39,277 bases of DNA, taken from positions 1 to 39,277 of IMG/VR virus record IMGVR_UViG_3300047325_000148. One strand, given 5' to 3'. Shown in pieces: positions 1 to 39,277 of the stretch. This stretch comes from a virus. The notes below the pieces were generated by a model. The model was not told the origin of the DNA. It saw only the letters and a program-made list of their open reading frames with translations, and searched no databases. Every line of letters begins with the position of its first letter. The first letter of the stretch is position 1. The translations under genes were made by a program, and so were the position numbers.

Positions 1-30
1 AATACATAGAAAAGACAAATAACTTCAGAA

Positions 31-1446
31 TTACAGGCTAAGGGTCCAATAGCCTGGTTTATAAGATGTTTGAATTAATTCACTCCACTCGTTATTACTA
101 AACACATACATTTTATTTGAAAATGTGTTGGTAACATACTGAGTAATCTGAGTAATATTAGCTTCGCCTATTGAATAACCATTTACATCTTGTATATAAT
201 TTGAAGATGATGCAGTTGCATCAAAACTTTTTGACCAATTTGTGCCATTATATTCAATAATATCATTTGCTTCAGCTGACACTGTACCCCATATAACAGA
301 GGTATTAGAAATAGTATTTAATAGCAAATATCTTTGTCCGGATGCAGCAGGCGGCAATGATCCAATACCAGGACCACTAACCTGTGGATTTATAATTGCA
401 TTTATTGACGGTAAAGTGGAAGTTGGTAAACTTTGTTGATCAACATGCCATTGAATCTTTGTTAAATCCGTGGGATTTAAATCTATCCAACCTACGATAT
501 TATTTGAAGTAATGTTTATATCGCCACTTATATTTAATTGTAATTGACTTGCATTACTTTGATAATTTGAATAAGTCTTCAATTCGCCATATAAATCAAA
601 TAGATTTTGCCAAGCTCGCGGATCATCATCTTGATTTTGTGTAAGGGATATATCATATAAACCCGGTTCAACATATGTTAAATTGATACTATATTCGCCC
701 GGAGTAGTTATTGCTCTTGTTAAAAATTCAGATGAATCCCAAACTGCTTCGTCATCTATTATTTCGCCTTGATATACATTGGCAATTATTTCTTGAATAA
801 TATGCTGTTGTTTTATTTTTGCCGGAGGATTAATCCATATAGGAACATCAAACAACATTGTAAATACATCTATCGGATTATCAGTTCCAATTGGTATACT
901 TCTACTCGACCAATTAATTGATTTTAACGAAACAACTGTTAGTACCGACCAATCCAAAGGATTGTTACTTGTTTGTAGATCTAAACTAGGATTGAATATA
1001 GTAGTAATTTGCTCCATCAATTGTTCTTTTTGATCTAAATTTGAAGTCCATACATCAACTTGCATCGTTATATTATATGGAATAGGCATATAACGTTCTA
1101 CGTTATATCCTTGTCCCTTTGTATCTGCATAAGATTGTGTATCAACATCATATAATCGTTCATTAACTGTAATTGATTCGATATGTGTTGGATTTTGTCT
1201 TCTTTCTGGAGCAAGGTCAATTTCTGATATAAAACAAGTAATAAATGGTGCGGATAGTACCTTATTTTCACTATTACCCATTATAATAGTTTCTGCAATT
1301 CTACTAGGATCACCGTATCTGCAAGGTACTGCTCTGTACGTCGGACCTGCTAATGTATCTGCACCGAACTCAACAGTGAATACTTCAAATATTCTCATAA
1401 ATTGAGATCTGTATCTTCTTAATTGCCGATTATACCAAAATTGCAT
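31..1446 (-). CDS. gp15: Tail sheath stabiliser / tail completion protein, T4 gp15-like, C-terminally extended
   Basis: T4 gp15 caps the tail, binding the last sheath and tube rings and forming the surface that joins the neck. The first ~225 residues match what I know of this family: an aromatic, Arg-rich N-terminus (FWYNRQLRRYR), an R-x-P-x-x-Y-G-D-like segment near residue 42, a NPTHI stretch, and the W-T-S-N-L-D-Q-K and P-I-W-I-N-P-P-A-K segments. At 471 aa it is much longer than T4 gp15 (272 aa). The extra C-terminal half holds a domain ending in EYNGTNW, a motif style common in phage tail and fibre accessory domains. It starts at ATG 1446, 3 bases after the stop of the upstream small gene, so the two are probably co-translated. 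Family assignment is firm; the role of the C-terminal extension is unknown. Confidence 0.82.
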   Translation of the reverse strand: MQFWYNRQLRRYRSQFMRIFEVFTVEFGADTLAGPTYRAVPCRYGDPSRIAETIIMGNSENKVLSAPFITCFISEIDLAPERRQNPTHIESITVNERLYDVDTQSYADTKGQGYNVERYMPIPYNITMQVDVWTSNLDQKEQLMEQITTIFNPSLDLQTSNNPLDWSVLTVVSLKSINWSSRSIPIGTDNPIDVFTMLFDVPIWINPPAKIKQQHIIQEIIANVYQGEIIDDEAVWDSSEFLTRAITTPGEYSINLTYVEPGLYDISLTQNQDDDPRAWQNLFDLYGELKTYSNYQSNASQLQLNISGDINITSNNIVGWIDLNPTDLTKIQWHVDQQSLPTSTLPSINAIINPQVSGPGIGSLPPAASGQRYLLLNTISNTSVIWGTVSAEANDIIEYNGTNWSKSFDATASSSNYIQDVNGYSIGEANITQITQYVTNTFSNKMYVFSNNEWSELIQTSYKPGYWTLSL

Positions 1447-1449
1447 GTA

Positions 1450-1932
1450 TTATTTATATGAAGCGTAGTCTGCGAATCCGCCATCAATTAATTCTTTTTG
1501 ACATATAAGTATTTTCTTTTTCGTTGAACATTCGAGTAACTCGACATCGTTAAAAATTTTTTGAACTTCTTTATCAGAGCATGAAAAGTAAAGTTTGTTT
1601 GAATCAAATGTTAATAGCTGTAATATTGGCTCTCGCTTAGCGATAGCATCTAATCTAAAAAATGAATAGTCGCCATTGGTTACAATAGGTTCTTCTGAGA
1701 TTTCACTAATTAATTCTTTAGCTTTTGCTAATGTACAATTGTTATAACCTCTAGGATTTAAAGTTAATCTAATGGTATATATTTGAGTCTTCATATAAAC
1801 AAAATCTGGTTTATATTCTTTATATTTTTTCGAAAATTCGTCTGTATTTTTCGAAAATTCGTCTGTAAATGAACTTTGCACAAATCTGCCATTTTCTGAT
1901 TTTTGACGTTGAAAATATATTAAAAATTTCAT
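1450..1932 (-). CDS. Small phage protein with the shared C-terminal CQKEL tag
   Basis: 160 aa, function unknown. Its last ~23 residues (KKKILICQKELIDGGFADYA) clearly match the C-terminus of four other proteins in this window (5217-5864, 17364-17906, 18342-18896, 18890-19468), which end in NASW or NAGW; this one ends YASYK instead. The N-terminal part has no LRR-like repeats and contains a short internal duplication (TDEFSKN/TDEFSKK). It is a diverged member of a paralogous family scattered among virion genes. The start is ATG 1932 with a GGTGAG-like ribosome site just upstream. It lies between the endolysin and gp15 on the same strand. Its last codons spell TATAAATAA, which also resembles a late-promoter box ahead of gp15, though this may be chance. 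Confidence 0.75.
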   Translation of the reverse strand: MKFLIYFQRQKSENGRFVQSSFTDEFSKNTDEFSKKYKEYKPDFVYMKTQIYTIRLTLNPRGYNNCTLAKAKELISEISEEPIVTNGDYSFFRLDAIAKREPILQLLTFDSNKLYFSCSDKEVQKIFNDVELLECSTKKKILICQKELIDGGFADYASYK

Positions 1933-1983
1933 TACTCACCATTTATTTTATTAGCACCAAACTTAGATTTTTTGCAAAGGATA

Positions 1984-2523
1984 TTAAAAATATTTCTCAG
2001 CTTGAAATGCGATCACAAAAAGTCTTTTTGACCAACCTAATCCATATGTAACCCAATTAGAATCTGATACATAGGACATTATGCGTTCAGATAAAGTTAA
2101 TGCACAAATGATATTAATACTGTTTTGTGTAATAAAATTTTGAATTGCTTGCAATGTAATAGGCCCCAAAGAACCATCCACTGTTATGCCAATTGCTTTT
2201 TGTAAAGATTTAATAGACGTTTGTATTCCCTGATTTACTGCACCATCAAAAACAATTAATGCCAAACTAGGATTTAATAAATCTCCTTTAATCGGAGTCC
2301 AATAATCTGAATAATAAATTGTTTCAGCTTGGTCAATAGTAAGATTAACTATGTCTAAATTTGGATACGAACTTGCACTAATACCATATTTGGTACCTTT
2401 CAATGTTCCGACACCAACTACTCCGCCGGTCCAGTTACCCGGGTCAGATGAAGAGTTTGTATATCCTCCCTCTACACCAACAACGGCATTAAATGCATTT
2501 GTAAAAGAATTTGAATATGTCAT
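1984..2523 (-). CDS. Endolysin, glycoside hydrolase family 108 N-acetylmuramidase
   Basis: A peptidoglycan hydrolase that would cleave the glycan strands of the host wall at lysis. The N-terminus has the family hallmark V-E-G-G-Y-x-N followed by D-P-G-N-x-T-G-G and K-Y-G-I-S, with Glu18 as the expected catalytic acid. The C-terminal half carries the DGSLGP segment typical of the peptidoglycan-binding part of the family (vDGxxGpxT). Length (179 aa) is normal for GH108 endolysins. There is no signal peptide or membrane segment, so it would need a holin or other release route; none is obvious next to it. The start at 2523 has a very strong Shine-Dalgarno (AAGGAGG) 6 bases upstream. It is embedded among neck and tail genes, suggesting late expression. 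Confidence 0.85.
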   Translation of the reverse strand: MTYSNSFTNAFNAVVGVEGGYTNSSSDPGNWTGGVVGVGTLKGTKYGISASSYPNLDIVNLTIDQAETIYYSDYWTPIKGDLLNPSLALIVFDGAVNQGIQTSIKSLQKAIGITVDGSLGPITLQAIQNFITQNSINIICALTLSERIMSYVSDSNWVTYGLGWSKRLFVIAFQAEKYF

Positions 2524-2590
2524 GATGTAGCCTCCTTGGAAAATCTTATTTGCACGCAGCTAACCTTTTTCATATATCTATTAATGGCTG

Positions 2591-3718
2591 TCATATTATA
2601 TCCGGATCAAGTTTAGGTGCAACTGACTTCTTAATATCAATTTGTTCTGGTATAACACTGTTATCGTCTAAAGTTGTTTGATTTGTATTGTTTATGAACG
2701 AACTTAATACTCTATTCGTTGGTAGCCAAGGTGCTCTGTAATCAACTTCGACTCTGCGCCATATACCATAATTTTTTATTCCGCTATCATATACAAATAA
2801 TTGCGGAGGACTATAATCAGTTCTGAGAAAATAATCGCCAACGGTGGGAGAGTCTGGATATGCTGTTCCGCTATTAACAGGTTTGCTTTGGTTAGGAGGG
2901 ATGCCGTCGCCATTCCATATCGTAGCAATCTTATTAATATCTCCTGCTAATACATAAAAATGTTGACCTTGTAAGTTTCTGAATGGTACTTCGACTTGCG
3001 CTTGTGTTTGAAGTGCATTCGTAATTGCAAGTTCTTGATTATAAGTGCTCAAAAGGTCAGATAATGTTGTAACGTTTCCGCTTCCATCTGTGTTTGGTTG
3101 AATAGGATCACCGTTACTATCTGTGGCAGGCATGCCAAGAATACTTTGATATTCTTGGCTGTCTGTTATTGGTTGGCATTTAACACGCCATATATGCGGC
3201 CACCAGGTAGGACTATAACCTTCTGCAGGTCTAGATCCCTCATCTACAACATAAAATTTATTGATAGCATCAGATCCTAACACCAAATCATCTCGTTGAT
3301 GTAAAACTTCGATTACATCGCCGCTCATTAAACGACGACCTATTTGATTTACCATATCGTTTTGATGAAAGGTAATAAAAACGGTATCATTACTAATAAA
3401 TAGACCAAATTGTCTTAAATCAAATTCAGTATCAGATAATGGATAATGACCTTTCAAACTATAAACATCTGGGTCATACTTTCTATCACGTACTTCCATA
3501 TTAAGCATATCTTGAATCTGCAATTCAGGTGGTGCAGTATCGGTTGCAGTATTGACCATTGTTGCATCACCGTTACTTGATGAGTCTGCTGGACCAAGAT
3601 ATTTGTGTATCCAAAATTCTGTACCACCTATCCTATATTGCTCCGAAACATGGCGATCAAAAAACTCAAAATCTTTCGATTTTATACCGGCTCCCTTCCA
3701 TAAAGTCAATGGTGGCAT
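2591..3718 (-). CDS. gp14: Neck protein, T4 gp14-like
   Basis: gp14 forms the neck with gp13 and joins the packaged head to the tail. The protein resembles the aquatic T4-like gp14 family: N-terminal PPLTLWKGAG, IGGTEFWIHKYLGP, then a FDLRQFGLFI segment, MSGDVIEVLHQRDD, and a W-W-P-H-I-W-R-V-K region. About 375 aa, longer than T4 gp14 (256 aa), with a hydrophilic C-terminal extension. The open frame extends 4 codons further to a TTG at 3730, but I chose ATG 3718 because GGA lies 7 bases ahead of it and the protein then starts MPPLTL. Upstream at 3764-3771 is a late-promoter-like box. gp13 is far away on the other strand (12555), unlike T4 where 13 and 14 are adjacent. Confidence 0.72.
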   Translation of the reverse strand: MPPLTLWKGAGIKSKDFEFFDRHVSEQYRIGGTEFWIHKYLGPADSSSNGDATMVNTATDTAPPELQIQDMLNMEVRDRKYDPDVYSLKGHYPLSDTEFDLRQFGLFISNDTVFITFHQNDMVNQIGRRLMSGDVIEVLHQRDDLVLGSDAINKFYVVDEGSRPAEGYSPTWWPHIWRVKCQPITDSQEYQSILGMPATDSNGDPIQPNTDGSGNVTTLSDLLSTYNQELAITNALQTQAQVEVPFRNLQGQHFYVLAGDINKIATIWNGDGIPPNQSKPVNSGTAYPDSPTVGDYFLRTDYSPPQLFVYDSGIKNYGIWRRVEVDYRAPWLPTNRVLSSFINNTNQTTLDDNSVIPEQIDIKKSVAPKLDPDII

Positions 3719-3763
3719 AATTTTTTCCAAAATTTGATATTTGATCTTTTAATTGTCATCATA

Positions 3764-3771
3764 TATTTATT
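3764..3771 (-). promoter_or_regulatory. Candidate late promoter box (AATAAATA)
   Basis: On the minus strand the sequence reads CAAATAAATATATG, similar to the T4 late promoter TATAAATA. It ends about 45 bases before the gp14 start at 3718 and overlaps the stop of the upstream ATPase-like gene. The surroundings are AT-rich, so a chance match is possible. Confidence 0.35.
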
Positions 3772-4633
3772 TGAGTTCGTATTCTTTTTGAAATCGTTCA
3801 AGCCCGATGTGGTCAATTTGCTCGAGTCTCCATGCATCATTTCTACCATACATATTATACCAAGGCATATATGCAATTTTCCAATCTAGATTTCCAAATA
3901 AATTGTATTGTTTGAGATTTCCGGCTATTATTATTTTAGAAGTATTATTCATACATCTTGATAAATCATCAATGGCAGAGTATGCAATATACTCCAGATT
4001 ATCGATTATAATTAAATTATGATCTACATATCTTCCGCGAAAACAATCTTTTGTTAGGTTAGTAAATTCAATTATTGATTCATTATCTAAAACTAGTTGA
4101 TGATTTTGATCGACTTTTCTGTTAAATATTTCTTTTTTAATAGTTTCTATACATTCTTGTACTTTATCTGGTGTTATTGCTCCGACATCAATATGAAAAA
4201 CTCGTCTTTCTGGAGCATATCCAATTTTTTCTATTATTTCAGCATCTGTCGGAAAATAATAATCATCAATAATTGATGGCGGATTTAAATAATTATATAC
4301 CATCTGTTTTATATGTTGTGACATTAGAAAATTATTTGTTAATACCACAATTTTTGAGCCCGGATGAGTATCTGCATAGTATGTCGCGTATGAAGCTAGC
4401 AATGCAGTTGCGCCGACCTGCCTTGATTTCTTTATAGCAACATGTTGAAATTTTTCAAATAATTTTAGTGCAGAAACTTGATGATCATACAATTTAAAAT
4501 CAACGAAACCTTTTGACGGATCTTGTAGTTTATGTTTCTTCTCAATATATTCTTGAGCATTTGAAGGTTCTTTAATTTTATTTTCTTCAAGATGAGATTT
4601 TATCAGCGCAAGCGCTTGTTCTAATTTTTTCAT
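3767..4633 (-). CDS. Terminase large-subunit-like ATPase domain lacking catalytic residues and nuclease domain
   Basis: 288 aa corresponding to the N-terminal motor domain of gp17-type terminases, in order: YDHQVSALKLF, Walker A region S70-R-Q-V-G-A-T76, a LDNESIIEF strand, RGRYVDHNLIIIDN (Walker B, 207-212), a coupling strand TSKIIIAGN, and an ending RFQKEYELK that parallels RFEREYNCK in this phage's own TerL at 22568-23977. Two key residues are altered: the Walker A Lys is Ala75 (T4 gp17 SRQLGKT) and the Walker B D-E is D211-N212. The RNase H-like nuclease domain is absent. It is therefore probably ATPase-dead: a diverged paralogue kept for regulation or structure, or a decaying duplicate. 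The frame is intact, arguing against simple decay. Start ATG 4633 follows AAAGGAAATTAAA. It is upstream of gp14 in the same direction. Confidence 0.7.
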   Translation of the reverse strand: MKKLEQALALIKSHLEENKIKEPSNAQEYIEKKHKLQDPSKGFVDFKLYDHQVSALKLFEKFQHVAIKKSRQVGATALLASYATYYADTHPGSKIVVLTNNFLMSQHIKQMVYNYLNPPSIIDDYYFPTDAEIIEKIGYAPERRVFHIDVGAITPDKVQECIETIKKEIFNRKVDQNHQLVLDNESIIEFTNLTKDCFRGRYVDHNLIIIDNLEYIAYSAIDDLSRCMNNTSKIIIAGNLKQYNLFGNLDWKIAYMPWYNMYGRNDAWRLEQIDHIGLERFQKEYELK

Positions 4634-4695
4634 TTTAATTTCCTTTGGACGATTTCCGCCAATAGTTTATCTAATACGATTTCCGATCAGACTAA

Positions 4696-4705
4696 CTTAT
4701 TTATG
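4696..4705 (-). promoter_or_regulatory. Candidate late promoter box (CATAAATAAG)
   Basis: Minus-strand CATAAATAAG lies about 60 bases upstream of the terminase-like ATPase start at 4633. It has the same core as boxes before several other genes here. It sits back-to-back with a sigma70-like promoter on the plus strand. Confidence 0.35.
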
Positions 4706-4711
4706 GTTAAT

Positions 4712-4740
4712 TTGACATAGAATCAAAAATGTTTTATAAA
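4712..4740 (+). promoter_or_regulatory. Sigma70-like promoter for the PTH2-like gene
   Basis: A perfect -35 TTGACA (4712-4717), 17-base spacer and -10 TATAAA (4735-4740). The expected transcription start is about 4746-4748, essentially at the ATG of the downstream gene (4746), with no Shine-Dalgarno. The transcript may be leaderless, or the true promoter or start may be elsewhere. Confidence 0.55.
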
Positions 4741-4745
4741 ACATT

Positions 4746-5210
4746 ATGAAAGATTTAGCTGTTTATGTATTAGTTCGGACCGATCTCCCAAGCCTAAATT
4801 CTGGCAAAGCAATGGCACAGTCGCAACACAGCGGAGTTCAGCTGGCCGTAAAATATTTTGATCATCCATTGTTTAAAGAATATATCTCAACCGGAGTTGA
4901 ACAAGGTGCGGATAACTTCAACACAACCATTACGTTAGCAGCAAAAATTGCTGACATCGAAGATGCAATCGGTAAGGCTAAAAGTCTTGGATATTTGTGT
5001 GATATTGTTGTAGATCCAAGCTATCCATTTCTTGTTGATTCTGAGCTTGATCCGTTTCTATCTGATGTAAAATCCTTCACTCGTGTTAAGGATATTAGCC
5101 ATACTCAGGTATTATATACTAGATCAGAATTGACTTGCGCCTATGCTCTTGGTGATCGAAATGATCCAGAATTTCTTACGGTATTTGCAAATTTGAATTT
5201 GCATTCATAA
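4746..5210 (+). CDS. PTH2-family peptidyl-tRNA hydrolase-like protein
   Basis: 154 aa. The N-terminus has the PTH2 pattern: a hydrophobic strand, V-R-T-D-L, then S-G-K-A-M-A-Q-S-Q-H-S-G-V, matching the family's VxRxDLxMxxGKxAAQxxHA with the Lys, Gln and His retained. PTH2 enzymes free tRNA from stalled peptidyl-tRNA; the family also includes less-studied PTH2-like proteins, so activity is not certain. The middle (ADIEDAIGKAKSLGY) fits the helix-strand order of the fold; the C-terminal half is diverged. It is an isolated plus-strand gene flanked by minus-strand genes and converges on the LRR-like gene with a 6-base gap. Its own sigma70-like promoter suggests early host-RNA-polymerase transcription. 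Confidence 0.65.
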   Translation: MKDLAVYVLVRTDLPSLNSGKAMAQSQHSGVQLAVKYFDHPLFKEYISTGVEQGADNFNTTITLAAKIADIEDAIGKAKSLGYLCDIVVDPSYPFLVDSELDPFLSDVKSFTRVKDISHTQVLYTRSELTCAYALGDRNDPEFLTVFANLNLHS

Positions 5211-5216
5211 GACATT

Positions 5217-5864
5217 CTACCAAGAAGCATTAGAAGCATATTTAGAATTAAGTAGTTCTGCCTGACAAGCTAAAACTGATTTCTTATTTACAGAACCTCG
5301 ATATTTATCAATAATATCAAGTAAATCGCGCATGATATTATCTTTTTTATCTAGCATCTCAATTTTACAGTCGTTTGATAATTTTATCAAACGAAGGACT
5401 GGTAGATCCGAATAATAAGTAAGAGAAAGTTGCTGGTTAATTTTTGGAAGAAATTCGAGAGAATGAATTGGATTATCATACATAGAGAAACATTCTATGT
5501 TTATATCATCTGGACAACCTTCTAGCGATGTAAGAAGGTTGTTCGATATATCAAAAAATTTCAAATTACTAAATTTTGGTAACCACTCTAATGAGGTTAA
5601 TTTATTGTAATCAATTTCAAAATGATTACCATTATAATTAGTCGGAAAACCTTCTAAAGTTGTTAATTTCAGATTTCTAATCAAACATTCCCCGCCGATA
5701 TGAGAAAATTGAAAAGGTAATTTTTCACATTTGTTAATAACCGAGGTTCGTACATGTACATAGCCCGGTACTATAAGTTTTCCATCTTTGGATATATCCA
5801 ATGGTGCATTTGTAAAAAAATACCTATGAAAAATATTCGATAATGTATTTAATTTTTTATTCAT
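5217..5864 (-). CDS. LRR-like phage protein with C-terminal NASW tag
   Basis: 215 aa. The middle contains leucine-rich-repeat-like units of the phage L-T-S-L-E-G-x-P type: LTTLEGFP, LTSLEWLP, LTSLEGCP, HSLEFLP. It ends with the tag VLACQAELLNSKYASNASW, shared with four paralogues in the window. No enzyme motif, signal peptide or membrane segment. Such LRR-like proteins are frequent in large phages and are of unknown function; LRRs usually bind proteins. Last gene of the minus-strand operon that includes the dNMP kinase and SLOG-like genes; 11 bases separate it from the gene upstream. The start at 5864 has a GAG just upstream. Confidence 0.75.
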   Translation of the reverse strand: MNKKLNTLSNIFHRYFFTNAPLDISKDGKLIVPGYVHVRTSVINKCEKLPFQFSHIGGECLIRNLKLTTLEGFPTNYNGNHFEIDYNKLTSLEWLPKFSNLKFFDISNNLLTSLEGCPDDINIECFSMYDNPIHSLEFLPKINQQLSLTYYSDLPVLRLIKLSNDCKIEMLDKKDNIMRDLLDIIDKYRGSVNKKSVLACQAELLNSKYASNASW

Positions 5865-5875
5865 CTCTATATTTA

Positions 5876-6421
5876 TTAGAATATTTCTTTAATTGCTGCA
5901 AGCCCGTCTGAATTTAAATTACGTGTTCCTATTGCAGCATATACACCTGATGGAGGCGGAATATAAATTATTTGCTCTTTTTCCCAGCCATCATCCCATA
6001 CAAACCATTGATTTTTATATTGATCAAAAAAATATATTTTTGCTCTGGGTCCAACTCTATCCAGAAATAACTGAATCCCCCAGGCGGTACCGCCGTTAAC
6101 ACCTAATACACTTCCATCCTTTTTAAGAGTTGAAACCGCATATAAACTTTCAGCAGTTGCAACTTGATACCAGTTTCTTCTTAATAAGTTGTTTATATAA
6201 TTGTCTTTAGCGGGCCATTGTCTTCTAATACTTTTATTTGCAAATAGAAGTCTATCATCTGCTTCTAGCAACTCATCTTGAGTTAATATATGAGTATGTT
6301 CCGGATCCTTGCTTTTATGTCCAGCAAAACTCCAATGAATTACATCATGCCCTTTTTCTAAAGCAGCAAGGCCCCATTCATAATCAGCACCATCTGCACC
6401 ACCGCTTAGTAACAGACTCAT
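5876..6421 (-). CDS. SLOG/YspA-like nucleotide-binding protein
   Basis: 181 aa. It begins with a strand and S-G-G-A-D-G-A-D, the glycine-rich loop of the SLOG (YspA/DprA-like Rossmann) superfamily, which binds nucleotides or nucleotide-derived ligands. A second glycine-rich stretch (GVNGGTAWG) and a C-terminal YAAIGTRNLN segment, which resembles the usual first strand of such folds (xxxGTRxxxxDG), suggest a circularly arranged variant or an extra lobe. Substrate unknown. The ATG overlaps the stop of the dNMP kinase gene (ATGA), so the two are translationally coupled, which would fit a nucleotide-related role. Fold assignment is moderate; no enzymatic activity can be assigned. Confidence 0.6.
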   Translation of the reverse strand: MSLLLSGGADGADYEWGLAALEKGHDVIHWSFAGHKSKDPEHTHILTQDELLEADDRLLFANKSIRRQWPAKDNYINNLLRRNWYQVATAESLYAVSTLKKDGSVLGVNGGTAWGIQLFLDRVGPRAKIYFFDQYKNQWFVWDDGWEKEQIIYIPPPSGVYAAIGTRNLNSDGLAAIKEIF

Positions 6422-7062
6422 TTGTTATTACCAAATAGTTCAAAATTATTTTGACACCATAACTTTACAGATTCTAATAACGTTTCGATATCTGAGTTAT
6501 TTTCGATTACTGTATCAAAATTGCTAATCCAAGCCCACTCACTACTATGAATACCGATTTCTATCATTTTATTAAGAGCTTCTTCGTTACCTAAATTTGC
6601 TTGTAATGCAGTTTCGTACCAATAAGGGTCATTACCTCTTGCAACTCGTATTACCTTGCCGCCAAGAGATTGAATTAATTTAATTTCATTTGGAAATCGT
6701 ACATCAGTAATAACCACTGGTTTGGAATTGTTTAATAATTTTTGTTCCACTGAGTAGATCCATATTTTATCATCTAAACCTTGTCGTATTACTTCGGTTC
6801 CCATATATTGTAATGCCCAACGCGGGGTAACATCTTTCCCTAATTTATTACTCCACCAATCATCTTTTCTCTCCCTAAAGTCTCTGCTCTCTTGAGTATC
6901 ACCTTCTAATAAATATCTAGGCCATCCAAATATAGAAGAAGTTGCATCTTTCAGAGATGAAGCAAAACTAATCTGTTCAAATCCTAAATTATTTTTTAAA
7001 TAAGTACCAATTGTGTCTTTACCGCTGCCTGCAAACCCAACAACTCCGATTATTGTATTCAT
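6418..7062 (-). CDS. gp1: Deoxynucleoside monophosphate kinase, T4 gp1-like
   Basis: Phosphorylates dNMPs to dNDPs, feeding phage DNA synthesis. The P-loop G-F-A-G-S-G-K-D-T is at residues 9-17, with the G-K-D variant characteristic of the gp1/dNMP kinase family. Further family features are FASSLKDA after the P-loop, ALQYMGTEVIRQ in the middle, and VVITDVRFPNE followed by GGKVIRV, a pattern (D-x-R-x-x-x-E then hydrophobic strand) seen in T4 gp1 (PDTRQDHE). 214 aa is normal. It is second in a minus-strand operon with a 46-aa ORF upstream (TAATG overlap) and the SLOG-like gene downstream (ATGA overlap). A sigma70-like promoter at 7232-7260 is consistent with early expression. Confidence 0.85.
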   Translation of the reverse strand: MNTIIGVVGFAGSGKDTIGTYLKNNLGFEQISFASSLKDATSSIFGWPRYLLEGDTQESRDFRERKDDWWSNKLGKDVTPRWALQYMGTEVIRQGLDDKIWIYSVEQKLLNNSKPVVITDVRFPNEIKLIQSLGGKVIRVARGNDPYWYETALQANLGNEEALNKMIEIGIHSSEWAWISNFDTVIENNSDIETLLESVKLWCQNNFELFGNNK

Positions 7063-7202
7063 TATTTTTCCAACCTCATTTTTACTACTTCTTCATCTGT
7101 AATTTCTTCAACAGATGCAACTCTAATACCGAGCGGTAATAATACATATTGAACATTTGACGTTGAAAGATTTTCTATATCTTTCAATCCAGTTCTTTTC
7201 AT
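7062..7202 (-). CDS. Small hypothetical protein leading the dNMP kinase operon
   Basis: 46 aa, starting MKRTGLKDIENL and ending KMRLEK. Its TAA stop overlaps the ATG of the kinase gene as TAATG, a typical coupled arrangement, which is the main support for it being real. Charged, no cysteines, no membrane segment, no recognised domain. The start at 7202 is about 23 bases downstream of the predicted transcription start of the sigma70-like promoter at 7232-7260. Confidence 0.55.
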   Translation of the reverse strand: MKRTGLKDIENLSTSNVQYVLLPLGIRVASVEEITDEEVVKMRLEK

Positions 7203-7231
7203 ACTAATTAGTCTCAACTTCTATTCTTTTT

Positions 7232-7260
7232 ATTTTAATGAATTACGATTAGATTATCAA
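7232..7260 (-). promoter_or_regulatory. Sigma70-like promoter for the dNMP kinase operon
   Basis: Minus strand: -35 TTGATA (7255-7260), 17-base spacer, -10 TAAAAT (7232-7237). One mismatch to consensus in each box. It would start transcription near 7225 and give a short leader to the 46-aa ORF. Confidence 0.5.
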
Positions 7261-7315
7261 CTTTGATATTGGTAAAATATAGATACCGAAAATTTATCCA
7301 TTAAAACCCGTTCTT

Positions 7316-7326
7316 TAATAAATAAG
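7316..7326 (+). promoter_or_regulatory. Candidate late promoter for tail sheath (TAATAAATAAG)
   Basis: Contains ATAAATA at 7318-7324, 32 bases before the sheath ATG, and is followed by a purine-rich leader with AGGCAGGGAA as ribosome site. The rest of the 7203-7356 intergenic space holds only this box and the minus-strand sigma70-like promoter. Confidence 0.45.
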
Positions 7327-7356
7327 AATAACAAACCAGGCAGGGAACAATAATTT

Positions 7357-10300
7357 ATGACAACTTTAATATCTCCGGGAGTGGATGTATCTCTAACAAA
7401 TCAATCCTACTATGCGAGTGCTAGCCAGGGTACTGTTCCACTAATTGTTTTTGCCACGGCTGCTAATAAATTACAGTCTGGCAGTACCACATCAATTGCA
7501 CCAGGATCACTATCTGCAAACGCAGGTGTATTGTATGAAGCAACAAGCCAAAGAGACGCTCTACAATATTTTGGTACACCTGGGTTTACAATATCTGGAG
7601 GCACTGTTCAATTTGATAGCGAATTAAACGAAACTGGTTTATATGCTGCATATCAATATTTAGGTATTGCAAATAGTGCATACATGCTTCGCGCTGATAT
7701 CGATCTTTCACAATTAGCTCCTAGTTCAACTCCGCCAGTCGGCCCAGCTGAAAATGGCACATATTGGCTGAATCTAAATTCAACCACATACGGTTTATCA
7801 CAAAGTAATGGTAATCCAAACCCAGCATTTGCATGGCAGACACAAACTCCTAATGTAATCACATCTTCTGCAAACCTAGAAGTTGTAGTACAAGGTGCTG
7901 CATCAAATGTTATTACAAGTGCAACATCAACAGTATTAACAACTGCTAGTACAACACCTGTTAATTTAACAATTAACGGAACTGCAATTCAATTATATGG
8001 CCCAAATATATCCGGCGGTTTAACACCAGATTCTCTTAATACAATTGCAAGTAAAATTAATCAAAATACAGTGTTAACGAATGCTGGGTTTGTTGCATAT
8101 GTATTTGCTAGAACTGAGAAATTTACACCTGAAGGTGAAACTGTTGATGGTGCAATATACGGAGACGTATATAGCCTACGTATAACTTGCACAAATATTT
8201 CAACAAGTATTAATTTAACCGGTTCAGATACCAATACATTAAATGATCTTGGTTTAACTGCTAACCCAACAAATACAATTGCACCTAATTATAATTACGG
8301 GGTATCAGGTACATTTGCAGTTGATGCATTTAGCACCACGGTAGTTGGTAACGGTGTAGCACACGAAAATGCAATATGGCAAAAAATATCATTAACTACT
8401 TCACAAACAACCGCTGCATGGTGGTTTAAAGTTGGTAGTACTGATGCATATTTCCCGGGTTGGGGTTGGCAAGCGGCTATTCCTCGCGTAATAACGGGTA
8501 GTATTCCTAACCCATCATTTACACCTGGTGAAACTTTTAATATTCAAATTGGTTCAACTGGTGGCATTGCAACTGTTACCGTACCAGCAGCACCTAATAA
8601 TACTTTAGCTGGAGTAGTAAGTAACATAAATGCTGCTTTCAACACAATTACAAATACCAATGAGACAGTTGGTACAAATGCAGTTGCAAGTATATATACA
8701 GCGGCAGGTTTAAACTATCTACAAATCATAAATTATGATGCATCAAATATATTTGTTCATGATAATGCCAATGAAACAGGCAATCAAACTCCTCTTGGTA
8801 ATGCAGGAATTGTTACCTCGCAAACATATTTTGCAAGTGTAACTGGTACAAATACCTCTCCTACATTTAACGGTGCAACTACATATACCGCAAGTGCAAC
8901 AGTTGTTTCTCCCGGTAACTCATATGTAGTTGGCGAAAATGTAACTGTAGTTGGTGGTACATTTACAACCGCAAGTCAAGGCGTAGTTAGTGCTGTTCAG
9001 GTTGTTGGAGCAACAGTTATAAATGGCGGTAACTCATTTGCTATCGGAGATGTATTAACATTATCTGGCGCAGGATATACTACTCCTGTAAGTCTTGTAG
9101 TTAGTGGCGTATCTGGTGGTAGTATCACATCTGTAAGCGTTTCTACAGGAACTTATCCGGCTGCAAATCCAGGACAATTTACTGGAACAATTCCGTCTAA
9201 TCCAATAACAAACTTTACTGTAACCAGAGCAGGAAGTGCCGGACCTGGTACAGGCGAGTCAATTGATTTATTCTGGGGTGCAGCAACAGTTTCATTTAAT
9301 CAAACAAATCAAAATGTAATACCTGGTAATTATACTGTATTCCCAACCGGTACAGTTGGTACATCAACATCCGGATCTGGTACTGGGTTAACATTAAATC
9401 TAACCAGTGCGTATTTAACAAGTAATGTATTTTCTATTAATCCGGGAACTGGCGCAGTAAAAATTACAGTACCATCTGCTCCAAACAACACATTGGCAGG
9501 TGTTATTGCGGCTATCAATGCAGCATTTCCATTAGGGCCTATTGTTGCAAGTTCTTCTAATGGTGCGTTAGTAATTACAAATACAAATGGCACAAGCTTT
9601 ACTGTTCAAGATATAAGCGGATTACCATTAAATAATGCAGGCATTTTAAATGGATATGTATTTGGTCGAGGAGTAACTTTCCAAGGTTATTCACCAAGCT
9701 TAACTGTACCAAGTACATTACAAGCAACAGCAGCAACAAACTTGTGGATCAATACAACACCAAGCGATAATGGTGCAAGTTATGTTCTTCAACAACTTGT
9801 TAATGGTGCATATGTAACTCTTAATAGAAATCCAAATACCGGAAGCATACCGATGTATAGCAGCGATGCTATGGCAAATGCTGGATTTGGCGCAAATCGT
9901 GCTGTAGGAAGTGTATATGTTCGTTATAACAATGATGGTACAACACCCGCACAAGCGACCGCCGTAATTTATGCATGGAATGGAACCAGCTGGAATCCAA
10001 TAACATATACTGCAAGCACAACAGCGCCATCTGGTCCGCCAACAAACGGAACATATTGGTACGATAATAGTCTAGCAGTAGACATTATGGTCGGTACCGG
10101 GCAAACATGGAAAGGTTATAGAAATGTTTACCCTGCAACAGATATCAATGGTCCTATCCTAAGCGGTAGCCAACCATTGACACAAAGTACAGGTGCTGCT
10201 CTTGTAGATTACGATATTTGGGTAGACACTAGTGTTAATGCATCAGAATACCCTGCAATTTATCGTTACCAAGCAAGCACCGCCAGCTTTATATTGATTA

Positions 10301-11562
10301 ACAATACTGATCATTCTAGCCCAGCTGGTATAATCTTTGCAGACGCAAGATTTACTGCCGATGGAACACCATCTGGATCAGAAGCTGGTGCAGCAATGGT
10401 TACAAGCAACTATCTGGATAACGATGCACCTAATGCTGAACTATACCCAGCAGGCTTATTATTATATAATACACGTTATAGTACAAATAACGTAAAACAA
10501 TGGAATAGTAACTATTTCCCAGGTACAACATATCCTGGTAGATGGGTAACAGCAAGTGGCAATCAACCAAATGGCGTGCCATATAGCGGTTATGCTGCAC
10601 AAAGAAACATTGTAGTTGAAGCATTAAATGCTGTTATTGCAAGTAATGAAGCTATTCGTGCAGAACAGAATTATTTTAACTTAATTGTAACACCTGGCTA
10701 CCCAGAATGCATTGATGAAATGATTCAATTAAATGAAGATATTAAGCAAGTAGCATTTGTTATTGGTGATACACCTTCAAGACTGCCAGCTGATGGTACA
10801 AGCATTCAAAATTGGGCAACCAATGCAGCAAATGCACCAAGCACAGGTACAGCAGGTTTGACTATTTCAGATAGTTATACCGCACTTTATTACCCATGGG
10901 GATTAGGTACGAATATTGACGGTAATACTGTATTTGTTCCACCGAGTGTAATTGGTTTAATGACAATTGCCTATAATGACCAAGTTGCATATCCGTGGTT
11001 TGCACCAGCTGGTTACACACGCGGAGTTGTATCAGTTGTTTCAAGTGTTGGTTATCTAGATGCAACAAATGGTGATACATTTGTCCCAGTACAATTAAAT
11101 CAAGGTCAAAGAGATGTACTTTACACCAACTTAATTAATCCAATTGCATACATTCCTAACCGAGGTTTGATTGTATATGGTCAGATTACATTAGATGGCG
11201 GCGCTGATGCATTGAACAGAATCAACGTAGCACGTTTAATCAATTATCTAAATTATAACTTAGATTTAATTGGTAAACCATTCTTGTTCCAGCAAAACAA
11301 CTCACAAACGCAAGCGGCGGCGGCAAGCACATATATCAGCTTTATGAATAATTTAGTTAGCTTGCAAGCGTTGTATGATTTTGGTGTATTGTGTGATGAG
11401 TCAAATAACACACCGACTACAATTGATATGAATCAACTTATAATTGATATTGCTATACAACCGCAAAAAGATATCGAATTTATTTATATTCCTGTCGCAT
11501 TATTGAATACAGGTGATTCGATACCAGCAGGTTACCAATCAGGGAATTCGGTAACTCCATAA
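7357..11562 (+). CDS. gp18: Giant tail sheath protein, T4 gp18-like
   Basis: The contractile sheath subunit, whose rearrangement drives the tube into the host. Residues 1-115 (start LISPGVDVS, then QYFGTP and a segment with YQYLGIANSAYMLRAD) and roughly residues 1090-1401 (start VTPGYPECID, then PWGLGT, AYNDQ, NQGQRDVLY, IPNRGLIVYGQ, RLINYLN, DIAIQP) match the sheath core. At 1401 aa it is more than twice T4 gp18 (659 aa); the ~950-residue insert is Thr/Asn/Gly/Ser-rich and beta-like, with internal repeats: two GTYW units (near residues 135 and 895), two PNNTLAG modules (near 410 and 710), and two G-N-S-[YF]-x-[VI]-G modules (near 525 and 555). It would form large domains on the sheath surface. 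Strong ribosome site upstream; terminator directly after. Confidence 0.87.
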   Translation: MTTLISPGVDVSLTNQSYYASASQGTVPLIVFATAANKLQSGSTTSIAPGSLSANAGVLYEATSQRDALQYFGTPGFTISGGTVQFDSELNETGLYAAYQYLGIANSAYMLRADIDLSQLAPSSTPPVGPAENGTYWLNLNSTTYGLSQSNGNPNPAFAWQTQTPNVITSSANLEVVVQGAASNVITSATSTVLTTASTTPVNLTINGTAIQLYGPNISGGLTPDSLNTIASKINQNTVLTNAGFVAYVFARTEKFTPEGETVDGAIYGDVYSLRITCTNISTSINLTGSDTNTLNDLGLTANPTNTIAPNYNYGVSGTFAVDAFSTTVVGNGVAHENAIWQKISLTTSQTTAAWWFKVGSTDAYFPGWGWQAAIPRVITGSIPNPSFTPGETFNIQIGSTGGIATVTVPAAPNNTLAGVVSNINAAFNTITNTNETVGTNAVASIYTAAGLNYLQIINYDASNIFVHDNANETGNQTPLGNAGIVTSQTYFASVTGTNTSPTFNGATTYTASATVVSPGNSYVVGENVTVVGGTFTTASQGVVSAVQVVGATVINGGNSFAIGDVLTLSGAGYTTPVSLVVSGVSGGSITSVSVSTGTYPAANPGQFTGTIPSNPITNFTVTRAGSAGPGTGESIDLFWGAATVSFNQTNQNVIPGNYTVFPTGTVGTSTSGSGTGLTLNLTSAYLTSNVFSINPGTGAVKITVPSAPNNTLAGVIAAINAAFPLGPIVASSSNGALVITNTNGTSFTVQDISGLPLNNAGILNGYVFGRGVTFQGYSPSLTVPSTLQATAATNLWINTTPSDNGASYVLQQLVNGAYVTLNRNPNTGSIPMYSSDAMANAGFGANRAVGSVYVRYNNDGTTPAQATAVIYAWNGTSWNPITYTASTTAPSGPPTNGTYWYDNSLAVDIMVGTGQTWKGYRNVYPATDINGPILSGSQPLTQSTGAALVDYDIWVDTSVNASEYPAIYRYQASTASFILINNTDHSSPAGIIFADARFTADGTPSGSEAGAAMVTSNYLDNDAPNAELYPAGLLLYNTRYSTNNVKQWNSNYFPGTTYPGRWVTASGNQPNGVPYSGYAAQRNIVVEALNAVIASNEAIRAEQNYFNLIVTPGYPECIDEMIQLNEDIKQVAFVIGDTPSRLPADGTSIQNWATNAANAPSTGTAGLTISDSYTALYYPWGLGTNIDGNTVFVPPSVIGLMTIAYNDQVAYPWFAPAGYTRGVVSVVSSVGYLDATNGDTFVPVQLNQGQRDVLYTNLINPIAYIPNRGLIVYGQITLDGGADALNRINVARLINYLNYNLDLIGKPFLFQQNNSQTQAAAASTYISFMNNLVSLQALYDFGVLCDESNNTPTTIDMNQLIIDIAIQPQKDIEFIYIPVALLNTGDSIPAGYQSGNSVTP

Positions 11563-11566
11563 AATT

Positions 11567-11596
11567 AAAATAGCTCCGAAAGGAGCTATTTTTTTA
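11567..11596. terminator. Bidirectional intrinsic terminator
   Basis: Stem AAAATAGCTCC (11567-11577), loop GAAA, matching arm GGAGCTATTTT followed by a T-run on the plus strand. On the minus strand the same stem is followed by TTTTAATTTT. It ends the sheath transcript and the convergent lipoprotein transcript. Confidence 0.85.
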
Positions 11597-12130
11597 CTTA
11601 CATTCGTTTGTCATACGGAAGGTAAATGTCTCAACATCAGCTTCGATATATTGCGGTTGAAGTTCTTTGGTAGCAGGATTCATCATCAATATCCAAGTAC
11701 CAGCCGCTTCGGAAGGTTTGAACAAACCATTTGGATCAGCTTGCGGTATAACCGATTCAACTTGCGAACCGCCGTTTGTTGCAACAGAATTGCCGTTTAT
11801 ATCAACAACCTTTGACGGGTTTGTATACTCAGTAGCATACGGAATTGGAAACCCAAAAGTAGGCCCAATATAAACTAAACATCCTTGCATATTATTGTAG
11901 AGATATGAGTATGTAGGGACAGCCTGATCAGCTAATTCTTCTACCATTTTTAATGTTCGCATTTCACGAAAATTTACAATGTTAGGAAGACCGATTTGTT
12001 GTACGGCTTGAGTTTGCATAGTTTCTTGATTTTGAGTCTGTGTTTGATCAGCGGTCTGGGTATTGCTGCAACTTGGTGCAACTTGCAGCCAAGCTAGCAT
12101 AATACCGGCGGTAGCAAATTTCATAATCAT
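11594..12130 (-). CDS. Conserved phage lipoprotein (predicted)
   Basis: 178 aa. It has an N-terminal basic-hydrophobic signal (MKFATAGIMLAWLQVA) followed by APSC, a plausible lipobox with Cys21 as the lipidated residue; a Gln/Thr-rich linker follows. The body carries the YATEYTNP, PQADPNGLF and EAAGTWI segments, which I recall from a conserved uncharacterised phage lipoprotein family. Likely located at the inner or outer membrane of an infected Gram-negative cell. Start 12130 (MIMKF); a second ATG two codons in is possible. The gene lies 3 bases after the membrane protein gene, in an operon with a sigma70-like promoter, so early or constitutive expression (for example superinfection exclusion) is possible; a lysis role is the alternative. 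Function not established. Confidence 0.65.
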   Translation of the reverse strand: MIMKFATAGIMLAWLQVAPSCSNTQTADQTQTQNQETMQTQAVQQIGLPNIVNFREMRTLKMVEELADQAVPTYSYLYNNMQGCLVYIGPTFGFPIPYATEYTNPSKVVDINGNSVATNGGSQVESVIPQADPNGLFKPSEAAGTWILMMNPATKELQPQYIEADVETFTFRMTNECK

Positions 12131-12133
12131 GAT

Positions 12134-12466
12134 TTACTGTCCATTGTTAATAATTTGTTCTACATTTGCAGGCACTTTGAAATCTGGTGGAAGATTATTT
12201 ACTGTAGCTATTAGTCCAGCTTTAATGCTTTCTTTCTGAGTTGGATCATTGCTTCCGTTATACGCTTGGGCAGTTTGCTCTAAATCAGCATCATTGCCTA
12301 AAACAAAGGAAGGTGTTTCAACATAAATGTTACGCTGAATTGCTTGAAGTTTTGGCGCAAAATAAGCGTATTGCATAATGCTGCCGTCCGTTACAACAAA
12401 CGAAACCACGAACATTAATATCAAAAATCCAAAAAATGTAGAAATAATTAAAAAAATTTCTTTCAT
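12134..12466 (-). CDS. Small inner-membrane-anchored protein
   Basis: 110 aa with one N-terminal membrane helix (about residues 4-27) and an ~80-residue soluble domain with YAYFAPKLQAIQR, ETPSFVLG and NLPPDFKVP segments. I recall similar short single-pass proteins (AYFAPK..., ...T.SY..G...) as conserved hypotheticals in many phages. Probably exported domain outside the inner membrane. First gene of a two-gene operon with the lipoprotein; start 12466 has GGAG 6 bases upstream. The pair looks superficially like an i-spanin/o-spanin set, but the soluble part is not a convincing coiled coil. Function unknown. Confidence 0.62.
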   Translation of the reverse strand: MKEIFLIISTFFGFLILMFVVSFVVTDGSIMQYAYFAPKLQAIQRNIYVETPSFVLGNDADLEQTAQAYNGSNDPTQKESIKAGLIATVNNLPPDFKVPANVEQIINNGQ

Positions 12467-12485
12467 ATTAACTCCTATATAAAAA

Positions 12486-12513
12486 AATATATAGTCACTT
12501 TCTTTATAGTCAA
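12486..12513 (-). promoter_or_regulatory. Sigma70-like promoter for the membrane protein/lipoprotein pair
   Basis: Minus strand: -35 TTGACT (12508-12513), 16-base spacer, -10 TATATT (12486-12491), one mismatch to consensus in each box. The -35 edge overlaps the palindrome at 12511-12520. Confidence 0.45.
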
Positions 12514-12520
12514 CCGGTTG
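12511..12520. promoter_or_regulatory. Perfect 10-bp palindrome CAACCGGTTG, possible operator
   Basis: The palindrome overlaps the -35 end of the minus-strand sigma70-like promoter and lies 34 bases before the gp13 start. It is GC-richer than its surroundings. Could bind a dimeric regulator; it may also be incidental. Confidence 0.25.
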
Positions 12521-12554
12521 GTCGGTAAATATATAAAACCTTTAGGAATTAATT

Positions 12555-13307
12555 ATGGTTACTACATTACGCCAACAACTCATCAATGATGTCAAAAGAA
12601 TGTTAGGTGGTTCAATGGTGGATGTTGAACTAGACGGCGAAGATTATTCAACTGCATTAAGATTAGCGTTCGATCGTTACAGACAGCGTAGTGGTAATGC
12701 AGTGGAAGAAAGTTATATGTTCTTAAAACTAATTTACGAACAAAACGAGTATTACTTACCAGAAGAAGTTATTACGGTTAGGGAACTATTTAGACGTGGT
12801 ATTGGTGAAACAACTGGTGGTACTCAATTGGACCCGTTTTCCCTCGCATATACTAACCTGTATCTATTACAGGCAGGATCCGGGGGTGGTTATACCGCAG
12901 GTTTGCTAACATATGAGTTATTTTATGACTTTCAAAAACAAGCAGGTCGAATGTTTGGTAGAGATATGTTGTTTATATTTGATAGTGCAACAAAAAAACT
13001 TACACTAGCAAGAAAACCAACCGGCGGAGAAACAATTCTATTATGGTGCTATATGTATAGACCAGATGACGTAATTTTAAACGATCCGTTTGCTCGTCCA
13101 TGGATTCGTGATTATACTTTAGCATTTTGTAAAGACTTTCTAGGTCAAGCTTATAGTAAATATTCAACCTTAATTGGTCCCGGAGGCGGTACAACATTGA
13201 AAGGTGCTGAACTAAAAGCAGAATCAGTTGCTGATAAAGAAAGACTAGAAAAAGAGATTGATAATTACGTCGACGGGGGAATGATGCCGACTATAATCAT
13301 CGGATGA
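12555..13307 (+). CDS. gp13: Neck protein, T4 gp13-like
   Basis: Head-closure/neck protein that joins the portal-head complex to gp14 and the tail. The 250-aa protein matches the aquatic T4-like gp13 family as I recall it: LRQQLINDVKRMLGG at the start, Y-R-Q-R-S-G-N-A-V-E-E-S-Y near residue 42, a YYLPEEVITVRELFRR strand, GGTQLDPF, GRMFG, a W-C-Y-M-Y-R-P-D-D segment, PWIRDYTLAF, GPGGGTTLKG, and a C-terminal Glu/Lys-rich helix ending in IIIG. A ribosome site (TTAGGAATTAATT) precedes ATG 12555, and a GGTAAATA element, a weak relative of the late box, lies about 24 bases upstream. Followed by a gene-debris region. Confidence 0.82.
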   Translation: MVTTLRQQLINDVKRMLGGSMVDVELDGEDYSTALRLAFDRYRQRSGNAVEESYMFLKLIYEQNEYYLPEEVITVRELFRRGIGETTGGTQLDPFSLAYTNLYLLQAGSGGGYTAGLLTYELFYDFQKQAGRMFGRDMLFIFDSATKKLTLARKPTGGETILLWCYMYRPDDVILNDPFARPWIRDYTLAFCKDFLGQAYSKYSTLIGPGGGTTLKGAELKAESVADKERLEKEIDNYVDGGMMPTIIIG

Positions 13308-13318
13308 TGATCATCACT

Positions 13319-13435
13319 TCACAACTTGCAATTATTAAAATGATATCGATTCATGGTTCTGGGATCATGCCAAATATGACCACACTGATCGCACGTAATA
13401 ACGGGTTCTACATATCCGGGTGCTGATTTGCAATT
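13319..13435 (-). pseudogene. Remnant of a homing-endonuclease-type C-terminal zinc finger
   Basis: The minus strand translates to ITCDQCGHIWHDP...MNRYHFNNCKL then a stop: the C-x2-C ... [KR]-[WY]-H-F-x-N-C finger found at the C-terminus of many phage homing endonucleases and related mobile-gene proteins. No start codon, catalytic domain or upstream continuation is present, so only the tail survives. Supports decay of a former mobile intron/endonuclease-like gene here. Confidence 0.5.
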
Positions 13436-13452
13436 ATTACTGGAAATAAAAA

Positions 13453-13605
13453 TTGATAATAACAATAAGAATTAACAACGAGATCGTTAAAACCTTAAGT
13501 AAAATACAGATTATTAAGCAAACTGTTACTGTAACATCTCGTAAATTATCATCTCGATGGACCACAGAAGAATATCAATCAATGGTAATTAATCGTGATA
13601 GTTAA
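13453..13605 (+). pseudogene. Fragment resembling major capsid protein gp23 (inner segment)
   Basis: 50-codon open stretch whose translation includes TVTSRKLSSRWTTEEYQSM, resembling the gp23 segment rendered in relatives as VxxKSRxLKAxYTxELxQDL. It is preceded by INNEIVKTL, similar to the EINREIVRT segment that in gp23 normally lies after it. Starts only at a TTG with no ribosome site and ends at TAA 13603-13605. Looks like a scrambled piece of a capsid gene. Confidence 0.42.
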
Positions 13606-13631
13606 ATTAGTTAACACAATAGTTAACAATC

Positions 13632-13763
13632 TCATAGTATTTTATTACTTGGATTGATTTTTGTGACGTGGGCACTATTTGTCCCTCGATGTAATATGTT
13701 AATAGCTGCGTTCAAATCAGCATCTATTTCTACACCACATGAATTACAAACAAATCTTTCCTT
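13632..13763 (-). pseudogene. TnpB (IS200/IS605-type) C-terminal remnant
   Basis: The minus strand reads ERFVCNSCGVEIDADLNAA, then INILHRGTNS and about 14 more residues to a stop at 13632. F-x-C-x-x-C-G-x-x-x-D-A-D-x-N-A-A-x-N-I is the signature end of TnpB/OrfB nucleases: second half of the zinc ribbon plus the RuvC-III Asp. A stop codon at 13764-13766 truncates it immediately upstream. The rest of TnpB and any TnpA are absent. The repeated GTTAAC words just downstream (13609-13626) may be part of the old element's end. Confidence 0.68.
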
Positions 13764-13803
13764 TTATTATGATTATTACAATTAAAATTAACGAAAATAT
13801 AAA

Positions 13804-14001
13804 ATGTATACAATGATACCAGCAGTAATTAAAATATCAATTAATGGAGAGTTAATTAAAACAATTAACACGCTCTCAGTTTCTCTTCCATTGATACGGC
13901 GTATTATGCCATCTATTATTGCAAATGATATTATTGGCGTATCGCCGATGACTGCACCGACCGGTCAGATTTTTAGTTTGAAAGCAAGATATAGCCACTG
14001 A
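13804..14001 (+). pseudogene. Fragment of major capsid protein gp23 (N-terminal domain segment)
   Basis: 65 codons. From about residue 25 the translation (LPLIRRIMPSIIANDIIGVS, then PMTAPTGQIFSLKARYSH) closely parallels the conserved gp23 segment around T4 VQPMNSPTGQVFALRAVYG. It stops abruptly after RYSH, where gp23 should continue for several hundred residues. No intact gp23 lies in this window. It has no evident ribosome site and lies directly upstream of the gp19 late promoter box. Best read as a duplicated or recombined remnant of the capsid gene rather than a working gene. Confidence 0.62.
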
Positions 14002-14021
14002 TTTTTAAAATATCCTCAGAA

Positions 14022-14029
14022 GATAAATA
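14022..14029 (+). promoter_or_regulatory. Candidate late promoter for gp19 (GATAAATA)
   Basis: GATAAATAAG begins at 14022; the 8-base box ends 26 bases before the TTG start of the tube gene. Same box and spacing as upstream of 20068, 24063 and 29128. Confidence 0.5.
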
Positions 14030-14055
14030 AGTTTACAATAATTGAGGATAATACT

Positions 14056-14652
14056 TTGGCCTTTCAACCTACACTATCAAAATTTGGCGTACCTTTGGTA
14101 CTTGGACAAAGTGGTATTGGTATACTACAACCAAAACTAAAATACCGCTTTCAAGTTACCATGCAGAACTTTGGACCAGCCGGAGGCGCAGTTAATTTGA
14201 CAAGACAGGTAGCTACCTGCGCGAAACCACAACTTCAGACAGAATCAACTCCGATCCATAGTTATAACAACATCATGTATGTTGCAGGTAAACCGACATG
14301 GCAAACATTACAAATGACGGTGCGTGACGATATTACAAATAGTGTGAGTACATTAGTTGCAGCACAATTGCAGAAACAAATGAATCACTTTGATCAAACA
14401 TCAGCTGTAGCAGGTATTAACTATAAATTTACAACAACCATCACTACCTTAGATGGCGGAAATGTTAATGCACTTGAAAACTGGTATTTAGAAGGTTGCT
14501 TCTTACAAAGTGCAGAATATGACTCATATGATTATTCAAGTAGTGACCAAATGATGATTTCTCTTACAATACAGTTTGACAATGCAACTCAAGATAGTTC
14601 AATTATGCCATTGTCTCAACCAGCGACTGGTACTGGTTCATTAGCTGGTTAA
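14056..14652 (+). CDS. gp19: Tail tube protein, T4 gp19-like
   Basis: Forms the inner tube through which DNA passes. 198 aa (T4 gp19 is 163). Family features: an N-terminal strand with YRFQVTMQNFGP, a central VATCAKPQLQTES loop, W-Q-T-L-Q-M-T-V-R-D-D-I-T-N (the conserved tube strand W-x-x-x-x-x-x-x-x-D), and a C-terminal FLQSAEYDSYDYSSSDQM followed by a beta strand with ISLTIQFDNA. The start codon is TTG at 14056, chosen because the reading frame begins there with GAGGAT 7 bases upstream; rare starts are known in phages. Preceded by a late-type promoter and followed by a strong hairpin terminator, so it may form its own highly expressed unit. Confidence 0.85.
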   Translation: MAFQPTLSKFGVPLVLGQSGIGILQPKLKYRFQVTMQNFGPAGGAVNLTRQVATCAKPQLQTESTPIHSYNNIMYVAGKPTWQTLQMTVRDDITNSVSTLVAAQLQKQMNHFDQTSAVAGINYKFTTTITTLDGGNVNALENWYLEGCFLQSAEYDSYDYSSSDQMMISLTIQFDNATQDSSIMPLSQPATGTGSLAG

Positions 14653-14672
14653 AAGTAGGATTTTTTATCATT

Positions 14673-14704
14673 AAAATTAAGGATGCTTGGCATCCTTAAT
14701 TTTT
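14673..14704 (+). terminator. Intrinsic terminator after gp19
   Basis: Hairpin with arms AAAATTAAGGATGC and GCATCCTTAATTTT and a 3-base loop, followed by T residues. The stem is long and nearly symmetric, so it could also stop the minus-strand gene that ends at 14744. Confidence 0.8.
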
Positions 14705-14743
14705 GACTGACGATTGTAATCTTCAATATATCTGGTTGCCAGG

Positions 14744-15763
14744 TCATTTTGCCATCAACTTAGCTTGCACACAAGGTTTGCGAATAAAATCAATTGCCAG
14801 TTGACTGATTGACATTGCTAATATCTGTAATTCAGCGGTTTGAGGTTTAATATCTACAATAACCTGAAAATTTTGTCTAATTGCTTCTTTCTTAAGTTCT
14901 ATTGAAGGATTTTCAATATATTTTATAAGTGTTGGTCTTTTTTTAATAGCAATCATTTTGATATTTTCGTCGGCATCTGGAAATGCTACCACAATTTCTG
15001 GGGATATTTTTACTAATTTTTTTAAAAGTTTATTATCTATTAAATTCTTGTGTTTTAAAATTATCGGACCATTATGATTATAATGTTTTGCAGCAGCCAA
15101 TAACATGTCATTAGTTGGATTTTCTACATATGTAAGGGACTGCCCATTATTTCTAATTGCCGCTAATTGTACTGCTTTGGTTGGATTTTTAATATATCGA
15201 AGCAGTAAACCATCTTCTTTTACTGCCGCAAGCATCATATCTTCGGTTGGTTTTTTTAAAAATTTAATACAGTGCGGGTTACATTCTACTGCCAACTTAT
15301 ACATATCCAGAGTTACATTTTTTAAAAATTTAATACAACCTGGATAGTTTTGTATTGCAGCAAGTTTTAATTCATCGGACGGATTAGCTATGTATCTAAT
15401 ATAATACCCATCATATTTTACTACCTCAAGTAATACATCATATGATACATTTTTTACGTATTTTACATTATTTTGATTTATCATAACCGAATAATCTATG
15501 TATTTCTCAGGCAAAGAAATATTATGTTTTTGCAATAAGCCTAAGTCACCGTTGTTTGCTATATAATAGCATAAGGTAGATTCTGAAGGATTTCTAATAT
15601 ATTTGATATTATGTATATTACCACTAATTGCAATCATCTGCAAGACATCATCCGGATTATCTAAATACTGAATAGCACTGTTATTATTAGATATCGTTTG
15701 AATTTTATCCATTAATGAACTTTTTTTAAAATCATTAATGAATTTTTGAGTTACTGTTGTCAT
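14744..15763 (-). CDS. DUF4116-like helical repeat protein
   Basis: 339 aa built of about ten ~22-24-residue repeats of the form Y-I-x-N-P-[ST]-x-[DE]-x-x-L-x-A-[AI]-x-x-N/D-x-x-x-[IL]-x-[YF]: for example YIANPSDELKLAAI, FLKKPTEDMMLAAVKEDG, YIKNPTKAVQLAAIRNNG, YVENPTNDMLLAAAKH, YIENPSIELKKEAIRQN. This resembles DUF4116-type repeats, probably a helical solenoid for protein binding. No catalytic motif or signal. It is a minus-strand insert between plus-strand tail genes, so it is transcribed separately; its start (15763) faces the next gene's start within about 30 bases. Function unknown; DUF4116 repeats are often found in viruses and intracellular bacteria. Confidence 0.62.
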   Translation of the reverse strand: MTTVTQKFINDFKKSSLMDKIQTISNNNSAIQYLDNPDDVLQMIAISGNIHNIKYIRNPSESTLCYYIANNGDLGLLQKHNISLPEKYIDYSVMINQNNVKYVKNVSYDVLLEVVKYDGYYIRYIANPSDELKLAAIQNYPGCIKFLKNVTLDMYKLAVECNPHCIKFLKKPTEDMMLAAVKEDGLLLRYIKNPTKAVQLAAIRNNGQSLTYVENPTNDMLLAAAKHYNHNGPIILKHKNLIDNKLLKKLVKISPEIVVAFPDADENIKMIAIKKRPTLIKYIENPSIELKKEAIRQNFQVIVDIKPQTAELQILAMSISQLAIDFIRKPCVQAKLMAK

Positions 15764-15790
15764 CCTACATTATTAATCGCTAGTAAAATT

Positions 15791-16894
15791 ATGTCAATCT
15801 GGGAATTGGTAAATAATATAATGGCAATACCTACAACATCACCACCTGTTATTTTACGCTCAAAACACTATGCAAGTAATTATTTTGGATCAAATAATCC
15901 TGGTACATTAATGGCATCGGTGCCACGTGTAAAGTTCATGTACTATGTAAACTTTGTACCAAGTTCAGATGCAATGAGTTTATTTACTAGCGATCTTAGT
16001 AATTTAGGTTCAACAAGTACACAAGGTTTAAGTTTTAAAGTTCAATCAATTGATAAGCCTAAAGTAGAAATGGCTACAACAGAATTAAATCAATATAATA
16101 GAAAACGATACGCTTATACAAAAGTAACTTATCAACCAGTCACCGTTAAATTGTTTGATACAGTTGATGACACTCCGTTACGAGTCTGGATTGATTATTT
16201 TACTTATTATTTTGGTGATAGTAGATCAAAAAACAGCTATGCATTTAATCAAAGTGTAGTAGATCCTACTTTTTTTGATAGTAGCGGTTGGGGTTTACGA
16301 CCTGTTGCCGAACGTCTCAATTTCTTCGATAGAATAGAACTTTATACTTTATTTGGGCAAACTTATAGCCAAGTTAATTACATCAACCCTAAAATCATAT
16401 CAGTTGACTGGGGAGGGCAAGATAGTGCCGATAGCGGCTTACAAGAATTGTCAATGCAATATCATTATGAAAGTCTACAGTATGTAGTAAGTAATGCACC
16501 AATCACTTCTTCCCTTGCTACACAATTTGGGTTTGAAGTTGATTATCCAACTATCGAAGTTGATGGTGCATTAAACTTTGGTAATCAAAACAATACAAGT
16601 AATAATGGGTCTATAGCTGCTTTGACTGGGTTATTTGCTGGAGCGAGCGGTGTGTCTGTGTATAGTTTAGAAGCAGAAGTTGGTGCAGCAACTGGTTTGT
16701 TAAATGGCGGATTGAGCAGTTTAGGGTCGGAGTTAAGCGGCAGTATAAGTGGGTTGATTTCGGGATCAACAACTATAAGTGGTTTAGAAAATAGTGCAGG
16801 CAATGCAATTAGCACTGCGGCATCGGGCGTAGGTTCTGCAATTTCAAGTACCGCAAATAGCTTAGGCGGTTTTGCATCAGGATTTGGATTATAA
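15791..16894 (+). CDS. Tail-tube-associated baseplate protein (gp54/gp48-type), probable
   Basis: About 367 aa. The middle contains VPRVKFMYYVNFVPSSD, S-I-D-K-P-K-V-E-M-A-T-T-E-L-N-Q-Y-N-R-K-R-Y-A, YQPVTVKLFDTVDD, WIDYFTYYFGDSR and PKIISVDWGGQD, the pattern I associate with tube-like baseplate proteins of T4-like phages, in which a gp19-like fold starts tube polymerisation. The last ~100 residues are low-complexity Ser/Gly/Ala. Start uncertain: ATG 15791 (MSIWELVNN) or ATG 15821 (MAIPTTSPP), neither with a clear ribosome site; an in-frame upstream codon at 15746 is unlikely because it overlaps the divergent gene. A second candidate of the same functional class is at 35144-35953. The stop overlaps the next start (ATAATGG). 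Confidence 0.6.
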   Translation: MSIWELVNNIMAIPTTSPPVILRSKHYASNYFGSNNPGTLMASVPRVKFMYYVNFVPSSDAMSLFTSDLSNLGSTSTQGLSFKVQSIDKPKVEMATTELNQYNRKRYAYTKVTYQPVTVKLFDTVDDTPLRVWIDYFTYYFGDSRSKNSYAFNQSVVDPTFFDSSGWGLRPVAERLNFFDRIELYTLFGQTYSQVNYINPKIISVDWGGQDSADSGLQELSMQYHYESLQYVVSNAPITSSLATQFGFEVDYPTIEVDGALNFGNQNNTSNNGSIAALTGLFAGASGVSVYSLEAEVGAATGLLNGGLSSLGSELSGSISGLISGSTTISGLENSAGNAISTAASGVGSAISSTANSLGGFASGFGL

Positions 16895-17367
16895 TGGCAA
16901 AAAACGATATCGTTGCACAAACAATACAAAAACAAATTGCGCTTAACAGTGGTGATATATCAATCAGCACTGCTGGTAGCGGAGCACAATGGGTTAATTC
17001 AAGTACCGGTACTCCGATTAGTACAACAGGAGATGCAACGGGATTTGTTCTTAGCAATCTACCTCCAGTGTACCCATCAAAAACAAGCACTGCCCAAATT
17101 TATAATTATGCTCAAATGTTGTTTTCGGGAGCAAATGTACCTACAGCAGCCACACAAGTTATGGCAAATCTTGCTACCTATTATGTAAATCAAAGTGGTG
17201 ATAGTGTACAGTCGATTTATAATAACGGTGTATTGTCATCTAAGTTTCTTGCAAGTATTAACACATTGCGCGCTCCCGGCAGTCAAATAGGTTATACATT
17301 GACTACACTAATTCCTAATTGGACAAATAATCCTATACTTGCACCAAATCTATTGGCTGTAACATGA
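16894..17367 (+). CDS. Hypothetical virion-associated protein
   Basis: 157 aa, Ser/Thr/Asn/Ala-rich, no membrane segment, no cysteines, no recognised motif. The composition resembles its structural neighbours. It begins on the last bases of the baseplate/tube-associated gene and its own stop overlaps the ATG of the next gene (ATGA), so it is translated as part of the same message. A tail or head accessory role is an inference from position only. Confidence 0.6.
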   Translation: MAKNDIVAQTIQKQIALNSGDISISTAGSGAQWVNSSTGTPISTTGDATGFVLSNLPPVYPSKTSTAQIYNYAQMLFSGANVPTAATQVMANLATYYVNQSGDSVQSIYNNGVLSSKFLASINTLRAPGSQIGYTLTTLIPNWTNNPILAPNLLAVT

Positions 17368-17906
17368 TTGACGAAAAATTATTAGTGAAATTATTTTCTT
17401 TCACAGAAGGATATTCTATAAAAAATAATAAAATTGATTCAAACGGATCTGTTGGTTCATATTCTATTAGAAAATTGAAGACTATACCTTTTCAATTTAA
17501 CAATGTTAATGGATCATTTCGCATTGATCTTCTTGGTGTTATTTCATTGAAAGGGTCGCCTATATTTGTAGGTAATGATTTTAGTTGTAGGGCAAATAAG
17601 ATAACAAATTTCATCGGCGGCCCGATACATATCAACGGATCGTTTGATGCAATAAATAATAAACATGTAACATCATTACAAGGTTTACCAGATTATGTTG
17701 GTCGAAATATTGAAATTGAATGGTTGCCAAACCTTCCGATATTACCGTTATTAACCAAACCCTATTTTGTTGAACGTAATTCTTGGCCGGATCCGGTTTG
17801 GCAAATATTACTTACCTATTATAGAAAGAAGCCACTAAAGAAATCTATACTTGCATGTCAGAAAGAACTAATAACTGCAGGTTTTGTAGGCAACGCTTCT
17901 TGGTAA
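17364..17906 (+). CDS. LRR-like phage protein with C-terminal NASW tag
   Basis: 180 aa. The core has degenerate repeat units (VISLKGSP, ITNFIGGP, VTSLQGLP) of the phage LRR-like type with an xxxxNGSF-like turn between them, then LPILPL and the C-terminal tag KKSILACQKELITAGFVGN-ASW. It overlaps the preceding gene by ATGA and is followed 7 bases later by gp4. Shares its repeat style and tag with the paralogues at 5217, 18342 and 18890. Function unknown; likely soluble. Confidence 0.75.
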   Translation: MIDEKLLVKLFSFTEGYSIKNNKIDSNGSVGSYSIRKLKTIPFQFNNVNGSFRIDLLGVISLKGSPIFVGNDFSCRANKITNFIGGPIHINGSFDAINNKHVTSLQGLPDYVGRNIEIEWLPNLPILPLLTKPYFVERNSWPDPVWQILLTYYRKKPLKKSILACQKELITAGFVGNASW

Positions 17907-17913
17907 ATACTAG

Positions 17914-18342
17914 ATGGCAAAATATAGTCAAGGCATCTTTATACCCAAAAACCCAAAGAAAATACTTGGGAAATCTAAAATAGAATTTAGGTCCTCTTGG
18001 GAGCTACGTGTTATGCAGTTCTTGGATCAATCTCCAAATGTTATTCAATGGAGCAGCGAAAGCATTGCTATTCCTTATAGAGATCCTGTTAGTGGCAAAA
18101 ATCGCCAGTATATACCAGACCTGTTAATTCTTTTCAAAGATAAAAACAATAAACAAAAATTAGAACTAGTAGAAATTAAACCACACAAAGAATCCTTGAT
18201 GGAAAATGCTAAAAGTAAACGAGATAAATTAGCTGTATTGACCAATACAGCTAAATGGGCAGCCGCTATGGCCTGGTGTGCTAAAAATGGAGTAACTTTT
18301 AGAATTTTAACTGAACATGATATTTTCATAACAGGTAAATAA
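17914..18342 (+). CDS. gp4: Head completion nuclease, T4 gp4 (50)-like
   Basis: gp4 is needed to finish the filled head before tail attachment and has a TnsA-like endonuclease fold. 142 aa (T4 gp4 is 150). It starts with an F-I-P-K-N-P-x-K motif, then K-I-E-F-R-S-S-W-E, FLDQSPNVIQWSSESIAIPY, R-Q-Y-I-P-D69-L, and L-V-E87-I-K89-P: the Asp ... Glu-x-Lys nuclease signature. The C-terminal WAAAMAWCAKNGVTFRILTE parallels T4 KAAQSLAEKRGIKFRILTE. The start follows the LRR-like gene by 7 bases and its TAA overlaps the next ATG (TAATG). It is sandwiched between tagged LRR-like paralogues, unlike T4. Confidence 0.87.
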   Translation: MAKYSQGIFIPKNPKKILGKSKIEFRSSWELRVMQFLDQSPNVIQWSSESIAIPYRDPVSGKNRQYIPDLLILFKDKNNKQKLELVEIKPHKESLMENAKSKRDKLAVLTNTAKWAAAMAWCAKNGVTFRILTEHDIFITGK

Positions 18343-18896
18343 TGATAACATTTGAAAAAATAGAAAAATATTTTGCCGTCAAAAATAAAAAAATACAAAA
18401 TGAATGTATTATAGATAGAAATACCGGTCTTATTAATACTACCAACGACTCGACATTAATAATGCATAAAAACGCAACAAAAATACCATTTAAATTTGGA
18501 ATAGTTGGCAATTTTGAATGCACCGAAACTGGTTTAACTACTTTAGAAAATTCGCCAAACGAAGTTATGGGAAATTTTGGTTTTTATTGTTACAAAAATA
18601 ATTTATCAAATCTTGTTGGCGGCCCATCAATTGTAAAAAATATATATTCGTGCTTTAACAACTCATTAACTTCTTTAGAAGGAGCGCCGCAATCAGTCGG
18701 TGGTTATTTTTATATTACTTGGTCAGAAAATTTACCATTACTGAGATTGGTAAGATATAAAAACATACAAGCATACAATGATCAAGTAAATGAGATTATA
18801 AACAAATATTGTAATCATAAGCCATTAAAAGAAGCCATTTTATTATGTCAGAAAGAACTAATAGATAATGGCTTTGTAGGAAACGCGTCATGGTAA
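18342..18896 (+). CDS. LRR-like phage protein with C-terminal NASW tag
   Basis: 184 aa. Repeat units are LTTLENSP, LSNLVGGP and LTSLEGAP with short connecting strands (VMGNFGFYCYKNN, VGGYFYITWSEN), then LPLLRLV and the C-terminal tag KEAILLCQKELIDNGFVGN-ASW. Starts in TAATG overlap with gp4 and overlaps the next gene by 7 bases. The tag is nearly identical to that of 17364-17906 although the bodies differ, suggesting selection on the C-terminus or gene conversion. Function unknown. Confidence 0.75.
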   Translation: MITFEKIEKYFAVKNKKIQNECIIDRNTGLINTTNDSTLIMHKNATKIPFKFGIVGNFECTETGLTTLENSPNEVMGNFGFYCYKNNLSNLVGGPSIVKNIYSCFNNSLTSLEGAPQSVGGYFYITWSENLPLLRLVRYKNIQAYNDQVNEIINKYCNHKPLKEAILLCQKELIDNGFVGNASW

Positions 18897-19468
18897 TGAC
18901 AGCTACTGAACAGAAAGTAAAATTATATTTTCAAGTTGACGCACCGGCAAAGATTTACATATCTGATAATTTTGTAAGCATAAACGGAAATTGTTCGGCT
19001 ACCGGGTTTGGCGAAGCTTGGAAAAAATTCAAACAACTGCCTTTTAATTTTCACAAGGTAAGCGGCAGATTCACTATTACTGTAGATTGTATTGGCTTAA
19101 CTTCCCTAGCTGGTTGCCCAGAAGATGTTGGAACATTTGTATGTGCTGCAAAACAATTAAAATCATTAATTGGTGGTCCAAAAATTTGTCGCGGTGATTA
19201 TATAATAAGCGAACTTATAAATTTAACTTCGTTAGACGGATTACCAACTCCAGACAATATGATGCGCGGTGCGTTATATGTGATCTTAAATAAACAATTG
19301 CCAATATTAAGATTATTCACTTATAAGTTTACTGCCCTCTATTATTGGGAAGAAAAAGAAATACATCGGATAATTTCAAAATATGTAAATATGCCTGTTA
19401 AAAAAGCAATTTTAGCCTGTCAAAAAGACTTAATAGAACATGGATATATAGCAAACGCTGGCTGGTAG
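18890..19468 (+). CDS. LRR-like phage protein with C-terminal NAGW tag
   Basis: 192 aa. LRR-like units LTSLAGCP, LKSLIGGP and LTSLDGLP, then LPILRLF and the tag KKAILACQKDLIEHGYIAN-AGW. Overlaps the preceding paralogue's end by 7 bases. Together with the two upstream copies it forms a tight three-member cluster interrupted only by gp4. Same unknown function; the clustering suggests tandem duplication within the packaging operon. Confidence 0.75.
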   Translation: MVMTATEQKVKLYFQVDAPAKIYISDNFVSINGNCSATGFGEAWKKFKQLPFNFHKVSGRFTITVDCIGLTSLAGCPEDVGTFVCAAKQLKSLIGGPKICRGDYIISELINLTSLDGLPTPDNMMRGALYVILNKQLPILRLFTYKFTALYYWEEKEIHRIISKYVNMPVKKAILACQKDLIEHGYIANAGW

Positions 19469-19484
19469 ACAATAAATAATATTT

Positions 19485-19976
19485 ATGAGCAAGCAATTTA
19501 AAAAATTAGAAGATGTATTTAACATATCCTCAGATGAAGAAGAAATAGAGTCATCTGATACAGAACAAAATGAAACTGTAAATGAAGAAGAAACAATACA
19601 GCAGGCGTTAACAAATGCGAAAAATCTTGAAAAAGAGCTAATAGATATTAAAGGCTTCGAAGATCACGATGAAGAAATGGATGAATTAGCCAAAATGGCA
19701 GTTACCGCACATAAAGATCTTCTTGATTTAGGAATGAATGTAGAAATTCGTCATGCTGGTGAAATTTTTTCAACTAGCAGCACAATGCTAAAAATTGCAG
19801 TAGATGCAAAAAATAATAAGGTTGAAAAGAAACTCAAGCTGCTAAAATTGCAACTAGATAAGCTTAAATTAGATAGAGCAACTTCAAACGAAAATCCGAT
19901 AGATGCTCCTATTGACGGTAATGCAGTTAAGTTAGATTTTAATGAACTTCTAAAAGAGTTCAAAAAGGCTAATTGA
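19485..19976 (+). CDS. gp16: Terminase small subunit, T4 gp16-like
   Basis: TerS recognises phage DNA and stimulates the large subunit. 163 aa (T4 gp16 is 164). Acidic N-terminal tail (KLEDVFNISSDEEE), a long central helical region (EMDELAKMAVTAHKDLLDLGMNVE, then IFSTSSTMLKIAVDAKNNKVEKKLK) that forms the coiled-coil/oligomerisation core in gp16, and a C-terminal tail. I recognise the AHKDL-DLG and MLK-A-DAKxxKxxKKL pattern from aquatic T4-like TerS proteins. It lies two kilobases before gp17, separated by three genes, whereas in T4 16 and 17 overlap. AATAAATA lies only 7 bases before its ATG, too close for a normal leader. Confidence 0.75.
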   Translation: MSKQFKKLEDVFNISSDEEEIESSDTEQNETVNEEETIQQALTNAKNLEKELIDIKGFEDHDEEMDELAKMAVTAHKDLLDLGMNVEIRHAGEIFSTSSTMLKIAVDAKNNKVEKKLKLLKLQLDKLKLDRATSNENPIDAPIDGNAVKLDFNELLKEFKKAN

Positions 19977-20035
19977 ATTAGCGACTGATATGTTTGACCA
20001 AATATATTGCAAAATTACATACTTCGTCTCTGATA

Positions 20036-20043
20036 GATAAATA
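20036..20043 (+). promoter_or_regulatory. Candidate late promoter (GATAAATA)
   Basis: GATAAATAAG at 20036-20045; the 8-base box ends 24 bases before ATG 20068, with TTAGGACC as ribosome site in between. Almost identical to the box before gp19. Confidence 0.5.
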
Positions 20044-20067
20044 AGTATATAAAAATTAGGACCATAG

Positions 20068-20883
20068 ATGAAAAGTTTTCTAAATTATCTCATTGAGAGC
20101 AGTCAGACATATCATTATGTGATTAAGTTCGTGCATAAGATAGATGATGACCAAATCAATACCATTGAAACATATTTAAATAGATTTGATCTAATTGATA
20201 TTAGTCCCTTAGAAGAAATTGAAAATGATAATATGGATTTCTATAACAACTCTTATAAAACAATTTATTCACTTGAGGTCGAATTAGGCATGCCTGTTAG
20301 TAGCTATGTTCTTCTACAAGATTTGCATAGTGCATTACATCTTAATGAAAGAGATATGATTGTCCGCGGAGCTTCTGAACCTGTGCAAGTTGCTACAGAA
20401 GATAGTTTATTTAGAAATAAAGTAGCTGCTGATGCAGCAGAAAAAGGTCTTGTATCAAAAGGCAGATTAAGCACTGATCGTTTTTATGATGATGCCGAGC
20501 AACCGCCACAAGAAGATGTATTTGGTGATCAATATAATAAGAAATTACTTGATTATCTTGCCGACATTGCTGAAACACGCCCTTCAAATGAAGTAGAACC
20601 ATCAGCACCATTGTTTAGCTGGTTAGAAATGAAAAATGCTAAAAAACCAGCACCTGATACTGATCAAGATTTAACAGATTTCAACGCTGGGCACGATACT
20701 CCAAAGCCAGTGTACAAAAAAGTAAATTCAAACAAAACACCAATTGATCCTAAGTTCACCGGATCAAATGGTAATTTTGATGACGGAGTAACCCATAATA
20801 CTGCATTTTTTAAAGATGCTAAAAACGGAAAGCCTGTGACTGTTACAGCACCTAGAGCGGCAGGAAAGAGCAAAGGAAAATAA
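20068..20883 (+). CDS. Conserved phage protein with capsid-targeting-like N-terminus
   Basis: 271 aa. The first residues MKSFLNYLIES resemble the T4 capsid-targeting sequence (MKTYQEFIAEA) and contain L-I-E, a fit to the T4 prohead protease site [LI]-x-E. The next ~100 residues (VIKFVHKIDDDQ, IDISPLEEIE, YSLEVELGMPVSSYVLLQDL, IVRGASEP) match a conserved phage protein of unknown role that I recall in several large phages, with a predicted alpha/beta domain. The C-terminal half is hydrophilic and Pro/Lys/Asp-rich, ending in a basic tail (RAAGKSKGK). It lies between TerS and TerL and is probably a head component, inner-head protein or assembly factor; that is inference from the N-terminus and position. 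Confidence 0.62.
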   Translation: MKSFLNYLIESSQTYHYVIKFVHKIDDDQINTIETYLNRFDLIDISPLEEIENDNMDFYNNSYKTIYSLEVELGMPVSSYVLLQDLHSALHLNERDMIVRGASEPVQVATEDSLFRNKVAADAAEKGLVSKGRLSTDRFYDDAEQPPQEDVFGDQYNKKLLDYLADIAETRPSNEVEPSAPLFSWLEMKNAKKPAPDTDQDLTDFNAGHDTPKPVYKKVNSNKTPIDPKFTGSNGNFDDGVTHNTAFFKDAKNGKPVTVTAPRAAGKSKGK

Positions 20884-20885
20884 TA

Positions 20886-21662
20886 ATGAATCCAAAACAA
20901 TTTACTGTCAATGTTGTATCAAATGATGGTGTAACTGACAAAACAATTAATATTACTACAAGTGATGTAAACGAAATCAAAAGGCTTGTTAATTTAGCGG
21001 GTATTATGGACCCTTCGTCAACACCTGCACCGTTAGTTCCGGTCCCTCCTTCGGCGCCTTTGCCAGTTGTTCCTAAAATGCCTGTTGTCATTCCACAATT
21101 ACCTATGCCAGAAATTGAACCACATAACAATTTAATTGATCGTCCGTATGATATTGATCCTGCTGCTGAAGTAGAAGATGGTATGGAAGAAATGCCAGAA
21201 GATGATCATATGCAACTTGGGTGCGATCATGGTCCAGATCATAGTGATTTAGATTGCGATGATTGTGGCAATTGCATGGATCATTGCGAATGTGATAACG
21301 AACATATAGATGAATCATTAACGGATAATGACTATAGTCGTAATGGCATCACAGGTAAAGGGAAAGTGGTGAACCCAAATAATTACATGTACAAAATACC
21401 TGCTTATAAGCAACGTGTTGTTAAAGGTAATTTGGGAGATAATTCTCTAGCCGAGACAATTTACAGTAAATTATCTAGCAGTTATGAAGATTTTTTAGCT
21501 GAATCAGAAGATTCTGTTGATAATGCAGCTGGTATTATGAGCCCATTAACGCAAAGCGAAAGAATTAATTTTGATAAAGATCCGCAAGCGAATGAGGAAC
21601 CTGTAACAGACGGATCAAGATCACCTTTGTCAAAAATAGTAAGACAAAAAATTGCAAAATGA
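20886..21662 (+). CDS. Conserved phage protein with Cys/His-rich segment
   Basis: 258 aa. N-terminal ~45 residues form a small beta domain (QFTVNVVSNDG ... NEIKRLVNLAGI), followed by a Pro-rich linker (repeated PVVP-type words), then an acidic stretch with a cluster of Cys, His and Asp (about residues 111-138: CDHGPDHSDLDCDDCGNC and beyond) that could bind zinc or other metals. The C-terminal part includes NNYMYKIPAYKQ and a helix with SSSYEDFLAESED. It follows the 20068 gene by 2 bases and overlaps the Usg-like gene by 4 bases. Probably works with its partner in head assembly or packaging; no direct evidence. Confidence 0.6.
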   Translation: MNPKQFTVNVVSNDGVTDKTINITTSDVNEIKRLVNLAGIMDPSSTPAPLVPVPPSAPLPVVPKMPVVIPQLPMPEIEPHNNLIDRPYDIDPAAEVEDGMEEMPEDDHMQLGCDHGPDHSDLDCDDCGNCMDHCECDNEHIDESLTDNDYSRNGITGKGKVVNPNNYMYKIPAYKQRVVKGNLGDNSLAETIYSKLSSSYEDFLAESEDSVDNAAGIMSPLTQSERINFDKDPQANEEPVTDGSRSPLSKIVRQKIAK

Positions 21663-21904
21663 TAATTATTAAGAAACAACTAGTCACAATTGACGTTTTT
21701 TATTATATGCCGGATTATCGTAGTATAGTTCAGGAATTTATCTATCAAGTAGAAGATATAGTTCCTGAACTGTATCAAACTCACAAATTTTTAAATTACT
21801 GGCACAAAAATATAAATGCTGTAGTAAAAGAAGTAATGATAAGCATTGCTGAAAACAAATTTGCCCATTATAGATCATTGGATGAATTTCTAAGCATAAA
21901 TTAA
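21659..21904 (+). CDS. Usg-family-like small protein
   Basis: 81 aa. The sequence follows the Usg family (PF06233) layout: [LV]-x-T-x-[DE]-[IV]-x-Y-x-M-P-D-[YH]-x-x-[IL]-[VL]-Q-x-[FY]-x-[WY]-Q-x-x-D, then hydrophobic-rich K-F-L-x-[YF]-W and a final strand-helix. Usg proteins are small, uncharacterised and found mainly in Alphaproteobacteria, with relatives in their phages. Function unknown; here it sits directly before TerL (start 21659 overlaps the previous stop, 3 bases to TerL), suggesting a packaging-linked role or simple co-expression. It is the best host clue in the window. Confidence 0.6.
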   Translation: MIIIKKQLVTIDVFYYMPDYRSIVQEFIYQVEDIVPELYQTHKFLNYWHKNINAVVKEVMISIAENKFAHYRSLDEFLSIN

Positions 21905-21907
21905 AGT

Positions 21908-22528
21908 ATGGCATTCGGTACCCCAGAATTTATTAAAAAACCTAACTCTAAGGTAGGTTATACAAAGGCACAAATAGAAGAAACTCTTAAATGTGCATCA
22001 GATCCACTTTATTTTTTAGATCATTTTATGTGGGTCCAGCACCCAGTAAAAGGTAAAATACCTTTTAAAACTTATCCATATCAAAAAGAATTAATAAACG
22101 CATTCTTCAATTATAAAGATGTTGTGGTATTATTCCCACGCCAAGCTGGAAAAACTATCTGTGCTGCCGGATATTTACTTTGGTATGCAATGTTTAATCC
22201 AGACTCAACTATTTTGGTAGCTGCTAATAAATTCAAAGCAGCTACTGAAATTATGGATCGTATTAAATTTGCATATGAAGAACTACCTAATCATATAAAG
22301 GCTGGTATTGATGTATATAATGTGCAAACCATTAAATTTGATAATGGAAGTAGAATAGTTAGCACTGCTACTTCTGCGGATTCTGGACGTGGTATGTCTA
22401 TTACTTTATTATACTGTTTGGCGGGCGAATCTACTGTCACAGTAAGAAATAAAATCACAGGCGAAATTGAAAAAGTCTCATTAATTGAACTGAAAAATAA
22501 ATTACAAATGACGAGCATAGATTCATGA
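21908..22528 (+). CDS. gp17: Terminase large subunit, N-terminal half fused to a split-intein N-part
   Basis: N-extein plus N-intein, 206 aa. Residues 1-169 are the first part of the TerL motor: LYFLDHFMWV, YPYQKELINAF, Walker A F-P-R-Q-A-G-K-T (about 76-83), ILVAANKFKAA, IKFDNGSRI, and TSADSGRGMSITLLY leading into Walker B. At Cys170 the TerL homology is replaced by a 37-residue intein start (CLAGESTVTV..., see separate entry), then stop codons TGA TAA. The missing Walker B Asp-Glu is in the next cistron (22568-23977). On its own this half cannot hydrolyse ATP for packaging. Start ATG 21908 lies 3 bases after the Usg-like gene, with no strong ribosome site, suggesting coupling. In-frame continuation across the stops shows it derives from a single contiguous gene. 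Confidence 0.88.
   Translation: MAFGTPEFIKKPNSKVGYTKAQIEETLKCASDPLYFLDHFMWVQHPVKGKIPFKTYPYQKELINAFFNYKDVVVLFPRQAGKTICAAGYLLWYAMFNPDSTILVAANKFKAATEIMDRIKFAYEELPNHIKAGIDVYNVQTIKFDNGSRIVSTATSADSGRGMSITLLYCLAGESTVTVRNKITGEIEKVSLIELKNKLQMTSIDS
22415..22525 (+). other. Split intein N-part (IntN, 37 aa)
   Basis: Starts with the nucleophile Cys1 and the block A pattern C-L-A-G-E-S-T-V-T-V, followed by an ISLIEL-like strand (VSLIELKNKL) and a short tail MTSIDS. Only block A is present; block B lies on the other fragment. This is the atypical early split described for TerL inteins such as AceL-TerL from an Antarctic lake metagenome (N-part about 25 aa). Confidence 0.85.
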
Positions 22529-22567
22529 TAAAAGAATTCTATCAATAAAATTATTTGGAAAGATTTT

Positions 22568-22903
22568 ATGCAACATTATTATGAAAATAAAGATTATGAG
22601 ATATTAACTCCGAACGGCTGGGAAGACTTCGATGGATTGATCGAAAATATATCCATTAATAAAAATTCCACAACCATTTCATTAGATAATGGGTATACCA
22701 TAACTGCTACAAATGAGCATAGATTTTATGATGAAAATAATAATGAAATATTGGTTAAAAATTTAAAAATATCAATGTTATTACAGACTGATATCGGTCC
22801 GTCAAAAATTATAAATCTAAAACATACTAATTTAGAAAATACATTTGAAATTTTTAATTCTAAAAATCACATTATATATGCGGAAGGTTTCAAAAGTCAT
22901 CAA
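22568..22903 (+). other. Split intein C-part (IntC, 112 aa)
   Basis: Begins MQHYYENKDYEILTPNGW; contains block B T-N-E-H (48-51, within TATNEHRFYDENNNEILVKNL minus its last residue), block F-like FEIFNSKNHIIYAEGF, and block G S-H-Q followed by Cys+1 of the C-extein. The last residue is Gln112 rather than the usual Asn. No endonuclease domain (no room between B and F). The segment EILTPNGWEDFDGL parallels ILSPNGFSNFNGI of AceL-TerL. Confidence 0.85.
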
Positions 22904-23977
22904 TGTGACGAACTTGGATTTCTTCGTCCAAATATTGCAGAAGCATTTTTTACATCAATGAGTCCAACGTTAGCCACCGGTGGTAAATGTATCATTACGT
23001 CAACTCCAAATTCCGACGAAGACAAGTTTGCCGAAATATGGTTTGGGGCAATTAATAATATAGATGATTACGGAAATGAAATACCAGGTGGGGTTGGCAA
23101 AAACGGATTTAAAGCTGTTACCTGCAATTGGAATGACATACCTGGTCGTGACGACGAATGGGCCGAAACTGAAAAAAACAAAATTGGTATAGATCGATTT
23201 GAGCGAGAATACAATTGCAAATTTGTTACCGCCGAAGACACTCTCATATCTGGTGCAAAACTCATTCAGTTAAAAGGTGTTGATCCAATTAAAAAAACAC
23301 ATAATCAAGTTAGATGGTATCAACCACTATCAGTTGATAAATCATATCTTGTAGCACTTGATCCCGCGGCGGGGGTTGGTAAGGATAATTCTGTTATTCA
23401 AGTTTATAGTATTCCTGATATGACGCAAGTAGCAGAATGGAGTCATAATAGAACTTTGGTATATCAGCAAGTCAAATTAATGCAAAATATCATAAATTAC
23501 ATATTTGATGAGATCAAAAAAATGCCGGACAATAGGGGTGATCCAGAAATATTCTTTACATTTGAAAATAATTCGATAGGCCAAGCTGCATTAGAAGCTG
23601 TTAATGAGATCGGTGAGGAAAAATTCAGTGGCATTCTTTTAAGCGAACCAAAGAGTAAGGGGCGAAAAGGGTTAAACACTAATGGCAGAAGTAAAAATCT
23701 AGCATGTATGAAGTTGAAATCATTGGTGGAAAATAACAGAATTACCCTCTTTAGTAAAGCAATGATAAAAGAACTCAAATTCTTCGTCGGCAAGGGTAAT
23801 AGTTTTGAAGCAAAAACTGGTGAACATGATGATTGTGTTATGTCGACATTATTATGCATCCGAATGATGCAAATAGTGTCCGGATGGGACGAAAAATTTG
23901 AAAACATGCTAAAAGATAGCCTTGATAGTGACTATGAGGACGAAGATTTTGAAGCCCCAATGCCAATGATATTTTAA
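22568..23977 (+). CDS. gp17: Split-intein C-part fused to terminase large subunit C-terminal half
   Basis: 469 aa: IntC (1-112) and C-extein (113-469). The C-extein opens with C-D-E-L-G-F, completing Walker B (LLY|CDELGF after splicing), then the coupling motif C-I-I-T-S-T-P-N, RFEREYNCKF, and the RNase H-like nuclease with V-A-L-D-P-A-A-G, FFTFENNSIGQAALE and GEHDDCVMSTLLC acidic residues, all intact. Spliced TerL would be 526 aa, normal for aquatic T4-like phages. ATG 22568 has GGAAAG 5 bases upstream, placed in the 39-base gap. The ATG is in frame with the first half, separated by TGA TAA plus 12 codons. Packaging thus requires trans-splicing of two separately translated chains. Confidence 0.9.
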   Translation: MQHYYENKDYEILTPNGWEDFDGLIENISINKNSTTISLDNGYTITATNEHRFYDENNNEILVKNLKISMLLQTDIGPSKIINLKHTNLENTFEIFNSKNHIIYAEGFKSHQCDELGFLRPNIAEAFFTSMSPTLATGGKCIITSTPNSDEDKFAEIWFGAINNIDDYGNEIPGGVGKNGFKAVTCNWNDIPGRDDEWAETEKNKIGIDRFEREYNCKFVTAEDTLISGAKLIQLKGVDPIKKTHNQVRWYQPLSVDKSYLVALDPAAGVGKDNSVIQVYSIPDMTQVAEWSHNRTLVYQQVKLMQNIINYIFDEIKKMPDNRGDPEIFFTFENNSIGQAALEAVNEIGEEKFSGILLSEPKSKGRKGLNTNGRSKNLACMKLKSLVENNRITLFSKAMIKELKFFVGKGNSFEAKTGEHDDCVMSTLLCIRMMQIVSGWDEKFENMLKDSLDSDYEDEDFEAPMPMIF

Positions 23978-24029
23978 GGTAAATGCATAGCTAGGTCAAC
24001 AAACTGTTTGCGATAAGTGTCAATCATTT

Positions 24030-24037
24030 GATAAATA
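24030..24037 (+). promoter_or_regulatory. Candidate late promoter (GATAAATA)
   Basis: GATAAATATAAATT at 24030; the box ends 25 bases before ATG 24063, with AGAGGGAA as ribosome site. Heads the small gene and the AAA ATPase/vWA operon. Confidence 0.5.
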
Positions 24038-24062
24038 TAAATTAACTGTAGAGGGAATCTTC

Positions 24063-24281
24063 ATGTCAATTAAGAAAATATCCATAGGTGAAGCACTTCG
24101 CGATTTACCTGTAACAAAGCGTAAAATTACAAATAGCCAATCTTCATTACCGACTAAAAAAATGGTTGACGAAGCGGTAGAAAATCCTATATTAGGTGTA
24201 AGAGATCACGATGACTGGTGGATTAAAGCACACAAAAAGAGGGATTCAGACACTTGGCGCAAAATTCAGAGATGGGACTAA
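24063..24281 (+). CDS. Small hypothetical protein ahead of the MoxR-type ATPase
   Basis: 72 aa, basic, with KRKITNSQSSLPTKKMVDEA in the middle and a Trp-rich C-terminal part (DHDDWWIKAHKKRD, TWRKIQRWD). No recognised domain. Good ribosome site and a late-type promoter box upstream support expression. It precedes the double-AAA gene by 8 bases and could be an adaptor for it, but this is only positional inference. Confidence 0.6.
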   Translation: MSIKKISIGEALRDLPVTKRKITNSQSSLPTKKMVDEAVENPILGVRDHDDWWIKAHKKRDSDTWRKIQRWD

Positions 24282-24289
24282 TTAAATAA

Positions 24290-26908
24290 ATGGCAAAACC
24301 ACCTAGCAATCCACCAAAAAAACAAAATAATCCATCTGTTACTGATAATGCAGAGCCAAAATTAAAGACCTTTAATCCTGGTAAGGTCACCCACGACAAA
24401 ACAATGTCAATTATCGAGCATGTCCTTGATAATATGCAATTGCAGCATGGCACCGGAATTCTTCTAGGCGGAGATCCCGGTGTTGGTAAAACAACCTTTG
24501 TAAAGAGATTTGCAAAACTAATCGGTCTGCCTGCAATTATTGTAGAAGCACCGCATATTACTGAAGAACATTTGATTAATATTCCGTTTGTTGTGTTCAA
24601 TGGGCAAAATGCAGGAAAAACACAAGACGTTAAGGTTAATCCTGAGAAATTTGAAATTACACTAGCACAATCGCATTTGGCCAGTGAACTTGAGCATTTG
24701 TCTCGTGTACCAGACGATGCGTTCATTAAACAATCTGCTACATTTGATCAAAACCTAGTTGCTTATTGGAATAATCTCGGCGGAGAAGCTGGCGTAATTC
24801 CAAAGGAAATAAAGCAAGTACGAAGTCGCTATCGGGCAATACTATTTCTTGATGAATATTATCGTCAGACAAGTGCTAACGTAAGAAATATTTTACGTGG
24901 TATTCTGAATGGTAAACTTGGAAATGATCAGATTCCCAGAGATGTGTTTATCGTATATGCTTCAAACCTGTCGGATAACGGTAATAGTGTTGAAGATATC
25001 CCAACCAACAACGATTTTAAAATAATTGAATTTAGTGCTCCTTCAGCTGATGAATGGTTTCACTATATCACAAGTAAATTTGAAAAAGATACAAAAGTAC
25101 AATTGAAAAAGATTGTAGTTGACACTTTTTATAATGTTTTAGAAGACAACCATTTATCCTTTCAGGATTTAGAAACTGAAATCAGAACCAGTCCGCGTAG
25201 ATGGGAGCAAATTCTGTTGTATATTAATGCTGCGCTTCCTGTTGAAACAGAGGAAGAAGCATCTGCATTGTTAACCAATATACGTGCAAATTTTAAAAAC
25301 CAAGATAAAACCTCTGTTATGTACAAAGCTGTACGAAAAACTGTTCAAACTTTAATCAATCTTACAAATAATAAGATTGGACCAAATACGACCGAAATGG
25401 ATGATTCAAATTGGCGCTTGGTTCTTAAGCATCAAATTGATATTAAAAAGAAGCTCGGTGATCACCGTCAGTATATTCCAATTGTACAAGGTTTGCCTGG
25501 TATCGGCAAAACTGCAGAAGCACGCCAGCTAGCAAAAGATGAGAACATGATGTTAATTGATATCGATTGTTCAACTCTTACTGTTGATGAAATTAGTGGT
25601 ATTCCTTTGCCGGGAGAATCAAAATCAAAAAATATTGCGGTTAAATTCTCTCCACCTGCATTGTATCAAAGTATCATGAATGATATTGCAAAAGATGAGA
25701 AAGATTTTTTTGCAAACGGCGACAAAGCCGATATTGCGAAATATAAAAATCAACCGTTTAAATATTTAATTTTCTTTGACGAAATAAATCGTGTTAAAAA
25801 TATTAATGTGTTTAACGCACTACGTCGTGTTTTGCTTGAAAAATCATTCTCCGACCAGATTAAGCTTCCTGAAGGAAGTATCGTAATTGCTGCTATGAAC
25901 CCAAATGACAAAGGTACGTTACCTTTAACAAACCATATGGCAGACGTAGTAGATTTAATTGATACTGCACCTTCATGGAACAAATTAGAACCAATTTTAG
26001 AAAAATATGCACATACTCGATTGAAACATTTGTCTACCACTTCTACCACAATGACACTTAATGTTATCAAGGCGTTTGTGTCGCAGTTTTCGCAGAAAAA
26101 CATTGAAAAAGGTCAATCTGCCGATTCTACGAAATTCTACATTGCAATTAAAGGTGCTAACAAAGTTTACATTTCTCCGCGCGAATTTGATACAATGTAT
26201 CAAGAAATGGCACAAGGCGCCGAACGTCAGCTCTCAAAGGGCGGATTAGATGAAGATGCCTTGATTAATAAGCTTACAAGTGTTATAACAGATCGTATGG
26301 TAGCGACGTTAAAAACCGTGTTCCTAAAACATGATGTTGATAGTCCACAATTTTTAAATGAAGTTGCAAATTGGATGAAAACAACAGGTATCGTGGCTAA
26401 GTCTTTAACTAAAACTCGCACAGTAGCAGGTTTGGACACCATCTTGTCAGATGTGATCGAGAATTATCCAAAGAAACACCTAACTAACGATCTTGACTTT
26501 AACTCTTATATTGATTCATTCGAACTTAACAAATTCGCCGAAGACTTTAAGAATTTCTTAACCGAATATGTCAAAAGTAAGAAAGATAAAGTCAGCTTCT
26601 TTATGACCAAACAGCACAGCAAGCGCGAAGTAGAGAATGAAAAAATCAAAATTACCAATGAAACTGTAAGTGAATTAGAATTCATTGCACGAGAAATCAT
26701 TAATGCTGCAAAGATTCATAAACTAAGCAATGAAGTAGTTGATAGTATGACAGACAAAATTACTGAAATTATGCATGATATTGCAATGAACGATCCTGAT
26801 ATCGGAGGCGACGATGATTCAGAAGATGTATGGAGCGACGATTCTGCATTCGTTAAAGTAATTAAAGAAATTCAAATGCTTCGTATGTCTCTAAATGGGA
26901 AGAAATAA
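24290..26908 (+). CDS. Double-AAA ATPase, MoxR/CbbQ-like
   Basis: 872 aa with two AAA+ modules. Module 1: Walker A G-G-D-P-G-V-G-K-T (60-68), Walker B ILFLDEYYRQ (about 183-192), with a sensor strand VFIVYASN. Module 2: Walker A G-L-P-G-I-G-K-T (about 402-409), Walker B LIFFDEINRV (about 490-499), sensor I-V-I-A-A-M-N-P-N-D-K-G, which is the MoxR-type pattern. C-terminal ~270 residues are helical and end acidic. MoxR ATPases usually act with a vWA protein as chaperones that insert metals or remodel protein complexes. The downstream gene is such a vWA protein, overlapping or abutting by one base. In phages the target is unknown; candidates are virion maturation or host complex takeover. Both modules look catalytically intact. 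Confidence 0.8.
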   Translation: MAKPPSNPPKKQNNPSVTDNAEPKLKTFNPGKVTHDKTMSIIEHVLDNMQLQHGTGILLGGDPGVGKTTFVKRFAKLIGLPAIIVEAPHITEEHLINIPFVVFNGQNAGKTQDVKVNPEKFEITLAQSHLASELEHLSRVPDDAFIKQSATFDQNLVAYWNNLGGEAGVIPKEIKQVRSRYRAILFLDEYYRQTSANVRNILRGILNGKLGNDQIPRDVFIVYASNLSDNGNSVEDIPTNNDFKIIEFSAPSADEWFHYITSKFEKDTKVQLKKIVVDTFYNVLEDNHLSFQDLETEIRTSPRRWEQILLYINAALPVETEEEASALLTNIRANFKNQDKTSVMYKAVRKTVQTLINLTNNKIGPNTTEMDDSNWRLVLKHQIDIKKKLGDHRQYIPIVQGLPGIGKTAEARQLAKDENMMLIDIDCSTLTVDEISGIPLPGESKSKNIAVKFSPPALYQSIMNDIAKDEKDFFANGDKADIAKYKNQPFKYLIFFDEINRVKNINVFNALRRVLLEKSFSDQIKLPEGSIVIAAMNPNDKGTLPLTNHMADVVDLIDTAPSWNKLEPILEKYAHTRLKHLSTTSTTMTLNVIKAFVSQFSQKNIEKGQSADSTKFYIAIKGANKVYISPREFDTMYQEMAQGAERQLSKGGLDEDALINKLTSVITDRMVATLKTVFLKHDVDSPQFLNEVANWMKTTGIVAKSLTKTRTVAGLDTILSDVIENYPKKHLTNDLDFNSYIDSFELNKFAEDFKNFLTEYVKSKKDKVSFFMTKQHSKREVENEKIKITNETVSELEFIAREIINAAKIHKLSNEVVDSMTDKITEIMHDIAMNDPDIGGDDDSEDVWSDDSAFVKVIKEIQMLRMSLNGKK

Positions 26909-26909
26909 C

Positions 26910-28754
26910 GTGAGAATATCAGAAGCATTTGAAGTTAGAAAAAAGGAACTTGGTCAAGTTCCTTTCAAAAATACTACTATTACTGATCAGCATATTAAAG
27001 ACATTATAAATGATGCTGCAAAAACCACCGGTGTTCCTGCAAAAGATATTGTTGCAAAAATTGCTACTAAAATGAAAGAATTGGAAGATATTAAAAAATA
27101 TAGTCCAATTCTTTACGAAACAATTGCTAAGAATAATGTTGAATCAGCTGCATTTGATCTTATCGGAGAGTCAACAAAACTTAGAAAAATTACCTTTGAT
27201 CCGGTAATTTTTAGAAAACTAAATGACTATATTCGTTACGAACATAGTCAGTTTTTTCCATTGCGTAAACCCAATGATAAAGAATATATCTTTAGTTTCA
27301 ATCCTATCCTTGTTCCGTCAACCAAACCAGAGTTTAAAAAATTTAACAGTGTTGGAACTGCGGCGGCATCGCCAAATGGTGAGTTTATCTACAATGTACC
27401 GTTTATGCAAAAACTATTAGATTTTGCAACCGTAGAAAAATTGAAACCAAAAGGTAAAAAATACGAAAGTAATGGCGGCAAAATTCCTGATGCATATGGG
27501 TATATCGAATTCCTGATTATGCACGAACTACTCCATTATAGTTATGGTGATTTTGATCAAAGCAAACGCTATAGCCAATATAGTCACAAAGAGCACAATT
27601 GGGCTTCGGATTTCAGAAGCAACTATATGCTTGTTAAAAGCGGATACAGCCAGCTTCCTATTGGACTGTTTAGTGATCATATTAACTATGATCGTCAACA
27701 CTCATATGGCGAAATGGTAAAATTGGTACATGACGAACTAAAGAAATTGCCAAAAGATTTAAAAAACAAAGCAGAACAAGAGTTAGAGAATGGAGAAGAT
27801 GATCACCAAGAAGGTGATGGCGGTACGCCGGGTGATGGCGGCACGCCGAGTGGCGGCACGCCGAGTGGCGGCAAGCCGGGAGATGAACAAGAAGGAGAAA
27901 ATCCGGACGATGTTCATAAAGAGATTGAGAAGAAATTAGGTAATCGTCAAAAAGAACCAGACGAAGAAGAGCTTTCTAAAGAAAACGAAGGTAACGGCAA
28001 AGGTCCGGGAAAATCCGGCAGCCCAGGCGGAGCCGGTGGTATTTCTCTTAATAATGTTGATCACCTCATTAAGCCTAAATTCAACTGGAAAACCTTGCTT
28101 ACAAAGTGTGTAAGTTCAGCTGCACCCGAAAACATAGATACCTATGCAAAACCTGCTAGACGCGCTGTTACGGGTATGCACATTGCTTCCCAAATTGGAT
28201 CATCGGCTATTAAACCCGGCGAAAAATCTGTAGACAACGAACGTCATAAAATGATATTTGTTCTTGATACGTCAGGCTCTATGAGTGCCTCAATTAAGGT
28301 AGTAGGCAGCGAACTTAAAAACTTAATGAAGTTACATAACAAAGCAATGGATGCAAGCTTTGGAGTTGTTTACTTTGCTGGTGCTGAAGAATTTTTTGAT
28401 GTTAATATCGGTAAGAACTATTATGCCAAGATTAGCTCGTTTGATGAATTAGGTAAAAGTTCTGCCAACGATAGAATTAAAAATTATGCAGCAGTGTTCG
28501 ATAAGCAAGATGGTGGTGGAACTGTATTCAGTAATTCGCTAGCTGGGCAGCTTTCAACTCTTGCTGGTAAAGGTTTTAACGTAATGATCTTTAGTGATAG
28601 TGATCTTGCGACGGGAAGCAATTTAGATAATTTGAAAAAATTATATGATGCGCATCCCAAAAATACTTTCTTTATTGGCGATAGTAGAAATACTTTCGTT
28701 GAGATATGTCGTTCTTTTGGTTTCACTCCCGGGACATTTTCCTATTTTACTTAA
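26910..28754 (+). CDS. HEXXH metallopeptidase-like plus vWA domain protein (DUF2201 type)
   Basis: About 614 aa. An N-terminal helical region; then a metallopeptidase-like domain with H-E-L-L-H (205-209) followed by NWASDFRSNY, the arrangement of the putative metallopeptidase region in DUF2201/vWA-like proteins; a Gly/Pro/Glu-rich linker with tandem GGTP repeats (about 300-375); and a C-terminal vWA domain with MIDAS D453-T-S-G-S-M-S and a later GGGTVFS (the Thr of the site). Partner of the MoxR-type ATPase upstream. Start: GTG 26910 has GGGAAG 7 bases ahead and begins MRISEAF; an in-frame ATG at 26895 would overlap the upstream gene by 14 bases. Likely a MoxR-vWA substrate-remodelling system; its substrate is unknown. 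Confidence 0.77.
   Translation: MRISEAFEVRKKELGQVPFKNTTITDQHIKDIINDAAKTTGVPAKDIVAKIATKMKELEDIKKYSPILYETIAKNNVESAAFDLIGESTKLRKITFDPVIFRKLNDYIRYEHSQFFPLRKPNDKEYIFSFNPILVPSTKPEFKKFNSVGTAAASPNGEFIYNVPFMQKLLDFATVEKLKPKGKKYESNGGKIPDAYGYIEFLIMHELLHYSYGDFDQSKRYSQYSHKEHNWASDFRSNYMLVKSGYSQLPIGLFSDHINYDRQHSYGEMVKLVHDELKKLPKDLKNKAEQELENGEDDHQEGDGGTPGDGGTPSGGTPSGGKPGDEQEGENPDDVHKEIEKKLGNRQKEPDEEELSKENEGNGKGPGKSGSPGGAGGISLNNVDHLIKPKFNWKTLLTKCVSSAAPENIDTYAKPARRAVTGMHIASQIGSSAIKPGEKSVDNERHKMIFVLDTSGSMSASIKVVGSELKNLMKLHNKAMDASFGVVYFAGAEEFFDVNIGKNYYAKISSFDELGKSSANDRIKNYAAVFDKQDGGGTVFSNSLAGQLSTLAGKGFNVMIFSDSDLATGSNLDNLKKLYDAHPKNTFFIGDSRNTFVEICRSFGFTPGTFSYFT
27820..27888 (+). repeat. Tandem GC-rich repeats encoding GGTP linker
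   Basis: Four near-identical units of 12-15 bases (GGCGGCACGCCGAGT and variants) encode GDGGTP, GDGGTP, SGGTP, SGGKP in the linker of the vWA protein. The local G+C is much higher than in the flanking gene. Length is likely variable between strains through slippage. Confidence 0.75.
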
Positions 28755-28762
28755 CTGAAGTG

Positions 28763-28820
28763 ATAGGTTAAAATTATGTGGTCGGCCTATCGAAAGCTAG
28801 GCCGCGATCAACCTATTTTT
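28763..28820 (+). terminator. Nested hairpin between the vWA gene and the wHTH-like ORF
   Basis: Outer arms ATAGGTT (28763-28769) and AACCTAT (28810-28816), inner arms CGGCCTA (28783-28789) and TAGGCCG (28798-28804), followed by TTTTT. It could terminate the ATPase/vWA transcript or be a structured 5' leader of the next ORF, whose ribosome site (GGAAGGA) follows immediately. Confidence 0.5.
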
Positions 28821-28837
28821 GGAAGGAAAACAAGCAA

Positions 28838-29047
28838 ATGAGGCTAACTGACAGAGAGAAGGGCTTCCTTAGTTTAATACTGCGATCCCCAGACCAAGGC
28901 GACGGCTGGCGAAATGTCAGCGCGGTAGTTTGGCCGCTGGTTGCCGAGTTCAAGCGGCAAGAATTGATTGAGATACAATATTGTGGTGATGACAGGCACG
29001 TTCGCCTGACGCCAGAAGGTAATACTGTGGCAAAATATTTGGTATAG
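28838..29047 (+). CDS. Small winged-helix-like protein, possibly acquired
   Basis: 69 aa from ATG 28838, chosen because GGAAGGA lies about 10 bases upstream; a longer in-frame version would begin at 28778 inside the hairpin. Begins MRLTDREKGFLSLIL and ends in a strand-turn (DDRHVRLTPEGNTVAKYLV) that looks like the wing of a wHTH DNA-binding domain (R-L-T-x-x-G near the end is typical of MarR/PadR-like or SMC-ScpB-like wings). The DNA is visibly richer in G+C and uses codons such as CTG, CGC and GCG more than its neighbours, suggesting recent transfer from a bacterium. Regulatory target unknown. Confidence 0.58.
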   Translation: MRLTDREKGFLSLILRSPDQGDGWRNVSAVVWPLVAEFKRQELIEIQYCGDDRHVRLTPEGNTVAKYLV

Positions 29048-29094
29048 GGGCAAATGTTAACTAAGCGCCGGACGTGGGATCGTATAACAATTAT

Positions 29095-29102
29095 CATAAA
29101 TA
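29095..29102 (+). promoter_or_regulatory. Candidate late promoter (CATAAATA)
   Basis: CATAAATATAAT at 29095; the box ends 25 bases before ATG 29128, with TGTAGGATAA as ribosome site. Separates the conserved phage protein from the GC-richer ORF upstream. Confidence 0.48.
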
Positions 29103-29127
29103 TAATAATAAATTGTAGGATAATAAT

Positions 29128-30156
29128 ATGTACGCTTGGAAAAATATTTCCGACAAAATTTTCAACATTTTAATAGGTAGCGGATATACCGTAAAGATGT
29201 TTGATAAAGCTGGCATGAAAACTGTAAATCCAGAAGAAGCTACTAGATTTTTTGCTACTACACCAAGCTCCGATCCTACCCTTAGCAGCTATACAATTTT
29301 AGTTGCATTACATGACGAAAATGCTAATAGTCATATTGATATTAAAATACCAAAAATAGAGAATGACAAAGATTTTGCAAAAACGTTGCAAACAAAAAAT
29401 CATATTCAAAAAACAGTCGGAGACGACGAGGGTATATCAATTAATTGGCACAGATTTGATCATGCAATTAATCCAAAAGATGAAGTTGTAAACAACATTG
29501 CTGAGAGTCAAGATATAAGCAAAGCTTATGGTACTACTAAAAGTAGCTATCAAAAAGTTGGTAATGCTAAACTTATAGTTCGTCACACTACTTCAGTAGA
29601 CGAAAGTGTTCGAGGTAGTAGATGGCGAAAAATACATGCAATCTTTATTGAAAATAAAGAAGGCGAACGTATTAAGTTTGATTGGCCGCATGTAAATGGA
29701 GCACGGGCAATGGCTCGGCATATTAGCAATGAAGGCACCTTTTATGATAAAATAGGTCAACAAATTCAACGACTTAGCGAGGAGTATTCTAACCTTAAGT
29801 GTGCTGCACGCATTTTTAGAAAAAATGAATATTTTCTCCCATATTTAGAATCGGTTACTAAATCTATGAAGGATCTCCAATCAACTGCCAAAAGCATAAG
29901 TTTGCCAAAGGGGTATAGTAATAAAGCACCTATGTTATCGGAGGAAATAGATACTATATCCAAAGAAGATATATTTGAATTACAATCTAAATTAATAGAA
30001 CAATGCAAATGTGATATAGAGGATGATAAAACTATATCAGCCTTAGGTACTGCGGCTAAATTTATATTAAAAAATGAAAAGCCGGAAGAACCATTAGAGG
30101 AAGACGATAGCGACGATATTCAGCGCTTACAGGAATTAAGCGGCATAATAATTTAA
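29128..30156 (+). CDS. Conserved T4-like phage protein of unknown function
   Basis: 342 aa. The middle contains LIVRHTTSVDESVRGSRWRK, IHAIFIENKEGERIKF, then HVNGARAMARHISNEGTFYD and a helix with IQRLSEEY. I recall this VRHxxxVxExxRGxRxRxIxxIFIENxxGERxK...GARxMARH pattern as a conserved uncharacterised protein in aquatic T4-like phages. The C-terminus is acidic and ends DIQRLQELSGIII. No catalytic motif seen. Its own late-type promoter and strong ribosome site support late expression, so a virion or morphogenesis role is plausible. Converges with the gp5 gene with a 4-base overlap of the ends. Confidence 0.65.
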   Translation: MYAWKNISDKIFNILIGSGYTVKMFDKAGMKTVNPEEATRFFATTPSSDPTLSSYTILVALHDENANSHIDIKIPKIENDKDFAKTLQTKNHIQKTVGDDEGISINWHRFDHAINPKDEVVNNIAESQDISKAYGTTKSSYQKVGNAKLIVRHTTSVDESVRGSRWRKIHAIFIENKEGERIKFDWPHVNGARAMARHISNEGTFYDKIGQQIQRLSEEYSNLKCAARIFRKNEYFLPYLESVTKSMKDLQSTAKSISLPKGYSNKAPMLSEEIDTISKEDIFELQSKLIEQCKCDIEDDKTISALGTAAKFILKNEKPEEPLEEDDSDDIQRLQELSGIII

Positions 30157-32285
30157 CTTATGCCGTTATCGGTTTCTCCTGCACTCCATGCTATTGCTCT
30201 TGCCTGACAACGAGCTGCCAAACTATTGTTTACTTCTAATACACCATCAGCAGTATGATAATGATCATACTGTAATAATAGATTTGGTACATTTTGAAAA
30301 TTACCTGAATTAATTATTTCAATTAATCCTCTGAATCCAGCTATACCGATATTATATGCCATGTCAATTAATACGTCAAATTGACTTTGTGTTATATTAG
30401 CAGTTATTGCCTGATGAATTTGTGGTTCATATGTTGTTCTTAAATCCTGTCGTAATAATGCATCAGATTGTTCTTGAGTAATACCGTTTTGGAATGGAAC
30501 CGATTGGCCATTTATAATTAATATCCCAGTAGAATTTTCTGTGCTAGTAACAGTATGACCATAACCAACATCTAGCTCCCCATGTGCATCCGGATAAGGT
30601 AGCCCACCTCTAGGATAGCTTTCATATGTTTCAGTCAGAGCAATACCTGCGTCACTAGTGGTATAGCTACTAGCAGGATTAAGTTTTCCACTAGGTCCTT
30701 TATAAATGTATTGTGGCTGTCCTTTAGAATCATACCCAACACCAACCCATTCTCCTTCGGGTTTGCCAGGTGTAGGTGTACCGTATACAGTGATAGGCAA
30801 TGCAGCATTCGGTGTTGCAGCACCAGTTGGAATAGATGTATCAGCAGAACCTCGAACTACATAGTTATTAAATCCTGCGGAATCACCCGAGTGTGCATAA
30901 GGTTCATGACATGGCAAACTTGTACAAATAGTTTCTGTTGTTTTTCCTACCACTGTGATACCTGCTGTATTAGATGAGGTTGGAGCAGTTTTTGCATGAT
31001 ATGTTACACCTGTTGGTCCGGTAGGTCCTGTTGGTGCCATATAAGTTAGTGGCGTAGGAACTCCTAAACCAGTCACAACTATATCTTTTTGTTTTTTATC
31101 AACTGGTACACTTGCTGATGTTGCAGCAGCAGGTAACGTACCTGCATTTCCTTCTGCAATAGTTACAGTATCACCAGTTACTGTTATAGCGGCATTGCTT
31201 TTAATATTATATGCGCTAGCAGACGCATCTGTTAACTCGCCTTGTGCTACTCTATTCCATGCAAGTTTAACAGAATCATTTCTATTACCATTGGTATTGA
31301 TATTTAAATCAGTGCCGCTGGTAATATATGTGACTAATGTAGAATTTAAATTTAGATTAGTACTTGCATCAGCATTAATAGAGCCAGCTCTTGCACGTAA
31401 ATTGATATTTGCGCCAGCCTCTATATTCATATTTAAATCAGCTCTTAAATTCATATTACCTTGAGTTCTTACAGATAAATCATTTGCAGCATAGCAATCA
31501 ATACTTCCGTCAGCGGCTAATTCTAACCAGCTATTACCATCTCTACTATTCATATAAACATTGCCATCGGTATCATTGATTAAAATTTGTGTACCGTTTG
31601 GTGTACGTATTCTAACAAAAGTATTGCCAGGACTATCATCTAATACAAATTGTGTCCCGCCAGGAGTTAAAATTCCTTGTGCCATACCATAAGGTGTTAC
31701 ACGTCTGGCACCGCTTGTACTTACACCTCTAATTGGGTCCCCGGACAAACCTTGTCTTTCTAATGCACTCGCTAATGGCGTATAGGTAGGTCGAGTAACA
31801 TTTCCTATGTCGTTTATTTGATCATTTTTATTATATTCACCAACCGGTAATGAATTACTTGAATTATTGCCCGGAATGCCCGGAACCATATGATTCATAT
31901 ACTGTTGCCAAAGACATGCAAACCAAATACCTCTACCAGGATCACCATTTATAAAACAACATAATACTTCATTTTCAACATCAGGTGGTACAAACCACAT
32001 ACCATAGCTTCGTTGACTATCAGTATAATCAGTTCCAGGATTAGTTTCTGTCCAAGGAGTAGCACCTGCAAAAGGCGATGCATAATTCATAATAAAATAA
32101 CTATTTTCATCGTTTACATCGCCTCCTAACTCCGGAATCCAAACTTTTAGTCTACCCATATATTGTTGGTCATATACTTGCTTGACAAAACCTACGTATA
32201 TTTTATCAAGAGTAGTTGATCTACCAGGTGGGTCAAGATTATATATGTTTGATGATGTTTTACTTCTGCTGCTTAGTATACTCAT
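30153..32285 (-). CDS. gp5: Baseplate central spike with C-terminal lysozyme, T4 gp5-like
   Basis: The cell-puncturing spike. 710 aa. N-terminal OB-like domain (about 25-150: K-I-Y-V-G-F-V-K-Q-V-x-D, GRLKVWIPELGG, W-F-V-P-P-D-V-E-N-E-V, GDPGRGIWFACLW). Next, repetitive strands (NMNLRADLNMNIEAGANI and following, about 270-335) as in the gp5/VgrG beta-helix. Then a Pro/Thr/Gly-rich region, and a GH24 lysozyme domain (about 545-710) with candidate catalytic E552 in ALTETYES, GYGHT and QSQFDVLIDMAYNIG. In T4 gp5 the lysozyme lies between the OB and helix domains; here it is at the C-terminus. Start ATG 32285 with AAGGA 7 bases upstream. Last gene of the baseplate operon. Domain assignments are by motif. 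Confidence 0.82.
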   Translation of the reverse strand: MSILSSRSKTSSNIYNLDPPGRSTTLDKIYVGFVKQVYDQQYMGRLKVWIPELGGDVNDENSYFIMNYASPFAGATPWTETNPGTDYTDSQRSYGMWFVPPDVENEVLCCFINGDPGRGIWFACLWQQYMNHMVPGIPGNNSSNSLPVGEYNKNDQINDIGNVTRPTYTPLASALERQGLSGDPIRGVSTSGARRVTPYGMAQGILTPGGTQFVLDDSPGNTFVRIRTPNGTQILINDTDGNVYMNSRDGNSWLELAADGSIDCYAANDLSVRTQGNMNLRADLNMNIEAGANINLRARAGSINADASTNLNLNSTLVTYITSGTDLNINTNGNRNDSVKLAWNRVAQGELTDASASAYNIKSNAAITVTGDTVTIAEGNAGTLPAAATSASVPVDKKQKDIVVTGLGVPTPLTYMAPTGPTGPTGVTYHAKTAPTSSNTAGITVVGKTTETICTSLPCHEPYAHSGDSAGFNNYVVRGSADTSIPTGAATPNAALPITVYGTPTPGKPEGEWVGVGYDSKGQPQYIYKGPSGKLNPASSYTTSDAGIALTETYESYPRGGLPYPDAHGELDVGYGHTVTSTENSTGILIINGQSVPFQNGITQEQSDALLRQDLRTTYEPQIHQAITANITQSQFDVLIDMAYNIGIAGFRGLIEIINSGNFQNVPNLLLQYDHYHTADGVLEVNNSLAARCQARAIAWSAGETDNGIS

Positions 32286-32295
32286 TCAAAAATCC

Positions 32296-34827
32296 TTAAG
32301 TTGTGCCATCATCTATTGGTGGGCCAAATGTCGGAACATTCGGTGCAACCTTAGCTGTAGATGTTATGGCGGCAGATACTGATCTATTGGCAGGCACTGT
32401 ATTAGTAGTGGGTGTAGTGGTTGATGTTGATGTTGCTGTAGCAGTTGTATTTGACTGTGCCGGCTGAGCGGCATTTACGTTTACACCTTGCGAAAATGTG
32501 TCTTTTGTAGCCGTTAATGTCTGTGTAAACAACCCATCTTTAAAATGATTTACACATGAGGTTACTGAATAAAAACCAGAAAAATGATTTGAAGTTTGAT
32601 TAAATTCCATCAAACCAGTATCTTCATTTATTTGCTCGCCTGTTCTAAATGTAAGCAAAAACATATTTGCACCTTGTACAAAATTAGCGCAATCTGTCGG
32701 AGTAACAGTTGTAGTACTTGTTGTTGTCGTTGCTTGCGGAATAACCAATGCGTCAACATACGAATTTTGTTCAATATTGCTTAACCCTAACCAATACGGA
32801 TCACCTCGTACCTCAAGATCAATCTGAGCAAAATAATTTTGTGAATATAAATTGCCGGCAATTATACCAAATGCACCTCTACCCAGAGCATTTGTGCCAT
32901 CGGTAGAATCTGTTCTACTTGCGGTAGAATTTTGTGTTGTAAATGTCGCATACGGAACATTTGAGGTTGTTACAGTTAATGGCCAAATATCATTTTCTGA
33001 TACATTAGATAAGTTTTCTGCGTTTTTAGTTTGTTTCAAATTTGATGCGTGTTGATTAAAATAAACAAGAGTATCATATTGAGTAGCTGCATTGGTAGAA
33101 GAGGCGCCAGATATAGCTTGTTGTCCTGCTGACGGATTAGCTGTTGTAGATGCTGGCGGAATACCATGATTTTTCTTAATACCGTTAATTAAATTTTCAA
33201 GTGGGGTTGTTGTAGGTTGTTGATCAGGCGTCGCAGGCGAAGAAGATTGAATTGCTGCTGCGGTTGTAGTAGGTGCAGGTGGATGTTTTATGTTATCATA
33301 CCCAGGTGTACCTGGAGCTAATGTAGGGCCAACAGTCCATTCGTCATATCCAATGTATGCCGCACCTGAAGAAAGAATCGCAGTAGACCAAAATGCATCC
33401 ATTTCGATTTGAAAACTAATTACTTCTGTATTTTCACCAGTATATATGTACTGATACCATTTGTTTATTAGATTAGAATCTATAAGTTTATTAATTTTTG
33501 CAGTTTGTACTGAAGAATTTTGTATAACTTGTGCTGTCGCAACATCCGGTACTACTCTAGTAGCAATCACATGAGGGTATACACTATACACAATTTCTCG
33601 AATATAATCATTTGACGTATAATCATAACCTATATTAGTCACATTACTATGTAGCATAAAAAACTGCGACAATCCGTTAGATGTTAAATTATATTGAGAG
33701 CTTTTACCTAATACTGCTTGCACTGCATCTGGGCTACAACTCAATACATATGTAACAATATTATTAAAACTTTGACCTTTAGCTATTTGAAAAACAACTG
33801 AATTACCGATTACAGAAACATTCATGTCGGCATTACGTTGGTTGCTTTTTAAAATCTTTTTAGGATCTTGCAGCAACCATTTATCTGATCCTGCAGGAGG
33901 TCGAAATATATATTTAACTTTTGGGCTCATTGAGCCAGTGCCATTAATAGCTACAAGATTATACTGTTGATTGGTTAATTTATCACCAAATTGTTGAAAA
34001 AACTCAGCAACATTTTTTGCAATAATATGACATTTATCTTGCGTAGTTACATATAAGTCATTTAGCCCAACCTGATCTTGCATAAAACCGGTTATATTAT
34101 AAGTTGTTCCGTTTTCATCTGCTTGTAAATCCATATCAGATATCATAACACTGTATGTTTTTCTTAAATTAGCAACATCTTGTCCCTTTATAATATTTCC
34201 ATCATTATCATATCCAGTAAACCAAACATCTAAAAATTTAATAGATTTTAAATGATTTGATATACCTAATGCTTGTGCGCCTGCATATATCTTATCAATT
34301 AGCGACATACCATACGCTTCTACAATTGTCATTGTCCAATGATATGTTGATGTATTTTGACCATCAACATTAGGACCGCATGTATTGGTTATATCACATG
34401 AGGTGATATTAAACTGCGAAGTTACACCACTCTCTGCAATTATAATTTTTGTTAAATCATCAACATTGGTTGCATTTAAATTTGCTGCATCATAATCACT
34501 TACCATAAAAAGTCTTAAATGATAAGTGTAGTTTGCATATGAATTAAGCGGATTTTGTGTAGGTGAGAATGCAATAGGTCCAGATGACTGGGCTGCGGTA
34601 TCAGATGTTGCAGATGGAGATGTAGAAGATGTAGTTTTATCTACTGATGTTGCGTTAGTTGAAGGAATAGCAGTTTTGGTCGACGTACCAACACCTTGAT
34701 GGGTACCTAATTGTGTTGACGTTGCAGATAATGCATCCGGGTTTGTAGGAGTATAAGACCCCGGTAAAGTATTAGCTAAAGATTGCTGTTGTGCAGCAGT
34801 CAAATTTTGAGCTCTAAATACTACCAT
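32296..34827 (-). CDS. Baseplate hub-like structural protein
   Basis: 843 aa. After a Thr/Ser/Gln-rich first ~75 residues there is NPLNSYANYTYHLRLFMV, a motif I associate with hub-type virion proteins of large T4-like phages; later segments include YGMSLIDKIYAGAQALG, LDVWFTGYD, FLTY-like strands, FQIEMDAFWSTA, and IDLEVRGDPYWLGL, the last typical of hub/tail proteins that contain a GDPxWL motif. The C-terminal ~70 residues are again Thr/Ser/Pro low complexity. It lies between gp53 and gp5; in T4 the gp5 partner is hub protein gp27, so a gp27-like role is the best guess from position. Overlaps the gp53 stop (TAATG), and ends 10 bases before the gp5 start. Confidence 0.6.
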   Translation of the reverse strand: MVVFRAQNLTAAQQQSLANTLPGSYTPTNPDALSATSTQLGTHQGVGTSTKTAIPSTNATSVDKTTSSTSPSATSDTAAQSSGPIAFSPTQNPLNSYANYTYHLRLFMVSDYDAANLNATNVDDLTKIIIAESGVTSQFNITSCDITNTCGPNVDGQNTSTYHWTMTIVEAYGMSLIDKIYAGAQALGISNHLKSIKFLDVWFTGYDNDGNIIKGQDVANLRKTYSVMISDMDLQADENGTTYNITGFMQDQVGLNDLYVTTQDKCHIIAKNVAEFFQQFGDKLTNQQYNLVAINGTGSMSPKVKYIFRPPAGSDKWLLQDPKKILKSNQRNADMNVSVIGNSVVFQIAKGQSFNNIVTYVLSCSPDAVQAVLGKSSQYNLTSNGLSQFFMLHSNVTNIGYDYTSNDYIREIVYSVYPHVIATRVVPDVATAQVIQNSSVQTAKINKLIDSNLINKWYQYIYTGENTEVISFQIEMDAFWSTAILSSGAAYIGYDEWTVGPTLAPGTPGYDNIKHPPAPTTTAAAIQSSSPATPDQQPTTTPLENLINGIKKNHGIPPASTTANPSAGQQAISGASSTNAATQYDTLVYFNQHASNLKQTKNAENLSNVSENDIWPLTVTTSNVPYATFTTQNSTASRTDSTDGTNALGRGAFGIIAGNLYSQNYFAQIDLEVRGDPYWLGLSNIEQNSYVDALVIPQATTTTSTTTVTPTDCANFVQGANMFLLTFRTGEQINEDTGLMEFNQTSNHFSGFYSVTSCVNHFKDGLFTQTLTATKDTFSQGVNVNAAQPAQSNTTATATSTSTTTPTTNTVPANRSVSAAITSTAKVAPNVPTFGPPIDDGTT

Positions 34828-35147
34828 TACAGATACCTTGTTAAACTACTTTGGGCAGGAACATATATGTTTATACCAGATATAAAATCCCATATAGGAT
34901 CTTGAATTACATCCGGATTTCGTAGCATGAATACCCAATATAATTGTGATGTACCATATAAATCATATGATAACGAATCAGGTCTTAAATTGTATTTAGA
35001 TGGCAATGTAATCAAACTATCAGTGGATGCAGGAGCAATAGTTATTGATGACCACATGCCTAAATAATTTACACCATTTTTACTCACTTGAGGTGTATTG
35101 TAATAAAAGCTTGTATTTGCATATGTTACCGAGTTTATCGAACTCAT
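34827..35147 (-). CDS. gp53: Baseplate wedge protein, T4 gp53-like
   Basis: 106 aa. The C-terminal half L-R-P-D-S-L-S-Y-D-L-Y-G-T-S-Q-L-Y-W followed by MLRNPDVIQDPIWDF is the gp53 hallmark (R-P-D-x-[IL]-[AS]-x-x-x-Y-G-x-x-x-Y-W-x-[IF]-[ML]-x-x-N-x-[IV]-x-D-P). T4 gp53 (196 aa) clamps wedges together with a LysM-like domain; this is a short version covering that domain. The open frame extends to a TTG at 35153, but ATG 35147 is the true start: AAGGAGG sits 6 bases upstream. The ATG overlaps the stop of the gp48-like gene (ATGA). Confidence 0.75.
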   Translation of the reverse strand: MSSINSVTYANTSFYYNTPQVSKNGVNYLGMWSSITIAPASTDSLITLPSKYNLRPDSLSYDLYGTSQLYWVFMLRNPDVIQDPIWDFISGINIYVPAQSSLTRYL

Positions 35148-35953
35148 AACCAACCTCCTTTCTTTAATAATGCCCCGCTTCTAAAACTATCCAGGTTAAA
35201 CGAGGTTAATTTTGCTGGGGTTTGTTGAACTGTTAAACCAACAGAAATATCAAAAACAGACGGTAACCATATATAAGGACCACCACCCAATGTTTGAGTA
35301 AATTTCGTTATTGTTGCGCCAGGACTTAAATCACTTAAATTTGTCAAGCTTGGCGTATTTGATACCAATGATTGTACTTGCTGTACATTAGAATATATTG
35401 TTTGCAATGCAGATGGTACAACATTGTTAACAATATTTGCAACTTGTAAACCGCTCATATCTACAGGAACATAATCAACGTCGTTTGGTAAGCCCACTGT
35501 AAAGGTAGTAACAATAACCGGTAGTTGATTAAACATATATTGTCCGTACGCATCAAAAAATAATACAGGAGGTGGTGTACCAGGATTGCTACTTTGTCCA
35601 AAATACATTTTAGATACTGTTCGCAAAAAATGAATACATGCTATTGCATATAAACCTTCTGTTTGATTTTGAACTGTAAACGATCCGTCTACTGTTAATG
35701 TAACAGCACGAGTTCTATTATAACTCATTATTTCCTGGTTACTATGAACCATTGCGGAAGGACTATATTCAACATCTTGTTGATAAGATATTAAAGGTTG
35801 ATATGGCCATACTAAACCATTGGTAGATTGCAAAGGGTTCATTAAACCGCTGGCACCATATATCTGACTAGTCGCAGCAGGTTTTGGACGTAAACGAACT
35901 CTACGCGCAGCAGAATCACTATCATTAATAAAATTGCCCAGACTTATTGACAT
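35144..35953 (-). CDS. gp48: Baseplate tail-tube protein, T4 gp48-like
   Basis: 269 aa. Features recalled from this family: early R-L-R-P-K-P-A-A, YSPSAMVHSNQEIMSYNRT, V-T-L-T-V-D-G-S-F-T-V-Q, a long helix (LYAIACIHFLRTVSKMYFGQ), PPVLFFDAYG, LPVIVTTFTVGLPNDVDYV, and a C-terminal WLPSVFDISVGLTVQQTP, then a conserved F-N-L-D-S-F-R-S-G. In T4, gp48 and gp54 cap the hub and start tube growth. Start 35953; short leader with AGG upstream. First gene of a minus-strand baseplate operon (gp48-like, gp53, hub, gp5). The gp54 counterpart may be 15791-16894. Confidence 0.7.
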   Translation of the reverse strand: MSISLGNFINDSDSAARRVRLRPKPAATSQIYGASGLMNPLQSTNGLVWPYQPLISYQQDVEYSPSAMVHSNQEIMSYNRTRAVTLTVDGSFTVQNQTEGLYAIACIHFLRTVSKMYFGQSSNPGTPPPVLFFDAYGQYMFNQLPVIVTTFTVGLPNDVDYVPVDMSGLQVANIVNNVVPSALQTIYSNVQQVQSLVSNTPSLTNLSDLSPGATITKFTQTLGGGPYIWLPSVFDISVGLTVQQTPAKLTSFNLDSFRSGALLKKGGWL

Positions 35954-36017
35954 TAAATACCTAAATAATTACTATATATTAAGTATTTACCTGCCTATTA
36001 ACCAAGTAGTTAATAGT

Positions 36018-37355
36018 TTATTCGGGTGTAGTATTTTTTATCATTTGATCCCAAACAGCTTGTTTATAAAATGCTCTTATTTCTGACCATTTATAGCCAG
36101 CATCTAATATAGATTTAGAAATATTTATTGCATTATCAAGATCAGTTTTTTTCAGATTATTTAATATATCTAATGTATTTTGTTCGTTAAAAGGTTTGCC
36201 TTTCAACTTACCTTTAACATATGCAACTGGATTTAAAACACCTACGGTTTTTTTATAGTCGGTTCCGGGACGAGGCCATACAGCATGAGTAGCATGTAAT
36301 TTTCCATCATCTATATCAAAAATGTAAAATATTTCAACTTTATCGCTATAATCATAATCAAATTTTCCGCTGGTAGAACCGGGCTTCACTGCTTTATACT
36401 CTATGCTAAAAGGAGTACCATTCATTATATCAAGCGGCATAATAGTTTTATACGTACCCCTAGCAGATGGCGGAGATCCCTTAGGTGGCGAAATATACAC
36501 GCTATTTCCAGAACCTTCATGTTTTACCATATGATAACTTTTACCAGCAAATTGAATAAATTTCCCAGAATGACTGATAGTCATTTCAATAAATTCTTCA
36601 ATTGAATTTGCTGTTGGCTTTTTACTTAATTTATATTTTTGTAAACGTAAATTCAAATCTTTTAATAATTCTTCTTTTGTCTCGTGGCCAGGCATATTTC
36701 TAATTTTGGAACGATTGATTCGTTTTTTCTGTGCAGCAACGTCTGCAAACACAACCTTAGCTGTTACTGTACCGTTTACTAATTCTGCAGTTTTTTTGAT
36801 CTTATCTAAAGTTTGTTGAGCTGCTATAACAGACATTAATCTACCTTGATAAAATAGTTCAGTGTCATCATAAGTTTTTTTACTTTCACTATTTTTATAA
36901 TCGTTTAAATTAAAATTCGACTTACCCCATGATTTAGTAGATTGTTCTTCGTCATGTTTAGCTCTTAACTCTTTCTCAAACATAGACAAATCATAACCAA
37001 CTAAACCAACACCGTTAGATGTTTTACCTATTTGATCACTATCAATTAAAAAGAATCCAACAATTGCATCATTTATATAAACTGCAAAACCTTTCCCGTA
37101 TTCCTCATTTTTCTTTCTTGAAGAATAAATTTTCTTAATCTCTGATAATGTACATGCAAATTTTGGTACATCTACAATTTCACTAGTCGAAGTTATAGCA
37201 TTCCGAGTATTTACAAATTTATTACCGCTAACAGGACCTTCGTTATTACTGCGTCTTCCATAATAAACTTGTTGTTTCAACATTTTTACAAAAGGGCCAA
37301 GATGTAATTGTTCTAAGTTTCCTAACGCTTCTAATAAAAATTCTTCAGCTCGCAT
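36018..37355 (-). CDS. Large unknown protein with capsid-targeting-like N-terminus
   Basis: 445 aa, no recognised domain. It begins MRAEEFLLEALG, resembling T4 capsid-targeting sequences and containing L-L-E (prohead protease consensus [LI]-x-E). The body is Lys-rich: GYGK-like strand (GKGFAVYINDAIVGFFLIDS), a coiled central part, GRTY-type loops (SPPKGSPPSARGTYK) and a C-terminal helical bundle. High predicted basicity would suit packaging with DNA inside the head, as for T4 internal proteins and Alt. Start 37355 has TTGGAGC about 8 bases upstream and a late-type promoter 24 bases upstream. It follows the nucleotidyltransferase gene (27-base gap). Role as an injected protein is inference. 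Confidence 0.6.
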   Translation of the reverse strand: MRAEEFLLEALGNLEQLHLGPFVKMLKQQVYYGRRSNNEGPVSGNKFVNTRNAITSTSEIVDVPKFACTLSEIKKIYSSRKKNEEYGKGFAVYINDAIVGFFLIDSDQIGKTSNGVGLVGYDLSMFEKELRAKHDEEQSTKSWGKSNFNLNDYKNSESKKTYDDTELFYQGRLMSVIAAQQTLDKIKKTAELVNGTVTAKVVFADVAAQKKRINRSKIRNMPGHETKEELLKDLNLRLQKYKLSKKPTANSIEEFIEMTISHSGKFIQFAGKSYHMVKHEGSGNSVYISPPKGSPPSARGTYKTIMPLDIMNGTPFSIEYKAVKPGSTSGKFDYDYSDKVEIFYIFDIDDGKLHATHAVWPRPGTDYKKTVGVLNPVAYVKGKLKGKPFNEQNTLDILNNLKKTDLDNAINISKSILDAGYKWSEIRAFYKQAVWDQMIKNTTPE

Positions 37356-37379
37356 AATAATGCTCCAATAAGTATATGA

Positions 37380-37387
37380 TATTTATG
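37380..37387 (-). promoter_or_regulatory. Candidate late promoter (CATAAATA)
   Basis: Minus-strand GCATAAATATCATATAC; box ends 24 bases before ATG 37355 of the 445-aa protein and overlaps the last codons of the nucleotidyltransferase gene. Same spacing as four plus-strand boxes. Confidence 0.47.
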
Positions 37388-38129
37388 CTAGAATATGTCT
37401 TATATAAGCGGCTTGCTTTTGAAGAGCATCATTATCACTTGTTTCATATTGAGCCAATAAAGTTTCAATACGATCATGCAAATTTTTATTATCTTTGTAC
37501 GCAAATAGCATTTGTTCAACGCTATGAAACACGCCTGCTCCAAATGTTGGACCAAATATATATTTTGCAATCGTATCAGGATCTCTTGATATTAATTTAT
37601 TAGAATCTCGGTCCATAAGTCCGTGATTCCAACTGTATTTCATGCCCAAAGCTCGTGCAAATACACTCATGAGCTTATTTCTATCGGCACCAGTAAACTT
37701 ACTGGCATCGCCAGGGCTATGCATACTAAATTTAGTCCAGGAAGTATTTGGTACCAACATAAAATCAGTTTGTACAAAACCATTTGACATATCGCCTTTT
37801 ATAGGCGTCATAAAATGAACCATTTTTCTGGAAGATTTAATATAGTCATCAGGATCTAAATTATGAGATAATACCCAATCATATAATTTTTGAACTAAAG
37901 TATGTTTACTTGTAGTATTGCTATCTACCGCAATATCTAAATCACCACTAGAAACTTTCTTACCAACACTACCAACTAAATTGTTTAATAAATCAATACC
38001 AACTATACTTTCGAGCCATGCAACTGTTGGTTGAATATCAGCTTTATTAATGCGTTGTGTTTTATGAACGTCTTCTTCGTTTTTAAAGACATTCCCACCT
38101 TCCATTATTAAATCACGATATCTTACCAT
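37383..38129 (-). CDS. Nucleotidyltransferase-fold protein with capsid-targeting-like N-terminus
   Basis: 248 aa. The motif G-S-V-G-K-K-V-S-S-G-D-L-D-I-A-V-D (about residues 53-69) is the GS...DxD signature of the Pol-beta nucleotidyltransferase superfamily, with both Asp residues present, and a third acidic residue may lie in FVQTDFMLV. Such proteins add nucleotides to RNA, proteins or small molecules. The N-terminus MVRYRDLIMEGG contains I-M-E, fitting the prohead protease site [LI]-x-E, so the protein may be packaged in the head and delivered into the host. A similar SGDLDIAVD-type protein occurs in other T4-like phages as I recall. Start 38129; GGAG about 10 bases upstream; late-type box at 38175-38182. 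Confidence 0.68.
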   Translation of the reverse strand: MVRYRDLIMEGGNVFKNEEDVHKTQRINKADIQPTVAWLESIVGIDLLNNLVGSVGKKVSSGDLDIAVDSNTTSKHTLVQKLYDWVLSHNLDPDDYIKSSRKMVHFMTPIKGDMSNGFVQTDFMLVPNTSWTKFSMHSPGDASKFTGADRNKLMSVFARALGMKYSWNHGLMDRDSNKLISRDPDTIAKYIFGPTFGAGVFHSVEQMLFAYKDNKNLHDRIETLLAQYETSDNDALQKQAAYIRHILA

Positions 38130-38174
38130 GCTGCATTCGCTCCATATCCCGCGTTAAAAAAGTTCGTCATCTGA

Positions 38175-38182
38175 TATTTATT
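38175..38182 (-). promoter_or_regulatory. Candidate late promoter (AATAAATA)
   Basis: Minus-strand GAATAAATATCAG about 45 bases upstream of the nucleotidyltransferase ATG at 38129. Spacing is longer than for the other boxes, so support is weaker. A weak sigma70-like pair (TTGACT 38194-38199, TAGCAT 38216-38221) faces the other way toward 38247. Confidence 0.38.
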
Positions 38183-38246
38183 CAAAATTTTGATTGACTT
38201 AATAACCATCACGTTTAGCATTAAACAAACCGCTACGAGAATAATT

Positions 38247-38522
38247 ATGACAAATTTTACCATAGATGAAGTTAAAGCAGTTGAAAAATCTACCACATTA
38301 GAATCAGCAAAAGATTATATGATCTCGATTATTAATAAAGCTCACCCAAATGTATCAGAAAAACCTATGAATCCCAGAAAAATTGCGTTTCTAATTGAAC
38401 AGGTTAATTCAAGAAAAACCATTGATCAAATTGCAGCCATTGGATATAATATGATATTAGTAGGCGAAGGTCTGGGATCTGCTACTAGTTCATACCAAAC
38501 TTTGTTCAAAGGTAAAAGATAA
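38247..38522 (+). CDS. Small hypothetical protein
   Basis: 91 aa from ATG 38247 (MTNFTIDEV), chosen over an upstream in-frame codon at 38190 because GAGA precedes it and the upstream part lies in apparent promoter DNA. Mostly helical, with ESAKDYMISIINKAHPNVSE and PMNPRKIAFLIEQVNS segments and a C-terminal Gly-rich end. No motif recognised. First of three small plus-strand genes; its TAA directly abuts the next ATG. Confidence 0.6.
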   Translation: MTNFTIDEVKAVEKSTTLESAKDYMISIINKAHPNVSEKPMNPRKIAFLIEQVNSRKTIDQIAAIGYNMILVGEGLGSATSSYQTLFKGKR

Positions 38523-38801
38523 ATGCCTCCAATTTATACACAAAAAATAGTTAATACAGTTACAGGCTTAATTTGCGATAACTGCGGTCTTGTAGATGAG
38601 AAAGGATTTAACGATTTTCATATTAACTATCGATTTGGATATGGTACTCCATTAGATACCGCTAATGTTGAATTTTCATTATGCGATAATTGCGTAATTG
38701 ACTTGGTTACGAAAAACATACCAAATGCTCGATTTACTGATAGTGGGAAACCAATTAAAGTTACAAAGAGTGATACAGGTATTATCGGTGTAACATACTA
38801 A
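38523..38801 (+). CDS. Zinc-ribbon-like small protein
   Basis: 92 aa. Two C-D-N-C pairs, C18/C21 and C54/C57, separated by a 32-residue beta-rich loop (GFNDFHINYRFGYGTPLDT), look like a rubredoxin/zinc-ribbon metal site. A C-terminal region has TDSGKPIKVTKSD. Could bind nucleic acid or protein; no family name recognised. Translated immediately after the 38247 gene with no gap. Confidence 0.62.
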   Translation: MPPIYTQKIVNTVTGLICDNCGLVDEKGFNDFHINYRFGYGTPLDTANVEFSLCDNCVIDLVTKNIPNARFTDSGKPIKVTKSDTGIIGVTY

Positions 38802-38816
38802 TTTGGATTTTTTAAT

Positions 38817-39089
38817 ATGGATGTTAAAGAAGTTACAATTGTAAAAAAGATTGAAAAAGGTATAATCTATGGATATAGAGTTAATCAAACCATTGATTCT
38901 ATTGACACAAATAATCCAATCTATTTAGGTCCAGAATTTCACTTTATGCAACTTGAAAAACCTGTATGGTTTTCAAGCTTTAAATCTAGATGGCAGTCAC
39001 TTGAACTAAATCACGTAACAGAATCTAAGTTACGTGAGTTTGAAGTACTCACTGATCATTATCCGATGGATGCAATGTATGATATTTAA
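38817..39089 (+). CDS. Small hypothetical protein
   Basis: 90 aa. N-terminal strand-rich part (VKEVTIVKKIEKGIIYGYRV) looks like a small beta barrel start; the rest contains PIYLGPEFHFMQLEKP, Trp-containing SSFKSRWQSLELNHV, and an acidic end. No known motif. Starts 15 bases after the zinc-ribbon-like gene with TTTGGATTTTTTAAT ahead of ATG. Confidence 0.58.
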   Translation: MDVKEVTIVKKIEKGIIYGYRVNQTIDSIDTNNPIYLGPEFHFMQLEKPVWFSSFKSRWQSLELNHVTESKLREFEVLTDHYPMDAMYDI

Positions 39090-39144
39090 TCATTAAAATC
39101 ATAGTTAAATATAGCTAAGTATTGTTTTTGGCATAAATAACAAT

Positions 39145-39231
39145 ATGAAACTAAGTGAGAGAAATTCAATCACATATAAAACTGCTTGGCTACATTTTAC
39201 TACTTGCGGAATTACACATGATCCGAAGTAG
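39145..39231 (+). CDS. Possible very small ORF (28 aa)
   Basis: MKLSERNSITYKTAWLHF and ten more residues to TAG. It follows a CATAAATAAC box only 5 bases upstream of ATG and lacks a ribosome site, so it may not be translated. The remaining 39090-39277 DNA shows no other feature. Confidence 0.22.
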   Translation: MKLSERNSITYKTAWLHFTTCGITHDPK

Positions 39232-39277
39232 TAAGCTAAGATTGAAATATGCAAATAAATCAAAAATATCTAATGCA

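What the first reader, a model, noticed from the sequence alone, without database searches (positions are those of the whole stretch)
3767..4633. Second terminase-type ATPase domain with dead Walker motifs, next to the neck gene
Full-length correspondence to the TerL N-terminal domain including the post-Walker coupling region and RFQKEYELK end, but Walker A Lys is Ala75, Walker B Glu is Asn212, and the nuclease is missing. The frame is intact, so it seems maintained. A catalytically dead TerL paralogue in a phage whose real TerL is split invites models: regulator, motor subunit, neck-associated plug.
Basis: partly seen in the sequence, partly recalled or inferred. Interest (0 to 1): 0.75.

Follow-up and report, generated by a model that had tools for sequence, protein, structure and literature searches.

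The report
Packaging-motor paralogue carrying portal pieces
A T4-like phage carries an intact extra gene that looks like the engine half of its DNA-packaging motor without the cutting half, with a catalytic residue lost and two swapped pieces of the head's portal protein set into it; motor remnants of this sort are known from giant phages but unexplained, and the portal pieces appear to be new.

Summary
The 288-aa ORF at 3767-4633(-) is real: a diverged TerL (gp17) ATPase domain that stops where the nuclease would begin. (1) Residues ~111-178 are not TerL. They match the T4-type portal gp20 in two pieces in swapped order: residues 130-178 match portal profile columns 285-333, and 111-132 match columns 339-360 (0 of 2000 shuffles each). 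Of 9,533 ORFs checked, only this protein hits both profiles. (2) Walker A is not clearly dead: A75 replaces the usual Lys, but K69 sits where the only full-length TerLs lacking that Lys carry theirs. Walker B Glu to Asn (N212) is the better sign of inactivity. (3) The real TerL is interrupted by a split intein of the AceL/GOS-TerL type, not simply broken. The kind is known: nuclease-less TerL paralogues with lost Walker residues sit beside TerL in Rak2-like jumbo phages ('truncated terminase', PMC5259590). No relative of the mosaic was found. A late-promoter-like motif and ribosome site precede it. Best guess: a late-made, non-hydrolysing packaging accessory acting at the portal-motor interface; the function is inferred, and a drifting relic is the main rival.

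The parts
3767..4633 (-). 288-aa nuclease-less TerL paralogue with portal-derived insert
4301..4561 (-). TerL-like N part, aa 25-111
   Evidence: TerL profile, 43.9 bits
4406..4429 (-). P-loop K69-S-R-Q-V-G-A75-T76: canonical Lys absent, Lys-first position filled
4238..4303 (-). portal piece A, aa 111-132 (portal profile columns 339-360, the segment after the clip)
   Evidence: 9.9 bits, 0 of 2000 shuffles reach it
4100..4246 (-). portal piece B, aa 130-178 (portal profile columns 285-333; begins at T4 gp20 residue 269)
   Evidence: 42.5 bits, 0 of 2000 shuffles; Pfam PF07230 E 1.6e-7
3773..4096 (-). TerL-like C part, aa 180-287, to the end of the ATPase domain
   Evidence: TerL profile
3998..4015 (-). 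Walker B strand with D211-N212 (Glu lost)
4696..4704 (-). late-promoter-like motif ATAAATAAG
   Evidence: all 4 copies in the window lie just upstream of gene starts
4641..4646 (-). ribosome-binding site AAAGGA
   Evidence: read from the sequence
21908..22528 (+). real TerL, N half with 37-aa N-intein at its end (22415-22525)
22568..23977 (+). real TerL, C half starting with 112-aa C-intein (22568-22903)

Best explanation
Shown by sequence: the gene encodes an old, strongly diverged paralogue of the T4-type large terminase reduced to its ATPase domain. The stretch between the strand after the P-loop helix and the 'DNGS' strand has been replaced by two pieces of a T4-type portal protein (the segment entering the clip and the segment following it) in permuted order. 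It has lost the catalytic Walker B Glu but may still bind ATP through a Lys-first P-loop. Inferred: it is made late with the structural genes and works as a non-hydrolysing accessory of DNA packaging, pairing with TerL through the ATPase-domain surfaces and with the portal-clip/motor/neck interface through its portal-like segment, so that it modulates motor assembly or the handover from motor to neck. A similar pseudo-subunit role may apply to the Rak2/GAP32-type paralogues encoded beside TerL.
For: TerL homology over both flanks; portal pieces; only ORF of 9,533 with both; Glu present in every full-length TerL here but Asn in this protein; Lys-first P-loop pattern; predicted TerL ATPase fold with best PDB matches T4 gp17 and a viral-library match to CBB_274; intact frame, ribosome site and late-promoter-like motif; conserved motif-less TerL paralogues directly before TerL in Rak2-like phages (PMC5259590); the portal clip is the docking site of gp17 and then of gp13 (PMC9958956).
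Against: No homologue of the mosaic anywhere searched, so no test of selection; related phages do without it; the insert is predicted with low confidence; the structure search is not independent of the homology because TerLs were in the alignment; nothing shows binding to TerL or portal.
Confidence: 0.4

Rival explanations
1. A recombination relic: a duplicated terL fragment took up portal fragments by illegitimate recombination and is now drifting without function, its frame not yet broken.
For: Singleton, long branch, catalytic Glu lost, permuted portal order, absent from relatives.
Against: An intact 288-codon frame although both parts are far diverged (23% to TerL, 33-46% to portals); own ribosome site and late-promoter-like motif; Lys relocated rather than simply lost.
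Confidence: 0.35
2. A decoy or poison subunit: a silent TerL/portal mimic that blocks the packaging motors of competing phages, or occupies host immune sensors that recognise terminase and portal (Avs).
For: [quoted passage not shown] dead motor subunits can be dominant negative (general knowledge).
Against: No defence or counter-defence family matched; a late-type promoter would be late for a decoy; a poison subunit should also harm the phage's own motor; no binding evidence.
Confidence: 0.12
3. A metagenome assembly error that joined terL-like and portal sequence.
For: Single contig; no second contig holds the junction (although records very near the window may be left out).
Against: All joins are in frame within one ORF; segment B is 33-46% identical to portals that are 58-100% identical to each other in this clade, and the TerL part is only 23% identical to the phage's own TerL, so neither is a copy of a normal gene.
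Confidence: 0.05
4. A member of another ATPase family (PhoH) rather than TerL.
For: PhoH matches at aa 156-246.
Against: PF02562 stays below its cut-off; over 176-247 a GAP32-type TerL-paralogue profile scores higher (17.2 against 13.5 bits) and the flanks are TerL; nearest solved folds are T4 gp17.
Confidence: 0.03

Closest known systems
'Truncated' TerL of Rak2-like jumbo phages (CBB_274, GAP32_268, BF_0272, XbC2_270)
   Same: ATPase domain only, no nuclease, ends at the same boundary, Walker Lys and Glu lost; known and called unusual (PMC5259590, PMC7760394)
   Different: 229-236 aa, encoded directly before TerL, no portal pieces, no Lys-first P-loop; here the gene is far from terL
270-aa TerL-like ORF of uncultured phage LR756500
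   Same: Nuclease-less, Walker B IIDN as here, same C-terminal boundary
   Different: Beside TerL between homing-endonuclease genes; no portal pieces; no Lys in the P-loop
TerL-like ORFs of LR756501 (390 aa) and LR756508 (288 aa)
   Same: Nuclease-less, Lys-first P-loop KSRQxGIT
   Different: Walker B Glu kept; no portal pieces
Sinorhizobium phage phiN3 gp94
   Same: Short TerL-like ORF beside TerL
   Different: Motifs intact (GKT, DE); ends earlier
T4-type portal protein gp20
   Same: aa 130-178 and 111-132 derive from its stem/clip region
   Different: Only about 70 residues, in swapped order
T4 216-aa ORF beside denV (phrog_1488)
   Same: Small TerL-like P-loop protein
   Different: Intact GRQSGKS and IIDE; only weak similarity

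Membership tests
T4-type TerL (gp17), active large terminase | N-terminal ATPase fold homologous to gp17 | tested here: met
T4-type TerL (gp17), active large terminase | P-loop with a usable Lys | tested here: inconclusive
   A75 at the canonical site, K69 at the Lys-first site
T4-type TerL (gp17), active large terminase | Walker B Asp followed by catalytic Glu | tested here: not met
   D211-N212; all full-length TerLs collected here have DE
T4-type TerL (gp17), active large terminase | C-terminal nuclease domain | tested here: not met
   ORF ends at the ATPase boundary
Rak2-like truncated TerL paralogue | ATPase-only TerL paralogue in a phage that also has full TerL | tested here: met
Rak2-like truncated TerL paralogue | Loss of motor residues | tested here: met
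   Glu lost; Lys relocated
Rak2-like truncated TerL paralogue | Directly upstream of terL | tested here: not met
   17 kb from terL, other strand
Rak2-like truncated TerL paralogue | Common descent with that group to the exclusion of TerLs | tested here: inconclusive
   long unplaced branch
Portal protein gp20 | Whole portal fold (wing, stem, clip, crown) | tested here: not met
   only two pieces matched
PhoH | Pfam PF02562 above its cut-off | tested here: not met
   19.3 bits against a cut-off of 27
Packaging accessory protein | Binds TerL or portal and affects packaging | not testable with these tools
   needs bench work

The most novel reading that the evidence does not exclude
A functional molecular mosaic: a catalytically silent motor subunit that carries a permuted copy of the portal stem/clip segment, so that one protein presents both partners of the portal-motor interface and acts as an interface mimic (packaging switch, plug, competitor of rival motors, or decoy for TerL/portal sensors).
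Probability: 0.15. Interest if true: 0.85.

Novelty: new variant of a known kind. Interest (0 to 1): 0.5.

Why it matters
Nuclease-less TerL paralogues with lost motor residues have been noted as an oddity of Rak2-like phages without explanation. This case shows that the kind is broader than that clade (further examples in uncultured huge phages and here), that the P-loop lysine can be relocated, and, in one instance, that portal sequence was built into the motor domain. If functional, it would make the question of how motor and portal are regulated at the clip testable with one small protein.

Tried and rejected
PhoH membership: rejected. T4's 216-aa phrog_1488 ORF beside denV: TerL-like P-loop with intact motifs, only weakly similar, not taken as the same family. 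Close relatives by peptide patterns in viral and genome collections: none. Two-sequence alignment scan: returned only the LR756500 phage itself and true portals. Neighbourhood of the downstream gene in 67 relatives: tblastn of the protein against those loci found no copy; the upstream ORFs that could be read in the cut listing are other genes, mostly on the opposite strand. Tree: the protein is unplaced on a long branch. Plasmids, defence and NCBI families: nothing relevant. Literature search for inactive TerL paralogues by those words: nothing. Ubiquitin-like match of the downstream protein at aa 266-307: about E 1 for single ubiquitin, inflated in multi-ubiquitin chains, treated as chance.

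Full report
What is there. The minus strand at 3767-4633 holds one open frame of 288 codons with an ATG, an AAAGGA ribosome site (4641-4646) and, 63-71 bases upstream of the ATG, the motif ATAAATAAG (4696-4704). This motif occurs four times in the window; all four lie within 80 bases upstream of a gene start on the right strand, the other three before the tail sheath, the tail tube and the ORF at 20068. Such positions make up 3.9% of the window, so four of four has a chance of about 2e-6; but the number of copies itself is unremarkable (1.6 expected) and the motif was chosen after being seen here. It fits a T4-like late promoter and late expression; it is not proof.

It is a TerL paralogue. 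Against the window's own TerL (intein removed, 526 aa) it aligns over its length at 23% identity, E 3e-17, with a gap in the middle. A profile of 20 TerLs gives 68.5 bits in two stretches, aa 25-111 and 180-287. AlphaFold2, fed with an alignment of TerL and portal segments, gives mean pLDDT 76.7; most of the ATPase parts lie between about 70 and 96, and the insert 119-147 is below 50. The best PDB matches are the T4 gp17 ATPase structures (E 1e-10), and CBB_274 is among the best viral matches. Because TerLs were in the alignment this supports the fold but is not independent of the homology. The protein ends where the ATPase domain ends; the nuclease is absent.

It contains portal pieces. Pfam Portal_T4 matches aa 129-174 at 30.8 bits (cut-off 22.9), and tblastn with this part finds true portals in many phages. 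A portal profile built here from 12 portals gives 42.5 bits for aa 130-178 (columns 285-333) and 9.9 bits for aa 111-132 (columns 339-360); none of 2000 shuffles reaches either. The second piece reads NPPSIIDDYYFPTDAE against NPLSILEDYFFPQTAD. In portals the order is B (285-333) then A (339-360); here it is A then B. No TerL and no other paralogue shows a significant portal match, and among 9,533 ORFs of 357 loci only this protein matches both profiles. Segment B has the 'IKxEI..R' form of this phage clade's portals rather than T4's, but at 33-46% identity to all portals, while the clade's portals are 58-100% identical to each other there. That argues for an old, diverged acquisition and against misassembly.

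PhoH. Weak PhoH matches at 156-246 are explained by general P-loop likeness: over 176-247 a profile of the GAP32-type TerL paralogues scores 17.2 bits, PhoH 13.5, TerL 11.9 (the PhoH profile was built from few sequences).

Active-site residues. Among the full-length TerL ORFs collected here (some counted more than once through overlapping loci), 134 have the canonical Lys and none of these has a Lys two residues before the Arg; the only ones lacking the canonical Lys (Microcystis phage Mel-JY01 and LR756508) do have it there, KSRQMGIS and KARQMGIS. The window protein reads K69-S-R-Q-V-G-A-T. Deviant Walker A motifs are described for large terminases (Mitchell and Rao 2004, seen only as a reference in PMC5727402; that some are Lys-first is from memory). 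So ATP binding may be kept. The catalytic Glu is present in all full-length TerLs here and replaced by Asn in the window protein and in LR756500, and by Asp or Ser in the GAP32 group. In T4, exchanging the Walker B Asp-Glu pair to Glu-Asp gave tighter ATP binding without hydrolysis (PMC9958956).

Relatives of the kind. Nuclease-less TerL paralogues exist elsewhere: BF_0272, CBB_274, GAP32_268, Kaldavass and XbC2 (229-236 aa, directly before TerL; P-loops RECGIT, RGAGLS, RGSGLT, RGCGLT, RGCGLT; Walker B FFDD, IYDS, IYDD, IYDS, IYDS), 14 records in all; a 270-aa ORF after TerL in LR756500 (SSRQMGIS, IIDN); others in LR756501 (390 aa) and LR756508 (288 aa) with Lys-first P-loops and intact DE. 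[quoted passage not shown] PMC7760394 repeats this for Eneladusvirus. None has portal pieces. A tree does not place the window protein; it is a long branch outside the well-supported clade of its own phage's TerL.

Conservation. No homologue of the mosaic was found in viral contigs, bacterial and archaeal genomes, phages or plasmids. Relatives of the phage with contigs of 216-518 kb show only their true TerL and portal. A single-sequence peptide scan sees only close relatives, so distant ones may exist.

The real TerL. Its two ORFs flank a 37-aa N-intein and a 112-aa C-intein with stops between, close in size to the naturally split TerL inteins GOS-TerL (37/115) and AceL-TerL (25/104) (PMC11766414). 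Trans-splicing would give an intact TerL, so there is no need for the paralogue to complement a broken motor.

Mechanism. [quoted passage not shown] A late-made ATPase-domain paralogue that may bind but probably does not hydrolyse ATP, and that carries a portal stem/clip-like segment, most plausibly acts at that interface as a non-catalytic partner. Late expression is itself only suggested, and everything after it is inference. A drifting relic is the main rival.

Origin, speculative. In one relative an intein sits in the portal exactly between pieces B and A, and TerL inteins occur here and in LR756500. Homing-endonuclease breaks at such sites would be one way to produce permuted fragments; nothing here tests it.

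Noticed in passing
window 21908-23977: TerL carries a naturally split intein (N-intein 37 aa at 22415-22525, C-intein 112 aa at 22568-22903), close in size to GOS-TerL and AceL-TerL.
   Followed up: partly
L103 and L104 (IMGVR_UViG_3300045919_000325): T4-type portal gene with an intein inside the clip, between RRIPNRTGGG and SAIDASYNPIG, exactly between the two pieces that are swapped in the window protein.
   Followed up: partly
L111 135-4375 (LR756500): TerL with an intein at Walker A; homing-endonuclease-like ORFs stand on both sides of the TerL paralogue.
   Followed up: no
L143 1042-1692 (T4 record OL964735 61841-62491): T4's 216-aa ORF next to denV (phrog_1488, unknown function) has a TerL-like P-loop GRQSGKS and IIDE.
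   Followed up: partly
window 1450-1932, 5217-5864, 17364-17906, 18342-18896, 18890-19468: Five ORFs share an ending like ACQKELI..GF.GNASW, some with leucine-rich-repeat-like bodies; looks like a lineage-specific gene family.
   Followed up: no
window 4696-4704, 7318-7326, 14023-14031, 20037-20045: ATAAATAAG motif upstream of four genes, probably the late promoter of this phage.
   Followed up: partly
window 2591-3730, aa 266-307: Short ubiquitin-like similarity (GDGIPPNQ...); about E 1 for single ubiquitin, most likely chance.
   Followed up: no
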